A stretch of 52,893 nucleotides of DNA from Actinomycetota bacterium (GTDB lineage Bacteria > Actinomycetota > Actinomycetes > Actinomycetales > Microbacteriaceae). The notes under the pieces were generated by a model, which searched no databases, was not told where the DNA came from, and worked only from the letters and a program-made list of their open reading frames with translations. Shown here one piece after another: positions 1 through 52,893 of this stretch; position 1 is the first letter of the stretch, and each line of letters begins with the position of its first letter. Made by a program: the position numbers and the translations under genes. The stretch lies in assembly GCA_947450345.1 (NCBI GenBank), contig CANFVD010000005.1:1-52893 (forward strand), in the 5' to 3' direction.

Positions 1-821
1 GTGCCGAAGCCCAGCGCGCGACCGAGCAGTTGGTTGCCGAAGCAGATGCCGAAGAACGGCATTCCGGATTTCAGCACCTCGCGCAAGAGTTCCACGTGGG
101 CGTCACTCGCGGCGGGGTCACCCGGACCGTTCGAGAAGAACAGCGCATCGACCCCGAGGGCAAGCACCTCCGGAGCGGTAATCGACTGCGGAACGACGTG
201 CGCATCGAACCCGCGCTCTGCGATGTAGGCGACGGTGGATTTTTTGACGCCCAGATCGAGAATGGCCACCGAGCCCACTCGCTCTGTCGTCGCTTCAAGG
301 ACGTACGCCTTGTCCGTGGACACTCGGTCGGAGAGATTTTGCCCGGCCATATCGGGAACTTCCTTCACGCGGGCCAGCTGTTCTGCCGCGGAGGTCGCAT
401 ACTCGGCTCCCGAGAAGATTCCGGCGCGCATGGCACCCTTGTCACGGATGTGACGCGTCACGGCCCGGGTGTCGAGCGATGCGATTCCCACAATCTCATC
501 GCGCACCAGGTCGTCGGTCAATGAACGCTCGGCGCGAAAGTTCGACACGACGCGGGAAGGATCCCGCACCACAAATCCCGATACCCAAATTCGACGTGAC
601 TCCATGTCCGCGTCGTTCATTCCGGTATTGCCGATGTGTGGTGCGGTCATCATCACGATTTGACCCGCGTAGGAGGGGTCCGTGAGGGTCTCCTGGTATC
701 CGGTCATGCCCGTGGCAAAGACGAGCTCTCCGAAGACCACCCCCCGGGCACCAAACCCAAAACCTTCGTATCGGGTGCCGTCCTCAAGCACGAGCACGGC
801 GGGATCAAACGATGTTGTCAC
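1..821 (-). CDS. carA: Carbamoyl-phosphate synthase small subunit (partial, C-terminus beyond window)
   Basis: Glutaminase subunit that supplies ammonia to CarB for carbamoyl phosphate, used for pyrimidines and arginine. The visible 273 residues start at a GTG (821-819) and hold the N-terminal CarA domain, with FATGMTGYQETLTDPSYAGQ near residue 35. The window ends just after the class-I amidotransferase nucleophile motif GICFGNQ, with Cys260. Catalytic His and Glu would lie past the edge. The start overlaps the stop of the upstream PH-domain gene as GTGA, implying translational coupling. It is the last visible gene of the pyr run, and carB probably follows outside the window. Confidence 0.95.
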   Translation of the reverse strand, partial: MTTSFDPAVLVLEDGTRYEGFGFGARGVVFGELVFATGMTGYQETLTDPSYAGQIVMMTAPHIGNTGMNDADMESRRIWVSGFVVRDPSRVVSNFRAERSLTDDLVRDEIVGIASLDTRAVTRHIRDKGAMRAGIFSGAEYATSAAEQLARVKEVPDMAGQNLSDRVSTDKAYVLEATTERVGSVAILDLGVKKSTVAYIAERGFDAHVVPQSITAPEVLALGVDALFFSNGPGDPAASDAHVELLREVLKSGMPFFGICFGNQLLGRALGFG

Positions 822-1345
822 GAGGTTTCCTTTTTCTGGGAGCTACGAACGTTCTGCAGTGCCGCGATGAGAGAGTCGCGTTCGGCCGTGGACTGACGGA
901 AGAAACTGCTGACCTCTCGCTGCCCCCCGGTGGTCTCGAGCCGCCAGTCAACGACGGTGAGCCCCCCGCGCTCGACGACCTTGTCAATTGTCAAGTGCGA
1001 GGTGGTGACGCCGTCGAGGTTGTCCAACGGGATGAGCGTGGGCTGTTCACCACGCAGATCGAACACGAGTCCCCGCTCGGTAAGAACGATGCGTGCCTGA
1101 GCGCGAAACGCGAGACCAGGCGCGGCGATGCGTTCCAAGACGTTCCGCCTTTCGGACGTCGAGACATAGAGACCGCTCCACGTCCCCACGATGTCACCGA
1201 AGTCTGCGGTGGCAACCTGAGCAACCGACATCCCGGTGGCATCACGACGCACGCGCCGTTGCCAACCGCGCCACATCAGCAGGAAAATGATGGCAATCAG
1301 CAGAACGGCGACAGCTGCGCCCCACAATCTATCCACGAGCCTCAC
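818..1345 (-). CDS. Membrane-anchored PH-like domain protein, conserved between pyrC and carA
   Basis: 175 residues. One N-terminal transmembrane helix (about residues 8-26, VAVLLIAIIFLLMW) is followed by a basic stretch and a soluble domain of about 140 residues. That domain has the alternating beta-strand pattern of bacterial PH-like domains, including ARIVLTERGLVFDLRGEQP and IPLDNLDGV. Actinobacteria commonly carry such a gene between pyrC and carA, but its role is not known to me. It overlaps pyrC upstream by 17 nt and carA downstream by 4 nt, so it is clearly an operon member. A link to pyrimidine synthesis rests on position only. No catalytic motif is visible. Confidence 0.75.
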   Translation of the reverse strand: MRLVDRLWGAAVAVLLIAIIFLLMWRGWQRRVRRDATGMSVAQVATADFGDIVGTWSGLYVSTSERRNVLERIAAPGLAFRAQARIVLTERGLVFDLRGEQPTLIPLDNLDGVTTSHLTIDKVVERGGLTVVDWRLETTGGQREVSSFFRQSTAERDSLIAALQNVRSSQKKETS

Positions 1346-2672
1346 CCCTACTCATGGCGTGGTCGAGCGCGTGTCCGGCCACTGTGTCAGCCGGCACAAC
1401 GGAACCGTCGTCAACCGTGAGGTAGCCGTCAAAGGCCGTGTACATGATCCGCCCGGGCAATTCGCGGCCGAGATACGGTGAGTTCGTCGAGCGCCCCGCG
1501 AGGTGCTCGGTGCCAAAAACCTGTCGCGCGCCGGAATCGACGAGCGTGAGTCGCGCGGGGGCACCAACACTCAGCCCCTGCCAGTCGAGACGGCCGATCT
1601 GTGCGGGGGTGCGACTCATGACCCGTTCGACGTCAGCCCAGGTAAGTTCACCGGTCTCGACCATCGTGAGGAGGACAATCGACAGCGCCGATTCGAGTCC
1701 CACCATGCCGAACGCGGCAACATCCCACTCACACTCTTTGGATTCGCTCGGGTGGGGCGCGTGATCGGTGGCCACAATGTCAATCGTGCCGTCGGCGAGT
1801 CCGCGGCGTACGGCGAGAACGTCCTCTGACGTGCGCAGGGGCGGGTTGACCTTGAAGCGTGCGTCATACGACTCTGCGAGATCTTCGGTGAGCAGTAGGT
1901 GGTGCGGAGTGACCTCTGCGGTGACCCGGATTCCGCGTTGCTTAGCCCACCGCACGACGTCGACAGAACCGGCTGTCGAGAGGTGACAGATGTGCAGGGC
2001 AGCACCCACGCTCTCGGCAATGAGCACATCCCGGGCAATGATGGTTTCCTCGGCGATGGCGGGCCACCCCGCGAGCCCCAGCCGCGACGCCAATTCGCCC
2101 TCGTTCATCTGGGCGTGTTCGGTGAGCCTCGGCTCTTGCGCGTGTTGCGCAATCACTCCGTCAAACGCCGAGACATATTCCAGCGCGCGACGCATCACGA
2201 GCGGATCGTGCACGCACTTGCCGTCGTCGCTGAACACCCGCACGCGTGCCCGTGAGTCAGCCATGCCCTTGAGGTCGGCAAGCGCAGTGCCGGCTAGTCC
2301 CGCGGTAACAGCACCAATCGGCTGCACCTGGACGTAACCCGCTTCGCGCCCACGCGAAAGTTCGAGCTCCACCACACTCGCGTTGTCGGCGACCGGGGAC
2401 GTATTGGCCATCGGAAACACGGTCGTAAATCCGCCGGCGGCCGCCGCCTGCGAGCCCGTGAGAATCGTTTCGCTCGCTTCGAAGCCGGGCTCACGCAAGT
2501 GAGTGTGGAGGTCAACCAGTCCGGGCAGGATATGCAGCCCGGCCGCGTCAATCACGCGAGACGCGTCACTCGAGACCGAACCAATCTCCGCGATGAGCCC
2601 ATCGCGCACCAATACGTCTGCCTGCTCGCCACCCGGCAGTGTGGCCTGGCGAAAGAGGAGCGAGTTACTCAT
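1329..2672 (-). CDS. pyrC: Dihydroorotase
   Basis: Cyclises N-carbamoyl-aspartate to dihydroorotate, the third step of UMP synthesis. The 447-aa length and sequence fit the long dihydroorotase type of the amidohydrolase superfamily. Visible motifs are the metal-binding [10 protein letters not shown] near residue 54, [30 protein letters not shown] and the catalytic VATDHAPHP. The start overlaps the 3' end of pyrB by 8 nt and the end overlaps the PH-domain gene by 17 nt. It should be co-transcribed with pyrR and pyrB and share their pyrimidine-dependent control. No key residue appears to be missing. Confidence 0.97.
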
Positions 2673-3624
2673 GGGGTACCTCCGAGGTTCCGGTGAGAAT
2701 CGAATACAGCACGGACATCCGCACGAACACTCCGTTGGCCACCTGCTGCAGGATGACCGACTGCGCCGAGTCGGCAGCGGTCGAACAAATCTCGAGGCCG
2801 CGATTAATCGGGCCCGGGTGCATCACGAGAGTCTGGGGTGACAGGGCCGCGAAACGTTCTTCGGTGAGGCCCCAGCCCTGGGAATACTCGTGGGCATTGG
2901 GAAAGTAGGCGTCGCGCATCCGCTCGGACTGCACGCGCAGCATCATGACGGCATCGACCGGCTGGCTCAGCGCTGAGTCGAGATCGTGCGAAATCGTTAT
3001 GGGCCAGCTGCTCGCACCGGCGGGGATGAGTGTGACGGGGGCCACCACCGTGACGCGAGCACCCAAGTGCTCCAGCAGCCAGACATTCGACCGAGCTACC
3101 CGCGAATGCAGAATGTCGCCCACGATGACCACGTGAGCACCGTCGAGTCCACGGCCGCGCGCATCGGCACCGTGAATGTTCTTGCGCAGAGTGAAGGCGT
3201 CCAGCAGGGCCTGTGTGGGGTGCTCGTGTGTGCCGTCTCCTGCGTTGACCACGGGCACGTCAATCCAGTCGCGCTCGGCGAGCAACTGCGGTGCGCCCGA
3301 GGATGGATGGCGGATGACAACACCGTCAACTCCCAGCTCACGCAGGGTGAGGATGGTGTCTTTGAAGCTCTCGCCCTTCGACACCGACGATCCCTTGGCC
3401 GAGAAATTGATGACATCGGCAGAGAGACGCTTTTGGGCCACCTCGAAGGAAATGCGCGTGCGGGTGGAGTCCTCGTAGAAGAGGTTGACGATGGTCTTGC
3501 CCCGCAGCGCCGGAAGCTTCTTGTTATCGCGGTGACCGAGAACGGCCATGTCTTCGGCCGTGTCGAGGAGCGAAATGGCGACCTCGCGCGAGAGGTCACG
3601 CGTCGAGAGGAGGTGAGGGATCAT
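2665..3624 (-). CDS. pyrB: Aspartate carbamoyltransferase, catalytic chain
   Basis: Condenses carbamoyl phosphate with aspartate. The 319-aa protein carries the carbamoyl-phosphate loop [11 protein letters not shown] near residue 52, a lysine/serine loop region [13 protein letters not shown], and the [10 protein letters not shown] motif. No pyrI regulatory chain is nearby, as expected for actinobacteria, where the trimer works without it. The ATG start overlaps the pyrR stop by 4 nt (ATGA), a coupling arrangement. The substrate supplier carA lies two genes further on in the same transcription unit. Confidence 0.97.
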
Positions 3625-4160
3625 GCGTCATCACCGCGATCAATCTCAACCGCATCCGCACCGTCGGTTTCGACAAAGCACACGTTGATGCGCTCCCCCG
3701 GCGACGACGGCAGGTTCTTGCCTACGTAGTCAGCGCGGATCGGAAGTTCGCGATGTCCGCGGTCAATCAGCACGGCGAGCCGCACCACGTCCGGACGGCC
3801 AAAGTCGGTAAGTGCGTCGAGGGCTGCCCGGACCGTGCGTCCCGAGTAGAGCACATCGTCGACGAGCACCACCGTGGCTTGGTCGATATCGACGGGAACC
3901 GCGGTCGGCGACGGCTCGCGCAGAGGATTGCTCTGCAGGTCGTCTCGATACATGGTGACGTCCAGTGAGCCACGTGGGACGTCAGCCCCATCGATGTCGT
4001 GAATTGCTGCGGCGATGCGATCTGCCAGCGTGACACCGCGCGTGGGGATTCCGAGAAGCACGAGGTTGTCGCTGCCACGATTTGATTCAAGAATCTCGTG
4101 AGCGATGCGCGTAATGGCGCGTGCCACGTCAGCCGACTGCATGACGGTATTCGCAGTCAC
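3621..4160 (-). CDS. pyrR: Bifunctional pyr operon regulator / uracil phosphoribosyltransferase
   Basis: PyrR binds UMP and represses the pyr operon by binding RNA; it also has weak uracil phosphoribosyltransferase activity. The 179-aa protein has the PRPP-binding loop [20 protein letters not shown] near residue 100 and the GIPTRGV motif near residue 38. I chose the GTG at 4160 because AGGAGGT (4171-4165) sits 4-5 nt upstream. An in-frame ATG at 4142 (MQSAD) is the alternative. First gene of pyrR-pyrB-pyrC-PH-carA. Its leader carries a PyrR-binding loop (separate entry), so the gene is probably autoregulated at translation. Confidence 0.96.
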
Positions 4161-4164
4161 CCTG

Positions 4165-4190
4165 ACCTCCTTCCCCGCCTCTCTGGACGG
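4165..4190 (-). promoter_or_regulatory. PyrR-binding RNA loop overlapping the pyrR Shine-Dalgarno region
   Basis: Read on the minus strand, 4190-4165 begins CCGTCCAGAGAGGCGGGG and runs into AAGGAGGT. TCCAGAGAGGC (4187-4177) matches the PyrR binding-loop consensus of Bacillus attenuators, and flanking CCG/CGG can form the stem. The SD starts about 4 nt after the stem. This resembles the mycobacterial layout, where PyrR binding near the SD blocks translation rather than transcription. No terminator is visible in this 66-nt leader. Confidence 0.8.
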
Positions 4191-4226
4191 CTTTAAAGGA
4201 TGTCTAATTACTGAGACTCTATCAGG

Positions 4227-4634
4227 TCAGGTGTTGGCGATGGTACTCAACAGGCCGTTAACAAAGCCGGATGACTCCTCGGTGCTGAGTTCAGAGGCCA
4301 GAGCCACCGCTTCAGACGTGGCCACACCGGCTGGAATGTCCGGGTTGAACATGATCTCCCACGCGGCACAGCGCAGAATGGCACGATCTACGGCGGGCAT
4401 GCGCTCGAGCGTCCACCCGCGCGCATTGCTCGATATGGCCTGGTCTATCTCTGCGAGATTTTCGACAACGCCATCAACGATGTCGCGGGCATAGAGCCAC
4501 GACGATTCGCGCTCGGGTTCCGATGCTGCGCGGAGCGCCTCCGCCATGACGATGTCGCTCACCGGAACGCCACGAACGTCGGCCGCGTAGAGCATGTCGA
4601 CCGCGCGTTTGCGAGCCTTAGTGCGGGCACTCAC
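4227..4634 (-). CDS. nusB: Transcription antitermination factor NusB
   Basis: RNA-binding factor that pairs with NusE (S10) on boxA of rRNA operons. The 135-aa protein begins MSARTKARKRAVDMLYAADV, the standard arginine-rich N-terminus of NusB, and keeps the helical core with INPDIPAGVATSEAVALA-like text near residue 95. The length is typical. The GTG start lies 3 nt after the efp stop, and the efp-nusB order is common in actinobacteria. A 66-nt gap holding the PyrR site separates it from pyrR. Confidence 0.95.
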   Translation of the reverse strand: MSARTKARKRAVDMLYAADVRGVPVSDIVMAEALRAASEPERESSWLYARDIVDGVVENLAEIDQAISSNARGWTLERMPAVDRAILRCAAWEIMFNPDIPAGVATSEAVALASELSTEESSGFVNGLLSTIANT

Positions 4635-4637
4635 GGG

Positions 4638-5201
4638 TTAGTCGTTAACGCGACCGAGGTAGTCACCCGTACGCGTGTCGACCTTGATTTTGGTTCCCGT
4701 CTCGAGAAAGAGGGGAACCTGAATCTCATAACCGGTCTCCACTGTCGCCGGCTTGTTTCCACCGGTCGAGCGGTCGCCCTGGAGACCCGGCTCTGTGTAG
4801 GTGATTTCGAGCACCACGCTCGTCGGAAGTTCGATGTAGAGCGGCGAACCTTCGTGAATGGCCAGCTGAACATCCTGGTTCTCGAGCATAAAGTTCGCTG
4901 CGTCTCCCACGGTCACGGCCGACACGCTCATCTGCTCGTAAGTGGTCTTGTCCATGAAGATGAACTCGGAGCCGTCGTTGTACAGGTACTGAAAGTCACG
5001 ACGGTCTACGTTGGCGGTCTCGATCTTGGTTCCCGCGTTGTAGGTCTTGTCGACAACCTTGCCCGAGACGACATTCTTCATTTTGGTGCGCACAAACGCG
5101 CCGCCCTTGCCCGGCTTGACGTGCTGGAACTCGATCACCGTCCACAGCTGACCGTCAATCTTGATGACGATGCCGTTCTTGATGTCAGCGGTACTTGCCA
5201 T
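4638..5201 (-). CDS. efp: Translation elongation factor P
   Basis: Relieves ribosome stalling at polyproline. 187 aa with the three beta-barrel domains expected: a KOW-like N-terminal domain, an OB domain and the C-terminal EFP signature region [13 protein letters not shown]. The loop lysine is Lys32 in [10 protein letters not shown]. From memory, actinobacterial EF-Ps that work unmodified often have a PGKGP palindrome around this lysine; here the last residue is Gly (see finding). No lysylating epmA/epmB is seen nearby. A purine-rich GGAAAGAAGAG precedes the ATG. It lies between aroQ and nusB. Confidence 0.96.
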
Positions 5202-5231
5202 GGTGACTCTTCTTTCCGTCGGAACGTCAGG

Positions 5232-5675
5232 TTATTTGTCGAGCGAGATGAGGTAGCGCAGGGCGAGACGATAGGAATCGAAACCAAACCCCGCGATAAC
5301 ACCCGTGGCGACGGGTGAGATGACGGAATCACGCCGAAACTCTTCACGCGCGTGCGGGTTCGAGATGTGCACTTCAATCACGGGAACACCCGCGCTCGAC
5401 AGCATGGCGACTGCGTCGCGCAGTGCGTAGCTGTAGTGCGTGAACGCCGCCGGGTTGATGATGACCGGTGTCTTGCTGTCCGTAGCTTCGTGCAACCACC
5501 CCATGAGCTCGGGCTCAGAGTCGGACTGGCGAACATCAATCTCCCAGTCAGGAGCGTCCTCAGACAGTTGCCGCGTCAGGTCCGCCAGCGACGCGGTTCC
5601 ATAGATTTCGGGCTCACGCGTGCCGAGGCGTCCCAAGTTGGGGCCGTTCAGCACAAGCACGCGATTCATGCTCAC
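5232..5675 (-). CDS. aroQ: 3-Dehydroquinate dehydratase, type II
   Basis: Dehydrates 3-dehydroquinate to 3-dehydroshikimate, the third shikimate step. 147 aa, normal for the small dodecameric type II enzyme. Visible motifs are VLNGPNLGRLGTREPEIYG (catalytic Tyr25 and the flexible-loop Arg20), the substrate-binding NPAAFTHYSYALRDA, the catalytic-His motif EVHISN and AREEFRR with the active-site Arg. It lies 14 nt downstream of aroB and 30 nt upstream of efp, completing the aroC-K-B-Q order. Confidence 0.97.
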   Translation of the reverse strand: MSMNRVLVLNGPNLGRLGTREPEIYGTASLADLTRQLSEDAPDWEIDVRQSDSEPELMGWLHEATDSKTPVIINPAAFTHYSYALRDAVAMLSSAGVPVIEVHISNPHAREEFRRDSVISPVATGVIAGFGFDSYRLALRYLISLDK

Positions 5676-5689
5676 CAGACTACCGGCGA

Positions 5690-6772
5690 CTAACCGGCGA
5701 TTTCTTGATAGGCGGCAAACAGCAAACTCGTGTCTGGCACCTCCAGGGTCTTGGGCCGACCGAGAGATTCCAACACAACAAAGCGCAGCAATGATCCCCG
5801 AGCCTTCTTGTCACGCCGCATCGTGGCGAGCAGAGTTTCCCAGCGCCCGGCCGAGTAGGTGATGGGCAGCCCCAGGAGTTCCAGCACAGTGCGGTGCCGG
5901 TCCACCGTGGCGTCATCAAGGTTGCTGGTGAGGCGAGAAAGTTCGGCGGCAAACACCATGCCAATACTGATTGCCGCACCGTGACGCCACTGGTAGCGCT
6001 CGGCGTGCTCGATGGCGTGGCCGAGCGTGTGTCCGTAGTTCAAAATTTCACGCAACGACGATTCACGGAAATCCTCGGAGACGACGCGCGCCTTGATACC
6101 CACAGACTTCTCCACCAGCACCCGGAACACGTCAGATGTCGGATCCGTGGCCACAGTAACGTCGGCTTCAATGAGGTCGAGAATTTCGGAGTCGGCAATG
6201 AAGCCGTACTTGACGACCTCAGCCATACCGGCGAGGAGTTCGTTGCGCGGCAGGGACTCGACTAGCGCGACATCACAAATCACGGAGGCAGGAGCGTAGA
6301 ACGCACCCACGAGATTCTTGCCCTCATTGGTGTTGATGCCGGTTTTGCCGCCCACGGCAGCATCCACCATGCCCAGCACTGTCGTGGGGATGCTGATGAA
6401 GCGCACACCGCGCAACCATGTGGCGGCGACGAAGCCGGCGAGGTCGGTCACCGCGCCACCTCCCAGCCCGATGATGGCGTCGGTGCGGGTGAAATCTGCC
6501 TGGCCCAGAATCTGCCAACAGAAGGCGGCAACTTCGACGCGCTTGGCTGCCTCAGCATCGGGAACCTCAGCCAGAAGGACAGTGAACTCCCCCGCAAGCT
6601 CGTCGCGCAGCTCGGCCGCAACGATGGCGAGGGATGCCTGGTGCACGATGAGTACTTGCTTGACGCCGGAAAGCGAATCGGTCAGCACATCCGTGCCGAG
6701 GAGGAGGTCGCGACCAACGGTAACGTTGTACTCTCCCCCGGCGGAAACAGGAATGGTGGTCACATCAGACAT
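5690..6772 (-). CDS. aroB: 3-Dehydroquinate synthase
   Basis: NAD- and metal-dependent cyclisation of DAHP to 3-dehydroquinate. I start at ATG 6772 ([10 protein letters not shown], 360 aa) because GGGAG lies 7 nt upstream; an earlier start at 6805 would run 41 nt into aroK and adds a non-conserved leader. The NAD-binding GLGGGAVTDLAGFVAATW, the ISIPTTVLGMVDAAVGGKTG loop and the metal-site text LNYGHTLGHAIEH are all present. Overlaps aroK by 8 nt. Confidence 0.96.
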   Translation of the reverse strand: MSDVTTIPVSAGGEYNVTVGRDLLLGTDVLTDSLSGVKQVLIVHQASLAIVAAELRDELAGEFTVLLAEVPDAEAAKRVEVAAFCWQILGQADFTRTDAIIGLGGGAVTDLAGFVAATWLRGVRFISIPTTVLGMVDAAVGGKTGINTNEGKNLVGAFYAPASVICDVALVESLPRNELLAGMAEVVKYGFIADSEILDLIEADVTVATDPTSDVFRVLVEKSVGIKARVVSEDFRESSLREILNYGHTLGHAIEHAERYQWRHGAAISIGMVFAAELSRLTSNLDDATVDRHRTVLELLGLPITYSAGRWETLLATMRRDKKARGSLLRFVVLESLGRPKTLEVPDTSLLFAAYQEIAG

Positions 6773-7301
6773 TGCGAAACTCCCATTCCCGCGGGTATCC
6801 CGCACGCACCCATTTTGCTATGTCCGCCGAGATGTCATCGAGGCTGCCGGTCGAGGTGTCATAGGTGACCGTGGCGAGCCACTCATAGAGGGGACGACGC
6901 TCCGCAAAGATTTCCTTCCATCGCTCTAAGCCGTTCTCGGCGAGCAAGGGACGCTTATCGTTGTTGATGCGCGGAGCCACAGCCTCCGGGGTCACGGTGA
7001 GGTACACCACGGGCAGAAGCTCAAGGTCGTGCTGCGTGGCCGCGTCGAGAACAGCTCCGCCGCCGAGGCTCACGATTGCGGGATGACTCAGGGCGCGCTT
7101 AACGTGTTCTCGTTCCACGTCGCGAAAGCCCTGTTCGCCACGCTCCGCAAAAATCTGCGCAATCGGTCCATGCTCGTGAACGATGGTCTTATCGGTGTCG
7201 ATTGACTCAACGCCCAGGTCTCGAGCCACACGCCGTCCGATTTTAGATTTCCCGGCCGCCATGGGGCCGATCAGAACAGCAAGTGCGCGCGTCGTCGTCA
7301 C
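6765..7301 (-). CDS. aroK: Shikimate kinase
   Basis: Phosphorylates shikimate with ATP. 178 aa with the Walker A loop GPMAAGKS (residues 12-19), the shikimate-binding IDTD and FRDVERE motifs and the Gly-rich SLGGGAVLD that replaces the usual GGG substrate loop. MAAGKS instead of the more common GSGKS is seen in other actinobacterial AroK. The GTG start overlaps the aroC stop (GTGA, 7301-7298), so coupling to aroC is likely. Confidence 0.96.
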
Positions 7302-8497
7302 TCAGCGTCGCCCTGCGTCGCCAAGGACGACGGGATGTTCGCCACGTAGGAGTCGAGGTTGCGCTTGGTCTCGGTGAGCGAGTCGCCACCGAACTTTTCG
7401 AGCACCGCGTTGGCAATCACGAGCATCACCATGGCCTCGGCTACGACACCCGCAGCCGGCACGGCACAGACATCAGAGCGCTGGTGGTGCGCCGGAGCGG
7501 CATCTCCCGTGGTCACGTCGACCGTCTTGAGCGCGTGGGGCACCGTGGCGATGGGCTTCATGCCGGCCCGAACGCGCAACACGGTACCGGTTGACATTCC
7601 ACCCTCAATACCACCGGCGCGATCTGTTTCTCGCGCAATCCCGTCGGCCGAGGCGAACAGTTCGTCGTGCGCCACGGATCCACGACGACGCGTGGTCTCA
7701 AAACCGTCGCCCACCTCAACACCCTTGATGGCCTGGATGCCCATCAGCGCTCCGGCGAGTTGAGAATCCAGTCGCTTGTCCCAGTGCGTGAAGGAACCCA
7801 ATCCGGGCGGAAGTCCGTAGGCGTTGATCTCGACAACGCCGCCGATGGTGTCGCCTTCTTTGTGCACGGCCTGAACCTCGGCGAGCATGAGCGCCGCAGT
7901 TTCGGGGTGAAAACAGCGCATCTCGTCGGAATCAATGAGTTCAACGTCGGTCGGGTGTGGCAGTGGAGCCGAGTCGGGAACTGCGACCGGACCGATGGCC
8001 ACGGTGTGGCTGACGAATCGAATGCCCAGTTCGGCAAGAAAACTCCGTGCAATAGCTCCCAGCGCGACGCGCGTGGCGGTCTCGCGGGCGCTCGCGCGTT
8101 CGAGCACTGGTCGGGACTCATCGAAGTTGTACTTTTGCATGCCCACGAGGTCGGCGTGGCCGGGGCGAGGTCGGGTCAGTTTGGCGCCGCGACCCGAGTC
8201 CGACATTTCGGTCTCGAGTGGGTAGGGGCTCATGACCTCTTCCCACTTGGGCCACTCGGAGTTGCCAATGCGCAGGGCGACCGGGCCACCGAGTGATACG
8301 CCGTGGCGCACGCCCGTGGAGATGCTGAGTTCGTCTTGCTCAAACTTCATGCGTGCACCGCGACCAAAACCCAGGCGACGACGCGCGAGATCACGCTGAA
8401 TCGTCTCGCGCAAGACGGGCACACCAGCGGGCAATCCTTCAATGATCCCAATCAATTCAGGACCGTGAGATTCCCCTGCCGTCAGCCATCGCAACAT
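7298..8497 (-). CDS. aroC: Chorismate synthase
   Basis: FMN-dependent conversion of EPSP to chorismate. 399 aa, with the N-terminal signature [20 protein letters not shown], the central [19 protein letters not shown], a [17 protein letters not shown] signature and the C-terminal [18 protein letters not shown]. The ATG at 8497 follows GAATTGAGGC; the GAGG is too close for a normal SD. A CAGAAT hexamer 6 nt upstream could be a -10 element of a leaderless transcript (weak). The 95-nt gap before it separates it from aroE and is the largest break in this operon. Confidence 0.97.
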
Positions 8498-8564
8498 GCC
8501 TCAATTCTGGCACAGCACACTGTTGTGTCCGGCCCATCAGACAACGCGCCTCAGCCATCATCCC

Positions 8565-8589
8565 GAGGGGTGCCTCACACTAACCCCTC
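8565..8589 (-). terminator. Inverted repeat after aroE, weak terminator candidate
   Basis: GAGGGGT (8565-8571) and ACCCCTC (8583-8589) form a 7-bp stem with an 11-nt loop, starting 3 nt after the aroE stop. No T-run follows on the minus strand, so it may be only a pause or mRNA-processing structure. It lies in the aroE-aroC gap. Confidence 0.35.
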
Positions 8590-8592
8590 AGC

Positions 8593-9441
8593 TCAGATGT
8601 CGAAAAGCCCGCCAAGTCCCACGGCCCGAGACATGGCGGTGCGGACCTCGTCCTCGCGATCGAGGGCAACGTCGGCAGATCCCGAGACAAAAACGCGAAC
8701 CTGCAACACAGCCTGGCGAACAAGCATGTGAAGTCCACCGACAATGCGGCCACCCGACGCCTGCCACGTGTGTGCCCGCGAGGTGGGCCACGGGGAGTAA
8801 GCAACATCGATGAGGATGCGGTTCTCGGCTCCAGCCTGAGCTAAATCAAGGTCAACCGACCCCGGCAGTGTCATGATGCTCACGTCATTTCGCGAGGACT
8901 CGGCAAAATCGCTGAGATGGTGAACGGCAACGTTGATGCCACACGCATGACCCGCCACGACAGCATTGCTCGCTCGAGTGGTGTCTCGCACAAAAATGTC
9001 CGCGCTTCGAGCTCCGGCACGGGATGCCGCCACGACAGCCGAAACTGCCGTGGCACCGCCGCCCACGATACTGACAGCGTCAGGTGCACCCGTCGCCGAC
9101 TCACGAATCACACTGGCTAAAGCCGGGACATCTGTGTTGAAACCCTGAAGGCGGCGGGAATCGCGATCAAACAGCAGAGTGTTACAGGCGCCCGTGATTG
9201 CCGTCGCTTCATCCACGACATCAGCGAGCTCGGTGGCACGATACTTCAGCGGCATCGTCAGCGACAAACCCACCCATGTGGCGTCCCGCGTTGACACGTA
9301 GCCGTCAAGCTGGTCCTCGGTCAGGTCCTGCCGACCGTAGGCCCAGTCGAGACCGAGCACCCGATAGGCCGCCGCGTGAAGAACCGGCGACAGCGAATGG
9401 TCAAGGGGATGACCCAGGACCGCCAGATTCTTACTGGTCAT
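8593..9441 (-). CDS. aroE: Shikimate dehydrogenase (NADP-dependent type)
   Basis: Reduces 3-dehydroshikimate to shikimate. I start at ATG 9441 (MTSKNLAVLGHP, 282 aa), with GGGAG about 10 nt upstream; the open frame extends further to 9498, inside mltG, without conservation. Shikimate contacts are visible in HSLSPVLHAAAY near residue 14, the catalytic Lys in LTMPLKYRA and the CNTLLF and GFNTDV motifs. The dinucleotide loop is VGGGATAVSAVVAA. Overlaps the mltG stop by 11 nt. With aroC, aroK, aroB and aroQ it gives five of the seven shikimate enzymes in one block; aroA and the DAHP synthase gene are not in the window. Confidence 0.94.
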   Translation of the reverse strand: MTSKNLAVLGHPLDHSLSPVLHAAAYRVLGLDWAYGRQDLTEDQLDGYVSTRDATWVGLSLTMPLKYRATELADVVDEATAITGACNTLLFDRDSRRLQGFNTDVPALASVIRESATGAPDAVSIVGGGATAVSAVVAASRAGARSADIFVRDTTRASNAVVAGHACGINVAVHHLSDFAESSRNDVSIMTLPGSVDLDLAQAGAENRILIDVAYSPWPTSRAHTWQASGGRIVGGLHMLVRQAVLQVRVFVSGSADVALDREDEVRTAMSRAVGLGGLFDI

Positions 9442-10588
9442 ATTCGGGGTGCTCCCGCAGCCACGCACCCCACTGGTCAACCGCGGCCGCGTGCTCATCG
9501 GCGGTGGTCGAGAAAATGGTCTCTCCCGTTTCGTAGTTCACGCACACGAAATACAGCCACGGGCCGTCCACAGGATGCAGCGCTGCATCGATGGCCACGT
9601 CACCGGGGTTGGAGATCGGCGCAAAGAGCGGCCCGGGGTGCACATAAGTGTTGTAGGGATTGCTCTCATCGGCGCGCTCCGCAACTGTTGTCTCCACCCG
9701 CTTGACGCCAGCACCGTAGGCAACCGTGGCGTCGGATTCCAGAAGTCCGGTTGGCCAGTAGCTCTCGTCGAGTCGATTCCAGAAGACGCGCGACACCTTG
9801 GGGAAGTCGGGAGCAATGCCGGCCTCCTTCTGGATGAGCGAAGCCATGGTGATGATCTTAAAGCGATCCTCGGGGGCAACACCGGCGTCATCAAGCGCCT
9901 GCATGCACCGGTCAACCATGGTCTGCAGGATGACGCGTGCCGTGGTGCCCGGGGTAAAGGTATATGTGGCCGGAAAAAGGAAGCCCTCGAGTTTCGGCGC
10001 CTCGACGGGTACGCCGAACGACTGCACATCCTCGGCAACCTTCTGAATATCGGCCTCTGCCAACCCCGTTGCCTCAGAAATAATCTGAATGATGCCGGCC
10101 TCAGAGGTGCCCTCGGGAATGGCCACCTTGTCAACCTGGGCGTTCGCCGGATCAAGTAGGGCTTGCAAAGCGGCCGCAGCCGACATTTTCTCCTTGAGCG
10201 TGAACACGCCGGGAACGAACGTGGGGGCAGGTTCGGTCTTCAAGAGAAGTTCGTAGAAGCAGTCGAAGGACGCCGTGACGCCTGCCTTGTATAGATTCGT
10301 GGCGATGTCCTCGCCGATGTCTCCCTCGTTGATGGTGAACGTGACCGAGCCGGTGCCCGAACCCTCGTAGTCAGCGGGCCCGGAATGAATCAGTGAGTCG
10401 AGCACTCCCGTGGCATAGAGTCCGCCACCAACACCGCCGAGCACGACAACCACGCCGACGCTGATCAGGGTGATGAAGAGACCGCGGCGTTTGCCCGAAC
10501 GCGTGCGTCGACCCCCGCCGGATGGTGGCGGACCGGCGTGGGTCGGTTCGTAGGGAACGTAGCCCTGATTTGGCTCGGTGTTAGTCAT
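9431..10588 (-). CDS. mltG: Endolytic murein transglycosylase
   Basis: Cleaves nascent glycan strands at the membrane and so sets peptidoglycan strand ends. 385 aa from ATG 10588; 5 further in-frame codons upstream run deeper into ruvX and seem unneeded. A Pro/Gly-rich cytoplasmic tail (GPPPSGGGRRTRSGKRR) precedes one transmembrane helix (about residues 40-64). A LysM-like region follows, then the YceG catalytic domain. The catalytic Glu is in MASLIQKEAG, and NTYVHPGPLFAPISNPG is the family signature near the C-terminus. Overlaps ruvX by 8 nt. Confidence 0.93.
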   Translation of the reverse strand: MTNTEPNQGYVPYEPTHAGPPPSGGGRRTRSGKRRGLFITLISVGVVVVLGGVGGGLYATGVLDSLIHSGPADYEGSGTGSVTFTINEGDIGEDIATNLYKAGVTASFDCFYELLLKTEPAPTFVPGVFTLKEKMSAAAALQALLDPANAQVDKVAIPEGTSEAGIIQIISEATGLAEADIQKVAEDVQSFGVPVEAPKLEGFLFPATYTFTPGTTARVILQTMVDRCMQALDDAGVAPEDRFKIITMASLIQKEAGIAPDFPKVSRVFWNRLDESYWPTGLLESDATVAYGAGVKRVETTVAERADESNPYNTYVHPGPLFAPISNPGDVAIDAALHPVDGPWLYFVCVNYETGETIFSTTADEHAAAVDQWGAWLREHPEYDQ

Positions 10589-11051
10589 CGAGGGGCTCCA
10601 CAATCTCGTCTAGCGCCCAACCCGCGGGGCGATTTAGCTGGCGTTCGGTGTCGAGAGCCTGCTGCAACAGGGTAACAGCGGCAATCTGGTCAATCACTGA
10701 ACGACCGGCGCGTTGCGATCGGCCCGAAGATCTCAGCGCAGCGTTGGCCGTGTTCGTGGTGAGTCGCTCGTCGATCATGCGCACGGGAACCTCGATACGT
10801 CCAGCGAGTTCGCGAGACAAGCGATGGGCTGCGCGCGTTGACGCCGTCCATTTTCCCGAGAGATTGATTGGCAGCCCCACGATGACACACGAGACATCGT
10901 GGAGGGCGACCAACTCCGCGAGGCGGTCAATCTCTCCCCCGTTGACGGGAACGGTTTCGCTGGGCATAGCGAGGAGGCCGTCACGATCCGACAGTGCCAC
11001 TCCGATACGGGCCTGCCCCGGATCAATGCCGAGCCGAATCCCCTGCTCCAC
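10581..11051 (-). CDS. ruvX: Putative pre-16S rRNA nuclease / Holliday-junction resolvase-like protein
   Basis: YqgF family, RNase H fold, implicated in 16S rRNA 5' maturation. I start at GTG 11051 (MEQGIRLGIDPG, 156 aa), 10 nt after the alaS stop; the open frame reaches back to 11102 inside alaS, which looks like read-back. Motifs are LGIDPGQARIGVALSD with the first catalytic Asp, VGLPINLSGK, and VRMIDERLTT with the second acidic pair. The SD is weak (AGCGG), so translation may be coupled to alaS. The order alaS-ruvX-mltG is standard for actinobacteria. Confidence 0.9.
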   Translation of the reverse strand: MEQGIRLGIDPGQARIGVALSDRDGLLAMPSETVPVNGGEIDRLAELVALHDVSCVIVGLPINLSGKWTASTRAAHRLSRELAGRIEVPVRMIDERLTTNTANAALRSSGRSQRAGRSVIDQIAAVTLLQQALDTERQLNRPAGWALDEIVEPLDD

Positions 11052-11061
11052 AGGAACCGCT

Positions 11062-13719
11062 CTAGTTCTGGACGATGGCCTGGGCAACCGCAGCCAGGGC
11101 ATCGGGTAGTCGCGTCACATCGGAACCACCGGCTTGCGCCATGTCGTCGCGACCGCCGCCACCACCACCGAGAACGCCGGCAGCCACCTTGACGAGCACT
11201 CCGGCCTTGAGACCTGCGTCACGCGCGGACGCCGTGGTGAGAACAATGATGCTCGGCTTTCCGTCAATCACCGAAGCGAGCGAGATCACGCACGAGCGAT
11301 TCTGAACGTTGTCGCGCACGGCAACAGCAAGGTCGCGCAAATCGTCGACGCGGGAAACAGACACCTCCGCAAGAATCGTGGCGACATCACCCGTCTCGTC
11401 GAGTTGGGTAAGTAATCCGGGTACAAGGTCTTTCAGGTTTGCGCTTTCGAAATCGGCGACACGCTTCTGGGCATTCTTGAGCGACGCCGTGAGATCGGCG
11501 ATTCTGGCAACCAAGTCTTCGCGAGGCACCTTGAGTGACGAGGACAGTTCGTGAACGATCGCTCGCTCCGCAGCAAAAGACGTGAACGCTTGATTGCCCA
11601 CAAAAGCTTCGATTCGTCGATTCGACGAGCCGACCGATGCTTCACTCACGATTGAGACGAGTCCGATTTGAGTTGACCGCTCCACGTGCGTGCCGGCGCA
11701 TAGTTCGCGACTCCAGGGGCCGCCGATGTCGACCATGCGAACGGTCTCGCCGTACTTCTCACCAAAGAGCGCCATGGCGCCAAGCTTCTTTGCTTCGTCC
11801 AAGGCCATCTCGCGCGTGACAACCTCGAGATCGTCCTCGATGGCGGCATTCACGATTTCTTCGATGTCGGTGCGTGTGGCCGTGGACAGCGCTTCGTTCC
11901 ACGAGAAGTCGAGGCGCATGTAGCCAGCTTTGTTGTACGAACCACTCTGATTCGCCGTCTCCCCGAGCGTCTGGCGCAGGGCAGCGTGCACGAGGTGCGT
12001 TGCAGAGTGAGCCTGTGCTGCAGCGCGCCGGTAAGCACGATCGACGACCGTCGTGGCCTTATCTCCCACGGCGATTGTGCCCGTGAGGAGAGTAGCCGTG
12101 TGCGAGACCAGGCCCTTGACGGGCTTTTGAACGTCGATCACGTCGGCCTCGAAGGAACCGCCGATGATGCGTCCCGCATCTGAATCTTGGCCACCCGACT
12201 CGGCATAGAGCGAGGTTTCGGCGACGATGATCTCGACGGTGTCCCCCGTCGATGCCGAGGTGACCGACACGCCATCCTTGAGGAGGCCGAGCACCCGCGT
12301 CTCGGTCTCGAGCACGCCGTACCCGGTAAAGACCGTTTCACCGTGGGCCCGGAAGTCGCCGTACACGCTCAGGTCGGCAATTGCGGACTTCTTCGACTTG
12401 GCGTCCGCCTTGGCGCGCGAGCGCTGCTCAGCCATCAGCTTGTCGAATGCACTGCGGTCAACGCTGACGCCGGCCTCTTCGGCCATCTCGAGCGTGAGGT
12501 CAATGGGGAAACCGAACGTGTCGTGCAGAAGGAACGCCGTGCTCCCCGGTAGGCGTGAGGCACCGTTGTCTTTGGCCTCGACCACAGCGAGATCAAGAAT
12601 TGTCGTTCCCGACTCAAGAGTCTTGATGAACGCGGCTTCTTCGCCGTAAGCAATTTGCGAGATTCGCGCGTAGTCTGCCTGAACCTCGGGGTAGGCCGAC
12701 GCCATCGCATCGCGTGAGGCCGTGAAGAGCTCCGGGAAGGCTGGCTCGTCAACGCCGAGAAGGCGCATGGCACGCACACTACGCCGCAACAGGCGGCGCA
12801 AAATGTAGCCGCGACCCTCGTTAGACGCGCTCACACCATCCGACATGAGCATGAGTGCGGATCGAACGTGGTCGGCAACAACGCGTAAACGCACGTCGGC
12901 CTCGCGGTCGACGCCATACGTGATGCCAGCAAGTTCGGCCGCCCGATCGAGCACCGGTCTTACCTGGTCAATCTCGTAGAGGTTTTCGACGCCTTGCTTG
13001 AGAAAAGCGACGCGCTCAAGACCCATACCCGTATCGATGTTCTTGTTGGGCAGCTCGCCCAGAATTTCGAATTCCGTCTTGGACGTGCCCGTGCCGCGCA
13101 GATACTGCATGAACACGAGGTTCCAGATCTCGATGTAGCGATCCTCATCGGCGACAGGGCCACCCTCAATGCCGTACTTGGGTCCACGGTCGAAGTAGAT
13201 CTCGGAACACGGACCGGCCGGTCCGGGCTGACCCGTCGACCAGTAGTTGTCTTCCTTGCCGCGTCGCTGAATGCGGGCATCTGGCAATCCGGCGGTCTTC
13301 TTCCACAACGCGATGGCCTCATCGTCATCTTCGTAGACGGTGACCCACAGGTCTTTTTCGTCGAAGCCCAAACCGCCGTCGCTCTCGGAACTCGTCAAGA
13401 GCTCCCAGGCGAACTCAATGGCCTCTGCCTTGAAGTAGTCGCCAAACGAGAAGTTGCCGTTCATCTGGAAAAATGTGCCGTGACGCGTGGTCTTGCCAAC
13501 CTCCTCGATGTCGAGGGTGCGAATGCACTTCTGCACGCTCGTGGCGCGCGGGTACGGCGGCGGAACGATGCCCGAGAGATACGGAATGAACGGAACCATT
13601 CCGGCAACCGTGAACAACAGGCTGGGGTCGTCGCTGACGAGCGATGCGGACGGCACAACGGTGTGCCCACGCGACCCGAAGTAATCGAGCCACCGTTGAC
13701 GAATATCAGCGGTCTTCAT
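11062..13719 (-). CDS. alaS: Alanine--tRNA ligase
   Basis: Charges tRNA-Ala and edits mischarged Ser/Gly. 885 aa with all domains. The class II catalytic core begins IRQRWLDYFGSRGHTVVPSA, with the conserved FTVAGMVPF. The editing domain has HSATHLVHAALR and CAGTHV as zinc ligands, and the C-Ala domain ends with a Gly-rich GGGGGGRDDMAQAGG. It is the first large gene after the rpsD terminator and probably shares a promoter with the 63-aa gene upstream. Confidence 0.98.
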   Translation of the reverse strand: MKTADIRQRWLDYFGSRGHTVVPSASLVSDDPSLLFTVAGMVPFIPYLSGIVPPPYPRATSVQKCIRTLDIEEVGKTTRHGTFFQMNGNFSFGDYFKAEAIEFAWELLTSSESDGGLGFDEKDLWVTVYEDDDEAIALWKKTAGLPDARIQRRGKEDNYWSTGQPGPAGPCSEIYFDRGPKYGIEGGPVADEDRYIEIWNLVFMQYLRGTGTSKTEFEILGELPNKNIDTGMGLERVAFLKQGVENLYEIDQVRPVLDRAAELAGITYGVDREADVRLRVVADHVRSALMLMSDGVSASNEGRGYILRRLLRRSVRAMRLLGVDEPAFPELFTASRDAMASAYPEVQADYARISQIAYGEEAAFIKTLESGTTILDLAVVEAKDNGASRLPGSTAFLLHDTFGFPIDLTLEMAEEAGVSVDRSAFDKLMAEQRSRAKADAKSKKSAIADLSVYGDFRAHGETVFTGYGVLETETRVLGLLKDGVSVTSASTGDTVEIIVAETSLYAESGGQDSDAGRIIGGSFEADVIDVQKPVKGLVSHTATLLTGTIAVGDKATTVVDRAYRRAAAQAHSATHLVHAALRQTLGETANQSGSYNKAGYMRLDFSWNEALSTATRTDIEEIVNAAIEDDLEVVTREMALDEAKKLGAMALFGEKYGETVRMVDIGGPWSRELCAGTHVERSTQIGLVSIVSEASVGSSNRRIEAFVGNQAFTSFAAERAIVHELSSSLKVPREDLVARIADLTASLKNAQKRVADFESANLKDLVPGLLTQLDETGDVATILAEVSVSRVDDLRDLAVAVRDNVQNRSCVISLASVIDGKPSIIVLTTASARDAGLKAGVLVKVAAGVLGGGGGGRDDMAQAGGSDVTRLPDALAAVAQAIVQN

Positions 13720-13731
13720 GAGGTGGCGGGA

Positions 13732-13923
13732 CTAAGCGCGCGGCGTGCGTGAGCGCAACTGGCTCTCGCGTTCGCGGTAACCCTGCGAGACAGCATCCGA
13801 CAGGTCCTTGGCCGTGGCATCCATTTTGGCGAGGAACGCGCGCCCCTGCTCGCTCTTGCTGACGCGGTGCGCAACCAGAAATCCGAGGCCAACGCCCACG
13901 AGAATGGCGACGATGTACTTCAT
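13732..13923 (-). CDS. Small single-pass membrane protein upstream of alaS
   Basis: 63 aa from ATG 13923 (MKYIVAILVGVGLGFLVAHR). AAGGAG lies 8 nt upstream, which decides this start over an in-frame ATG 13 codons earlier. One N-terminal helix (residues 3-20) is followed by a polar, charged tail (SKSEQGRAFLAKMDATAKDL) that could form an amphipathic helix. Relatives of this genus often have a short membrane protein between rpsD and alaS, sometimes with a DUF948 gene that is absent here. Function unknown. The gap to alaS is 12 nt. Confidence 0.75.
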   Translation of the reverse strand: MKYIVAILVGVGLGFLVAHRVSKSEQGRAFLAKMDATAKDLSDAVSQGYRERESQLRSRTPRA

Positions 13924-13960
13924 CTGACTACTCCTTGACACGACGGATACGAACACATTC

Positions 13961-13966
13961 ATTCTA
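13961..13966 (-). promoter_or_regulatory. Candidate -10 element for the alaS-carA run
   Basis: TAGAAT on the minus strand, just past the rpsD terminator. Transcription would start near 13954, leaving a leader of about 30 nt with an AAGGAG before the 63-aa gene. No clear -35 hexamer is seen at 17 nt, which is common in actinobacteria. Confidence 0.5.
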
Positions 13967-13973
13967 GGGCGAG

Positions 13974-14012
13974 AAAAAACAGTGCGAGGCGCCCGAAAGG
14001 GACGCCCCGCAC
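13974..14012 (-). terminator. Intrinsic terminator of rpsD
   Basis: On the minus strand GTGCGGGGCGTCCC (14012-13999), loop TTTC, then GGGCGCCTCGCAC (13994-13982) form a 13-bp stem with one bulged T, followed by TGTTTTTT. Placed 15 nt after the rpsD stop. The clearest rho-independent terminator in the window; it separates rpsD from the alaS operon. Confidence 0.93.
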
Positions 14013-14027
14013 CGAAAGAGACGAGAA

Positions 14028-14657
14028 CTAGCGGGCTGCGTAGTACTCAACAACCAGCTGGACATCACAGGTCACGGGAACCTCGACGCGCTTGGGGCGA
14101 CGAACGAGGGTGGCGTGCAACTTGTCGATCTCAACGTCGAGGTACGCGGGAACGGGAGGCAGCACGTCAACGTGTCCACCGGCGGCGGCAACCTGGAAAG
14201 GCTCCATGCCCTCCGAGCGCTCCTTGACGTGGATGAGCTGACCGGGCTTGACGCGGAACGACGGGCGGTCAACCAGCTGGCCGTCGACGAGGATGTGGCG
14301 GTGAACCACCATCTGACGTGCCTGAGCGGTGGTACGGGCGATGCCGGCACGAACAATCAGGGCGTCCAGACGCATTTCAAGGAGCTCGACCAAGTTTTCA
14401 CCGGTCAGGCCCTCGGCGCGACGCGCCTCCTGGAAGATACGACGAAGCTGAGCCTCGCGAATGCCGTACTGGGCGCGAAGACGCTGCTTCTCACGCAGAC
14501 GAACGGCGTAGTCAGAATCTGCCTTGCGCTTGGTGCGACCGTGCTCACCGGGAGCGTAGGGGCGCTTCTCGAGATACTTGGCTGCCTTGGGGGTCAGCGG
14601 AATTCCGAGTGCGCGAGACAGACGGGTCTTGCTGCGGGTACGTGACTTTGTAGACAC
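14028..14657 (-). CDS. rpsD: 30S ribosomal protein S4
   Basis: Primary 16S rRNA-binding protein that starts 30S assembly. 209 aa with the S4 N-terminal domain and the S4 RNA-binding fold MRLDALIVRAGIARTTAQAR near residue 96. The zinc-binding cysteines found in some S4 proteins are absent, so this is the zinc-independent form. Start GTG 14657 has GAAAGGA about 5 nt upstream. It is a standalone gene, away from the rpoA cluster, with a long leader and its own terminator, an arrangement that allows S4 autoregulation. Confidence 0.97.
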   Translation of the reverse strand: MSTKSRTRSKTRLSRALGIPLTPKAAKYLEKRPYAPGEHGRTKRKADSDYAVRLREKQRLRAQYGIREAQLRRIFQEARRAEGLTGENLVELLEMRLDALIVRAGIARTTAQARQMVVHRHILVDGQLVDRPSFRVKPGQLIHVKERSEGMEPFQVAAAGGHVDVLPPVPAYLDVEIDKLHATLVRRPKRVEVPVTCDVQLVVEYYAAR

Positions 14658-14830
14658 GATGTCCTTTCAAAAATGTGAACACGATGATTGCGTGGCCACA
14701 ACCACCGAGATGGGTGAGACCACAAGAACAAGAGGTGTGCCATCGGGACCCGGCTACAGGGCTGTCCCGCCAAGTCATCTGCCTGTGTCCGCAGCCGCAC
14801 ATTCACAGGTGATGAGGCATGAAAATCCTA
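14658..14830 (-). promoter_or_regulatory. rpsD promoter candidate and long structured leader
   Basis: The gap between rarA and rpsD. TAGGAT (14830-14825) is a plausible -10 at the very end of the gap, giving a leader of about 160 nt. Within it CGGGAC (14769-14764) pairs with GTCCCG (14749-14744), and a palindromic TGGCCA lies at 14693-14698. Standalone rpsD genes in other bacteria use such leaders for S4 autoregulation; here that is inference. I do not find a tRNA in this stretch. Confidence 0.45.
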
Positions 14831-14846
14831 GCACGAGTGGGCGCGG

Positions 14847-16169
14847 TCACTCCCCGCGAAGAATGCTGCGCAATCGATCGAGACGTTCGGCGATCTCGCG
14901 CTCCTGGCCGTGCGCCGTGGGTCGGTAATATGTTTTTCCGCGCAGCGTCTCGGGCAAGTATTCCTGGGGCACGATTCCCAAGGGGTCATTGTGCGGATAC
15001 GAGTACCCCACACCGTGCCCCAGCCCCTTGGCTCCGGAATAGCTTGCGTCGCGCAAGTGAGTGGGCACAACACCCGACTTGCCGTCGCGAACGTCTCGGA
15101 GGGCTTCATTGATGCCGACGTACGCGGCGTTTGATTTGGGCGATGTCGCGAGAAAGACCGTGGCCTCGGCAAGCGGGATGCGCCCCTCAGGCATGCCGAT
15201 GAGCGCCACGGCCTCGGCAGCGGCAACGGCCAACGGCAGCGCCTGCGGCTGGGCAAGACCAATGTCCTCGGCGGCCGAAATGATCAGGCGGCGGGCTATG
15301 AAGCGTGGGTCCTCTCCCGCCTCAATCATGCGGGCCAAGTAGTGCAATGCGGCATCGACATCCGACCCCCGAATTGACTTGATGAAGGCACTGATCACGT
15401 CGTAGTGCTCGTCACCGTCCCGGTCGTAACGCAGGAGGGCACGGTCCACGGCTTTCGAAATGTCGTCGCCCAGAATTTCGAGTGGAGGGGACGTCTCGCC
15501 AGCACGACCGACCGCAACGGCAGCCGCCGCATCCAGCGCCGTGAGCGCGCGTCGGGCATCACCCGAACTAAACCGCACGAGGGCAGACAGTGCGTCGTCG
15601 GCCAGCGTGAAGTTTGCGGCCAGGCCGTGCGCGGCTTCGAGCGCTGACCGCACAACCGAACTCAGCTCATCATCACTCAGCAACTCAAGCCGCAGCAGCA
15701 GCGATCGCGACAGCAGCGGGGAGATGACACTGAACGAGGGATTCTCGGTTGTCGCGGCAATCAGGGTGACCCAACCGTTTTCCACACCCGGCAAGAGGGC
15801 ATCCTGTTGCGCTTTCGTGAACCGATGAATTTCGTCGAGAAAAAGCAGTGTTGATGTGCCGTAAAGATTTCGGGAATCCTGAGCGGCAGCCATCGCCTCA
15901 CGCACGTCCTTGACACCAGCAGTGATGGCAGACATTTCGACGAAGCGACGGTCGCTTGATGCGGCCACGGCGTAGGCCAATGAGGTCTTACCCGTACCCG
16001 GAGGCCCCCAGAGAATGACCGACGCGCCGCCGGATGATGATTCGGCGAGCTGGCGCAAGGGTGATCCCGCAACTAAGAGAGTTGATTGCCCCACGACATC
16101 GTCAAGCGACCTCGGACGCATGCGCACCGCCAACGGCGCCGTCGCATCACCCAGGAGAGAACCGCTCAC
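14847..16169 (-). CDS. rarA: Replication-associated recombination protein A (AAA+ ATPase)
   Basis: RarA/MgsA, a clamp-loader-like ATPase acting at stalled forks. 440 aa. Walker [10 protein letters not shown] at residues 55-63, Walker [19 protein letters not shown], sensor 1 [10 protein letters not shown], then the C-terminal tetramerisation domain with [21 protein letters not shown]. The GTG start at 16169 is preceded by TATGCT with 6 nt between and no SD, so the mRNA is likely leaderless. Divergent from the cyclophilin gene. Confidence 0.95.
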
Positions 16170-16175
16170 GCGCTC

Positions 16176-16181
16176 AGCATA
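16176..16181 (-). promoter_or_regulatory. -10 element of a likely leaderless rarA transcript
   Basis: TATGCT on the minus strand ends 6 nt before the rarA GTG. Transcription starting about 7 nt downstream of the hexamer would begin at the start codon itself. No SD precedes the start. Confidence 0.6.
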
Positions 16182-16269
16182 TTCGCGAATTCATTCCCCG
16201 GGCGTGGGCTAATCTGCTGGAGGGGACTTCACCCCCACCCGATGGGTTAACGACGAGAGAAACGCGAAC

Positions 16270-17037
16270 GTGGCGAAAAACACCAAGACTCAAGACAAGG
16301 CCGAACGCGAGCGTCTGCGCGCCTACCGCGAACGTCAGCAGGCACACGGAGCCCAAGAGGCCCGACGCAAGCGCGACAATCGAATTTGGTTGTCCATCGG
16401 AATCCCCGTGGTCGCGCTCGCCATTGGCGCGCAGGTGCTCTTCACCTTTGTCTCGCCCTACACGCCAAACCCCTCCGCTTCGGGCTCAGTGACCCCACAT
16501 CCCAATCTGCTCCCGGACAAGGCGCTCGCCGAAGATCGCACGTGGACCGGCACTCTTGTCATCAACGGCATCCCCCTCGGCGTCGAACTCGACGGACAGG
16601 CGGCCCCACAGGCAGTGGCCAGCACGATCTCACTCGCGGGAAGCGGTTTTTACGACAACGTAACGTGTCACCGACTGACAACCGAAGGTCTCTTTGTTCT
16701 GCAGTGCGGTGACCCCAATGGCGATGGAACGGGCGGACCGGGATATTCCTACGGACCGGTCGAGAACGATCCCGCAGACGGGATGTACCCCGAGGGCACC
16801 ATTGCCATGGCCCGTCGTGGAGGTGACGGAAACTCAATCGGATCTCAGTTCTTCATCGTCTACAAAGACACCAAACTCCCTGCCGAAGACGGCATTGGCG
16901 GATACTCGGTCATCGGTCGAATCACCAGCGGCCTCAACGAACTGAAGACGGCCGTTATTGATTCGGGGGTTCAGGGCGGCGGTTCCGACGGCAAACCTAA
17001 CGTCGAGACCATCATCGGTTCCTTTACTCTTCAGTAG
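16270..17037 (+). CDS. Membrane-anchored cyclophilin-type peptidyl-prolyl isomerase
   Basis: 255 aa. A highly charged N-terminal tail (residues 1-38, rich in Lys, Arg and Glu) is followed by one transmembrane helix (about 40-60) and an extracytoplasmic cyclophilin domain. Catalytic-domain text includes TCHRLTTEG, LQCGDPNGDGTGGPGY, GTIAMARRGGDGNSIGSQFF and GYSVIGRITSG. It is expected to help secreted proteins fold outside the membrane. Start GTG 16270 follows a weak GAGAG. A TAATCT hexamer at about 16211 may be its -10. This gene often sits next to DUF349 and rel in actinobacteria. Confidence 0.92.
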   Translation: MAKNTKTQDKAERERLRAYRERQQAHGAQEARRKRDNRIWLSIGIPVVALAIGAQVLFTFVSPYTPNPSASGSVTPHPNLLPDKALAEDRTWTGTLVINGIPLGVELDGQAAPQAVASTISLAGSGFYDNVTCHRLTTEGLFVLQCGDPNGDGTGGPGYSYGPVENDPADGMYPEGTIAMARRGGDGNSIGSQFFIVYKDTKLPAEDGIGGYSVIGRITSGLNELKTAVIDSGVQGGGSDGKPNVETIIGSFTLQ

Positions 17038-17092
17038 GCTGAGTCTCTGCCCTAAACTGACGGCGTAATCACCTTTCGCAGGAAGCACACTC

Positions 17093-18313
17093 ATGAGCAC
17101 TCACCCGTTTGGCCGCGTCGACAGCGATGGCAACGTCTTCTGCACGGAAGACGGTGTTGAGCGTCACGTCGGTCAATACGCCGATGTTCCTGCGGATGAA
17201 GCACTTGCTTTTTATGTGCGCAAGTTCGATGACATCAACACCGCCCTGTCGCTCTTCGAGCGTCGGGTCGCGTCCGATGCTGCACACAACGACTTGGCCA
17301 CGTCCCTCGCCAAGATCAGCGACCAGGTCAACGAAGGAGTTGGCGTAGGCGACTTCGCGGCCCTTCGCACACGCATCTCCGCTCTCAACGACGGCATCGC
17401 GAAGAAGGTCGAAGAGCTCAACGAACAGACGGCGGCTGCCCGCGAAGAAGCCATTGCCGCTCGAACGGCTCTCGTCGAGAAGGTGGAAGCGCTCGCCTCG
17501 GGTGACCTGAGCAAGGTCCAGTGGAAGCAGATGACCACCAACGTTGATGCCCTGTTCGCGCAGTGGCAGGAAGCCCAGAAGAAGGATCGCAAGTTCCCCA
17601 AGGCGACGGCCGACGAACTGTGGAAGCGATTCCGCGCCGCGCGCAACACATTGGACCAGGCCCGCCGCAAGTATTTTGCCGAACTTGATCAGTCCACCAA
17701 GGGCGCCAAGGCGGCAAAAGAGGCACTGATTACCAAGGCTGAGGCGCTCATCCCCCAGGGTGCCGCTGGCCTTACCGCCTACCGCGCCCTCCTCGACCAG
17801 TGGAAGCTTGCCCCTCGAGGACCCAAGAAGGTCGACGACGCTCTCTGGAAGCGTTTCAAGGCAGCCGGCGATGCTATTTACGCCGCGAAGAACGAAGAGT
17901 TTGAGCGCGATGAGGCCGAGTATCAGGGCAACCTGGTTATCAAGCTCGAGATCCTCACCGAGGCCGAAGCACTTCTCACGGCCACTGACTATGCTCAGGC
18001 GCGCGCAACCCTCAACGGATTGCAGAAGCGTTGGGATGCTGCCGGAAAGGTGCCCCGCGCCAAGATCCGCGAGGTCGAAGATCGCATGAAAAAGGTCGAG
18101 ACCGCGGTGCGAAAGCTTGAAGAGGCACACTGGGACAAATCAAATCCCGAGAAGCAGGCTCGTTCCGAGGGTCTTGCCGGCCAAATCGAATCCAAGATCG
18201 CCGCTCTCGAGGTTGAGCGGGATGCCGCCCAGGCAGCGGGAGATAGTGTTCGTGCGACGGCAATCGACGAGGACATTGCGGCTCAGCGCTCGTGGCTGGC
18301 TGTCCTCTCCTAA
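17093..18313 (+). CDS. DUF349 domain protein
   Basis: 406 aa, almost wholly helical, with repeated DUF349 units of about 70 residues built around W-x-x-F pairs: DALFAQWQEAQKKDRKFPKA, ELWKRFRAARNTLDQARRKY, LLDQWKLAPRGPKKVDDALW and KRWDAAGKVPRAKIREVEDR. A C-terminal coiled coil (KNPEK-like region to EDIAAQRSWLAVL) ends the protein. The function is unknown; no signal peptide. Start ATG 17093 has AGGAAG 7 nt upstream. TAAACT at 17053-17058 is a plausible -10. Likely cytoplasmic; RNA or ribosome interaction has been suggested for relatives but nothing here proves it. Confidence 0.9.
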   Translation: MSTHPFGRVDSDGNVFCTEDGVERHVGQYADVPADEALAFYVRKFDDINTALSLFERRVASDAAHNDLATSLAKISDQVNEGVGVGDFAALRTRISALNDGIAKKVEELNEQTAAAREEAIAARTALVEKVEALASGDLSKVQWKQMTTNVDALFAQWQEAQKKDRKFPKATADELWKRFRAARNTLDQARRKYFAELDQSTKGAKAAKEALITKAEALIPQGAAGLTAYRALLDQWKLAPRGPKKVDDALWKRFKAAGDAIYAAKNEEFERDEAEYQGNLVIKLEILTEAEALLTATDYAQARATLNGLQKRWDAAGKVPRAKIREVEDRMKKVETAVRKLEEAHWDKSNPEKQARSEGLAGQIESKIAALEVERDAAQAAGDSVRATAIDEDIAAQRSWLAVLS

Positions 18314-18397
18314 CCGACACACATCACTCGCTGACCTCTCTTCCACAGATTGTGCGGATTTTCGCATGACGTCGCGTGCCACTGAGACTCTTGGTGC

Positions 18398-19102
18398 GTG
18401 CACACCTCTGAACTAACTGACTTCAGACCCGCGGAGCGCTGGGCGCTCGTTCGCGATGGTCACGCGGTCATCACGCAGGGCATTGTGTGCGTCATCGACG
18501 CCATTCCCGGCGCTGGGTTGCGTCTCGACGCGCACCTGGCCACTGGCCTGAAAGACGCGGTTGCGATAGAGCAGTCGGCGCTCTGGGTGCACGGTGTTTT
18601 GACGCACCCGCCTCGCGATCTCGCTGTGGCTGGACTGCACGGGGCGCGTCTTTACGTGGACATTCCTCACGCACGGGTTCGCGAACTCAACATTGGCTCC
18701 GACGACTGCACACAATTTGGCAACAAACTCGTTACGAGCGCCGCGCGTACCGCAGCCGACATTGCCCGCTACTCCCCCGATGACGCGTGTGCGGTGCGCC
18801 AGTTGGTTTCACTGGCTCACGCCACCAAATACCGAACGGAAGATGCCCTTGAGATTGTCGGCCGCACGGTGCACCTACCCTTTGCGCGCCGTGCCCGGCA
18901 ACGCCTGCGCGCCGCTCTCGCTCACCCGATAGGCGTCGTAGACACCATCGATCCGTCGGATGGCGTTCAGGAGACGCTCGAGGTGCCCCGTGTCGCTCAT
19001 CTCAAAAACGAATCGGTTGAGGGCGAGGCGTTCGGTCGTGGTCGTGACGGTCGCCGACAAGATATTGACGTGATTCTCGGCGAGGACGCGTGTGACGTCT
19101 GA
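18398..19102 (+). CDS. AbiEi-like small protein whose reading frame continues antisense into rel
   Basis: 234 codons from GTG 18398, no SD. Residues 1-170 look like the antitoxin/endonuclease-like proteins of actinobacteria annotated as AbiEi-related: EQSALWVHGVLTHPPRDLAV, then a VRELNIGSDDCTQFGNKLVT segment, then TAADIARYSPDDAC. From about residue 160 the frame lies opposite the rel 3' end (rel stops at 18877-18875), and the last 75 residues lack any family look. I infer that the ancestral stop near residue 165-175 was lost and translation now runs to 19102. No partner toxin gene is adjacent, so a toxin-antitoxin role is unsupported. Confidence 0.55.
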   Translation: MHTSELTDFRPAERWALVRDGHAVITQGIVCVIDAIPGAGLRLDAHLATGLKDAVAIEQSALWVHGVLTHPPRDLAVAGLHGARLYVDIPHARVRELNIGSDDCTQFGNKLVTSAARTAADIARYSPDDACAVRQLVSLAHATKYRTEDALEIVGRTVHLPFARRARQRLRAALAHPIGVVDTIDPSDGVQETLEVPRVAHLKNESVEGEAFGRGRDGRRQDIDVILGEDACDV

Positions 19103-21163
19103 AAGAAGTGCGGCACGGTCGAGAGCCTCTACCTGCACCTGAACGAGGAAAATGCTCTTCGACGTGGGCGACCAGTCGACCTCAATGAGTCGTTCTGGCT
19201 CCCGCATCAGCGTCGTCACATTCGTGCAGTTGGCGCGATGCACCGAGACACCTTGCCCGCGGGTCACAAAGCCCCGAATCTCATCTCCCGGAAGGGGGGT
19301 GCAGCACTTGGCAAGTTTGACCAAGATGTCGGGAGCGCCCCGAACGAGAACGCCCGAATCGCTGCGACGCGTGCCACGCATGCCACCGCGCGCCGGAATG
19401 ATGACATCCGGTGTCTCGCTGTCGACTTCTTCGTTGACGCTCAACAGGATTTTCTCGATCACCGACTGCGTGGAGACGTGCCCCTCTCCCACAGCCGCAT
19501 ACAGTGAGGACACATCGTCGTACTTCAGTAGTGCGGTGACTTCGGCAAGCGTGTCCGAGGTCATGAGACGCTGCAGAGGCAGATTCTGTTTTCGCATGGC
19601 ACGAGCAATCATGTCTCTGCCCTGCTCCACCGCCTCATCGCGGCGCTCCTTAGAGAACCACTGCTTGATCTTCGACTTCGTGCGCGTCGATGCCACGAAA
19701 CCCACCCAGTCTTGGCTGGGACCGGCGTCGGGGTTCTTGCTGGTGAGGATTTCGATGACGTCACCCGAAGCTACCTGGGTGTCCAATGGCACCAGTCGCC
19801 CGTTGACCTTGGCACCCATCGTGCGATGACCCACTTCGGTGTGCACAGCATAGGCAAAGTCCACCGGGGTGGCCCCCGCCGGGAGACCAATCACCCTCCC
19901 CTTGGGCGTAAAGACGTAAACCTCTTTGCTGCCGATTTCGAATCGCAACGAGTCGAGGAACTCGTGCGGGTCATCGGTGTCAGCTTCCCAGTCCGAAATA
20001 TGCGCCAACCAGGCCATGTCGGTATCCGCCAACGACAACGTGTCGGTTCCGCGACCGCCGGCCTGCTTAGCCTTGTACATCCAGTGAGCTGCCACACCGA
20101 ACTCGGCTCGCTGATGCATTTCTGGGGTACGAATTTGAATCTCTACGGGCCGGCCACCCGGACCCATGACCGTCGTATGCAACGACTGGTAGAGATTGAA
20201 TTTGGGTGTTGCGATGTAATCCTTGAATCGACCCGGGAGCGGATTCCAGCGGCTGTGAATCGAACCCAAGATTCCGTAGCAGTCCCGCACGGACGGGACG
20301 ATGACGCGGATGCCCACGAGATCGTAGATTTCGTCGAACTCGCGACCGCGCAAAACCATCTTCTGGTAAATCGAGTAGAACTGTTTTGGTCGGCCCTGAA
20401 CCTCGCCGCGAATACGACTCACGCGCAGATCGTCACGCACCGCGGCAATGACGTCCGCCACAAACTCTTCCCGCTCGGGAGTTCGCTGCTGCACCAGGTT
20501 AGAAATTTCGGAGTAAATCTTGGGGTGGAGCACAGCGAACGACAAATCTTCGAGTTCCCACTTCATCGCAGAAATTCCGAGGCGATGGGCCAGCGGGGCA
20601 AAAATATCGAGTGTCTCCCGCGCCTTCCGCGCGGCACTCTCCGGTGCAACAAAACCCCACGTCCGCGCGTTGTGAAGTCGGTCAGCGAGCTTGATGACGA
20701 GAACACGTATGTCGCGCGACATCGCGACGATCATCTTGCGAACCGTCTCTGCCTGAGCGGATTCCCCATACGTCACGCGGTCGAGCTTGGTCACGCCATC
20801 GACAAGCATGGCTACTTCGGCGCCAAAGTCGATCTCCGCTTGGGCGAGCGTGTAGTCGGTATCTTCCACGGTGTCGTGCAGAATAGCGGCAATCAGTGTC
20901 TTAGCGCCAATGCCCAACTCCGCCAGAATCTGCGCCACCGCCACGGGATGGGTGATGTACGGCTCGCCACTCTTCCGGGTCTGGCCCTCGTGTGCCCGGC
21001 GCGCGACCTCGTAGGCACGTTCCAAGCTGGCAACGTCCGCTTTGGGATGCTGGGCGCGAACGGTGCGAACCAGCAGCTCAAAGCCATCCGTGCCTGTTGC
21101 CCGCCAAAAGATTCTGGGCACAAGGCGGCGCAGGGCATTAGTGGTTGCCGGAACTTCCGTCAT
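18875..21163 (-). CDS. rel: Bifunctional (p)ppGpp synthetase/hydrolase
   Basis: Makes and degrades the stringent alarmone. 762 aa. Hydrolase domain with HD pair His96-Asp97 in ILHDTVEDTDYT and the KLADRLHNARTW motif; synthetase domain with RPKQFYSIYQKM and EIYDLVGIRVIV; TGS domain with VFTPKGRVIGLPAGATPVDF; a Cys-containing motif CCTPLPGDEIRG; a C-terminal ACT domain. Both activities look intact, as usual for the single Rel of actinobacteria. The ATG is preceded by GGGAGG. A hairpin covers part of this SD (separate entry). Follows secF by 44 nt. Confidence 0.97.
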   Translation of the reverse strand: MTEVPATTNALRRLVPRIFWRATGTDGFELLVRTVRAQHPKADVASLERAYEVARRAHEGQTRKSGEPYITHPVAVAQILAELGIGAKTLIAAILHDTVEDTDYTLAQAEIDFGAEVAMLVDGVTKLDRVTYGESAQAETVRKMIVAMSRDIRVLVIKLADRLHNARTWGFVAPESAARKARETLDIFAPLAHRLGISAMKWELEDLSFAVLHPKIYSEISNLVQQRTPEREEFVADVIAAVRDDLRVSRIRGEVQGRPKQFYSIYQKMVLRGREFDEIYDLVGIRVIVPSVRDCYGILGSIHSRWNPLPGRFKDYIATPKFNLYQSLHTTVMGPGGRPVEIQIRTPEMHQRAEFGVAAHWMYKAKQAGGRGTDTLSLADTDMAWLAHISDWEADTDDPHEFLDSLRFEIGSKEVYVFTPKGRVIGLPAGATPVDFAYAVHTEVGHRTMGAKVNGRLVPLDTQVASGDVIEILTSKNPDAGPSQDWVGFVASTRTKSKIKQWFSKERRDEAVEQGRDMIARAMRKQNLPLQRLMTSDTLAEVTALLKYDDVSSLYAAVGEGHVSTQSVIEKILLSVNEEVDSETPDVIIPARGGMRGTRRSDSGVLVRGAPDILVKLAKCCTPLPGDEIRGFVTRGQGVSVHRANCTNVTTLMREPERLIEVDWSPTSKSIFLVQVQVEALDRAALLSDVTRVLAENHVNILSATVTTTTERLALNRFVFEMSDTGHLERLLNAIRRIDGVYDAYRVSESGAQALPGTARKG

Positions 21164-21167
21164 TGCG

Positions 21168-21191
21168 CCTCCCGATATCTCTATTATCGGG
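21168..21191 (-). promoter_or_regulatory. Inverted repeat overlapping the rel Shine-Dalgarno sequence
   Basis: On the minus strand CCCGATA (21191-21185), loop of 7 nt, TATCGGG (21177-21171), then AGG. The SD GGGAGG (21173-21168) shares its GGG with the 3' arm, 4 nt before ATG. Could act as an RNA switch on rel translation or as a protein operator; GATAAT inside it also resembles a -10. Confidence 0.55.
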
Positions 21192-21207
21192 GTTAACTCA
21201 GCGGCGG

Positions 21208-22224
21208 TTAGGCGTCGGCGCGCTCACGCGCCTTTTCCTGAAGTTCGCGCAGACGCGTGTCGTTCTTCTTGATGGCGGGTTCGCGCATGCGCATTCCGGC
21301 GTACAGCGGCGCTGCTAAGAAGATTGTGGAGTATGTTCCCACAACAATTCCGACGAGAAGCGCTAACGAAATGTCGCGGAGGGTTCCCGCGCCCAAGACA
21401 AAAGCACCGATGAACAGGATGGCCGCAACGGGAAGCGCGGCAACAACGGCCGTGTTCAACGAGCGAACCAACGTTTGGTTGATACCGAGATTGACTTGCT
21501 GGCCAAAGGTCAGAGATGCGTCACGGGTTTGGCCCGTGGTGTTCTCACGTATCTTGTCGAACACCACAACGGTGTCATACAGCGAGTAGCCCAGGATTGT
21601 GAGGAGACCAATCACGGCACCGGGCGTGACCTCAAATCCCGTAATGCCATAGATGCCGGCAGTAATAATCACATCGTGAATCAGCGCAATGATCGCCACG
21701 AGGGACATCTTCCACGTGCGGAAGTACAAAGCAAGAACGATGCCGGCCAACACGAGGAAGACGATCAGCGCGCGAAGCGCCTGGGTCGTGATGTCGGCTC
21801 CCCACGTGGCGCCAATGAACGACGACGTCACATTCGTATCCGGAACGCCATAGCCCGTTGCCAAAGCTACCGAGACCGCATCGGTCTGTTCGTTGGTCAT
21901 TTGCTGGGTCTGAACGCGAATGGAGTTCGAACCCACGATGGAAATCTTGGGCACGAGTTGAGAGTCAACCGTGGCAACGGCATCACTGGCGATCTGCTGG
22001 TTGGTGTCAGGAACGTTGGATACGGTGAACTCACTGCCACCGGTGAACTCGATGCCGAGGTTGAAGGCTTTGTCGATCTGGAAGCCGCCGCGGGCCAGAG
22101 GACCAAGAATGCTGATGAGCACGAGAGCAATGGAAATGAGATACCACCAGCGGCGGCGCTCAACGAAGCGGAATGACCGAGCTCCGGAATAGAGGTCGTT
22201 ACCAAATTGGCCCATGGTCGCCAT
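21208..22224 (-). CDS. secF: Protein translocase subunit SecF
   Basis: With SecD it uses the proton gradient to pull exported proteins through SecYEG. 338 aa, six predicted helices: one near residues 27-45, and a cluster between about 150 and 310 with ALIHDVIITAGIYGITGFEV and LGYSLYDTVVVFDKIRENT, the SecF signature. The first periplasmic domain begins NLGIEFTGGSEF. The ATG shares one base with the secD stop (TAATG), so coupled. An internal ATG gives the alternative start MGQFGNDLYS. Confidence 0.96.
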   Translation of the reverse strand: MATMGQFGNDLYSGARSFRFVERRRWWYLISIALVLISILGPLARGGFQIDKAFNLGIEFTGGSEFTVSNVPDTNQQIASDAVATVDSQLVPKISIVGSNSIRVQTQQMTNEQTDAVSVALATGYGVPDTNVTSSFIGATWGADITTQALRALIVFLVLAGIVLALYFRTWKMSLVAIIALIHDVIITAGIYGITGFEVTPGAVIGLLTILGYSLYDTVVVFDKIRENTTGQTRDASLTFGQQVNLGINQTLVRSLNTAVVAALPVAAILFIGAFVLGAGTLRDISLALLVGIVVGTYSTIFLAAPLYAGMRMREPAIKKNDTRLRELQEKARERADA

Positions 22225-23933
22225 TAGCTCTCGCCCCGATCTGCTGCGTCGAGAGCAGCCTTGCGCTCAGCAATCGTCTGGCGCCGTGCTGCTTCACGGC
22301 TCGCCGACTTGAGTTTGGTTTCTTTTACACCGGGTGATTTTGTCACTTGGAAGCGACCGCGACCCTGGTAGACGGCATTCAGCGACATGTGACCCAGGCC
22401 GCTGAGTCGATGACCACTCGCAAAGAAGCGCGAGCGCGCGAGAAGCTGAAGCATAGGGTGAGTGAAGAGAGCCACCACGACAAGGTCAACGATCGTCGTG
22501 AGACCCAGTGTGAGTGCGAAACCACGAACGTTTCCGATAGCCAAGATAAAGAGCACGAGCGCGGCGAGGAAGTTGACCGAGTCGCTGACGATGATGGTCC
22601 GGATGGCGCGGCGCCAACCCGAATCGACAGCGGACTCGAGCCCGCGCCCCTCACGGAGCTCGTCACGGATTCGCTCGAAGTAAACGATGAATGAGTCGGC
22701 CGTGATTCCGATGGCCACAATCAAGCCCGCGACGCCGGAAAGAGACAACCGGAATCCCTCTTGCGCCGACAGAATCGTGACCGTGAAATACGTGATGACG
22801 GCCGCAACGACAAGAGAGAGAATCGTGACGAAACCGAGCGCGCGATACTGGATGAGCGAATAAATGATCACCAATGCCAGCCCGATAGCACCAGCCAGAA
22901 GGCCACTGAGAAGTTGGGCAGCGCCAAGCGTCGCCGAAATGGTGTCGGAACTCTGGACCTGGAAGCCAATGGGCAGAGCGCCATACTTCAACTGATCGGC
23001 CAATGTCTTTGCCGAGGTTTGCGTGAACCCACCTGAAATTTGGGGCTTCCCGTTGGTGATGGCTGACTGAGTGCTGGGGGCCGAAATCACGAGCCCATCG
23101 AGCACAATGGCGAACTGGTTCTGTGCTCCCGTAAGACCGACGAGGCGCGTGGTGGTGTCGGCAAACTTCTTGGTCCCGGCTGGGTCGAAGACAATGTCGA
23201 CAGCCCATTGGCCGGTGGACGCACCCGTCTGCGTGGTGATGATGCCGGCGGAAGCGTCACTGATGTCGCTGCCGTCAACCTCGACGGGACCGAGCAAGTA
23301 CTTCACCGTGTTACTGGGATCACAGGTGATCAGGGGAAGGTCTACCGGTGCGGTGCTCGCCGACTGAACGTCCTCCGAGGCGCACGAGAACGCCTGATAC
23401 TGCGCGGCCAATGCGGGCGTCACCCAGTTCATGTCCGACCCGTTTGAGGGCTGAACAAGGGGCGTGCTGGGCAGGTTGGGGTCAATATTCGCCGGATCCG
23501 CCGTGCTCGTGGTTCCATCGGCGTTGGCAACCTCGTTCGTTGGTCCCGAGGTCGCAAGAACGGGACGGAAGTCCAACTTGGCCGAAGCCTCGATGCGGGC
23601 AACAGTTTCTTTATCCGGCGTGCCCGGAATGGACACGACGACGTTGCTGGAGCCCTGCGTGTTGATTTCTGCTTCTGAGACACCCGAGGCATCAATGCGC
23701 TGACGAATGATCGCCACAGCCTGCTTGAGCTGCTCTTCGGTGACCGTCGTGTCATTGACCTTGGGTGTCAGCACAATCTGCGTGCCGCCCTGCAGGTCGA
23801 GAGCCAACTTGGGTGTCCACGTGCCACTACCAAAGAGCACACCGGCACCCGTGCCGACCACGAGGACGGCGATGATGACGGCAAGCCAGATGAGGTTGCG
23901 CACAGCTTGGCGAGCTTGAGTACTTCGAGCCAC
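22224..23933 (-). CDS. secD: Protein translocase subunit SecD
   Basis: 569 aa. An N-terminal helix (residues 14-36) is followed by the D-x-x-GG motif in LALDLQGGTQIVL, then a long extracytoplasmic P1 domain. It has a Ser/Thr/Asn-rich insert near residues 130-170 (NADGTTSTADPANIDPNLPS), and five further helices follow, including GLIVAIGITADSFIVYFERI. A basic C-terminal tail ends the protein. Start GTG 23933 has no clear SD; the gap to yajC is 52 nt. Forms the yajC-secD-secF unit. Confidence 0.96.
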   Translation of the reverse strand: MARSTQARQAVRNLIWLAVIIAVLVVGTGAGVLFGSGTWTPKLALDLQGGTQIVLTPKVNDTTVTEEQLKQAVAIIRQRIDASGVSEAEINTQGSSNVVVSIPGTPDKETVARIEASAKLDFRPVLATSGPTNEVANADGTTSTADPANIDPNLPSTPLVQPSNGSDMNWVTPALAAQYQAFSCASEDVQSASTAPVDLPLITCDPSNTVKYLLGPVEVDGSDISDASAGIITTQTGASTGQWAVDIVFDPAGTKKFADTTTRLVGLTGAQNQFAIVLDGLVISAPSTQSAITNGKPQISGGFTQTSAKTLADQLKYGALPIGFQVQSSDTISATLGAAQLLSGLLAGAIGLALVIIYSLIQYRALGFVTILSLVVAAVITYFTVTILSAQEGFRLSLSGVAGLIVAIGITADSFIVYFERIRDELREGRGLESAVDSGWRRAIRTIIVSDSVNFLAALVLFILAIGNVRGFALTLGLTTIVDLVVVALFTHPMLQLLARSRFFASGHRLSGLGHMSLNAVYQGRGRFQVTKSPGVKETKLKSASREAARRQTIAERKAALDAADRGES

Positions 23934-23985
23934 GGAGAAAAGGTTCGCTTTCGGTATCAGCGGAAGAGGAAGATGCGGCTAAAGC

Positions 23986-24414
23986 CTACTTGCTAGAACC
24001 TGATGCCGGCTTACGCGCGGGCTTGGTCGCCGGCTTCTGAACGCGCTCACCAAACTGAGGGTCAGCGGCGTTCTTGGCAGGCTTAGCAGCAACTTGGGCG
24101 GCAGCCTTGGGCTCTGGTGCACTCTTGGTAGCAGTCGCGGGAGCCTCAACAACGCGTGCGATGACCTGACGGTGAACGGTCAGCGTGTTTCCGGGAGACG
24201 TTTCGAGAACAACCTTGTTGTCGACGTCATCGATTTTCTTGATGTGTGCATAAACACCAAAGTTGGTCATGACCTCGGCGCCAACCTTGACCTTGTCTTG
24301 CATCTCGGCGGCATCGCGACGACGCTTGCGGCTGTTGCGAACCATGAAAATGATGAGCACGACGAGAACGGCGCCCATGAGGAGAAGTGTTGGGTCAAAC
24401 TTGGTGAAGTCCAC
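23986..24414 (-). CDS. yajC: Preprotein translocase subunit YajC
   Basis: Small membrane partner of SecDF. I place the start at GTG 24414, giving 142 aa that begin MDFTKFDPTLLLMGAVLVV, which fits the family's short N-terminus; GGA lies 5 nt upstream. In-frame codons upstream reach into ruvB; GTG 24441 (MGLSFDWILV) is the other candidate. One helix (about residues 10-28) is followed by NSRKRRRDAAEMQDKVKVG, VMTNFGVYAHIKKIDD and an Ala/Lys/Pro-rich tail of about 50 residues. TATACT (24462-24457) may be its -10. Confidence 0.9.
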   Translation of the reverse strand: MDFTKFDPTLLLMGAVLVVLIIFMVRNSRKRRRDAAEMQDKVKVGAEVMTNFGVYAHIKKIDDVDNKVVLETSPGNTLTVHRQVIARVVEAPATATKSAPEPKAAAQVAAKPAKNAADPQFGERVQKPATKPARKPASGSSK

Positions 24415-24445
24415 GAGAATCCAATCGAAGCTAAGGCCCACTGTG

Positions 24446-24481
24446 GGCGCTAATTGAGTATATGGCGCTAATGCTGAGTAT
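24446..24481 (-). repeat. Imperfect direct repeat between ruvB and yajC
   Basis: Two near-identical units: GGCGCTAATTGAGTAT (24446-24461) and GGCGCTAATGCTGAGTAT (24464-24481), differing by a 2-nt insertion. They end against the ruvB stop (24484-24482) and include TATACT, a candidate -10 of yajC. Spacing is about 18 nt, not a whole helical turn multiple. Confidence 0.6.
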
Positions 24482-25501
24482 TTAGTCGAAGAGCGTGCCG
24501 CGTTCTGGCGGAGTTCGACCAAGATGCTCCCACGTGGCACGCGTGGCCACTCGACCGCGCTGCGTTCGCGCCATCAGGCCCTCCCGAATGAGAAATGGCT
24601 CGACAACGGATTCCACCGTCTCGGTTTCTTCGCCCACGGAGACGGCCAACGAACTCAGCCCCACTGGTCCACCCTCGAAACGATCGAGGAGCGCCTCAAG
24701 GACGGCTCGGTCGAGTCGATCCAGCCCACGAGCATCAACGTCAAACAAATCGAGAGCCGCTTGAGCGCTCGAGAGGGCGTCCGTCCCGCCGTGGACATCG
24801 GCGTAGTCGCGAACGCGCCTGAGGAGACGATTTGCGATTCGCGGGGTCCCGCGACTGCGCCGCGCAATCTCTGCCAACGCCAAGGGCGGGAGGTCGAGAG
24901 ACAGAAGGCGCGCTGACCGCCCGAGAACTCTTTCGAGTTCGTCGACGTCGTAAAACTCGAGGTGGGCGGTGAAACCGAAGCGATCTCGAAGCGGGTTGGC
25001 CAGTAGGCCCGTCCGCGTGGTGGCACCGACGAGGGTAAACGGAGGAACGTCCAAGGCAATAGACGTGGCACCCACTCCCTTGCCGACCATGATGTCGATG
25101 CGGAAGTCTTCCATGGCGAGGTAGAGCATTTCCTCTGCCGGCTTGGCCATGCGGTGAATCTCATCAATGAAAAGAATCTCCCCGGGCACCAGGGCAGACA
25201 ACAGTGCCGCGAGGTCTCCGGCGTGTGAGATTGCGGGACCGCTCGATACGCGAATGGCTTGGCCCGTCTCGTGGGCGACGATCATGGCCAGCGTGGTCTT
25301 GCCGAGGCCGGGTGGACCCGACAGGAGCACGTGGTCGGGAGTTCGACCCGACTGAGCGGCCGCACGCAGGAGAACGTCCAACTGGGCCACCACACGCTTC
25401 TGCCCCACAAACTCATGGAGGCTCGTAGGCCGCAAGGCGCTTTCGAACTGACGTTCCGCGTCGTCCGCTGGGATGCTGGACAGCACGGTCTCGTCACTCA
25501 C
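24482..25501 (-). CDS. ruvB: Holliday junction branch migration ATPase RuvB
   Basis: Hexameric AAA+ motor that drives branch migration with RuvA. 339 aa; the N-terminal [15 protein letters not shown], Walker [10 protein letters not shown] at residues 62-70, Walker [10 protein letters not shown], sensor 1 GATTRTGLL and the arginine-finger region LRDRFGF are present, followed by the winged-helix domain ending [13 protein letters not shown] start overlaps the ruvA stop (GTGA). Gene order ruvC-ruvA-ruvB is standard. Confidence 0.97.
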
Positions 25502-26088
25502 GACTGTCTCGCCATCAGAGCGAGGGCCTCGCGCAACAACTGTGAGGTCGTCTTCCCGGTCGTCTCCACGTCGGCCATGGTTTCGCGAGCCAAGCGATCC
25601 GACCAGCCGAGGCCCACGAGTGCTGCGACAACCGCATCGACGGGAGCGCTCTTCTCGCCGGCTCCGACTGCGGTGTCATGCGCCGAGACCGCAGCCAAGC
25701 GTCCCGCGAGTTGCACGCAAATGAGTTTGGCTGTCTTGGGCCCGATTCCCGAAACCCGCGTGAACGCCTTATCGTCGTCGTTCGCTACGGCATCGAACAC
25801 CTGCGCCGGGGTGAGTTCAGACAGAACGGCGAGGGCCGAACGCGGACCCACGCCCGTCACCGAGAGCAGTGTGTCAAAAATTTGGCCCGACTCGCGGGAC
25901 TCAAAACCGTAGAGCGTAATGGCGTCTCCACGCACAATCGTCGTGATGACGAGGTGAGCGCTCTCCCCCACAGCAAGTGAGAGCGCGTGTGTCGGGGTGA
26001 CATGGACGCCGTATCCCACTCCCGCAACGTCAATGACGACGAACCCGGGAGTTTGCGCCTCGATGGTTCCGCGCAGCGATGAAATCAC
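25498..26088 (-). CDS. ruvA: Holliday junction DNA-binding protein RuvA
   Basis: Tetramer that holds the four-way junction for RuvB. 196 aa; the OB domain begins [12 protein letters not shown], helix-hairpin-helix regions are [20 protein letters not shown] and [19 protein letters not shown], and domain III (about 150-196) ends [18 protein letters not shown] start lies 10 nt after the ruvC stop; ends in the ruvB GTGA overlap. Confidence 0.96.
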
Positions 26089-26098
26089 GAAAGAAAGA

Positions 26099-26680
26099 CT
26101 ATGTTCGTCGGCGAGACGAGGACGTTCGCCTCTCCGCGTCGCGCCACAATTGTTGAGCTGGAGTGAGGCCAGAGCTCGCTGAACCGGCCGCCGCGGTTGC
26201 CGGCTCGATGCCCGTGCGCCATGCCGCGCAGACGGCGAGAGCGAGGGCGTCGGTTGCGTCTGGCAGGAGAGCTGACTCGTCGAGCGTCAGAATCTTTCGC
26301 ACGGCCGTCGCAACCTGCGCCTTATTCGCGCGCCCGTTGCCCGATACCGCGGCCTTGACCTCGCTCGGAGTGTGGAGGGCGACAGGAAGCCCGTGGGCAC
26401 CCGCGAGAGCCAACACCACACCGCTGGCCTGTGCCGTGCCCATCACCGTGCGAAGGTTGTGCTGAGCGAAGACCCGCTCGAGGGCGATTTGTTGGGGCGC
26501 ATGGCGCGTGATGGCGGCGTCGATAGCTGTGTGGACAGCGAAGAGACGCTCACTCAGGGGGGCATCCGCTGGCGTTTGCACAACGAATACGTCGACAAAC
26601 GTCACCCGACGTCCGGCCGCGGAATCGATAACTCCGACGCCACAGCGGGTCAGACCGGGATCGACCGCAAGGATGCGCAC
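26099..26680 (-). CDS. ruvC: Holliday junction endonuclease RuvC
   Basis: Resolves junctions by paired nicks. 193 aa, RNase H fold. Acidic catalytic residues are visible in MRILAVDPGLTRCGVGV (Asp7), IALERVFAQHN (Glu) and LPDATDALALAVC (Asp). The C-terminal tail past about residue 155 is Ala/Ser-rich and longer than in E. coli RuvC, ending in SSSRRRT. The GTG start lies 9 nt after the yebC stop. Confidence 0.95.
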   Translation of the reverse strand: MRILAVDPGLTRCGVGVIDSAAGRRVTFVDVFVVQTPADAPLSERLFAVHTAIDAAITRHAPQQIALERVFAQHNLRTVMGTAQASGVVLALAGAHGLPVALHTPSEVKAAVSGNGRANKAQVATAVRKILTLDESALLPDATDALALAVCAAWRTGIEPATAAAGSASSGLTPAQQLWRDAERRTSSSRRRT

Positions 26681-26689
26681 TGGCGCGAA

Positions 26690-27442
26690 CTAGTCTTGCT
26701 CGAGCTCGGCGAGAACTTCGTCGCTGACGTCAAAATTGCTGTAGACGTTTTGAACGTCGTCGCTGTCTTCCAGCGCTTCGATGATGCGGAACACCTTGCG
26801 GGCCGCCTCGGCGTCAACCTGCACTTCGAGATTGGGCACGAACTCTGAGTCGGCAGAATCGTAATCAATTCCGGCATCCTGAAGCGCCGTGCGCACCTTG
26901 ACCAGGTCGGCCGTGTCGGTAATGATCTCGAACGTTCCTCCGTGGCTCGACACGTCCTCAGCGCCCGCATCCAGCACTGCGGCGAGCACGTCATCCTCAG
27001 AGACATCACCGCTGACGCGAATGACACCCTTGCGGGCAAAGTTGTAGGCAACGCTGCCGGGGTCGGCCATCGTGCCACCACTGCGCGACATGGCCGTGCG
27101 CACCTCGGCGGCCGCTCGGTTCTTGTTATCGGTGAGGCACTCAATCAACAGGGCAACACCGCTCGGGCCGTAGCCCTCGTACATGATGGTGAAGTACTCA
27201 ATGGCGTCGCCGCTGAGGCCCGCTCCGCGCTTGACGGCACGGTCGATGTTGTCGTTGGGAACACTCGACTTCTTGGCCTTCTGAACCGCATCCACGAGGG
27301 TGGGGTTACCGCTCATATCGGCGCCACCCAATTTGGCGGCGACTTCAATGTTCTTGATCAGCTTGGCGAATGACTTGGCACGGCGGGCGTCGATGACGGC
27401 CTTCTTGTGCTTCGTGGTCGCCCACTTGGAGTGTCCGGACAT
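26690..27442 (-). CDS. yebC: YebC/PmpR-family protein
   Basis: Formerly called a transcriptional regulator; recent work on relatives points to a role in translation of proline-rich proteins. 250 aa with the canonical N-terminus [40 protein letters not shown] and [16 protein letters not shown]. The ATG at 27442 has TAGAAT 7 nt upstream and no SD, so a leaderless transcript is likely, in addition to read-through from pdxT. Precedes ruvCAB, the usual order. Confidence 0.95.
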
Positions 27443-27449
27443 GCCGTCA

Positions 27450-27455
27450 ATTCTA
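27450..27455 (-). promoter_or_regulatory. -10 element of a likely leaderless yebC transcript
   Basis: TAGAAT on the minus strand, overlapping the pdxT stop region, separated by 7 nt (TGACGGC) from the yebC ATG. It would uncouple yebC-ruvCAB from pdxST. No -35 match found. Confidence 0.6.
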
Positions 27456-28067
27456 CGCGTGCACGCTGCTCACCGCGTCGGCGACGAGCCCAACAAAGTA
27501 GTTGTGAAATGCCAGATCACCCGAAATCTCGGGATGGAAGGAAATGCCGAGGATGTTGCCCTGTTGCACGGCCACAATGCGCCCATCGTCGAGCGTGGCG
27601 AGAACGCGCACATCCGGCCCAACCTCCTCCACGAGTGGAGCGCGAATAAACGATGCCGCAACGCCGTCGTCGGTGACGTCGGGTGCGTGCAACGTTGTTT
27701 CAAACGACTCAACCTGAGACCCAAACGCATTGCGCCGCACGGTGACGTCTAGCCCGCCCAAAGTTTGCTGATCGTGCGTGGCATCACTCAACCGATTGCT
27801 GAGCATAATCAGGCCGGCACATGTGCCAAAGACCGGCATACCGGCGGCGATTCGTGCGCGCAGGGGCTCGCGCATGCCAAAGATGCGCGTGAGCTTGTCA
27901 ATCACCGTTGATTCGCCACCGGGGATGATGAGCCCATCGACCTCCGCCAGCTCGGCTGGCGTGCGAACAGCGACGTGCGCCACGCCCAGCGCGTCGAGAA
28001 CGAGCTCGTGTTCACGCACATCGCCCTGGAGGGCGAGTACGCCGATCAGTGGTGAACTACCAGCCAC
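27453..28067 (-). CDS. pdxT: Pyridoxal 5'-phosphate synthase glutaminase subunit
   Basis: Releases ammonia from glutamine and channels it to PdxS for PLP synthesis. 204 aa from GTG 28067 ([17 protein letters not shown]), which overlaps the pdxS end by 11 nt; the open frame extends further upstream opposite pdxS codons and is not part of the gene. Catalytic Cys83 in [12 protein letters not shown], the IIPGGEST loop and the GISFHPEIS His/Glu pair are all present. No good SD, so coupling to pdxS is likely. Confidence 0.95.
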
Positions 28068-28953
28068 GTTCGGAGAGGCGGTGCGGCGCCGGCAGGTCTG
28101 ACACGTTGATGCCCACCATGGCCTCACCCAGGCCGCGCGAGGCGTCCGCAACGGCGCTGGCATCGTTATAGAACGTGGTCGCCTTGACGATGGCTGCCGC
28201 GCGCTCCGCGGGATTGCCCGACTTGAAGATTCCCGAACCGACAAAAACGCCGTCGGCACCGAGCTGCATCATCATGGCGGCGTCAGCAGGAGTCGCGACA
28301 CCCCCGGCCGTGAAAAGCACGACGGGAAGGGCTCCGGTGCGCGCAACTTCTTGAACGAGAGCAAACGGCGCCTGAAGTTCTTTGGCAGCCACGTAGAGCT
28401 CATCTTCCGACATCGATGACAGGGCACGAATTTCACTCTTGATCTTGCGGATGTGCTTGGTGGCCTCGGATACGTCGCCGGTACCTGCCTCACCCTTGGA
28501 GCGAATCATGGCCGCACCCTCATTGATGCGTCGCAGTGCCTCACCGAGGTTGGTCGCACCACAGACGAAAGGAACCGTGAACTTCCACTTGTCAATGTGG
28601 TTGACGTAGTCGGCGGGGCTGAGCACCTCGGACTCGTCGATGTAGTCCACCTTGAGCGTTTCCAGAATCTGGGCTTCGACGAAGTGGCCAATGCGCGCTT
28701 TCGCCATCACCGGAATGGACACGGTGTCGATGATTCCCTGGATGAGGTCGGGGTCGCTCATGCGAGCAACTCCACCCTGTGCGCGAATGTCGGCCGGAAC
28801 TCGCTCGAGTGCCATCACGGCGACGGCTCCCGCGTCCTCGGCAATCTTGGCCTGTTCGGCCGTCACCACATCCATGATCACGCCGCCCTTAAGCATTTCG
28901 GCGAGGCCACGCTTGACGCGGTCGGTACCCAGTTGAGGAGTTGAGTCAGCCAT
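28057..28953 (-). CDS. pdxS: Pyridoxal 5'-phosphate synthase lyase subunit
   Basis: Builds PLP from ribose 5-phosphate, glyceraldehyde 3-phosphate and ammonia. 298 aa from ATG 28953 ([16 protein letters not shown]); an upstream in-frame ATG would overlap the HIT gene. Visible are [41 protein letters not shown] with the phosphate contacts, the active-site Lys in [13 protein letters not shown], and the [17 protein letters not shown] phosphate-binding loop. The end extends to RLSERGW. Confidence 0.97.
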
Positions 28954-28961
28954 GATTTTCT

Positions 28962-29516
28962 CTATTCCGTTTCGGTGATCCACGCATCCGCGAGTAGCTG
29001 ACGAACATCCGACAGCAATCGGGGCATTGCTTTTGTCTTGGCGATGATGGGAAAGAAGTTCGAGTCTGTTGACCAGCGAGGAACAATGTGCTGATGCAGG
29101 TGACCGGCCACACCGGCTCCGGCAACACGACCCTGATTCATTCCTATGTTAAAGCCTTCGTTGGCGAAGACGTGACGCGTCACACGCATCACCGCTTGAG
29201 TCAGGCTACCGATTTCGGCAATTTCCTCGCTGGTTGCTTGGTCATACAACGCAACATGACGGTAGGGACAGACCAGTACATGCCCGGAGTTATAGGGGTA
29301 CAGGTTCATGACGACGTAGGCCAGCGTCCCCCGAAACACGATGAGCCCGTCTTCATCCGACATTTCCGGCACACGGCAGAACGGGCACTGCTCACCCTCG
29401 TTGGCGTCGGCACCCGCGTTGATGTACGCCATGCGGTGTGGGGTCCACAGCCGCTGAAACTCGTCGGGCACACCCGCAAGATGCTCAGCGTCAAAAGTTT
29501 CGTGATCGTCGATCAC
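28962..29516 (-). CDS. HIT-family nucleotide hydrolase/phosphorylase
   Basis: 184 aa. The histidine triad is in [12 protein letters not shown] Cys pair in [11 protein letters not shown] with an upstream His may bind zinc, as in Ap4A-phosphorylase-like HIT proteins. The start overlaps the thrS stop by 4 nt. In mycobacteria this gene is followed by pgsA1 and pimA before pdxS; here pdxS comes directly after 8 nt, so the phosphatidylinositol mannoside genes are not at this site. Substrate unknown; a dinucleoside polyphosphate is likely. Confidence 0.9.
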
Positions 29517-31522
29517 AGGTCGTCGGCACCGTTCACCTGGCGGTGCGCATCGATGCTCGTGCGAATCAGCTGGATGGCCTCGGCCACGGGGATTCCGTTG
29601 CGCTGGCTACCGTCGCGGAATCGGAAACTGACGGCACCCTTGGCGCGGTCCTCTTCACCCACGATGACCTGGACAGGAATCTTGTCGGCCGTCGCGTTAC
29701 GAATCTTCTTCTGCATACGGTCATCCGAAGCATCCATGCTCGCGCGAATGCCGACAGCACGCATTTGGGCCATCACATCGTCGAGATAGGGGGCGTACTC
29801 CTCGGCGACCGGGATACCGATTGCTTGGACGGGTGAGAGCCACAGCGGAAAGGCGCCCGCGTAGTGCTCGGTCAGCACACCAAAGAAACGCTCGATGGAG
29901 CCAAACAGCGCGCGGTGAATCATGACCGGGCGGTGCTTGGCACCGTCTGATCCGGTGTAGTCAAGGTCAAAGCGTTCGGGCAGATTGAAGTCGAGCTGAA
30001 TGGTCGACATCTGCCACGTGCGACCAATAGCGTCGCGCGCCTGAACGGAAATCTTGGGGCCATAGAACGCGGCTCCGCCGGGGTCAGGAACCAACGTCAG
30101 ACCCGACTCTTCGGCCACGGCCTGCAGGGTTGATGTCGCTTCATCCCAAATGGCGTCGTCGCCGACGTACTTTTCGGGGTCCTTGGTGGAGAGTTCCAAA
30201 TAAAAATCATCGAGACCGTAGTCGCGAAGCAGGTCGAGAACAAACGAGAGCACGCTCGTGAGTTCCTCGCGAAGCCTTTCGCGCGTTGTGAAAATGTGGG
30301 CGTCGTCCTGCGTCATGCCGCGGACCCGGGTGAGGCCGTGGACCACGCCGGACTTCTCGTAGCGATAAACCGAGCCGAACTCGAACATGCGTAGCGGCAG
30401 GTCCCGGTAGCTTCGCCCGCGCGAGCGGTAGATAAGAATGTGGAACGGACAGTTCATGGGCTTGAGGTAGTACTCAACACCCGCTCGCGTTATCTCGCCC
30501 TTGTCGTTGCGCACTTCGTCGATGTGCATCGGCGGGAACATGCCGTCGGAGTACCACGCGAGGTGGCCGCTCTGCTCGAACAGATTCGACTTGGTGATGT
30601 GTGGCGTGTAGACGAATTCGTAGCCCGATTCCTCGTGGCGGCGACGGGAGTAGTCCTCCATGGTGCGACGAATGATGCCGCCCTTGGGATGAAACACGGG
30701 CAGACCCGAGCCCACTTCTTCGGGGAAGCTGAAGAGGTCGAGCTCAACACCCAGGCGTCGGTGGTCTCGCTTGGCAGCTTCCTCGAGGCGGGCCTGATAC
30801 TCGCGGAGCTCATCCTTCGTGGGCCACGCCGTGCCGTAGATGCGCTGGAGCTGCGGGTTCTTCTCGCTCCCGCGCCAGTAGGCCGCGGCAACGCGTGTCA
30901 GCGAGAATCCGTTGCCAATCATGCGCGTGTTAGGCAGGTGAGGTCCGCGACAGAGATCTTTCCAGACCGTCTCCCCCGTTGCCGGGTCAACGTTGTCATA
31001 GATGGTGAGTTCGGCACCGCCGACCTCGACGTTCTCGTTGTCGCCACCCTCGGTCGCACCGGTCGAGCCCTTGAGGCCGATCAGTTCGAGTTTGTAGGGT
31101 TCGCCAGCAAGTTCTGCGCGGGCCTCATCCTCGGTGACCACTCGGCGCATGAAGCGCTGACCGGAACGCACGATGCGTTCCATGGCCTTTTCCAACTGCT
31201 TCAACTGGTCGGGATCGAAGGGCTCGGCGACATCGAAGTCGTAGTAGAAGCCATCCGTGATGGGCGGTCCGATACCGAGTGTGGCTTCGGGGTTGATCCC
31301 TTGCACCGCCTGTGCCAGAACGTGGGCGGCAGAGTGACGCAAGATACTGAGCCCGTCGGGAGAGTCAATCGTCACGGGCTCGACCGTGTCTCCGACCGCT
31401 ACTCGGGCCGCCAGATCACGCAACTCCCCATTGACACGCATGGCCACAATGCTGCGGTCCGAAAAGAGCGCGAAGCCGTCTCTATCGGAAGAGGCGACGA
31501 GGGGCGAGGAATCTGTGCTCAC
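29513..31522 (-). CDS. thrS: Threonine--tRNA ligase
   Basis: 669 aa. The N-terminal part is a reduced TGS region ([20 protein letters not shown]) followed by the editing domain with [15 protein letters not shown]. The class II core holds zinc ligands in [17 protein letters not shown] and [16 protein letters not shown], and the anticodon-binding domain ends with [16 protein letters not shown]. Start GTG 31522; upstream AGAGAAAG is only a weak SD. TAGGCT at about 31552 may be a -10. No T-box leader is seen in the 60 nt before the tRNA cluster. Confidence 0.96.
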
Positions 31523-31585
31523 AGATCTGCTTTCTCTTTACGGGTGGGCTTCTAGCCTATCCGCCCGAGATGAGGCTCCTCGTGG

Positions 31586-31657
31586 TGGGCGATACCGGGA
31601 TCGAACCGATGACCTCTTCCGTGTCAGGGAAGCGCGCTACCGCTGCGCCAATCGCCC
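31586..31657 (-). tRNA. tRNA-Val (anticodon GAC)
   Basis: Minus strand: acceptor GGGCGAT paired with ATCGCCC, anticodon stem CTTCC/GGAAG, loop CTGACAC giving GAC, T-loop GGTTCGATCCC. Discriminator A, and CCA is encoded at 31585-31583. Last of a Gly-Cys-Val cluster. Confidence 0.95.
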
Positions 31658-31723
31658 TTGTCACAGCCAACTTCACCGTGATGTCAGGTCATGCGACGAA
31701 CTCCTGAGGAGTTCCTCGCATGG

Positions 31724-31794
31724 AGGTGGATACCGGATTCGAACCGGTGTATACGGCTTTGCAGGCCGCTGCCTCGCCTCTCGGCCAATCCACC
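31724..31794 (-). tRNA. tRNA-Cys (anticodon GCA)
   Basis: Acceptor GGTGGAT/ATCCACC, anticodon stem GCGGC/GCCGT, loop CTGCAAA giving GCA, T-loop GGTTCGAATCC. Discriminator T with encoded CCA (31723-31721). 66 nt from tRNA-Val. Confidence 0.95.
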
Positions 31795-31844
31795 AGAAGT
31801 GGCACGCCACGACCGGTGAGCCGGTCGAGAAACATACCCACTCG

Positions 31845-31916
31845 AGCGGATGACGAGATTCGAACTCGCGACCCTCACCTTGGCAAGGTGATGCGCTACC
31901 ACTGCGCCACATCCGC
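31845..31916 (-). tRNA. tRNA-Gly (anticodon GCC)
   Basis: Acceptor GCGGATG/CATCCGC, anticodon stem TCACC/GGTGA, loop TTGCCAA giving GCC, T-loop AGTTCGAATCT. Discriminator T; the CCA end is not encoded (CGA follows), unlike its two neighbours. First of the cluster. Confidence 0.95.
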
Positions 31917-31943
31917 ATGTACGACTTGCACCGTACCTATCGA

Positions 31944-31973
31944 ACTTTAGTCTGCCGAGCGCCCGATAGACAA
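31944..31973 (-). promoter_or_regulatory. Promoter of the tRNA Gly-Cys-Val cluster
   Basis: TTGTCT (31973-31968) and TAAAGT (31949-31944), 18-nt spacer, 27 nt before the mature tRNA-Gly. The best -35/-10 pair in the window. It shares the 132-bp divergent region with the promoter of tRNA-Val(CAC), for which TAGTGT at about 32035-32040 is a -10 candidate. Confidence 0.65.
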
Positions 31974-32048
31974 ACTCGACACCCGGGTCGACCAGAAGGA
32001 GGAGCCGTGTGACGTTCGACCTACGGCAATTCGCTAGTGTGGTTGTGC

Positions 32049-32121
32049 GGGCGATTGGCGCAGTTGGTAGCGCGCTTCCTTCACACGGAAGAGGTCATCG
32101 GTTCGAGTCCGGTATCGCCCA
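32049..32121 (+). tRNA. tRNA-Val (anticodon CAC)
   Basis: Acceptor GGGCGAT/ATCGCCC, anticodon stem CTTCC/GGAAG, loop TTCACAC giving CAC, T-loop GGTTCGAGTCC. Discriminator A, CCA encoded at 32122-32124. Nearly identical in sequence to tRNA-Val(GAC) on the other strand, so a duplication is likely. Confidence 0.95.
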
Positions 32122-32136
32122 CCAACCCGAAAGTCT

Positions 32137-32152
32137 GGCTACTTTAGTAGCC
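32137..32152. terminator. Perfect inverted repeat between tRNA-Val(CAC) and amt (convergent)
   Basis: GGCTAC-TTTA-GTAGCC, 6-bp stem with a 4-nt loop, straddling the stop codon of the first amt gene and 13 nt past the tRNA 3' end. Could stop transcription from both sides, but no T-run follows either arm. Confidence 0.4.
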
Positions 32153-33403
32153 GTCGATGGCGTATCCCTCTTCGCCGTGCATCACCGTATCGATGCCGGC
32201 GAGCTCGTCTTCGTTGCGCACGCGGAAGCCCATCGTCTTGTCGATGACGGTTCCGATGATCCACGTCATGCCGAAGCTGAACACCATGACCACGAGCGAG
32301 GCGAGCGCCTGACTCCCCAGCTGCGTGAATGATCCGCTGAAGATGAGACCCACTTCGGTGCCCACGATTCCAATCGCAAGAGTTCCCACGAGTCCACCCA
32401 CGAGGTGGATGCCGACGACGTCGAGAGAGTCGTCAAAGCCCCAGCGGAATTTCAGCTCGACGGCGAGGGCACACAACACTCCCGCGATGAGTCCGACGAC
32501 GATGGCCCACAGCGGAGTAAGCGAGGCGCACGACGGGGTGATGGCGACCGCGCCAGCGATGGCACCCGACGCCGCGCCGACCGACGTAGCCTTGCCGTCC
32601 TTGATTCTCTCGACGATCAGCCAGCCAATAATTCCCGCCGCGGGAGCGGCAATCGTATTAATGAGAGCCAACGCGGCCACGCCGTCCGCCGCCAACTCGG
32701 ATCCAGCGTTGAATCCCAGCCAACCAAACCAGAGCAGACCCGCACCCAACAAGACCAACGGTACGTTGTGAGGCTTGTGAACACCCTTGGCAAAGCCCAC
32801 CCGCGTGCCGAGAACAATGGCTAACGCGAGCGCCGCGGAACCCGAAGCAATCTCAACCACGGTTCCACCGGCAAAGTCAATCAAGCCGAATTTGTCGACC
32901 AGCCAACCCCCGCCGACAATCTCTCCGCTGTCGTCGCGAACGATATTGAAGACCCAGCTCGCCACCGGAAAGTAAACGAGCGTGGCCCAGAATCCCGCAA
33001 ATACGAGCCAGGCGCCGAATCGTGCTCGGTCAGCTACGGCGCCCGAGATGAGGGCCACAGTGATAATCGCGAAGGTACCCTGGAATGCGGCAAAGGCGAG
33101 TGGCGGAATGCCACCCATGGGAGGTGCATCAAGGAGTGCCTCGAGACCAATGTCGCCAAGGTTGATGCCAATGAAGCCGGGAATGCCCACATATCCCGGG
33201 TCACCCGGATTTGCGAACGAAATCGCGTAACCGTAAACAACCCAGAGCAGAGAGATCAGCGCCAACGAACCGAAGCTCAGCATCATCATGCTCACGACAC
33301 TCTTGGCCTGGACGAGGCCGCCATAGAAGAAGGCGAGTGCGGGCGTCATCATGAGCACGAGCGCCGCGCAAATCAGAACAAAAGCGGTGTTCCCAGAATC
33401 CAT
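32144..33403 (-). CDS. amt: Ammonium transporter, Glu-His pore variant
   Basis: 419 aa, eleven predicted helices, Amt/MEP/Rh family. Shared family text includes TPALAFFYGGLVQAKS, FAAFQGTFAIITVAL and LLWFGWLGFNAGSELA. At the first pore histidine of the twin-His pair it has Glu184 in DFAGGTVVEIASG (codon GAG, 32854-32852); the second His is kept as His333 in VGIHLVGG. Such a Glu occurs in yeast Mep1/Mep3-type transporters, so the gene may be active with changed ion handling. Convergent with tRNA-Val(CAC), divergent from the ATP-grasp gene by 34 bp. AGGG precedes the ATG by 7 nt. No glnK is nearby. Confidence 0.93.
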   Translation of the reverse strand: MDSGNTAFVLICAALVLMMTPALAFFYGGLVQAKSVVSMMMLSFGSLALISLLWVVYGYAISFANPGDPGYVGIPGFIGINLGDIGLEALLDAPPMGGIPPLAFAAFQGTFAIITVALISGAVADRARFGAWLVFAGFWATLVYFPVASWVFNIVRDDSGEIVGGGWLVDKFGLIDFAGGTVVEIASGSAALALAIVLGTRVGFAKGVHKPHNVPLVLLGAGLLWFGWLGFNAGSELAADGVAALALINTIAAPAAGIIGWLIVERIKDGKATSVGAASGAIAGAVAITPSCASLTPLWAIVVGLIAGVLCALAVELKFRWGFDDSLDVVGIHLVGGLVGTLAIGIVGTEVGLIFSGSFTQLGSQALASLVVMVFSFGMTWIIGTVIDKTMGFRVRNEDELAGIDTVMHGEEGYAIDGY

Positions 33404-33424
33404 GGGTAAACCCTAGCGTCCCGG

Positions 33425-33430
33425 TATAGT
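33425..33430 (+). promoter_or_regulatory. -10 element of a likely leaderless ATP-grasp gene transcript
   Basis: TATAGT separated by 7 nt from GTG 33438. No SD. Lies in the 34-bp gap shared with the divergent amt gene, so the two promoters must overlap or amt is read from within the ATP-grasp gene. Confidence 0.6.
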
Positions 33431-33437
33431 CCATCGT

Positions 33438-34451
33438 GTGATGGGAAAGCTTCGGCTGCGCGCGAGCTACCTGTTCGACCGGGCGAAGTCAATTAACCTT
33501 CCGCGGCTCTGGAAGTCCGCCCGCTCTATCGCCCGCATTGCCCACCGGCCTTCTCTCGTCGTGCTGATCGACATGCTCCAGTGTTCTGTGCGCTACGAGT
33601 GCGGGTTTCAGGACTTTCAGGATTGGGATTTCGCGTTGTTGAGCGCGGCCGAACGTCGCACCTTCATGACCCACCCGAAGTCAGACCACATCGCGCGCCG
33701 ATACAACATCGGGCAGGACCGTTACGACCTCCGTGACAAGTCTCGATTCAATCGGCGATTCGAGGCCTATGTTCGGCGTGACTGGATTGATATCCGGGAA
33801 TCGTCGGACAAGGACCTCGCGACGTTCCTTGTGCGGCATCCGCTTGTCATGGCCAAGGTCCCCGACAGCGAGGGTGGCGCGGGAATCGAAAAGATTGTTC
33901 GCGACGGGAATGAGTCCGCCGGCGAGCTGCGCGACAGGCTCTCGTCGAGCCGCCAGTTCCTGCTCGAAGAGTTCGTTGTGCAGCACCCTGACATGGCCTT
34001 GTTGAACGCGACGAGTGTCAACACGCTTCGGATCGTCACGTTCGTTCGGGACGGAGTCGTGCATGTTCTGGCGCGGGTCCTCAAAATGGGCGCGGGTGGG
34101 GACATCGATAACTTCAGTGCCGGGGGCATGTACACGATGCTCGATCCCGACGGTGTCGCGCTCTATGCCGCCTTTGACCGTCACGACGCGATGCATACCG
34201 TGCACCCACTCTCCGGAACCTCGATCGTCGGCTTTCGCGTGCCGAGATTCAGCGAGGTCATCGAACTCGTGTCGAAAGCCGCCTTGGAACTCACCGACGT
34301 TCCGTATGTCGGCTGGGACGTTGCGATTGCCCCAAACGGGCCACTCATCATCGAAGCGAACTACAACACGGGCGTTTTCCAAGCCAAGCCACGGGCATCC
34401 GGGACGCCCCAGGGCCTTCTCCCCGTTTACGCAGCGGTCGCGGAGTTCTGA
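33438..34451 (+). CDS. Sugar-transfer-associated ATP-grasp ligase
   Basis: 337 aa from GTG 33438 (GTG ATG, so the ATG at 33441 is an alternative). No signal peptide. The ATP-grasp fold is visible as LLEEFVVQHPDMALLNATSV, TLRIVTFVRDGVVHVLARVLK, GDIDNFSAGGMYTMLDPDGV and the Mg-binding VGWDVAIAPNGPLIIEANYN. The closest named family I recognise is the alpha-L-glutamate-ligase-like/sugar-transfer ATP-grasp group, often found in cell-surface polysaccharide loci. No glycosyltransferase is nearby; instead it is followed by a CofE-like gene and flanked by two amt genes. The substrate is unknown; an amino acid or amine ligated to a carboxylate is the family's chemistry. Confidence 0.75.
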   Translation: MMGKLRLRASYLFDRAKSINLPRLWKSARSIARIAHRPSLVVLIDMLQCSVRYECGFQDFQDWDFALLSAAERRTFMTHPKSDHIARRYNIGQDRYDLRDKSRFNRRFEAYVRRDWIDIRESSDKDLATFLVRHPLVMAKVPDSEGGAGIEKIVRDGNESAGELRDRLSSSRQFLLEEFVVQHPDMALLNATSVNTLRIVTFVRDGVVHVLARVLKMGAGGDIDNFSAGGMYTMLDPDGVALYAAFDRHDAMHTVHPLSGTSIVGFRVPRFSEVIELVSKAALELTDVPYVGWDVAIAPNGPLIIEANYNTGVFQAKPRASGTPQGLLPVYAAVAEF

Positions 34452-34610
34452 CCTTCGACCCGCCGTGCGCCCGGCCTGTCCGTAGGGTCGGAATGTTAGG
34501 CTTGGGCTCGCGATGGTGCGCTCAGGGGCCTACCGCGCGCCTCGTCTGCCGACCCGCATCACACAGTCTCTCCCTCATGTGCCGGTGCCCCACTGAACTA
34601 AAGGAACTCC

Positions 34611-35315
34611 ATGGTTGCCGTTCCCAATAAGGGAAAGAACCTCTCCATCACGGTCGAGGGCGTCACCTACGACCGCATACCGATCGCAACGCACACGGTC
34701 TCCCCGCAAGACTCTCTGACCGACGTCATCGTGAAATACGCACCGGCACACGTACTCCCCGGTGACATCCTGTTCATTACCGAGAAGATCGTGTCGATCT
34801 GTCAGGGCCGTTCCATTGACCCCAACGACATCAGCCCCCGGCGCCTCGCGCATTTCCTGTCTCGGTATGTCCAGAAAACGCCGCACGGAATCGGACTCGG
34901 CATGCCCGAGACCATGGAGATGGCCCTTCGCGAAGTGGGCACGCCCCGCATTCTCGTCGCCGCCGCTGTTGCGGCTGTCACCAAAGCGTTTGGTCGCAAG
35001 GGCGACTTTTACCGCATTGCCGGACAGGGCGCTCGCGCCATCGACGGTCCCACAGACGGCACTCTGCCGCCCTACAACGAACGCATCGTTTTGGGTCCGC
35101 TCAATCCCAACGCCGTGGCCGCGTCCGTTAAGGACGCGCTCGAACCAACAGTTGAGGTGCTCGTCGTGGACATCAACGATCTCGGTGGAAACATCCTCGG
35201 TACGACCATGCCTGTTCGCGAAAATCAGCGCTGGGTGAGAGTCCTCGCCGACAATCCGCTCGGTCAGGGAGAACAATCGACCCCCCTGGGAATTATTCGC
35301 CGCGTGGGTTCCTAA
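34611..35315 (+). CDS. CofE-like F420-0:gamma-glutamyl ligase homologue
   Basis: 234 aa, ATG 34611 with AAAGGA 5 nt upstream. The CofE family pattern is seen in VLPGDILFITEKIVSICQGR near residue 50, VEVLVVDINDLGGNILG near residue 185 and DNPLGQGEQSTPLGIIRRV at the end. CofE adds glutamates to coenzyme F420 with GTP. No other F420 gene (cofC, cofD, fbiC) is in the window, and the DTNGR-type metal motif of true CofE is altered, so the substrate is probably different. The 159-nt leader contains a TAGGCT -10 candidate at about 34498-34503. Same strand as the ATP-grasp gene and likely a partner. Confidence 0.7.
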   Translation: MVAVPNKGKNLSITVEGVTYDRIPIATHTVSPQDSLTDVIVKYAPAHVLPGDILFITEKIVSICQGRSIDPNDISPRRLAHFLSRYVQKTPHGIGLGMPETMEMALREVGTPRILVAAAVAAVTKAFGRKGDFYRIAGQGARAIDGPTDGTLPPYNERIVLGPLNPNAVAASVKDALEPTVEVLVVDINDLGGNILGTTMPVRENQRWVRVLADNPLGQGEQSTPLGIIRRVGS

Positions 35316-35357
35316 GAAACACCTTCCGAAGTTTCGCCAGGCCGGTCCTACACTCAC

Positions 35358-35412
35358 CACACAGACGAACGTCCCGACAGCCGTGTGGCCATCGGGACGC
35401 GCGTCCTGTGTG
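35358..35412. terminator. Long, very stable hairpin between the CofE-like gene and amt (convergent)
   Basis: Left arm CACACAGACG-AA-CGTCCCGA-CA-GCC, loop GTGT, right arm GGC-CA-TCGGGACG-CG-CGT-C-CTGTGTG: 21 base pairs in four blocks with small internal loops. Begins 42 nt after the CofE-like stop and ends 16 nt before the end of the second amt gene. Probably a bidirectional transcription barrier; no T-run. Confidence 0.65.
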
Positions 35413-35427
35413 TGCTGAATGGATGAC

Positions 35428-36681
35428 TTACTCGGCCAGCGCGTAACCCTCTTCACCGTGCAGCACGGTGTCGATCCCAGCGAGTTCATCCTCGTTCTTG
35501 ATGCGGAAGCCCATGGTCTTCTCCACGATCCAGCCAATGACGAGGCTGAGCACGAAGGAGAACACAATCACGACACCGGCACCGAGGGCCTGCTTACCCA
35601 GCTGCTCGAAGCTGCCGGAGAAGATGAGACCAACACCACTGGCGAAGAATCCGATGAAGAGCGTTCCGATGATTCCGCCGAGGAGGTGGATGCCCACCAC
35701 GTCGAGCGAGTCATCAAAGCCCCACTTGAACTTGAGTTCGATGGCGAGTGCACAGAGCACACCGGCAACGAGTCCCAGCACGATGGCCCACAGCGGGGTC
35801 AACGCGGCACACGCGGGGGTGATGGCCACGAGGCCGGCGACGGCACCCGACGCGGCGCCCACCGAAGTGGCCTTACCGTCCTTGATGCGCTCGACGAGGA
35901 GCCAACCGATTACCGCGGCAGCGGGCGCGGCCATGGTGTTGATGAACGCCTGTGATGCGATACCGTCGGCGGCAAGTTCAGATCCGGCGTTGAAGCCAAA
36001 CCAACCGAACCACAGCAGACCGGCACCCAGCAGAACCAAGGGCACGTTGTGCGGCTTGCTGATTCCCTTAGCGAAGCCGATGCGCTTACCCAGAACAATG
36101 GCCAGCGCCAGACCTGCCGAACCCGCCGCAATGTGCACGGCGGTTCCACCGGCGAAGTCAATCACACCAATGTTGTAGACCAACCAACCGCCATCGACGA
36201 TCTTGCCGTCGACAACAGTGAAGTTGAAGACCCAGTTAGCGACCGGGAAGTACACGATGGTCGCCCAGATTCCGGCAAAAACCATCCAGGCACCAAAGCG
36301 CGCACGGTCAGCGATAGCTCCCGAGATGAGGGCCACCGTAATAATGGCGAATCCACCCTGGAACGCTGCAAAGGCAAGCGGCGGATAGGTGGCGCCGTCG
36401 GGAACGGTCAGCAGACCCTCGAGTCCGATGTTGGCGGTGTCGATACCAAACACACCGTCGATGCCGTAGAACGTGTCGGTTCCGCCGTTGGAGAACGCAA
36501 TCGCGTATCCGTACAGAACCCACAGAACACCGATTAGTGCGAGTGAGCCAAAGCTCAGCATCATCATGCTGACCACACTCTTGGTCTTCACAAGTCCGCC
36601 GTAGAAGAACGCCAGAGCCGGCGTCATCAGCAAGACCAACGCGGCACTAATCAGGATAAAAGCGGTTTGCCCCTGATCCAT
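35428..36681 (-). CDS. amt: Ammonium transporter, canonical twin-His type
   Basis: 417 aa; very similar to the first amt throughout (shared blocks such as NVPLVLLGAGLLWFGW and ERIKDGKATSVGAASGA). It keeps both pore histidines, His183 in DFAGGTAVHIAAG (codon CAC) and His332 in VGIHLLGG. C-terminal NEDELAGIDTVLHGEEGYALAE matches the other copy closely, so the duplication is recent or selected. SD GAGG lies 5 nt before ATG 36681. A GlnR-type box is upstream (separate entry), so nitrogen limitation should induce it. Convergent with the CofE-like gene. Confidence 0.96.
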   Translation of the reverse strand: MDQGQTAFILISAALVLLMTPALAFFYGGLVKTKSVVSMMMLSFGSLALIGVLWVLYGYAIAFSNGGTDTFYGIDGVFGIDTANIGLEGLLTVPDGATYPPLAFAAFQGGFAIITVALISGAIADRARFGAWMVFAGIWATIVYFPVANWVFNFTVVDGKIVDGGWLVYNIGVIDFAGGTAVHIAAGSAGLALAIVLGKRIGFAKGISKPHNVPLVLLGAGLLWFGWFGFNAGSELAADGIASQAFINTMAAPAAAVIGWLLVERIKDGKATSVGAASGAVAGLVAITPACAALTPLWAIVLGLVAGVLCALAIELKFKWGFDDSLDVVGIHLLGGIIGTLFIGFFASGVGLIFSGSFEQLGKQALGAGVVIVFSFVLSLVIGWIVEKTMGFRIKNEDELAGIDTVLHGEEGYALAE

Positions 36682-36758
36682 GTCAACCTCATCTCATATT
36701 TGTCGCACGACTTAGGTTTGCGTCGTCCGACGGGATGTGTTGAGTGTGACCTGTCGCT

Positions 36759-36796
36759 GTTTCCGAAAATCGTGTGTCCTGTTTCGGCTGCGTTAC
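36759..36796 (-). promoter_or_regulatory. GlnR-type nitrogen-control box upstream of amt
   Basis: Minus strand GTAAC-N6-GAAAC (36796-36781) matches the actinobacterial GlnR half-site pair gTnAc-N6-GaAAc. A second pair follows with the same 11-bp step: CACGA (36774-36770) and GAAAC (36763-36759). The box lies 78-115 nt before the amt start, as in Streptomyces amtB. Confidence 0.75.
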
Positions 36797-36854
36797 AAAG
36801 TCACGCGACGTGTGTCCAACGTGTTAACAGGTGGCCCGAATGTGTCGAAGGGGC

Positions 36855-37877
36855 CTAGCTGTTCGTGAGTGCGATCAAGCGCGACATGCAGCGAAGGTAT
36901 TTCTTGCGGTACCCACCGTTGATCATGTCGCCGCCAAACACCTCACTCAGGGGCACTCCCGACGAGCGCACGGGAATCTGCGCGTCGTAGACACGGTCGA
37001 CGAACGCCACGAGCCGGAGTGCGTCGGTTTGATTTGTCAGCACGTGCGCGTTTGACAGCGTGATGGCATCGAGGCCCTCGATCATGCGGACATACGTCGA
37101 CGGATGCACGGTCGCGAGGTGCGCGAGCACCTCATCAAACGTGTCGACGGTTACCTGCGCGCCGGTGGCTCGCGTTGCCGAGACATAGTCAGCGAGGGCA
37201 CCGTCAGACAGGACCGCCGCTGACCCTTCGGCAATTCGCTTTCGGTAGTCGGTTCCATCAATCCGAATGGTCTCGAAGTGCGCGGCCAATGCCTGAATCT
37301 CGCGCAAGAAATCGGCGGCGGCGAAGCGCCCCTCGCCGAGGGCATGGGGCGGCGTGTTGCTCGTGGCGGCGACCCGCGTGCCAGACGCGACGAGCTCACC
37401 GAGCAGTCGGGTCATCACCATGGTGTCGCCGGGATCGTCCAACTCAAACTCATCGATACAAATCAGGCTCGAACCTCGCATGGCCTCTACCGCCGTGGCA
37501 TAACCCAGTGCGCCCACGAGTGACGTGTATTGCAAGAAGGTGCCGAAGTATTTCTTACGCCCGGGAGCGGCGTGCCAGAGAGCGGCCAGGAGGTGCGTCT
37601 TTCCCACACCAAAGCCACCGTCGAGATAGACGCCGGGGCGTGCCTCTTCGGTTTTCTGTCGCCGGCCAAACAACTTGCCCGATGTGGCGGCTGTCGAAGC
37701 GGTGGCGAAGGTGGCAAGAACGTCACGGGCATGCGCCTGAGACGGATACTCGTCGTCGGGGATGTAGGACTCAAAGGATGCTGAGGCGAACTGCTGCGGC
37801 GGCACGAGGCTCGCCACAATGTCTTCGGCACTGAGCGACGGCGAACGCTCGGAGAGGGCGGTTACGGGTACCGACAT
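36855..37877 (-). CDS. zapE: Cell division protein ZapE / AFG1-like ATPase
   Basis: 340 aa AAA-type ATPase. Walker A GGFGVGKTHLLAALWH, Walker B LICIDEFELDDPGD, sensor RVAATSNTPPHALGEGRF and RLVAFVDRVYD-like C-terminal text are all visible. In Gram-negatives ZapE binds FtsZ; in actinobacteria the role is less clear. The ATG at 37877 has only a distant GAAGGA (12 nt). Immediately after the stop is a weak 5-bp inverted repeat GGCCC/GGGCC (36833-36855), perhaps a terminator ahead of the amt promoter. Divergent from the rhodanese gene. Confidence 0.92.
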   Translation of the reverse strand: MSVPVTALSERSPSLSAEDIVASLVPPQQFASASFESYIPDDEYPSQAHARDVLATFATASTAATSGKLFGRRQKTEEARPGVYLDGGFGVGKTHLLAALWHAAPGRKKYFGTFLQYTSLVGALGYATAVEAMRGSSLICIDEFELDDPGDTMVMTRLLGELVASGTRVAATSNTPPHALGEGRFAAADFLREIQALAAHFETIRIDGTDYRKRIAEGSAAVLSDGALADYVSATRATGAQVTVDTFDEVLAHLATVHPSTYVRMIEGLDAITLSNAHVLTNQTDALRLVAFVDRVYDAQIPVRSSGVPLSEVFGGDMINGGYRKKYLRCMSRLIALTNS

Positions 37878-37942
37878 GGAGCGGTGGCATCCTTCATTTC
37901 AGTTTGTGTCACGGCCATTAGGAGAACTTCAGGTAGCGCTCA

Positions 37943-37967
37943 TAGTCTGAAGACACACCCCAGACTA
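37943..37967. promoter_or_regulatory. Inverted repeat upstream of the rhodanese gene
   Basis: TAGTCTG (37943-37949) and CAGACTA (37961-37967), perfect 7-bp arms with an 11-nt spacer, 42 nt before the sseA start and 66 nt before zapE. An operator for either divergent gene is possible. Confidence 0.45.
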
Positions 37968-38009
37968 GTGCGCGGCACTCGGTGAAAATGCTCAGCGAAA
38001 GGACGACCA

Positions 38010-38900
38010 GTGACCATTCCCACTGACAACAACCCGAAGTTCCAGGCCTACGCTCACCCCGAGGCGATTGTGAGCACCGAGTGGCTGGCGGCAAACCTCG
38101 GCACACCCGGTCTGGTTGTGGTCGAATCCGACGAAGACGTTCTCCTCTACGAGGTCGGTCACATTGTCGGCGCGGTGAAAATCGACTGGCACACAGACCT
38201 GAACGACCCCGTTGTGCGTGACTACATTGACGGGAGGGCCTTCCAGTCTCTGATGAACCGTCACGGGATTTCACGGGACGACACCATTGTCATCTACGGC
38301 GACAACAAGAACTGGTGGGCGACTTACGCGCTCTGGGTATTCACGCTGTTTGGTCACCCGGACGTGCGCCTCGTGGATGGCGGCCGTGAAAAGTGGATCG
38401 CCGAAGGGCGCGAGCTCACCACCGACGTGGCCACGCCCGCCCCCAAGGACTACCCGCTCGTTGTGCGCAACGACGAAAACATTCGGGCATTCCGGGACGA
38501 CGTCGTGGCGCATCTCGGTAAACCACTGATTGATGTGCGCTCCCCCGAGGAATACACCGGCGAGCGAACCCACATGCCCAACTACCCACAGGAGGGCGCC
38601 CTTCGCGGTGGCCACATTCCCGGTGCTGCGAGTGTCCCGTGGGCCCGTGCTGTAGCCGAAGACGGCACCTACAAGTCCCGCGCAGAATTGGAAGCCCTCT
38701 ATTTGGGTGAAGCGGGGCTCGAGAAGGGTGACGACGTGATTGCCTACTGCCGCATCGGCGAGCGTTCATCACACTCGTGGTTCGCCCTCAAGTACCTCCT
38801 GGGCTTCGAGACGGTTCGCAACTATGACGGTTCGTGGACCGAGTGGGGCAGCTTGGTGCGAGCACCCATCGCCACGGGAGCCGAACCCGGTCACGTCTAA
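38010..38900 (+). CDS. sseA: Thiosulfate/3-mercaptopyruvate sulfurtransferase (two rhodanese domains)
   Basis: 296 aa. An inactive N-terminal rhodanese domain (about 15-150, [15 protein letters not shown]) is followed by a catalytic C-terminal one with [18 protein letters not shown] and the active-site loop CRIGERS, Cys247. The CRxGxRS loop type favours thiosulfate as donor. GTG start has AAGGA 7 nt upstream. Followed by sufE after 69 nt, a usual actinobacterial pair, so a role in sulfur transfer for Fe-S clusters is likely. Confidence 0.94.
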
Positions 38901-38969
38901 GGCCACGGAGTGAATGGCGCGCAGCCCTGTGTTCTGCGCTATCCCCCGTGTTCTGCTTGACTAGGCGCA

Positions 38970-39407
38970 ATGACTGATTCCACTCCCCCCGGGCTGGTAG
39001 ACACACGCGAGGGATTTCTTGAGCTTGACGAGCGTTCGCGACTCGAGTTTCTCCTCGAATTTGCCAACGATTTGCCTCCTCTCCCGGCCCACTACGCCGA
39101 GCACGAAGACGAGCTCGAACGCGTGGAAGAGTGCCAATCACCGGTGTTCATCATTGTCGACGTGGTGGACGATGTCGTCACCGTTCACGCGACAGCCCCC
39201 CTCGAAGCCCCCACGACCCGCGGTTTTGCCTCGATTCTCGTTCATGGACTCACCGGGCTCACGAGCCAACAGGTTCTCGCGTGCCCCGATGATTTCCCGC
39301 TCACGCTCGGCCTCACCAAAATCGTTTCTCCGCTTCGTCTGCGCGGACTCTCGGGCATGCTCTGGCGCATCAAACGCCAGGTGACCGAGAAGTCGAACGC
39401 AGCCTAG
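38970..39407 (+). CDS. sufE: SufE-family cysteine desulfuration protein
   Basis: 145 aa. The active cysteine is Cys55 in ELERVEECQSPVFI, in the loop of the SufE/IscU fold; LTSQQVLACPDDF and LRGLSGMLWRIKRQ complete the family pattern. SufE accepts persulfide from a cysteine desulfurase such as SufS, and here it follows a sulfurtransferase. No clear SD before ATG 38970. In the gap, GTGTTCTGC occurs twice (about 38928 and 38947), of unknown meaning. The sufBCDS genes are not in the window. Confidence 0.94.
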   Translation: MTDSTPPGLVDTREGFLELDERSRLEFLLEFANDLPPLPAHYAEHEDELERVEECQSPVFIIVDVVDDVVTVHATAPLEAPTTRGFASILVHGLTGLTSQQVLACPDDFPLTLGLTKIVSPLRLRGLSGMLWRIKRQVTEKSNAA

Positions 39408-39411
39408 ATCG

Positions 39412-40053
39412 ATGCCAGGCAGCGGCGACACGGTGATTGAGCCCTGGAGCGCGGATACCGTGGTGGACACGTACGCATGGCCCGAACAGGTCTGGGTGCG
39501 CGCCAATCTCGTTGCGTCACCCGCGGGATCCGTCGTGGGCTCATCCGGCACATCCTCCGACCTCACCACGTCCGAGGATCGCGACATCCTGCGCCGTATT
39601 CGTGCCACCTGTGACGCTCTCATCGTGGGCGCCGCGAGCATCCGTGCCGAGGGGTGGCACCTTCCCCCTCGCGGACACACATTCGTGCTCTCAGCAGAAA
39701 AGGCTCTGCCCTGGGAATCCTGTCCCGATGCCTCTCGCGTCACCGTCTGGCCTTCAGCGCCAGGCGAGGACCTCGCGACCGCGGTTCATCGACTGATGGA
39801 CCACGTGGTCACCCAGGGTTACCGTTCGGTGTTGTGCGAAGGAGGACTGGCCACCGTCCGAGCCCTGGCCCACGAGAAGCTTCTCCACGAAGTGTGTGTG
39901 ACGGTTCGGGGCTCAGCCCGAACAGACGTGCTCGACGCATTCCGCGCCCTCCTGCAAGACGCAAAAGACTGCACGCCGCACCGCATGATGGCGTCGCCAG
40001 ACAACGCAACAATTTTCTCTGTCTGGCGGTGCGCCACTGACTCTGCCGACTAA
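39412..40053 (+). CDS. RibD-C / dihydrofolate-reductase-fold protein
   Basis: 213 aa. The pattern of bacterial RibD C-terminal reductases is seen: VRANLVASPAGSVVGSSGTS, ATCDALIVGAASIRAEGW and a phosphate-binding VLCEGGLATVRAL. Such free-standing domains reduce riboflavin precursors or other NADPH substrates, so the reaction cannot be fixed from sequence. ATG 39412 lies 4 nt after sufE and has no SD; GTG 39433 is an alternative. A normal neighbour of DUF3000 in this family of bacteria. Confidence 0.78.
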   Translation: MPGSGDTVIEPWSADTVVDTYAWPEQVWVRANLVASPAGSVVGSSGTSSDLTTSEDRDILRRIRATCDALIVGAASIRAEGWHLPPRGHTFVLSAEKALPWESCPDASRVTVWPSAPGEDLATAVHRLMDHVVTQGYRSVLCEGGLATVRALAHEKLLHEVCVTVRGSARTDVLDAFRALLQDAKDCTPHRMMASPDNATIFSVWRCATDSAD

Positions 40054-40061
40054 GCGACCAC

Positions 40062-40067
40062 TAAGTT
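40062..40067 (+). promoter_or_regulatory. -10 element of a likely leaderless DUF3000 transcript
   Basis: TAAGTT, 6 nt before GTG 40074, with no SD. Fits the TANNNT spacing seen before several other starts in this window. Confidence 0.5.
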
Positions 40068-40073
40068 TTGCTC

Positions 40074-40664
40074 GTGAGCAATTTTGAGATTGCACCGGAT
40101 GCCCCCGCCGAGTTTGTGCGCGCCGCCGCATCCATTGCCGGCGCCCAGGTTCGCCCCGAGGTGTCGGTAGAGATTATCCCCTCGCCAACACGGGTGGCAG
40201 CACACAGTGCCGCCATCGCCGGCGAAGTGCTGGCATCAGGAAACAGTGAGTCTCTCCACGGCACAGGTCGTTTTATCCTGATGCACGACCTCGACCAGGT
40301 TGCGGCGTGGGGCGGTGCTTTTCGCATCGTATGTTTCGCTCAAGCTCCGCTCGATGCCGAGATTGCGCTTGACCCCCTGCTCAGCGATGTCACGTGGAGC
40401 TGGCTGACCGATGCTCTGGATGCCTCGGACGCGTCCTACAGCAACGCCTCGGGAACGGCCACGCGGGTCCTCTCGCAGGGTTTTGGTGAACTGGCAGATC
40501 AGGGCGAATCCGCTCACATTGAATTGCGGGCGTCGTGGTCGCCGGGCGGCGAAGACATGGCCGGCCACGTGCGCGCGTGGGCCACTCTCCTGTGCATGCT
40601 GGCCGGGCTCCCGCCGACCGGCGATGCCGTCAGCATGGACGCCCACAAGCGGGAGCGTGGTTAG
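40074..40664 (+). CDS. DUF3000 family protein
   Basis: 196 aa from GTG 40074 (MSNFEIAPDAPAEFVRAAAS); TTG 40068 is a less likely start. Actinobacterium-specific family, always next to RNase D. Text such as VAAHSAAIAGEVLASGNSES, GTGRFILMHDLDQ and SWLTDALDASDASY is typical. Function unknown. Overlaps rnd by 8 nt, which supports a joint transcript. Confidence 0.9.
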   Translation: MSNFEIAPDAPAEFVRAAASIAGAQVRPEVSVEIIPSPTRVAAHSAAIAGEVLASGNSESLHGTGRFILMHDLDQVAAWGGAFRIVCFAQAPLDAEIALDPLLSDVTWSWLTDALDASDASYSNASGTATRVLSQGFGELADQGESAHIELRASWSPGGEDMAGHVRAWATLLCMLAGLPPTGDAVSMDAHKRERG

Positions 40665-41898
40665 CGTTCACGTCATCACGGATCGCACAGAATTTCTTGC
40701 GGCCTGCAACACGTTGGCGGCCGGGCACGGACCGCTCGCGATTGATGCTGAGCGAGCCAGCGGCTTCACTTACTCGCAGCGCGCTTATCTGATTCAGATT
40801 CATCGACGCGATGCCGGCACTTTCCTTTTCGACCCACCCGCCATTGGTGACATGAGCGAGCTGACGCCCGTGGGTGCCGACACCGAGTGGGTGTTCCACG
40901 CCGCGAGTCAAGACCTCGCCTGTTTGCGTGAGGTCGGGATCGAACCACAGCGCATCTTCGACACGGAACTATCCGCGCGCCTGCTCGGGATGGCCCGTGT
41001 GGGTCTCGGTCCAGTCATGGCTGAGATATTGGATGTACACCTGGCCAAGGAGCACTCGGCCGTTGACTGGTCCACCCGCCCACTGCCCGAACCCTGGCTC
41101 GTGTATGCCGTCGGAGACGTCGAACGACTGGTTGACTTGCGCGATGCCCTCGCCGAGCTCCTGGCGGAGAACGACAAGATGGATTTTGCCCTCGAGGAAT
41201 TCGAGGCCGTTCGCACTCGCCCCGAGAAGGTCGTGAGCGAGGAGCCGTGGCGCCGACTGTCGGGAAGTCACGTCATACGCCACGCCCAACAACTCGCGGT
41301 TGCTCGTTCGCTCTGGCTCAGTCGCGACGAGTTGGCCCGAGCGCGCGACATCTCCCCGGGGCGACTCATTCCCGATGCTGCGATTGTTGCGGCCTCCGTT
41401 GCGAAGTTGGGTTCCCAAGCAGACTTGGCGCGCCTCAAGACCTTTACCGGTCGCGCTTCCCGGCCTGAGATCACGCGCTGGTGGACAGCCATCGAGCAGG
41501 GCCTCCGCTCACAGGATTTACCCGCGCTCCGTGTTCCGAGTGACAGCATCCCCCAACAGCGTTCGTGGGCGGAGAAGAACCCTCCCGCAGCACTGCGCTT
41601 GACGCTCGCCCGGGAACGCGTCACCGAACTCGCCGAAAGCCTGTCAATGCCGGTAGAGAATCTCGTTTCTCCGGGCCCCCTGCGCGAAGTGTGTTGGGCC
41701 CCGCCTGCTGAGCAAACAGTCGACACGCTGAACGCGGCACTCGTGGCTCAGGGGGTCAGGCCGTGGCAAGCCAGTCGCGTGGCGCCTCTCCTTGATGAAG
41801 CGTTTTCGCTCGCTTCCGCAGAGGGTGACGTCGCGACGTCTGACGCTGAAGTCGCATCGACGGAGCTCGAAGAGACATCGGCCTCACCCACGCCTTAG
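40657..41898 (+). CDS. rnd: Ribonuclease D (DEDD exonuclease with HRDC domain)
   Basis: 3'-to-5' exoribonuclease, likely tRNA 3' maturation. 413 aa from GTG 40657 (MVSVHVITDRTEFL); a longer open frame continues back into DUF3000 but is not coding. The DEDD residues are in LAIDAERASGFTYSQRA, VFHAASQDLACLREVG and VYAVGDVERLVDLRDAL (Tyr and Asp). An HRDC domain (about 220-300) follows, with LWLSRDELARARDISPGRLI. An acidic C-terminal tail ends it. The SD is too close (GGGAG, 1 nt), so coupling to DUF3000 is likely. Confidence 0.94.
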   Translation: MVSVHVITDRTEFLAACNTLAAGHGPLAIDAERASGFTYSQRAYLIQIHRRDAGTFLFDPPAIGDMSELTPVGADTEWVFHAASQDLACLREVGIEPQRIFDTELSARLLGMARVGLGPVMAEILDVHLAKEHSAVDWSTRPLPEPWLVYAVGDVERLVDLRDALAELLAENDKMDFALEEFEAVRTRPEKVVSEEPWRRLSGSHVIRHAQQLAVARSLWLSRDELARARDISPGRLIPDAAIVAASVAKLGSQADLARLKTFTGRASRPEITRWWTAIEQGLRSQDLPALRVPSDSIPQQRSWAEKNPPAALRLTLARERVTELAESLSMPVENLVSPGPLREVCWAPPAEQTVDTLNAALVAQGVRPWQASRVAPLLDEAFSLASAEGDVATSDAEVASTELEETSASPTP

Positions 41899-41927
41899 GC
41901 TAGGACGAGGACAACGAAGGAGTTCTC

Positions 41928-43118
41928 ATGGCTATTGGCAACCGCGTCGCATTCATCGACGGCGTTCGCTCTCCCTTTGGTCGGGCCGGCGAAAAAGGCG
42001 TCTTCTGGACCACTCGGGCCGACGACATCATGGCTAAGACCGTCGTCGGTCTTCTCGAGCGCAACCCCAAGGTTCCTCCCGCTGCCATCGACGAAGTCGC
42101 TCTGGCTGCGGCCACGCAGGCCGGCGATCAAGGACTCGTTCTCGGACGATCCGTGGGCATCCTTGCCGGTTTGCCGCTGAGCGTTCCTGGCTATGCGATT
42201 GACCGCTGGTGCGCGGGTGCCATGACGGCCACCACCACGGTTGCGGGCGGAATCGCCATGGGCGCCTACGACATCGCCATTGCTGGCGGCGTTGAGCACA
42301 TGGGACACCACCCCATCGGAGCTGGCCTCGAGCCTAATCCTCGATTCATCTCCGAGAAGCTGGTCGACCCCGCAGCGCTGAGCATGGGCGAGACCGCTGA
42401 GCGTTTGCACGACCGTTTTCCGCAGTTGACCAAGGAACGCTCCGACCGCTTCTCGATGGCGAGCCAGGCCAAAGCGGAGGCCGCCTACGAGGCCGGCAAG
42501 ATTCAAGCGGACCTCGTGCCCGTGTCCGCCTCGGGTGAAGCCGGCTGGACCGTTGTCTCCGTTGACGAAACGCGTCGCCCCGGAACCAACATGGAGGGTC
42601 TCGCCGACCTCAAGACACCGTTCCGCCCGCACGGCCGCGTCACGGCGGGTAACGCGTCCGGTCTGACCGATGGTGCCACGGCGTGCATCCTGGCGAGCGA
42701 CGAGGCCGTTGCCAAATATGGGCTGACTCCCAAGATGTACCTCGTGACCTACGCTTTTGTCGGCGTCGAGCCCGAGGTCATGGGCATTGGTCCGATTCCT
42801 TCGACTGAGAAAGCCTTGGCCAAGGCCGGCCTCACGATGGACGACATTGGCCTGATTGAAATCAACGAGGCGTTTGCCGTTCAGGTGCTCTCGTTCACGG
42901 ATCACTTTGGCATGTCCGACGACGATCCGCGCGTGAACCCGATGGGCGGGGCCATTGCCTTTGGTCACCCCCTGGCGTCGAGCGGTGTGCGCCTCATGAT
43001 TCAGTTGGCTCGTGGTTTTGCCGAGCACCCTGAGGTTCGCTACGGAATGACCACGATGTGTGTGGGTCTCGGACAGGGCGGCACCGTCATCTGGGAAAAC
43101 CCCAACTGGAAGAAGTAG
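41928..43118 (+). CDS. fadA: Acetyl-CoA C-acyltransferase (thiolase)
   Basis: Last step of beta-oxidation. 396 aa, ATG with AAGGAG 5 nt upstream. Catalytic Cys95 in YAIDRWCAGAMTA, His347 in GGAIAFGHPLASSG, Cys378 in MTTMCVGLGQGGTV. The nucleophile loop reads DRWCAGAM, unlike the common NRFCASGL, but all three catalytic residues are kept. Followed by fadB after 3 nt. Confidence 0.94.
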   Translation: MAIGNRVAFIDGVRSPFGRAGEKGVFWTTRADDIMAKTVVGLLERNPKVPPAAIDEVALAAATQAGDQGLVLGRSVGILAGLPLSVPGYAIDRWCAGAMTATTTVAGGIAMGAYDIAIAGGVEHMGHHPIGAGLEPNPRFISEKLVDPAALSMGETAERLHDRFPQLTKERSDRFSMASQAKAEAAYEAGKIQADLVPVSASGEAGWTVVSVDETRRPGTNMEGLADLKTPFRPHGRVTAGNASGLTDGATACILASDEAVAKYGLTPKMYLVTYAFVGVEPEVMGIGPIPSTEKALAKAGLTMDDIGLIEINEAFAVQVLSFTDHFGMSDDDPRVNPMGGAIAFGHPLASSGVRLMIQLARGFAEHPEVRYGMTTMCVGLGQGGTVIWENPNWKK

Positions 43119-43121
43119 GTC

Positions 43122-45260
43122 ATGACCGACTACGACGCTCTTGACTATGCGCCGCTCCTCGCACTCGCCGACGATGAGGTAGTCACTCACTCACGTGTTC
43201 GGGACGTCACCACTCCGAGTGGCAAAACGATTGCGCTCATCACTCTCGACAACGGGTTTGATTACAAGCGCCCCAACACGCTCGGACCGAAAACGCTGGA
43301 GGAGCTCAACGACGTCCTCATCGACCTGAAGGGTCGAGCGAGTCGCGGCGAAATTCACGCCGTCGCCATCACGGGAAAGCAGTTCATTCTCGCGGCGGGT
43401 GCGGACCTCAGTAAGGTCAACACCGTGCCGTCCGTCGACGTGGCTCGACTCCTGGCACAACAGGGTCACCGCACCCTCGGTCGTCTCAACGAACTGGGTG
43501 TTCCGTCTTTTGCCTTCGTCAATGGCCTCGCGCTGGGTGGCGGCCTCGAGGTGGCACTCAACGCCACCTACCGCACGGTCGACTCGTCGGTATCCGCTCT
43601 CGGACTTCCCGAGGTATTCCTCGGCCTCGTTCCCGGCTGGGGTGGCGCCACACTGCTCCCCCACCTCGTGGGCATTCGCAATGCACTGCGGCTCATCATT
43701 GAAAACCCGCTACGCAACAATCGCCTGATCGATGCAAAAACCGCCTACCGACTTGGGCTTGCCGATGTGATGTTTTCGCCCATTCGGTTCCTGGAAGATT
43801 CACTCGTCTGGGCCGACAAGGTTCTCACGGGTCGCATCTCAGTCCGCCGGAAGTTCTCCCCCGGCTTTTTCGAGCGCGCCTTTGTGTGGCCGCAGGCCAT
43901 CCGCATTGCTCGCGCCTCGGTTGCCGCCAAGATTGGTCGCGTCGCGAAGTCTCCCTTTGCCGCCCTCGACGTCCTCGCGTACACGCGCACGGCATCGCGT
44001 GCCGACAGTTTTGCGCGCGAAGACGAGATTCTCTCATCGTTGATTTCGGGCGATCAGTTTCAGGCGTCGATGTACGCTTTCAATCTGGTCCAAAAGCACG
44101 CGAAAAAGCCGAGCGGTGCACCGGATCCCACGCTCGCTCAGCCGGTCACCAAGGTGGGCGTGATTGGCGCAGGCCTCATGGCGCGCCAGTTCGCGCTGCT
44201 CTTCGTCCGTCGCCTCAAGGTGCCGGTTGTGCTGACCGACATCGATCAGGCACGCCTCGACGACGCTGTGGCTTACATTCACCGCGAAATCGCGGATCTC
44301 AATGCCAAGGGTCGCCTGTCGTCTGACGAAACCTCACGACTGCAATCGCTCGTCACCGGAACGACGGACAAAAATGCTTTCGCAGACGCCGACTGGGTGA
44401 TCGAGGCCGTGTTTGAGGAATTGGCCATCAAGCAGGAGGTCTTTGCCTCGTTCGAGAAGATCATCTCCCCCACTGCCATCTTTGCCACCAACACGTCGTC
44501 GCTCTCGGTCGCTCAGATCGGATCGAAGCTGAAGCACCCGGGCCGACTCGTCGGTTTCCACTTCTTCAATCCGGTGGCGGTCATGCCTCTTCTTGAGGTC
44601 GTCCGTGCCGGTACAACCACGGACGAAACCCTGGCCACCGCCATGAAGGTTGCTGCCAGTCTTCGCAAAACAGCCGTCATCACCTCCGATTCAACGGGCT
44701 TTGTGGTGAACCGACTCCTGGCCAAGGTGTTGGGCGAGGCCATGCACGCCGTCGATACCGGCACGCACCCGTCGGTGATTGATGCGGGATGCGCCCCTTT
44801 CGGCATGCCCATGCCTCCCTTTGTACTCCTTGACCTGGTCGGGCTCAAGGTGGGCGCACACGTCTTGGACACGCACCACGCGGCCTTCCCGGATCGCTTT
44901 TTTGACAGCGAGAATCTGCACAAACTTGCCGACTACGGTCACATCATCACGCGTGACAAGAAGGGCAACCCGTCCGGCTTTGATATGGGTGCGCTGAACA
45001 TTGTCAAGGGCGGCACGTCCCCCATGACCGCCGAGGCCTTCCAGAAGCGACTCGAGGACGGTCTCGCCGACGAAATTCACCGCATGCTAGAGGAAGGCGT
45101 TGTCGCCTCAGCTCAAGACATCGACCTGTGCATGATCATGGGTGCCGGTTGGCCGTTCCAGATGGGCGGCATCACGCCGTACCTCGACCGGGTGGGAGCC
45201 AGCGAACGCGTCTTCGGTAAGACGTTCCACAGCCCGCGGATTGCCGGCGTTCAGAACTAA
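43122..45260 (+). CDS. fadB: Fatty-acid oxidation protein: enoyl-CoA hydratase / 3-hydroxyacyl-CoA dehydrogenase
   Basis: 712 aa fused enzyme. N-terminal crotonase domain with the oxyanion text ITGKQFILAAGADLSKV and the Glu-containing ALGGGLEVALNA and GLPEVFLGLVPGWGG; then an NAD-binding GVIGAGLMARQFALLF, catalytic His in GRLVGFHFFNPVAVMPLLEV, and the C-terminal dehydrogenase helices. Together with fadA it forms the beta-oxidation pair. Convergent with dxs, only 6 nt apart, with no terminator visible. Confidence 0.95.
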   Translation: MTDYDALDYAPLLALADDEVVTHSRVRDVTTPSGKTIALITLDNGFDYKRPNTLGPKTLEELNDVLIDLKGRASRGEIHAVAITGKQFILAAGADLSKVNTVPSVDVARLLAQQGHRTLGRLNELGVPSFAFVNGLALGGGLEVALNATYRTVDSSVSALGLPEVFLGLVPGWGGATLLPHLVGIRNALRLIIENPLRNNRLIDAKTAYRLGLADVMFSPIRFLEDSLVWADKVLTGRISVRRKFSPGFFERAFVWPQAIRIARASVAAKIGRVAKSPFAALDVLAYTRTASRADSFAREDEILSSLISGDQFQASMYAFNLVQKHAKKPSGAPDPTLAQPVTKVGVIGAGLMARQFALLFVRRLKVPVVLTDIDQARLDDAVAYIHREIADLNAKGRLSSDETSRLQSLVTGTTDKNAFADADWVIEAVFEELAIKQEVFASFEKIISPTAIFATNTSSLSVAQIGSKLKHPGRLVGFHFFNPVAVMPLLEVVRAGTTTDETLATAMKVAASLRKTAVITSDSTGFVVNRLLAKVLGEAMHAVDTGTHPSVIDAGCAPFGMPMPPFVLLDLVGLKVGAHVLDTHHAAFPDRFFDSENLHKLADYGHIITRDKKGNPSGFDMGALNIVKGGTSPMTAEAFQKRLEDGLADEIHRMLEEGVVASAQDIDLCMIMGAGWPFQMGGITPYLDRVGASERVFGKTFHSPRIAGVQN

Positions 45261-45266
45261 CGAAAG

Positions 45267-47225
45267 TTACTTCTTGCGCTTGGCCGATGCGTCGGTCGAC
45301 AGCGCTGCCGTGGGGTCTTCTCCCGGCAACGGTCGGGCCACCGGAATCTTGCTGCCCACGACTTGCGCCACGACGTCCCGTGTGATGGCCTGAGCCGTCA
45401 GCCCACTCTCCTCCAGAATTTGGGCGCGATCACCGTGGTCGATGAACTGATCCGGCAGACCGAGCTCGTCCACGGCGGTATCAACTCCGGCGCCACGAAG
45501 TTCTTGGCGGATGCGCGTACCAATGCCACCCACGCGAACGCCGTCCTCGAGGGTAATCACCAATCGGTGATCGGCGGCAATCGATATCACCGACGCGGCG
45601 ACCGGAACGACCCAGCGAGGATCGATGACCGTGGCTCCAATTCCTTGCTGCGCCAGGCGCTCGGCAACATCGAGCCCAATCCGCGCCATATCGCCGATGG
45701 CCACAATGAGCACATCCTTGTGGGCTGCCTCGCGGAGCACGTCGACGCCGTCCGCCGCGCGACGCTGAGCCACAATCTCGGCTCCCACGGCACCCTTGGG
45801 GTAGCGAATCACCGTGGGGGCGTCGTTGATGGCTAGTGCTTCGGCAAGTTCCTCACGAAGGCGCTGACCGTCGCGGGGCGCGGCCAGCCTAATGCCGGGA
45901 ACAATTTGCAACAGGGCCAAATCCCACATTCCGTGGTGGCTCGGTCCGTCCGGCCCGGTAACACCCGCGCGGTCGAGGACGAACGTCACACCCGCCTTGT
46001 GCAGGCCAACATCCATCAGCACCTGGTCGAAGGCACGGTTCATAAATGTTGCATAGATGGCGACGACGGGATGGAGTCCACCGAAAGCCATGCCGGCCGC
46101 CGCTGTTACGGCGTGCTGTTCGGCAATACCCACGTCCAGCACGCGATCGGGGAAGCGCTCTTGAAGCGGCCCGAGACCCGTGGGACGGAGCATGGCCGCG
46201 GTGATGGCCACAATCCGCTCGTCGCGCGCCGCGTGCGCCACGATTTCTTCGCTAAACACTTCCGTCCACGTCGGACTCGAGGACGACGACGTTGGCTCAC
46301 CCGTTTCGGGATCGATGCGACCAACGGCGTGGAACTGATCGGCCACATCGTCGCGGGCGGGCTGGTACCCGCGCCCTTTCTCGGTGATCACGTGCACGAT
46401 GACCGGAGCGCCGTAGTTCTTGGCCTGACGCAGTGCGTTCTCGAGGGTTTCGATGTTGTGTCCGTCAACGGGGCCGACGTACTTGATGTCGAGGTTGGCA
46501 TACAGTGATTCGTTCTTGACCATGTTGCTCAGGAAGCCACGGATTCCGCCGCGCACTCCGCGGTAAATGGCTCGCGCCGTCGGACCGAGCCTGTCAAACG
46601 CCCGGCGCGAGGTGATGTGGAGGTTGCGATACGAACGACGGGTTCTGACCCGGTCCAGGTAGCGGGCCATGCCTCCGATGGTGGGAGCGTACGAGCGCCC
46701 GTTGTCGTTGACCACAATCACGAGATTGCGCGAGTTGTCGTGAGTGATGTTGTTGAGTGCTTCCCACGTCATGCCGCCCGTAAGCGAACCGTCCCCCACC
46801 ACGGCAACGACGTGTCGATCGGCCTGGCCGGTCATTTGGAAAGCGCGGGAGATACCGTCGGCCCACGAGAGCGACGACGACGCGTGAGAGCTCTCCACAA
46901 TGTCGTGTGGCGACTCACGGCGCTGCGGATAACCGGCCAGTCCGCCGCGTTCACGGAGTCCATTAAACTTTTGCCGGCCCGTCAGAAGTTTGTGAACGTA
47001 CGACTGGTGACCGGTGTCAAAAACAATGGGGTCAGCGGGCGAATCGAAAACACGGTGCAGGGCAATCGTGAGTTCGACGACACCCAGATTTGGACCGAGG
47101 TGTCCGCCACTCCGGGATACCTCGGCGACGAGAAAGGTACGAATTTCGGCAGCGAGTTCAATCAATTGCTCTTCGGTCAAGGCATCGAGGTCACGAGGAC
47201 CACGAATAGACGAGAGCAGACTCAT
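45267..47225 (-). CDS. dxs: 1-Deoxy-D-xylulose-5-phosphate synthase
   Basis: First step of the MEP isoprenoid route; TDP-dependent. 652 aa from ATG 47225 (MSLLSSIRGPRDLDALTEEQ); the open frame runs 43 codons further into acnA and is not coding. HLGPNLGVVELTIALHRVFD, the TDP-binding VAVVGDGSLTGGMTWEALNN, DVGIAEQHAVTAAAGMA and GPDGPSHHGMWDLALLQ are visible. TAGACT lies 7 nt before the ATG with no SD, so a leaderless transcript is likely. Confidence 0.96.
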   Translation of the reverse strand: MSLLSSIRGPRDLDALTEEQLIELAAEIRTFLVAEVSRSGGHLGPNLGVVELTIALHRVFDSPADPIVFDTGHQSYVHKLLTGRQKFNGLRERGGLAGYPQRRESPHDIVESSHASSSLSWADGISRAFQMTGQADRHVVAVVGDGSLTGGMTWEALNNITHDNSRNLVIVVNDNGRSYAPTIGGMARYLDRVRTRRSYRNLHITSRRAFDRLGPTARAIYRGVRGGIRGFLSNMVKNESLYANLDIKYVGPVDGHNIETLENALRQAKNYGAPVIVHVITEKGRGYQPARDDVADQFHAVGRIDPETGEPTSSSSSPTWTEVFSEEIVAHAARDERIVAITAAMLRPTGLGPLQERFPDRVLDVGIAEQHAVTAAAGMAFGGLHPVVAIYATFMNRAFDQVLMDVGLHKAGVTFVLDRAGVTGPDGPSHHGMWDLALLQIVPGIRLAAPRDGQRLREELAEALAINDAPTVIRYPKGAVGAEIVAQRRAADGVDVLREAAHKDVLIVAIGDMARIGLDVAERLAQQGIGATVIDPRWVVPVAASVISIAADHRLVITLEDGVRVGGIGTRIRQELRGAGVDTAVDELGLPDQFIDHGDRAQILEESGLTAQAITRDVVAQVVGSKIPVARPLPGEDPTAALSTDASAKRKK

Positions 47226-47232
47226 GGAGTGA

Positions 47233-47238
47233 AGTCTA
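47233..47238 (-). promoter_or_regulatory. -10 element of a likely leaderless dxs transcript
   Basis: TAGACT, 7 nt (TCACTCC) before the dxs ATG, in the 28-nt gap after acnA. No SD and no clear -35. Confidence 0.55.
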
Positions 47239-47253
47239 CGGAAGGAGTCGGCA

Positions 47254-49935
<2,682 letters not shown>

Positions 49936-50020
49936 TGTGATTTCTCCTTTAATGCGCAGGATGTCGTGGGCAGACATGACAAATTCGGGGCCTCGTGCTC
50001 TTGCACCCAAACACCGAATT

Positions 50021-50038
50021 TATCTTGATATCAAGATA
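50021..50038. promoter_or_regulatory. Perfect 18-bp palindrome upstream of acnA
   Basis: TATCTTGATATCAAGATA, fully self-complementary, covering the stop codon of the DUF3159 gene. The TTGATATCAA core suits a winged-helix dimer of the MarR type. From memory, Streptomyces TamR (MarR family) controls aconitase; whether it uses this sequence I cannot say. Confidence 0.7.
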
Positions 50039-50750
50039 CTCCGTTTTCATTTGCCTCAACGGCCTTTTCCTTGAAAAGTCCTCGAACGAGAAGCCACGTG
50101 GCAGCCAGAACGGGAACGTAAAGGGGAAGGCCCAGTGCCAGCTTGACGGTCAGGAGCGCTTGATTGATGGCGGCGTTGTCGGCCCCCGAGGCCTGCGTTG
50201 CGGCGATGTAAAGGGGAACTTCCACGGCAAGACGAATAACGAACATGGCCAGCCACAGGAGCGTCGTCAGCGTGTACACCCGGCGGGACTCACGATCTTT
50301 GCGCCAGGCGCCCTTGTCTTGGCGGTACAGGCCGATGACCAGACCCACCAGGGGCCAGCGGACGGCAAGGGAAATGATGATGGCTAGGGCATACGCGCCG
50401 TTCGTGATGAGCCCCGTGACAGAGAATCCTTCAGCGCGGTTGGAGAAAATTGCGATAGCCGCCGAGAGCGCAACTCCCACGAGTCCCACGACGGCCTGAA
50501 GCACGCTCTCGCGGCGGATAACCCGCACCAGCGTGAAGACAACCGAGGCCCCCACAGAGACGCCCAAGCCCAGCCACGGCAGCCCCTGCGTCACACCGGA
50601 GAACGCGTAGACCACAACAAACAGCGTGCCCGGAACGACTGTTTCAAGAATTCCCAGAACACCGCCAACCGCGCGCAGAAGCGGATGGCCCGAACCCTCC
50701 GTCGATGCGAGCGCGGCTAGTCCGCGTGCCCGCTTTGCCGGCTCGGTCAC
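50031..50750 (-). CDS. DUF3159 membrane protein
   Basis: 239 aa, six or more predicted helices (for example VVPGTLFVVVYAFSGV, GASVVFTLVRVI, LVGVALSAAIAIF, AYALAIIISLAVRWPLVGLV and PVLAATWLLVRGL). Actinobacterium-specific family near dut and DUF3710; function unknown. A conserved-looking loop is GLYRQDKGAWRKDRESRRVY. Start GTG 50750 overlaps the DUF3710 stop by 4 nt. Confidence 0.9.
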   Translation of the reverse strand: MTEPAKRARGLAALASTEGSGHPLLRAVGGVLGILETVVPGTLFVVVYAFSGVTQGLPWLGLGVSVGASVVFTLVRVIRRESVLQAVVGLVGVALSAAIAIFSNRAEGFSVTGLITNGAYALAIIISLAVRWPLVGLVIGLYRQDKGAWRKDRESRRVYTLTTLLWLAMFVIRLAVEVPLYIAATQASGADNAAINQALLTVKLALGLPLYVPVLAATWLLVRGLFKEKAVEANENGVS

Positions 50751-51358
50751 TGGATAGCCTGACTGGGAATGCCGCCCGCTTGGGCGGGTATGCGGATGGG
50801 CAACATTTCGCGCGGTGGCATGGGCGTCTCGCCGCGCACAATGACGAGGCTGCGGAAGAGATCAATCATGGCGCGCCCGGTAGACGCCTCGGTGGCTGCG
50901 GGACCGGTGATGACGCCGCGAACAAACCACCGGGGTCCATCGACTCCCAAAAAGCGTGCTTCTTGAATTCCCGCATTTCCGCTGGCCGTAACCACAGGAA
51001 TCTGACATTTGAGCTCGAGCCCCACCGGACCCATGATCGGTTCGGCCGTGCCGCCCTGTGACGTGATGTGTTCAACGACCTGCTGGCGAATCTCGTGCCA
51101 CAGCCCGCTACTTCGCGTCGCAGCAAACGGCTGAACCTGCAGCGTCGAACCAAACTGGTCGAGATTGACCGCGACGATGCGCTGAGTGCCCTCTTCGACC
51201 TCGAGTCGGAGGTTGAGCCCTTCGCGCGGCTCCACCCGGATCGACCCGAGGTCGACGAACGGACGAATGCCCGTAACTTCGCTTTCGTCGAACGGGCCGT
51301 TGAGGTGTCGATCCTCTGGTGCGCTCTTTTCCACTGAAATATGCATGTCCGAAGCCAT
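50747..51358 (-). CDS. DUF3710 family protein
   Basis: 203 aa, soluble, actinobacterium-specific family found between dut and DUF3159. Typical text is GPFDESEVTGIRPFVDLGSI, LNLRLEVEEGTQRIVAVNLD and WFVRGVITGPAAT. The N-terminus is acidic; no signal peptide or catalytic motif. The C-terminus has a proline-rich MPPREMLPIRIPAQAGG. Function unknown; positions suggest the same transcript as DUF3159. Confidence 0.9.
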   Translation of the reverse strand: MASDMHISVEKSAPEDRHLNGPFDESEVTGIRPFVDLGSIRVEPREGLNLRLEVEEGTQRIVAVNLDQFGSTLQVQPFAATRSSGLWHEIRQQVVEHITSQGGTAEPIMGPVGLELKCQIPVVTASGNAGIQEARFLGVDGPRWFVRGVITGPAATEASTGRAMIDLFRSLVIVRGETPMPPREMLPIRIPAQAGGIPSQAIQ

Positions 51359-51379
51359 AACGACTAGTTCACCACACCT

Positions 51380-51823
51380 TTATGTTGAAATGCCGGACGA
51401 GCCGAACCCGCCGGTGTCGCGGTGCGTACCGGGAAGGCTCTCCACAGAGATGAATCGTGGTTTGGCGAGGGGCATCACGATGAGCTGCGCGATGCGGTCG
51501 CCGGGAGAGACGGTGAAAGATTCAGTCGGATCGAGATTGATGAGCGTGACACGAATCTCCCCGCGGTAGGCGGCATCAACGGTGCCGGGAGAGTTCACGA
51601 TGGAAATGCCGTGTTTTGCCGCGAGGCCGCTTCGTGGCACGACGAATGCCACAAAACCATCCGGAAGGGCAATCGATAATCCGGTTCCCACTGTTGCCCG
51701 ACCTCCAGGAGGAAGGACGTGGGTTTCCGTTGCTGCCAGATCCGCACCCGCGTCTCCGGGGTGGGCAATCGTGGGGGCATGAGTTCCACTAAACAGAACC
51801 TCGACAGTGTCAGTCACGCTCAC
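51380..51823 (-). CDS. dut: dUTP diphosphatase
   Basis: Hydrolyses dUTP to dUMP, keeping uracil out of DNA and feeding thymidylate. 147 aa, trimeric type. The five dUTPase motifs are visible: HPGDAGADLAATE, VVPRSGLAAKHGISI, PGTVDAAYRGEI, SPGDRIAQLIVMP and the C-terminal flexible DTGGFGSSG (normally RGxGGFGSTG). GTG start at 51823. Divergent from DUF3093 by 48 nt. Confidence 0.96.
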   Translation of the reverse strand: MSVTDTVEVLFSGTHAPTIAHPGDAGADLAATETHVLPPGGRATVGTGLSIALPDGFVAFVVPRSGLAAKHGISIVNSPGTVDAAYRGEIRVTLINLDPTESFTVSPGDRIAQLIVMPLAKPRFISVESLPGTHRDTGGFGSSGIST

Positions 51824-51871
51824 GAGGCTAGCAAGGATGCCGCGTGAGCTAAATCGTGGTCTGATAGTTGA

Positions 51872-52321
51872 GTGACCTATCGCGAAACCCTGTGGCCGAA
51901 TCCGTTGACCTATCTCGCCTTCTTCCTCGAAGTGCCCATCATCATTCTTCTGCTGGCGCCGTTCTCACTTCCCTTGGGCATCGGTCTTGCAACGGTAATC
52001 TTTGTCATCATCGCGATCGCCCTCACGGCCACCTCACCGCGCATCGAAGTCTCTGCCAGCACACTGCGCGTGGGTAAAGCCGTAATCGGCCTCGAATACC
52101 TGGGAGCCGCGTCCGCGTTTGTGGGACCACCCGCTATTGCCGAGCGAGGACCGCAATTGGACGCACGAGCATGGACCCGATTTCGCGCGTGGATAAACCC
52201 CGTCGTTCGGGTTGAGATCAACGATGAAGCAGATCCCACACCGTACTGGCTATTCAGTACGCGCCGGCCAACCGAACTCGTGACCGTGTTGCGCTCGTTG
52301 CGCGCCGGCAAGAAGTCGTAG
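51872..52321 (+). CDS. DUF3093 membrane protein
   Basis: 149 aa from GTG 51872 (MTYRETLWPNPLTYLAFFLE), actinobacterium-specific family opposite dut. Two adjacent helices (about 15-35 and 38-55) precede a beta-rich cytoplasmic domain with PRIEVSASTLRVGKAVIGL and RVEINDEADPTPYWLFSTR. No SD; TAAATC at about 51850-51855 may be a -10. Function unknown. Convergent with DUF4193, 8 nt apart. Confidence 0.9.
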   Translation: MTYRETLWPNPLTYLAFFLEVPIIILLLAPFSLPLGIGLATVIFVIIAIALTATSPRIEVSASTLRVGKAVIGLEYLGAASAFVGPPAIAERGPQLDARAWTRFRAWINPVVRVEINDEADPTPYWLFSTRRPTELVTVLRSLRAGKKS

Positions 52322-52329
52322 CGCGACTT

Positions 52330-52623
52330 CTAGCTGTTGCACTCCGTGCACACGGGTCCGAGTTTGCTCTGCTTGGCCAACTGAGAACGGTGCTTGACGA
52401 GGAAGCATTCGATGCAGGTGAACTCGTGCTCCTGAGGCGGCAGCACGACAACGTTCAGTTCGACATCTGACAGATCGTGCCCGCCCTCGCCAAAGTCACC
52501 GAGATTGTCGGCGTCTTCGAGGTCTACAGAGGATGACTTCTCAGGAACGCGCTCCTTGAGCGCCTCAATCGACTGAGTGTCGTCGTCGTCGTTTTTACGC
52601 GGTGCGTCGTAGTCGGTTGCCAT
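52330..52623 (-). CDS. DUF4193 zinc-ribbon protein
   Basis: 97 aa. Acidic N-terminal half (DDDDTQSIEALK, VDLEDADNLGDFGEGG), then a likely zinc ribbon from CIECFLVKH and CTEC (four Cys). Actinobacterium-specific, next to sepH and DUF3093; function unknown. Starts ATG 52623. The 211-bp gap to sepH holds no other gene that I can see. Confidence 0.93.
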   Translation of the reverse strand: MATDYDAPRKNDDDDTQSIEALKERVPEKSSSVDLEDADNLGDFGEGGHDLSDVELNVVVLPPQEHEFTCIECFLVKHRSQLAKQSKLGPVCTECNS

Positions 52624-52834
52624 TTATTTTCAGTCACCTACACTTTTCGTTCGGGCGGGTGGGAGTGGTGCGCGCCTGTAGTTTGCACCACGACGATGTT
52701 AAAGTCCAAACCCCGCGCGGTAAGCGGAAATTCCGTACGATTTTTGTCCCACGGCGCACCGAGGCGTTCAGCGCAAATGACGACGGCGCGTGGCACGATA
52801 GGCGCTAGGCAAGTTCATTGTTGGGAGCCACCGC

Positions 52835-52893
52835 ATGCGCGATCTTAACGTCACCGGCGTCGAAGACGGGGTCATCGTCGCGTCCGACGCCAA
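52835..52893 (+). CDS. sepH: Septation protein SepH (partial, only first 19 codons)
   Basis: Starts ATG 52835 with GGGAG 8 nt upstream, reading MRDLNVTGVEDGVIVASDA before the window ends. This matches the N-terminus of SepH (DUF3071), an FtsZ-stimulating division protein of actinobacteria, and its position beside DUF4193 fits. Confidence 0.75.
   Translation, partial: MRDLNVTGVEDGVIVASDA

Follow-up and report, generated by a model that had tools for sequence, protein, structure and literature searches.

The window, the whole 52,893-nt stretch of DNA that was analysed, is contig C5 of a Microbacteriaceae MAG (G000; 1.68 Mb, 82.6% complete). It contains an ATP-grasp ligase gene and a CofE-like ligase gene which probably form a displaced peptidoglycan cross-bridge module, in which the CofE-like ligase substitutes for MurT in group B bridge synthesis (we put the probability at about two in three). 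The case for a cell-wall module is strong, and group B bridge synthesis specifically is the best inference. The CofE-like ligase would act at the D-Glu alpha-carboxyl of peptidoglycan precursors in place of MurT and would attach the first cross-bridge amino acid. The ATP-grasp would add the next one, which would be a diamino acid (D-Orn, L-Lys or DAB, for instance). The joint product of the two ligases would be the 2-to-4 bridge by which group B peptidoglycan is defined. The ligase folds, the linkage of the genes, their cell-wall setting in relatives, the empty slot in this genome, the exclusion of MurT in two phyla and the lack of CofD are observations; we infer the substrate, the order of the two steps, the nucleotide used and the amino acids joined.

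Group B peptidoglycan, with its cross-bridge attached to the D-Glu alpha-carboxyl, is the wall type generally given for the Microbacteriaceae and for Erysipelothrix, and it has been used for actinobacterial classification for half a century. No paper assigning genes to the D-Glu-linked group B bridge was found in the open-licence literature (subscription journals were not covered). If the proposed function is correct, it would name candidate genes for a cross-link that has long been unassigned, provide a second fold for modification of the D-Glu alpha-carboxyl and allow peptidoglycan type to be predicted from genomes; variation in the diamino acid may also be explained by gene content. The diagnostic diamino acids of Microbacterium are D-Orn, L-Lys or DAB, and its sister genus Paramicrobacterium is of type B2 (PMC10757982). 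The Leucobacter cell wall contains diaminobutyrate, DAB (PMC4148977), and other Microbacteriaceae genera are of type B2-gamma or B2-beta (PMC5945732). Racemase genes follow the diamino-acid type (D-Orn/L-Lys) imperfectly; M. enclense, which is reported to have L-Lys, carries racemase genes.

The ATP-grasp gene (PF14397; 33438-34451, plus strand) has a GTG start and encodes 337 aa, and the CofE-like gene (PF01996; 34611-35315, plus strand) has an ATG start and encodes 234 aa. The sequence-only reading had placed two plus-strand genes 159 nt apart, and the open reading frames agree with this. Outside the module, the pair is flanked by two amt ammonium transporter genes at 32144-33403 (TIGR00836, 407 bits) and 35428-36681 (413 bits), both above the cut-off of 343. 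These had been described as inverted copies, which is incorrect; both are read from the minus strand, so they share one orientation and only the ligase pair runs the other way. The first amt diverges from the ATP-grasp gene, with start codons approximately 34 nt apart, and the CofE-like gene converges with the second amt. The complete amt-ATPgrasp-CofE-amt block is also present in G005 (locus L020), another genome from this genus, where both ligase proteins are 95% identical to those of the window. An assembly chimera or artefact, or phylogenetic noise, was ruled out because the block is repeated in G005 and the pair is repeated in rpoD-parE loci. Four tRNA genes lie at 31583-32124 between thrS and the first amt (Val-GAC, Cys and Gly on the minus strand and Val-CAC on the plus strand).

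A scan of 84,980 genomes found 495 relatives of the CofE-like protein. In the best 80 of these 495 loci, an ATP-grasp of the PF14397 family is near the CofE-like gene in 71. Four of the other nine stop at a contig edge right after the gene, and one is from Erysipelothrix, which has its ATP-grasps elsewhere. Among 150 Microbacteriaceae genomes (136 are near-complete, and the statistics rest mostly on these), the ATP-grasp (E<1e-100) is found in 20 of the 22 genomes with a close CofE-like gene (E<1e-80) and in 7 of the 128 others (p=5e-17; Fisher p-values here and below are uncorrected for relatedness). MurT is present in six of the seven genomes that have the ATP-grasp without a close CofE-like gene. 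The adjacency of the two genes is far beyond chance. The two protein families do form a linked ligase pair, as first noted in the window.

In relatives (Microbacterium, Leucobacter and Gulosibacter) the pair occupies the interval from rpoD to parE, and its orientation varies. Its neighbours there are two alanine-racemase-family genes, a MurJ flippase (TIGR01695, 223 bits, slightly under the 236-bit cut-off) or a diaminobutyrate transaminase, which is above its cut-off and is carried by the Leucobacter loci. The sequence-only reading had noted no envelope genes nearby; this is true of the window, but the usual rpoD-parE locus is rich in cell-wall genes. In the window genome this rpoD-parE slot is empty, with about 66 nt between the end of rpoD at 1340 and the next conserved gene, which matches from 1406 (L121). 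Therefore, the pair appears to have reached its place between the amt genes by relocation or by re-acquisition. Among all annotated loci, those of G000 and G005 are the only two with amt next to the pair. Since the pair is elsewhere found at rpoD-parE, the amt neighbours are incidental, and the position of the pair beside them is an accident of one genus. Co-occurrence beside amt in other genomes had been suggested as a check, and the pair does co-occur, with the amt flank limited to these two genomes; the idea that supply is tied to ammonium uptake is unsupported for the same reason. An ammonium-linked function was rejected as a general explanation because the amt linkage is unconserved. The earlier description of a ligation pair was right in kind, and its function most likely concerns peptidoglycan.

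Two further loci bear on the setting of these genes. A contig in a record titled Stenotrophomonas maltophilia P13 (L047) has a Microbacterium-type rpoD, CofE-like gene, ATP-grasp gene and parE, and is probably contamination of the public assembly. In genome G165 (L103:6263-8596), a distant CofE-like gene is directly upstream of a MurJ-family flippase gene in the recN-pyrG interval, which is a second, independent cell-wall setting for a CofE-like gene.

The loci without a CofE-like gene usually have a MurT-like Mur ligase gene in the same slot, directly after rpoD, and one of these ligases matches S. aureus MurT at E=3e-40. In the 150 Microbacteriaceae genomes, the MurT_C domain is present in 0 of the 22 close CofE-like carriers and in 102 of the 128 others (p=2e-13). 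When three distant CofE-like genes are counted, the numbers become 3 of 25 and 99 of 125 (p=2e-10). Neither the CofE-like gene nor MurT is found in 26 of the 150. Swaps between the two occur inside at least six genera (g1, which is the window's, g7, g9, g72, g73 and g91). In g1, for instance, G000 and G005 have the CofE-like gene, and G001 has MurT, a GatD-like gene and racemases at rpoD. Since swaps are found within genera, it is unlikely that the exclusivity is a result of simple lineage confounding. The absence of MurT from G000 is weak evidence taken alone, given that this MAG is only partly complete. The three exceptions all involve distant CofE-like genes. Two are in genus g68, the main exception. 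In G072 (L101) the distant gene and MurT occur in the same genome; in G141 (L102:7816-10596) a single operon that follows rpoD contains the distant gene together with MurT and a GatD-like gene that lacks the cysteine. The third is G165, which also has MurT. The exclusion is repeated in a second phylum. In the Erysipelotrichaceae (Bacillota), MurT_C is present in 0 of 13 CofE-like carriers and in 63 of 82 others (p=1e-7). Apart from the three distant exceptions, the CofE-like gene shares the slot of MurT and excludes it, as would a functional substitute.

The MurT gene in the slot is often accompanied by a GatD-like gene. The catalytic cysteine has been lost in all seven of the rpoD-slot GatD-like proteins read (L018 at 8595-9341, L100, L102, L105, L107, L109 and L112), and an off-locus GatD in G018 retains it. 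The S. aureus MurT/GatD complex amidates the D-Glu alpha-carboxyl, and when glutamine is the donor this reaction requires GatD C94 (PMC3266927). A C94G mutation abolishes glutamine-dependent amidation; with MurT, free ammonia is still used in vitro (PMC3266927). Therefore, the rpoD-slot MurT/GatD proteins are unlikely to be ordinary amidating complexes, although the use of free ammonia by the C94G protein means that a lost cysteine does not exclude amidation. The sequences suggest that the cysteine-less GatD-like protein is a repurposed, non-glutaminase subunit in the Microbacteriaceae. The MurT_C scores of the Erysipelotrichaceae fall into two groups with a gap between them, one canonical (E<1e-28, 41 genomes) and one divergent (E>1e-25, 22 genomes). 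With the cut set post hoc at this gap, the ATP-grasp is found with divergent MurT in 14 of 22 genomes and with canonical MurT in 0 of 41 (p=9e-9). It is found with the CofE-like gene in six Erysipelotrichaceae genomes. Most simply, amidation would be the task of canonical MurT/GatD, and an amino acid would be attached by divergent MurT or by the CofE-like ligase and then extended by the ATP-grasp.

The MurT exclusivity would fit any enzyme acting on the same carboxyl, and MurT with an inactive GatD can use ammonia. The CofE-like ligase could thus amidate the D-Glu alpha-carboxyl with free ammonia to give D-isoglutamine, replacing MurT/GatD, with the ATP-grasp adding an unrelated cross-bridge residue. 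This is unlikely. The position of the window genes between amt genes would agree with a use of ammonia; however, the amt linkage is limited to two genomes of one genus. Seven Erysipelotrichaceae with the CofE-like gene have no strong ATP-grasp match, a point in favour of amidation. Canonical, amidating MurT is never found with this ATP-grasp in that family. In addition, the alpha-carboxyl in group B peptidoglycan, the type of the Microbacteriaceae, holds the bridge and is unavailable for amidation; B2 types are documented in PMC5945732 and PMC10757982.

The proposed cross-bridge ligase resembles MurT/GatD, the lipid II isoglutaminyl synthase of S. aureus, in its putative target, the D-Glu alpha-carboxyl of the stem peptide, and its gene takes the gene slot of the MurT-like genes of relatives and excludes MurT. 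Unlike MurT, it has a CofE fold in place of a Mur ligase fold, lacks a glutaminase partner and would attach an amino acid instead of ammonia. A wider account, for which we consider the chances to be even, is that a CofE-fold ligase starts the group B bridge on D-Glu, has displaced MurT several times and has moved between Actinomycetota and Bacillota, and that MurT with a dead-glutaminase GatD does the same job in related genera. If true, the synthesis of group B walls would involve two or more unrelated ligase folds and one ATP-grasp family.

The ATP-grasp protein matches ATPgrasp_ST (PF14397) with E=1.1e-41 and 143.4 bits, above the cut-off of 31.4. Its AlphaFold2 model has a pLDDT of 90.3, and the closest structures are LysX/ArgX, RimK, D-Ala-D-Ala ligases and BacD, which are all carboxylate-amine ligases. 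Residues K140, D294, E306 and N308 are invariant in 26 relatives and, by analogy with other ATP-grasp enzymes, are candidate ATP/metal-binding residues. RimK and LysX are the closest solved structures, and there is a weak match to TIGR02291 (RimK-related). The window protein differs from these in having only approximately 16% identity, an extra N-terminal helical region and another genomic setting. A functional precedent is the D-aspartate ligase AslA/Aslfm of Lactococcus and Enterococcus, an ATP-grasp by which peptidoglycan precursors receive a cross-bridge amino acid, and which is accompanied by a racemase that supplies the D-amino acid (PMC4155827). AslA targets L-Lys at position 3 (group A), whereas the proposed target of the window pair is on D-Glu at position 2.

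The PF14397 family is named for an association with sugar transfer, and a related NCBIfam model is titled 'putative folate metabolism gamma-glutamate ligase'. Together with the many Erysipelotrichaceae CofE-like genes that are beside non-wall genes, these names would fit a pair that acts on another envelope polymer (capsule or a teichoic-type glycopeptide) or on a small metabolite such as a folate-like cofactor, in which case the MurT exclusivity would reflect lineage-wide wall differences only. Such a role seems improbable, since the same-slot swaps inside several genera oppose lineage confounding and the neighbours of the pair are racemases, MurJ and a DAB transaminase, with no polymer gene cluster. 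The neighbourhood expected for sugar transfer, a glycosyltransferase cluster, was found neither in the window stretch nor in the annotated rpoD-parE loci.

The CofE-like protein matches PF01996 (F420_ligase) with E=1.2e-11 and 45 bits, above the cut-off of 25. The two Pfam matches agree with the motifs recognised earlier, of a sugar-transfer ATP-grasp and an F420 ligase-like protein. No homology to MurT_C or a Mur ligase was found for the CofE-like protein, for which F420_ligase is the sole Pfam match and the fold is that of CofE. For its AlphaFold2 model (pLDDT 85.7), the sole structural matches were those to CofE of Archaeoglobus fulgidus (Foldseek E=3e-10; 2phn with Z 15.7 over 184 residues at 18% identity); an unrelated fold followed at Z 4.0. 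The motif D187-I-N189-D190 is aligned with D-T-N-G of CofE. In an alignment of 27 sequences, D145, D187, N189 and D190 belong to the best-conserved positions, and by analogy with CofE they may bind metal.

The protein resembles the F420-0:gamma-glutamyl ligase CofE/FbiB in fold and probably in carboxylate-amine ligase chemistry. Unlike CofE, it is linked to cell-wall genes, and it is far under the cut-offs of the CofE equivalog models (28.6 against 180.65 bits for TIGR01916 and 22.6 against 274 for NF009809). CofD (PF01933) was not found in G000, G005 or the 99-100% complete carriers G006 and G024. Therefore, the pair does not serve F420 synthesis, in agreement with the earlier remark that no F420 genes lie around the pair, and this role was rejected on the absence of CofD from the four carriers checked and the poor equivalog scores. 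The CofE fold, the PF01996 membership and the local position adjoining amt would fit a true F420-biosynthetic CofE or a glutamylation system tied to ammonium, but either reading is very improbable and largely refuted by the missing CofD, the low TIGR01916 score and the unconserved amt linkage. If the CofE-like ligase instead starts the group B bridge, hundreds of CofE-like proteins (495 in the scan), of which the carriers checked are without CofD, would gain a likely function.

The Erysipelotrichaceae also have CofE-like genes. The Erysipelothrix protein (L066) is 61% identical to that of the window, and its gene is genuine and not contamination, since it has 35% GC and native neighbours. Two Erysipelothrix ATP-grasp genes are near a glutamate racemase gene. 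In the CofE tree, Erysipelothrix, G250 and G176 group with the Microbacteriaceae with support of 86/97. Erysipelothrix is represented two times in this tree, one of them with a Microbacteriaceae-style label, and counts of group changes were disregarded. This grouping fits a transfer of the CofE-like gene between group B bacteria and is not proof of it. A strong ATP-grasp match is absent in 7 of the 13 CofE-like Erysipelotrichaceae, and most of the CofE-like genes in these seven have no cell-wall neighbours. Therefore, the wider CofE-like family may include other activities. In four Erysipelotrichaceae loci (L135, L136, L139 and L140), the CofE-like gene is followed by a gene for a conserved protein of about 500 aa that starts with MHKIGFDNEKYI or similar, near nth. 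In G035, from another family of the order, a CofE-like domain is fused behind an asparagine-synthase/glutamine-amidotransferase-like domain (L017:8862-11468, minus strand), and the fused gene adjoins dapA and an RNase J gene.
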